From contig JACETJ010000104.1 in the NCBI GenBank assembly GCA_013911345.1, positions 1-5,643 of the forward strand: a DNA stretch of 5,643 nucleotides, read 5' to 3'. This DNA is from Congregibacter sp. (lineage in GTDB: Bacteria; Pseudomonadota; Gammaproteobacteria; Pseudomonadales; Halieaceae). Under the pieces are notes generated by a model. It saw nothing but the letters and a program-made list of their open reading frames with translations, searched no databases and was not told the origin of the DNA. Position 1 is the first letter of the stretch; the number at the start of each line of letters is the position of its first letter. Made by a program: the position numbers and the translations under genes. Below are positions 1 to 5,643 of the stretch, piece after piece.

Positions 1-26
1 GCATCGTTGCAATCGAGGAGTCGCAT
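1..26 (-). CDS. Start of a downstream gene, cut by the window edge
   Basis: An ATG at 26-24 shares one base with the TGA stop (28-26) of the MotA/TolQ/ExbB gene, forming TGATG, a common arrangement for translational re-initiation between co-transcribed genes. The eight readable codons give MRLLDCND, then the window ends. No Shine-Dalgarno sequence precedes the ATG, which fits coupling but also leaves the start uncertain. A second ATG at 4-2 lies in a different frame. In ExbB/TolQ/MotA loci the next gene is often the ExbD/TolR/MotB-type partner, and that is the natural expectation here. Eight residues cannot confirm it. Confidence 0.4.
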
Positions 27-829
27 CAGCTGCGCGGCACCGATAGATGCCGCAGTAGATGGCGATCAATGTAGCGTTGGGTATTGAGTACCAGTCGCTC
101 CTGCGACAACTGCAGCTGATGCAGCGCAAACATGATGATGATCGACAGCACGAGTGCCACGAAGGTGCTGTTAAAGGCCACACCGAGGCTCACGGTGACG
201 CCGGAGATATCCCCCTCGACGGCCTTGTAGGCCTGGCCAAGGGCGTCGCCAATACCGCGCACGGTGCCGATAAATCCAATCGAGGGAATCGCCCAAGATA
301 TGTAGCGCACCATGGAGAGCTCGGAGTCGAGCCGGTCGGCTTCGATATCGCACTGCTCGCGCACGGCATCCGATACCGCCGGGATGCTGCCCGTAGTGGT
401 GAAACGGCTCAGTGCATTCCCTAGTGCCCGGGGCAGCAGGTAGTCCTGCTCTTCCAAAGGGAGCGCCTCTAGTGACCGGGACTGCTCCCGGGCGTCCCGG
501 GGCAGAATGCTGGTGCCCTCGGGGATGGCGACGAGTTCCCGATTCAGCATGTGTGCCTCGGATCGGGTGCGTGAAGCCTTGAGGCCCATGATCGCTAATG
601 CCCAGAGCATCAAAATGAAGCAGGCTTCCTGCTCGTAGTCTTTGATCACGATGGCTAACGATCGGTTACCAGCCGGGGCTTCTCCCGCTGCTTGTTGTGC
701 TGCCTGAACCGCGAGTTGAGAGTCAGCGCTTGGACGGATCACTCCGACGTAAGCGGCGTGCACAACGATCACGGCGAACAGTAGGGCAAACACCTGATAG
801 AGGAACTCTGAGGGTAAACGCAGCTTCAT
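26..829 (-). CDS. MotA/TolQ/ExbB-family proton-channel membrane protein
   Basis: This 267-residue inner-membrane protein belongs to the family whose members form the channel ring of proton-motive-force-driven envelope machines (ExbBD, TolQR, MotAB). Hydrophobic segments lie at about residues 10-31, 70-84, 176-197 and 211-237. The third carries the family signature IPSIGFIGTVRGIGDAL, and the fourth has FNSTFVALVLSI. The channel-lining threonines of TolQ/ExbB appear to be kept as T189 and T222. Residues 87-175 form a charged loop, predicted cytoplasmic, and the C-terminal tail is short (about 30 residues). TolQ and ExbB usually have three membrane segments; the extra N-terminal one here, followed by an Ala/Gln-rich loop (32-69), gives four and implies a cytoplasmic N-terminus. 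The ATG start is well supported: AGGAG sits 6 bases upstream and the previous stop is only 18 bases away. Family assignment is secure. What the motor drives is unknown. Confidence 0.88.
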   Translation of the reverse strand: MKLRLPSEFLYQVFALLFAVIVVHAAYVGVIRPSADSQLAVQAAQQAAGEAPAGNRSLAIVIKDYEQEACFILMLWALAIMGLKASRTRSEAHMLNRELVAIPEGTSILPRDAREQSRSLEALPLEEQDYLLPRALGNALSRFTTTGSIPAVSDAVREQCDIEADRLDSELSMVRYISWAIPSIGFIGTVRGIGDALGQAYKAVEGDISGVTVSLGVAFNSTFVALVLSIIIMFALHQLQLSQERLVLNTQRYIDRHLLRHLSVPRS

Positions 830-835
830 AAAGGG

Positions 836-840
836 CTCCT
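836..840 (-). promoter_or_regulatory. Ribosome binding site of the proton-channel gene
   Basis: On the minus strand AGGAG is followed by a 6-base spacer (CCCTTT) and the ATG at 829-827. It is the strongest Shine-Dalgarno match in the window and sits in the 18-base gap after the small acidic gene. It suggests the channel gene is translated independently of, and perhaps more strongly than, its tightly coupled upstream neighbours. Confidence 0.75.
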
Positions 841-847
841 ATCTGAC

Positions 848-1111
848 TCAGATGTCCACGGGAAAGGACACGGAGAGATCTTCTGAGATGGATTCGGTGG
901 GTTCATAGTCGAGCACGGCCCCCGGTTGTGCGGCTGCAGGGGTACCCGTTGTGTCAGCGGCGGATTCGGCTGACGCTGTGGTCTCTGGCTCAGCCGAGGC
1001 TTCCTCAGGCTCGACCGGATTCTGTCCGAGCGCGGGGGTCACGAGCAACACGCCCAGCAGGGAGGCCAATCTGGCGATGCCCGCAGAGCGTGTTGGCGCT
1101 TTACTCTGCAT
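848..1111 (-). CDS. Small exported acidic protein, unrecognised
   Basis: This 87-residue product matches no family I recognise. Residues 1-29 look like a Sec signal peptide: a basic n-region (K4, R8, R14), a hydrophobic core at 15-25 (LASLLGVLLVT) and an A-L-G cleavage site before Q30. No lipobox cysteine is present. The predicted mature form of 58 residues has 13 Asp/Glu and no Lys, Arg, His or Cys. It consists of a Pro/Ala/Thr/Glu low-complexity stretch (about 30-65) and a more structured-looking C-terminus (69-87, ending SVSFPVDI). I chose the ATG at 1111-1109 because it puts the signal peptide at the N-terminus and has AGGA 9 bases upstream. An in-frame ATG at 1156 would add 15 residues and lacks a good ribosome site. 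The start overlaps the end of the PEGA/FGE-like gene by 11 bases, indicating co-translation. Its place between that gene and the channel gene suggests a periplasmic accessory of the same complex. Confidence 0.72.
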   Translation of the reverse strand: MQSKAPTRSAGIARLASLLGVLLVTPALGQNPVEPEEASAEPETTASAESAADTTGTPAAAQPGAVLDYEPTESISEDLSVSFPVDI

Positions 1112-3224
1112 AGCGCGCAATCCTGAAGCCGAGATCGTCACGGCCGCGCTCCCCATAGTCCCGGAAGGTCAATCGTAGTTCTGACAAGCGACTGAGGGCC
1201 CAACTGCCACCGCGAATGGTGTAGTTGTCGCCGCGTTGTGCGCCCAATGGATCGATCGCGAGCTCGGCATTGGCGGAGGGGATGGCGTAACCGTTGTGTA
1301 CCCATTCGGCAACATTACCACCCATATCGTGCAATCCGCGATGGTTGGCGGGGAAGCTGCCCACGGGTGCCGAGACCACGAATTGATCCGTGTAGCCATT
1401 GAGAATGCGCCCGGTGACCAATGCTGAAGTATTGTCGGCTACGTTGGTCACAACAGCGCTCGGGGGGAAGTCATTACCCCAGGCAAATCGTCGCAGGGCA
1501 TCGCCGTCTACCCGGGCAGCAAAAGCCCATTCCGCCTCGCTCGGCAAGCGATAGCCGGTGCTGCTCGGGTTAAAGCCGATAATGATGCCTTGGTTCTCGC
1601 GGTAGAACGGCGGCAGACCCTCGAGTCGGCTCAGCCAATTACAGAAGCTCGCAGCTTGCTGCCAACTGATGCCTGCCACCGGCTGGTGGTCGCGATCGAG
1701 TGAGTAGCTCTCTATCAGGCCCGAGTCATGGGTGGCTTCGTACTGGCGGAACTGCGCATTAGTGGTTTCAGTGCTCGCAAGATAGAAGGCGCGCCGCAAT
1801 TCAACAGGATGTTCCACTTCGTTGGCGCGGCGTCCGGGGTCGCGGCGCGATGCGCCCATAGTGAAAGGGTTTTGGGTTTCTACCGACGGATCGACCAGCA
1901 CCATCGTTTGGCCCAGCGGCGTGGTAATCGTTGGCGTCATTGCCGCCTTACGCGCAGCAGCCTCTGTCAGCAGCGTGACGCTGATTCGCTGTGGCAGCCC
2001 GGGTTTCGGCAGTACCTCGGTTTCGAAACTGGCATACCCCTCAAGCTGAACGGCGATACGCTGCTGCACCGCAGGGAGAGAGAGGCTTTGACTGCCCGTG
2101 CCCACCCGTTGGCCATTAATGAGTATCTCTGCCTCTGCCGGTTCGATGGCAAAACGGACCTCGCCGAGCTCCGGCGCCAGAGTGACTGACCGGCTGGCGG
2201 TCTCTCCCCGAGAGAGCGTGAGTGACAGACTGGTGCCGCGGTAGCCCGCCTTGGACAGACTGATGGCGTGACTGTCACCCGGACTTAAAGGCAGCACTAC
2301 CGGGGTCAGCCCGGCGAAGGTGCCATCAACCGTGACGCCCGCACCCGGTGGCGAGCTCTCCAGCGTCAGCGTGGCGTCAGCGGGGGTCAGGGTCACCGCG
2401 CCAAGGTCTTGATCCACGCCCGCAACCACATTCAAGGGCAGGGTCACTGGCATAAAACCCGGCGCACTCAGGGTCAGTTCTCTCGGACCCGAGAGCACTT
2501 CAACACCGGTAGCAGTGATGTCGACGGGCTGGCTGTCGACGCTTGCGGTCACGGCGGAGGGAGAGGCGCTGAAGCGAATGTTCGCCCAGTCTGGTAGCAG
2601 CACGATGTCCACGGTCTGGCTCTGGTTGCGGCCAGTGACATCAATTTGCCCCCGCCAGCGCTGGTAACGATCGAGAGTGGCTTCCACTGTATAGATACCC
2701 GCCTCGAGGCTCAGATCAATCAGTGGCGCAGACCCCAGTGACAGCTCATCTAGGATGATCTCACCACCAGCAGGCTGGGTAGTGAGGGTCACGGTGCCAG
2801 GTAGTGGGGCGAGGCGAATATCAAGCTGTTGGGTATCGGCGTCGCCCACCGTCACGGTCTGCTCATAGGGGTGATAGCCCTCGGCATCGATCGACAGCGT
2901 GTAGTCGCCGGGTCGCACTAGTAGCCGTTCGCCGAAGGACCAATTGAGTCCGCTCAACGAGAAGTCGGGTTCTGCCTCGGCATCAATATTGAGGGTGAGG
3001 GAGCGAGCGGTGAACAGAAAAAATAGCAGGGCGGCCACCAGCACCCCGGCGACACCGAGCACGACCTGGGTGACATTGATCCGCCGCCTTTGCTCGGATG
3101 CCTGACTCAGAGGTTCGAAAGCGGTCGCCGCCAGTTGCTCGCTGGTTTGCGCGGCACCCGCTGGCGAGAACGCATCAGGCGTTAGGGTGTCAGGTGTGCC
3201 GGTGTCAGTGTCGCGATCGCTCAT
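1101..3224 (-). CDS. Membrane-anchored PEGA-repeat protein with a cysteine-less FGE-like domain
   Basis: This 707-residue protein has a short, acidic, Thr-rich cytoplasmic N-terminus (1-44), then basic residues RRR (46-48) and a membrane segment at about 51-73, so the rest should face the periplasm. Residues 74-420 form five PEGA-like beta repeats. Residues 437-705 form an FGE-sulfatase (SUMF1/PvdO) fold with its hallmarks: a family-typical N-terminal MVLVDP/FTMGAS stretch (441-459), PVAGISWQQAASFCNWLS (515-532), YRLPSEAEWAFAAR (558-571), GLHDMGGNVAEW (630-641), YTIRGGSW (668-675) and LGFRIAR (698-704). True FGEs oxidise a sulfatase cysteine using two copper-binding cysteines shortly after the GGS motif. 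Those positions are L677 and S681/E682 here, and the only cysteine in the protein is C528. It is therefore probably a binding or scaffold domain. The ATG follows the previous stop by 9 bases with only a weak GAG ribosome site. The gene overlaps the next one by 11 bases. Calling it an active FGE would be wrong on the sequence. Confidence 0.9.
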   Translation of the reverse strand: MSDRDTDTGTPDTLTPDAFSPAGAAQTSEQLAATAFEPLSQASEQRRRINVTQVVLGVAGVLVAALLFFLFTARSLTLNIDAEAEPDFSLSGLNWSFGERLLVRPGDYTLSIDAEGYHPYEQTVTVGDADTQQLDIRLAPLPGTVTLTTQPAGGEIILDELSLGSAPLIDLSLEAGIYTVEATLDRYQRWRGQIDVTGRNQSQTVDIVLLPDWANIRFSASPSAVTASVDSQPVDITATGVEVLSGPRELTLSAPGFMPVTLPLNVVAGVDQDLGAVTLTPADATLTLESSPPGAGVTVDGTFAGLTPVVLPLSPGDSHAISLSKAGYRGTSLSLTLSRGETASRSVTLAPELGEVRFAIEPAEAEILINGQRVGTGSQSLSLPAVQQRIAVQLEGYASFETEVLPKPGLPQRISVTLLTEAAARKAAMTPTITTPLGQTMVLVDPSVETQNPFTMGASRRDPGRRANEVEHPVELRRAFYLASTETTNAQFRQYEATHDSGLIESYSLDRDHQPVAGISWQQAASFCNWLSRLEGLPPFYRENQGIIIGFNPSSTGYRLPSEAEWAFAARVDGDALRRFAWGNDFPPSAVVTNVADNTSALVTGRILNGYTDQFVVSAPVGSFPANHRGLHDMGGNVAEWVHNGYAIPSANAELAIDPLGAQRGDNYTIRGGSWALSRLSELRLTFRDYGERGRDDLGFRIARYAE
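1110..1916 (-). other. FGE-sulfatase (SUMF1-like) domain, predicted catalytically inactive
   Basis: This segment encodes residues 437-705 of the PEGA/FGE-like protein. Fold motifs are intact, including LPSEAEWAFAAR and GGNVAEW, which belong to the conserved core of the family. The catalytic CxxxxC pair after GGS is replaced by RGGSWALSRLSEL (671-683), with no cysteine. The fold looks preserved and the chemistry lost, as in other non-FGE members such as the gliding/T9SS protein GldK. Confidence 0.85.
1121..1124 (-). promoter_or_regulatory. Ribosome binding site that decides the start of the small acidic gene
   Basis: AGGA on the minus strand lies 9 bases before the ATG at 1111-1109, inside the last codons of the PEGA/FGE-like gene. 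It favours this start over the in-frame ATG at 1156. Confidence 0.5.
1968..3005 (-). other. Five tandem PEGA-like beta repeats (protein level)
   Basis: These are residues 74-140, 142-210, 213-280, 283-350 and 353-419 of the 707-residue protein, each of about 67-69 residues. The shared pattern is a strand (TLTLESSP), a PxGA-type turn with a small VDG-like hairpin, an L-x-PG-x-Y/H-x-(I/L) strand, a GY or RY turn, and a closing V-T/D-(I/L)-x-L-x-P strand. Repeat 4 is the most canonical (SSPPGAGVTVDGTFAGLTP, 290-308). Repeats 1 and 3 are the most divergent. They are well diverged at DNA level, so they are an old array and not a recent expansion. PEGA domains are typical of surface or periplasmic scaffold proteins. 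Their ligand here is unknown. Confidence 0.8.
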
Positions 3225-3233
3225 GGTGTTGGC

Positions 3234-4763
3234 TCAAATCGTCTCAACACAGCGTACCTCGACCGCATTCGTTTGGTCAGGCCGTACCTCAAATTTCACG
3301 CGGACATCACGGTATCCGTTGCGAATCCCCACGGCGCTATACACGCCGGGACGCAGAGACAGCGTTTGCTCTGAAAGGGTTCCGAGCCGTCTCACGCGTA
3401 ACAGGGTGATATCGGTGAGCCCATCGGAGGTCATGGTCACCGCGACCGGGGTGCTGGCATAGGCGAGGGTGTCTTGCGCTGCAGCGATCTGGCCTTGCAG
3501 TCGCGGGCCTGGACTCGCAATGGCTTCTGCCTCGGCAAGTGTTTCCTGCGCGAGGCGCATGATGCGCGCATCGATGAGGCGATCGCGCTCTTTTGGCATG
3601 TTCTCCAGCCGGCTATCAAGATCAGCCCGCGGCTCGGTGCGTGCCACCCCCTCCGTGGCGAACAACATGAGCGCGTCGATTTCCAGGGCGTTTTTGTAAA
3701 GGCCCACTGCATCGTCCCAGCGCTCTTCTGCTTCCGCCTGGGCACCGTCCGCTCGCAGCTCAAGCAAGGTGTTTTGGGTGCGCGCCTGCTCGAGTTCAAT
3801 CAGCGCGGCGGCGGGCTCGGGCGCGCCTGGGATCAGCTGAGCGGCCGTACGGAATTGCTGCTCAGCAGTGTCGAAGGCCTTAGCCCCCATGGCCCCATAG
3901 CCCGCCGTCATAGCGTCGTTGAATTGTTGCTGGGTCAGTGCGGTGCTCAGCTCACCGAGGCGCGCAGCTGCCCGCTGGTGTGCTGGGTCTGCTCGCGTTG
4001 CGTCACCCGCAGCCTCGACGGCGGCAGTGAGATCACCCGTCGCTTCAGCCTCAGCGGCGCGCTCCAGTGCAGCGATCACACTAGGGAGGCCGGTGATGCG
4101 GTCTTCGAGGGAGACCAGCCGGATATCAGTTGGCGCCATCTCTGAGAGCTCAGTGAAGCGAGCCTGAGCGGACAATACCTCGCCCGCTTCAATCGCGCCT
4201 GTCAGGGTTTCGTGGAGCGCTTCAATCCGCTCGGGCAGGCTCGCTTCGAGGACGAGTAGCTGATCGAGTGCGCGCTGGTAATCCGCGGTTGCCGCGGCAA
4301 ACTCGCGCTCGCGGTAGGCCGTGTCACCTGCAGCGGCTGCTTCTAGCGCTGTGCTGTAGTCGGGCTCCCCCCAATTGGGCGCACCGCGCTCGGCCAGCGA
4401 TTCCTGCAGGGATAGCAAGGCCTGTAAGGCCTCTTGAGCCTCGCGTCTGAGTGCACTTTCTTGTGCTTCGGCAAAGGGGCTTCGCCCGTTACCCGCTTCG
4501 CCCGCAGCGCTAGTGGGTGCAGAGATGCTGCCCGAGGCTGTGGCCGTGGATTGTCCAGTTTCCAACGCAGGTGCTGCGCTATCCGGCGCCACCAGTTGGG
4601 GCAACACGAAAAAGACGAAAACGAGCAACACAGCGGCGGCGGCAAGGCCGATGAAGATCGCCCGCGACTGATCCCCTCCCGAGGCTGCGGCAACCGATTC
4701 TGGATGGGTTGTCGCGGGTTCAAAGGTGGTAGCGGAAAGGGGCTGCTCTTTGTGGTCGGTCAC
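3234..4763 (-). CDS. Single-pass membrane protein with periplasmic TPRs and a C-terminal PEGA-like domain
   Basis: This 509-residue protein has a short N-terminus (1-34), one membrane segment (35-56), a low-complexity Ala/Ser/Thr/Gly linker (57-95) and a long helical domain. Within it, four stretches fit TPR pairs: about 137-170 (AAAGDTAYREREFAAATADY), 228-262, 278-312 (KAFDTAEQQFRTAAQLIPGA) and 330-363 (ERWDDAVGLYKNALEIDA). A further helical region covers 388-435. Residues 438-507 form a beta-rich, PEGA-like unit with LRPGVYSAVGIRNGYRDVRV, much like repeat 1 of the next gene's protein. TPRs mediate protein-protein contacts, so an assembly role is likely; no enzyme motif is seen. The GTG start at 4763-4761 overlaps the previous stop as GTGA, with AGGA only 3 bases upstream. 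The spacer is short, but coupling explains it. The N-terminus carries LSATTFEP (9-16), shared with the next protein. Confidence 0.85.
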   Translation of the reverse strand: MTDHKEQPLSATTFEPATTHPESVAAASGGDQSRAIFIGLAAAAVLLVFVFFVLPQLVAPDSAAPALETGQSTATASGSISAPTSAAGEAGNGRSPFAEAQESALRREAQEALQALLSLQESLAERGAPNWGEPDYSTALEAAAAGDTAYREREFAAATADYQRALDQLLVLEASLPERIEALHETLTGAIEAGEVLSAQARFTELSEMAPTDIRLVSLEDRITGLPSVIAALERAAEAEATGDLTAAVEAAGDATRADPAHQRAAARLGELSTALTQQQFNDAMTAGYGAMGAKAFDTAEQQFRTAAQLIPGAPEPAAALIELEQARTQNTLLELRADGAQAEAEERWDDAVGLYKNALEIDALMLFATEGVARTEPRADLDSRLENMPKERDRLIDARIMRLAQETLAEAEAIASPGPRLQGQIAAAQDTLAYASTPVAVTMTSDGLTDITLLRVRRLGTLSEQTLSLRPGVYSAVGIRNGYRDVRVKFEVRPDQTNAVEVRCVETI

Positions 4764-5643
4764 GAGTCCTGCGGTTCAGGCGTCGGGAGTAGTGGGGTCT
4801 CGGCTGCCGCAGCCGGTGGCTCCAGTGCAGCGAGTTCTGCTGCGTAGATATCGGCCAGCAATTCGCGCCACTGGTCGTATTGATCTTCGACATTACCGGT
4901 GAGGCGAACGGTGCGGTCCTCCAGCTCAATCACCCGAGGTGTGATTTCGGCGTCCAGTGACTGGCCAAGTTCTTCCAGTGCCAAAGAGTGGATATTGGAT
5001 TCGGCGCGTTTCTCCATGCCGCTCTTCAACAGGGCGCCACCGCCAATGACACCAACGGCGCCCGCGCTTCGCGTCGTGCGACTACCCGAGCCTTGCGCCA
5101 CAATGCCAGCAATAATGGCCGCGCCGCCGGCAATCATTTCTCGCCGAGCCTCGGTCTCTAACTCGCGCAGGGCAACGGTCTCCTCATAGCTTGCTTTTCG
5201 CCACTCCTGATAGGGGACATACATGTCCTCCGCAAAGCCGGAGTAGTGGCCCTGAAGCGTGTCGACAAACACATAATGTCGCTGACGCAGGCCGCGCACG
5301 CGATTCAGCATGGGGTCATCCTCAGCTGGCAGTCTGCGCAGGCTGATGTGCCCGGCCTCGTCTTCATCAAGGTAATCGGCGAAGGCGCCACTGGCAAAAT
5401 CGCGGGCGAAGCGCATCTCTGCCACTTGCCGGATCGTGACGCGATCCTCGGCGGGCACCTTGTTAAAAATGGCCAACATGTCGTTGGCGATCATGCGGTA
5501 TACCGCAAGGAAGGGATCCTGCTTCACCCTTGTCCCCTGCTCGTAGGCGTAGCGGCTGGTGATGCCTTGGTAGCGCTTATCGAGCCACAGTGTGCCGCGC
5601 GCATCGCTCACCAGAATTTTCAGTTCCAGCGCTTCGCCATCTG
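4760..5643 (-). CDS. Unrecognised envelope-type protein, 5' end outside the window
   Basis: This is the C-terminal 293 residues of a longer protein. A GTG at 5611-5609 could be taken for the start, but the frame stays open to the edge and the codons before it read DGEALELKIL, which runs smoothly into a beta-strand (VSDARGTLWLDKRYQG). No ribosome site precedes that GTG, so I treat the gene as truncated. Counting from the GTG: a mixed region with QDPFLAVYRMIANDMLA (31-47); a charged helical region with MYVPYQEWRKASYEETVALR (130-149); a Gly/Ala-rich hydrophobic segment broken by a polar stretch (158-197); helices with RTVRLTGNVEDQYDQWRELL (233-252); and a Pro/Ala-rich tail (264-283). I do not recognise the family and see no catalytic motif. 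The missing N-terminus could hold a signal peptide or lipobox. Its stop overlaps the next start (GTGA), placing it in the same operon. Confidence 0.8.
   Translation of the reverse strand, partial: DGEALELKILVSDARGTLWLDKRYQGITSRYAYEQGTRVKQDPFLAVYRMIANDMLAIFNKVPAEDRVTIRQVAEMRFARDFASGAFADYLDEDEAGHISLRRLPAEDDPMLNRVRGLRQRHYVFVDTLQGHYSGFAEDMYVPYQEWRKASYEETVALRELETEARREMIAGGAAIIAGIVAQGSGSRTTRSAGAVGVIGGGALLKSGMEKRAESNIHSLALEELGQSLDAEITPRVIELEDRTVRLTGNVEDQYDQWRELLADIYAAELAALEPPAAAAETPLLPTPEPQDS
4767..4770 (-). promoter_or_regulatory. Closely spaced ribosome site before a GTG start
   Basis: AGGA on the minus strand is separated from the GTG at 4763-4761 by only three bases (CTC), shorter than the usual 5-9. 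With the GTGA stop/start overlap, it suggests that the TPR/PEGA gene is read mainly by ribosomes finishing the upstream gene. Confidence 0.4.

Follow-up and report, generated by a model that had tools for sequence, protein, structure and literature searches.

Which apparatus do the co-directional genes of this locus encode? We examined this question in a window of 5,643 nucleotides, that is, the whole stretch of DNA that was analysed. It holds five genes (C, D, E, F and G) and the opening codons of a sixth (H), all on the minus strand, and it forms the central part of a gene cluster that is conserved in gammaproteobacteria, marine and other. We consider it probable, at about two chances in three, that this operon encodes a proton-driven, force-transducing machine that spans the entire envelope. 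The initial annotation had already proposed a proton-driven envelope machine; the gene set, the channel threonines and the axle aspartate agree with it by sequence, and the function is what we infer.

Gene layout and cluster conservation

The features of the window are listed in Table 1. The genes had been described as six, co-directional and tightly coupled, and this was right, as they overlap or nearly so. C and D share 4 bases, E and F 11 bases (with our choice of start for F), and G and H 1 base; gaps of 9 and 18 bases separate D from E and F from G, respectively.

Table 1. Positions of genes, motifs and residues in the window.
Feature	Position	Strand	Remark
C, lipoprotein	4760..5643	-	5' end off window
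D, bitopic: short cytoplasmic tail, TM, TPR-like region, PEGA-like C-terminus	3234..4763	-	
Motif LSATTFEP, cytoplasmic tail of D	4716..4739	-	read from sequence
E, bitopic: cytoplasmic tail, TM, five PEGA stretches, Cys-less FGE-like domain	1101..3224	-	
First tail motif of E, LTPDAFSP	3162..3185	-	read from sequence
Second tail motif of E, LAATAFEP	3111..3134	-	read from sequence
F, small exported acidic protein: signal-like N-terminus, conserved C-terminal end	848..1111	-	start position chosen by us
FPVDI, C-terminal end of F; conserved PxD[IV] of the family	851..865	-	
G, MotA/TolQ/ExbB-type channel subunit, 267 aa	26..829	-	PF01618 1.5e-13
G Thr189, aligned with first channel threonine of TolQ/ExbB	263..265	-	19/19 G rows
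G Thr222, aligned with second channel threonine	164..166	-	19/19 G rows
H, first codons of Hsp70-fold gene (MRLLDCND)	1..26	-	

We compared the best 80 of 268 confirmed loci and found that in every one of them (80/80) the cluster genes detected lie on a single strand and follow the order A to M. In these relatives the remainder of H, and then I and J, lie beyond the position-1 end of the window. The order B–J recurs in diverged genomes, in which the flanking frames vary in size and strand, and the motor genes are arranged as G-(H)-I-J or H-I-J-G. Thus, the conservation of the cluster is beyond chance, and the homologues proved to be clustered in related genomes rather than scattered, as had been anticipated.

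The locus map comprised 91 of 93 fetched loci; L162 and L182, for which no J frame was kept, were left out, though the genome search places J in both. Genome searches also matched J in 22 of the 23 genomes having C. At strong scores, J was present in 68 of 293 sampled genomes of one taxonomic order. The three samples, which share some genomes, contained 72, 29 and 21 J-matching genomes, with 4, at least 2 and 5 weak matches among them, respectively; weak means about 1e-4, or no cluster genes in the short locus read. These weak matches are probably chance coiled-coil similarity. A flanking minus-strand hydrolase gene is likewise kept in many of the 80 loci.

Channel subunit and candidate axle proteins

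By its sequence, G is a member of the MotA/TolQ/ExbB superfamily, with an E-value of 1.5e-13 and 51 bits against Pfam PF01618 (gathering cut-off 22.9). It did not qualify as TolQ or ExbB proper under the NCBIfam equivalogs, scoring 27.5 bits for tolQ (cut-off 221) and 20.1 for exbB2 (cut-off 135.35). G sequences from 18 chosen loci and the window (19 rows) were aligned beside TolQ/ExbB-like paralogues, and every G row has a threonine at both channel positions; the role of these two pore threonines is stated in the excerpts of PMC12204202. One paralogue, L150, lacks the second threonine in this alignment. In the tree, the G clade, to which L151 belongs, was set apart with support 100/100 from 26 TolQ/ExbB-like paralogues, which are a part of the PF01618 matches of those genomes. 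This tree leaves out duplicates, L144 (an incorrect frame), the truncated L157, and L152 (first-position threonine missing, and similar to another branch).

The initial annotation had called for a search for an ExbD/MotB-type partner below position 1, and it was found there, downstream, as the pair I and J. The cluster thus carries ExbD/MotB-type partners, which the initial annotation had missed, and the motor is not incomplete. When the sequences were read individually, the N-terminal helix contained an aspartate in 83/83 I, ten with the frame begun at an upstream CTG codon, and in 86/86 J; the stricter pattern FLDxxxC[GA] was present in 70/83 and 78/86, respectively. DxSxS, a vWA-type metal-site motif, occurs in every examined I and J. 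The I protein of L016 scored 31.3 for Pfam VWA_3 and 27.1 for VWA_2 (cut-off 27); for VWA_2, L117 and L127 reached 29.2 and 38.2, and L035 stayed under the cut-off at 26.0. J was under the Pfam vWA cut-off in all four proteins scanned (L016, L035, L127 and L120). Both I and J occur next to the TolQ-like gene, with no tolR/exbD, in 85 of the 91 mapped loci; for the remaining six, genome searches gave a second match in the same genome, five of these beside J.

A related family has been predicted before. Section 8 of PMC12204202 (Mol Biol Evol 2025), in the passages available, describes predicted TPH-vWA force transducers with TolQ-like motors (the Idiomarina family); their core, given as a prediction only, combines a TolQ-like protein with two heterologous proteins of helix-plus-vWA type. 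Our cluster is similar in its TolQ-like gene without tolR/exbD, its heterologous pair of putative vWA proteins and its ExbD-like helix with an aspartate. It differs in the PEGA/FGE protein, the Hsp70-fold gene, the small F and the lipoprotein C, which go unmentioned in that section and those passages. Among the papers listed by our literature searches, which covered few subscription titles and no bioRxiv preprints, only PMC12204202 joins TolQ-type motors with vWA proteins. Thus, the label "uncharacterised" given earlier to the system holds for experiments, but the motor core is not unreported, because those passages had predicted it in 2025.

PEGA proteins, Hsp70-fold protein and exported parts

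In Pfam, E matched PEGA (9.3e-41, five stretches) and FGE-sulfatase (1.2e-38). The best solved-structure match of its FGE-like domain was PorK (2e-17); chains titled "Lipoprotein, putative", whose aligned sequence is the same as that of PorK, gave 1.4e-17, and FGEs came behind PorK (best 1e-11). The active-site cysteines of FGEs sit near the C-terminus, and no cysteine was found in the final 75 residues of any of 82 E proteins. The parallel with GldK that had been drawn is therefore stronger than first held. According to the excerpts of PMC12421860, FGEs need their active-site cysteines, and FGE enzyme activity for E is ruled out by their absence. An FHA domain had been suspected from sequence at the extra N-terminus of E in L113, L114, L117, L118 and L122; Pfam, at a threshold of 0.01, gave none in the four scanned (L114, L117, L118 and L122).

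For D, Pfam returned only weak TPR matches. Its C-terminus had been called PEGA-like; Pfam makes no such call, but a profile comparison with the PEGA repeats of E supports it with a probability of 94%, against 0.9, 11 and 19% in control comparisons. Three relatives carry an N-terminal Ser/Thr kinase on D.

Fold matches of its predicted model give H the fold of an Hsp70 nucleotide-binding domain; the 50 matches listed in each of two listings did not include PilM, FtsA or GspL. The phosphate loops are changed: at the presumed loop positions the commonest residues are Asn-Asp and Glu-Leu-Gln-Leu-His-Gln (139 rows, some genomes counted twice), in place of the Gly-rich phosphate loops of an active ATPase. 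The motif in the cytoplasmic tail of E tracks H: it is present in 64/64 loci with H and 0/18 without it, which corresponds to only four independent changes, too few for a sign test to pass 0.05. For this count, L226, whose E is cut at a contig end, was left out, and the H of L125 was found by tblastn. A cytoplasmic protein of the actin/Hsp70 superfamily, next to bitopic proteins whose short tails are conserved, is also seen in PilM-PilN and FtsA-FtsN (PMC7613929, in excerpt). Unlike those, H has fold matches to the Hsp70 nucleotide domain and altered phosphate loops, and its binding to the tails is putative.

The N-terminus of F reads as signal-like. A small ORF ending in PxD[IV] follows E in 78/83 loci, against 5/14,611 other small ORFs, so F seems to exist for presenting its C-terminus. 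In relatives, C is about 400 aa long, with a lipobox-like cysteine and, besides an alpha/beta domain, an extended helical region that includes a Gly-rich hydrophobic stretch. The matches of the first domain include the TolB N-domain and PelC/CsgG/FlgT chains; thus, C may have a PelC/CsgG/FlgT/TolB-type domain, although the fold, taken from a predicted model, is less sure than that of H. A TonB C-terminal domain was suspected at the end of A and was not reported by Pfam.

Alternative explanations and the proposed machine

The initial annotation found no match to the tol-pal, exb-ton, mot or Zorya gene sets, and this is borne out, as the neighbouring genes complete none of them. Tol-Pal, Ton, Mot and Zorya are ruled out as the answer by the family cut-offs, PADLOC on the five window proteins, the G clade and the separate TolQ. 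A divergent Tol-Pal or Ton system with substituted parts and the same job is quite improbable. It would explain why G is TolQ/ExbB-like and keeps both threonines, the axle aspartate, and the perhaps TolB-N-like domain of C. However, G forms a separate clade far under the TolQ and ExbB cut-offs, Pfam gave no TolA- or Pal-type domain among the proteins scanned, and the putative vWA axle pair, the PEGA/FGE protein and the Hsp70-fold protein are foreign to Tol-Pal and Ton. Luminiphilus syltensis (L134) has a separate TolQ exceeding the cut-off of 221, and L120 carries a TolQ gene on the strand of the cluster, six reading frames past it; thus, the system is additional to Tol-Pal.

The cluster shares with GldKLMN/PorKLMN a proton motor and a Cys-less FGE-like periplasmic protein, and PorK/GldK is the best match of that domain. 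Such likeness could point to a secretion or surface-motility machine of T9SS/Agl type, whose motor moves an apparatus with FGE-like and vWA parts, so that surface proteins are exported or dragged. The resemblance of C to PelC/CsgG/FlgT chains would fit, and vWA metal sites often serve adhesion. According to section 15 of PMC12421860, the FGE fold of PorK lacks the active-site cysteine and serves as a docking hub. We still hold this reading to be unlikely. The channel and axle families are different, E is a predicted inner-membrane PEGA protein whereas the GldK/PorK side is an outer-membrane lipoprotein, and E reaches only 101.5 of the 350 bits of the NCBIfam GldK cut-off (TIGR03525). Among the cluster proteins scanned with Pfam, E alone resembles a T9SS protein; GldM, GldN and the translocon of the T9SS/gliding core are absent from the proteins scanned here.

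The kinase on three D relatives could suggest a system for signalling or conflict in which kinase, vWA, Hsp70-fold and FGE parts sense the proton gradient, akin to Zorya or to NTP-dependent systems. This is highly improbable, as PADLOC gave a single weak match among five window proteins (ZorA, E-value 0.031), and most defence systems are not known for keeping one gene order, in contrast to the 80/80 loci here. Excerpts of PMC7159879 name vWA, Hsp70 and FGE-type domains in its NTP-dependent systems, but ExbB and TolQ are absent from the main text of that paper. That the genes stay neighbours without forming one machine is hardly credible. Gene order in close relatives does persist for other reasons, and the hydrolase gene outside the cluster is also often kept; however, the B–J order survives in diverged genomes despite differing flanking frames, J accompanies C in 22/23 genomes, and H and the E tail motif change together.

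For the preferred reading, a proton-driven force-transducing machine, the parts may be assembled as follows. G would form a pentamer and I and J the axle, perhaps one of each, and proton flow would therefore turn the axle with its periplasmic vWA domains. Around the motor, E and D would be anchored in the inner membrane and extend PEGA repeats and the FGE-like docking domain through the periplasm. H may hold the cytoplasmic tails of E, and often of D, in the manner of PilM with PilN and of FtsA with FtsN. C and B would be outer-membrane lipoproteins, C perhaps as a ring. F would be an exported peptide whose Asp-Ile-COOH end docks into one periplasmic site, with the vWA metal site as a first guess. 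The most likely job would be force on an outer-membrane or peptidoglycan partner, i.e., envelope upkeep or export, which we favour over flagellar motion or iron uptake. As a tentative extension, the system might be a new class of trans-envelope rotary motor. The vWA metal site of its heterodimeric axle (one I and one J) would grip the terminal aspartate of F, thereby coupling the motor to its outer-membrane target or uncoupling it, and a non-catalytic H would clamp the cytoplasmic tails of E.

To our knowledge, only a few motors of the envelope that run on protons have been described: flagellar stators, Ton, Tol, Agl, gliding/T9SS and Zorya. PMC12505986, in its excerpts, agrees with this list. 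New here are the PxD[IV] end of F, the H fold with the E tail motif, the possible C domain and the Cys-less, PorK-like E. Three features are directly testable, namely the possible two-protein axle, a peptide conserved to its free carboxyl end and the link between an Hsp70-fold protein and a tail motif. Through each of them, the coupling of such a motor to the outer membrane could be tested by changing one residue or one gene.

Gene content, order and spread of the cluster

In the window, every gene lies on the minus strand; in transcriptional order the partial gene C is followed by D, E, F and G, and H is present with its first codons. Adjacent genes have overlaps of 1 to 11 bases or spacings of 9 to 18 bases. 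Pfam scans of the window proteins identified G as a MotA/TolQ/ExbB protein (1.5e-13) and assigned PEGA and FGE-like domains to E. The TPR signals in D were weak, the single match of the C fragment was under the cut-off, and F was without any match.

A search with G confirmed 268 stretches, and the best 80 of the 268 were used. According to the record titles, these 80 belong to Halieaceae or its genera, or merely to gamma- or proteobacteria, with one from Alteromonadaceae; the closest among them was 99% identical to the window, and Luminiphilus was frequent among the nearest. All genes detected were on a single strand in the order A-M in 80/80 of these loci. The complete set of 13 genes at the cut-off applied was found in 37/80, and contig ends interrupt many of the others. 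Judged from sequence, these genes form one set and belong together. The products of the flanking genes in three whole clusters of 13 genes, A-M, are listed in the table. In many genomes the cluster ends with K and L, two more lipoproteins, and M, a peptidase lipoprotein, and it is possible that these are assembly or quality-control parts.

Features of the cluster and of related loci (L, loci of relatives)
Feature	Product or state	Evidence	Location
A	TPR protein		whole clusters L016, L025, L035
B	Ser-rich lipoprotein		whole clusters L016, L025, L035
K, L	lipoproteins	read from sequence	whole clusters L016, L025, L035
M	M48 peptidase	6.2e-36	whole clusters L016, L025, L035
K to M	end of cluster		L016:14108-16927 and equivalents
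tolQ	true TolQ		L120:1945-2730
C, D	decayed copy; C in two pieces, D in three		L235:10369-13173
C-like	solitary lipoprotein gene, L. syltensis		L234:7539-8702

The J profile matched 29/321 genomes of the class. A wider J profile matched 72/293 genomes of the order (68 of them strong) and 21/398 genomes of the phylum (16 strong). Within the same 321 genomes C was found in 23, J in 29 and both in 22, and C and J thus co-occur. J occurred without a C match in seven of them, at least two of the seven being weak, and the sole case of C without J in the class sample was genome G189, whose copy is decayed. Transposase-like repeated genes adjoin this copy.

From the wider search, 93 loci were fetched and 91 mapped, in which we detected J in 91, G in 86, I in 85, E in 83, D in 81, C in 76, B in 68, H in 65 (66 including L125), K in 61, F in 60 (by profile), L in 56, A in 51 and M in 46. 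The arrangement was B-C-D-E-F-G-(H)-I-J, with H-I-J-G instead in L119 and L124. Diverged second copies without H, with the gene set C-D-E-G-I-J, were found beside an H-bearing copy in HTCC2080 (L130; G002 C18) and in genomes G426, G581 and G478 (L219-L221). Near the solitary C-like gene of L. syltensis, motor genes were absent.

The probable motor genes G, I and J

The N-terminal helices of I and J, the putative axle pair, are of the FLDIMSCG or FLDVICCG type, with an Asp at the position matching the Asp of ExbD, TolR and MotB, whose functional role is given in PMC12204202. The helix is followed by a stretch resembling a coiled coil and then by a putative vWA-type domain. The helix Asp and the DxSxS motif were each found in 83/83 I and 86/86 J; a vWA match above the Pfam cut-off was obtained for 3/4 of the I proteins scanned and 0/4 of the J proteins scanned. 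Both pore threonines were present in 19/19 G rows of an alignment with TolQ/ExbB-like paralogues from seven genomes, and G formed a clade of its own (support 100/100) against 26 of those paralogues. L. syltensis and the L120 genome each have their own TolQ besides G. These genes most likely encode a proton-driven motor.

In the H-less clade L223-L232, the FLD helix of I lies upstream of any ATG, GTG or TTG leaving the helix whole (10/10 loci), and a CTG codon, which may be the start, stands at the expected position. The true TolQ gene of L120 is on the same strand as the cluster, six reading frames past it.

The putative scaffold proteins and the small protein F

The best solved-structure match of the FGE-like domain of E was PorK (2e-17); chains titled 'Lipoprotein, putative' (1.4e-17) had an aligned sequence identical to that of PorK. 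A CotH-titled chain (3.2e-12) and FGEs (best 1e-11) came next. The final 75 residues contained Cys in 0/82 E proteins. As described in PMC12421860, PorK forms part of a ring that a proton motor serves, and its Cys-less FGE fold works there as a docking hub. NCBIfam excludes E from GldK, and E has a membrane helix near its N-terminus; thus, the likeness to PorK is a parallel use of a fold.

The C-terminal domain of D is PEGA-like. In L117, L118 and L122 a Ser/Thr kinase is fused to its N-terminus (Pfam, 5.1e-41 to 3.9e-29), which places this end in the cytoplasm, and the fusions suggest phosphorylation control at the cytoplasmic side. A kinase may also stand at the N-terminus of the 761-aa D protein of L185.

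Among the new features, F is the clearest. Its ORFs have 41 to 162 residues, with a signal-like hydrophobic stretch in 76/78, and what stays fixed is the C-terminus, with the sequence Pro, any residue, Asp, Ile. In 78/83 loci, an ORF of 30-180 residues with PxD[IV] as its end was found at most 700 bases after E, compared with 5/14,611 such ends among the remaining ORFs of the same loci; the pattern was devised after examples had been seen, and it fixes positions -4, -2 and -1. Nearby positions vary but still favour certain residues (-5 is F or Y in 68/78, and -10 is Asp in 64/78), and the profile-detected F proteins end in DI (59/60) or DV (1/60). The pattern found no ORF after E in L123, L125, L189, L191 and L226; in L125 the profile detected F with the end PADI, L191 has an ORF ending in PADF, and L226 has one ending in FPVDI at greater distance. 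Conservation to the final residue points to recognition of a free carboxyl end. Judging by how other vWA domains bind, the Asp of F might serve as a ligand at the metal site of the vWA domain.

Comparison with the family predicted in 2025

PMC12204202 describes vWA pairs with TolQ-like genes, without tolR/exbD, and models the pairs in the pentamer interior; it also states that a deletion phenotype is unreported for its other vWA family. Compared with this TPH-vWA family, I and J agree in each feature tested, except that the vWA of J was unconfirmed by Pfam. The terms 'formylglycine' and 'sulfatase' occur 0 times in its main text, and 0 occurrences of PEGA, Hsp70 and FGE were found for it in literature-search listings.

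We infer how the machine is laid out, which roles H, C and F play in it and what its job is, which would be that of a force transducer across the cell envelope. The core of this ion-driven envelope motor was already predicted in 2025, and its wider equipment is newly laid out here.
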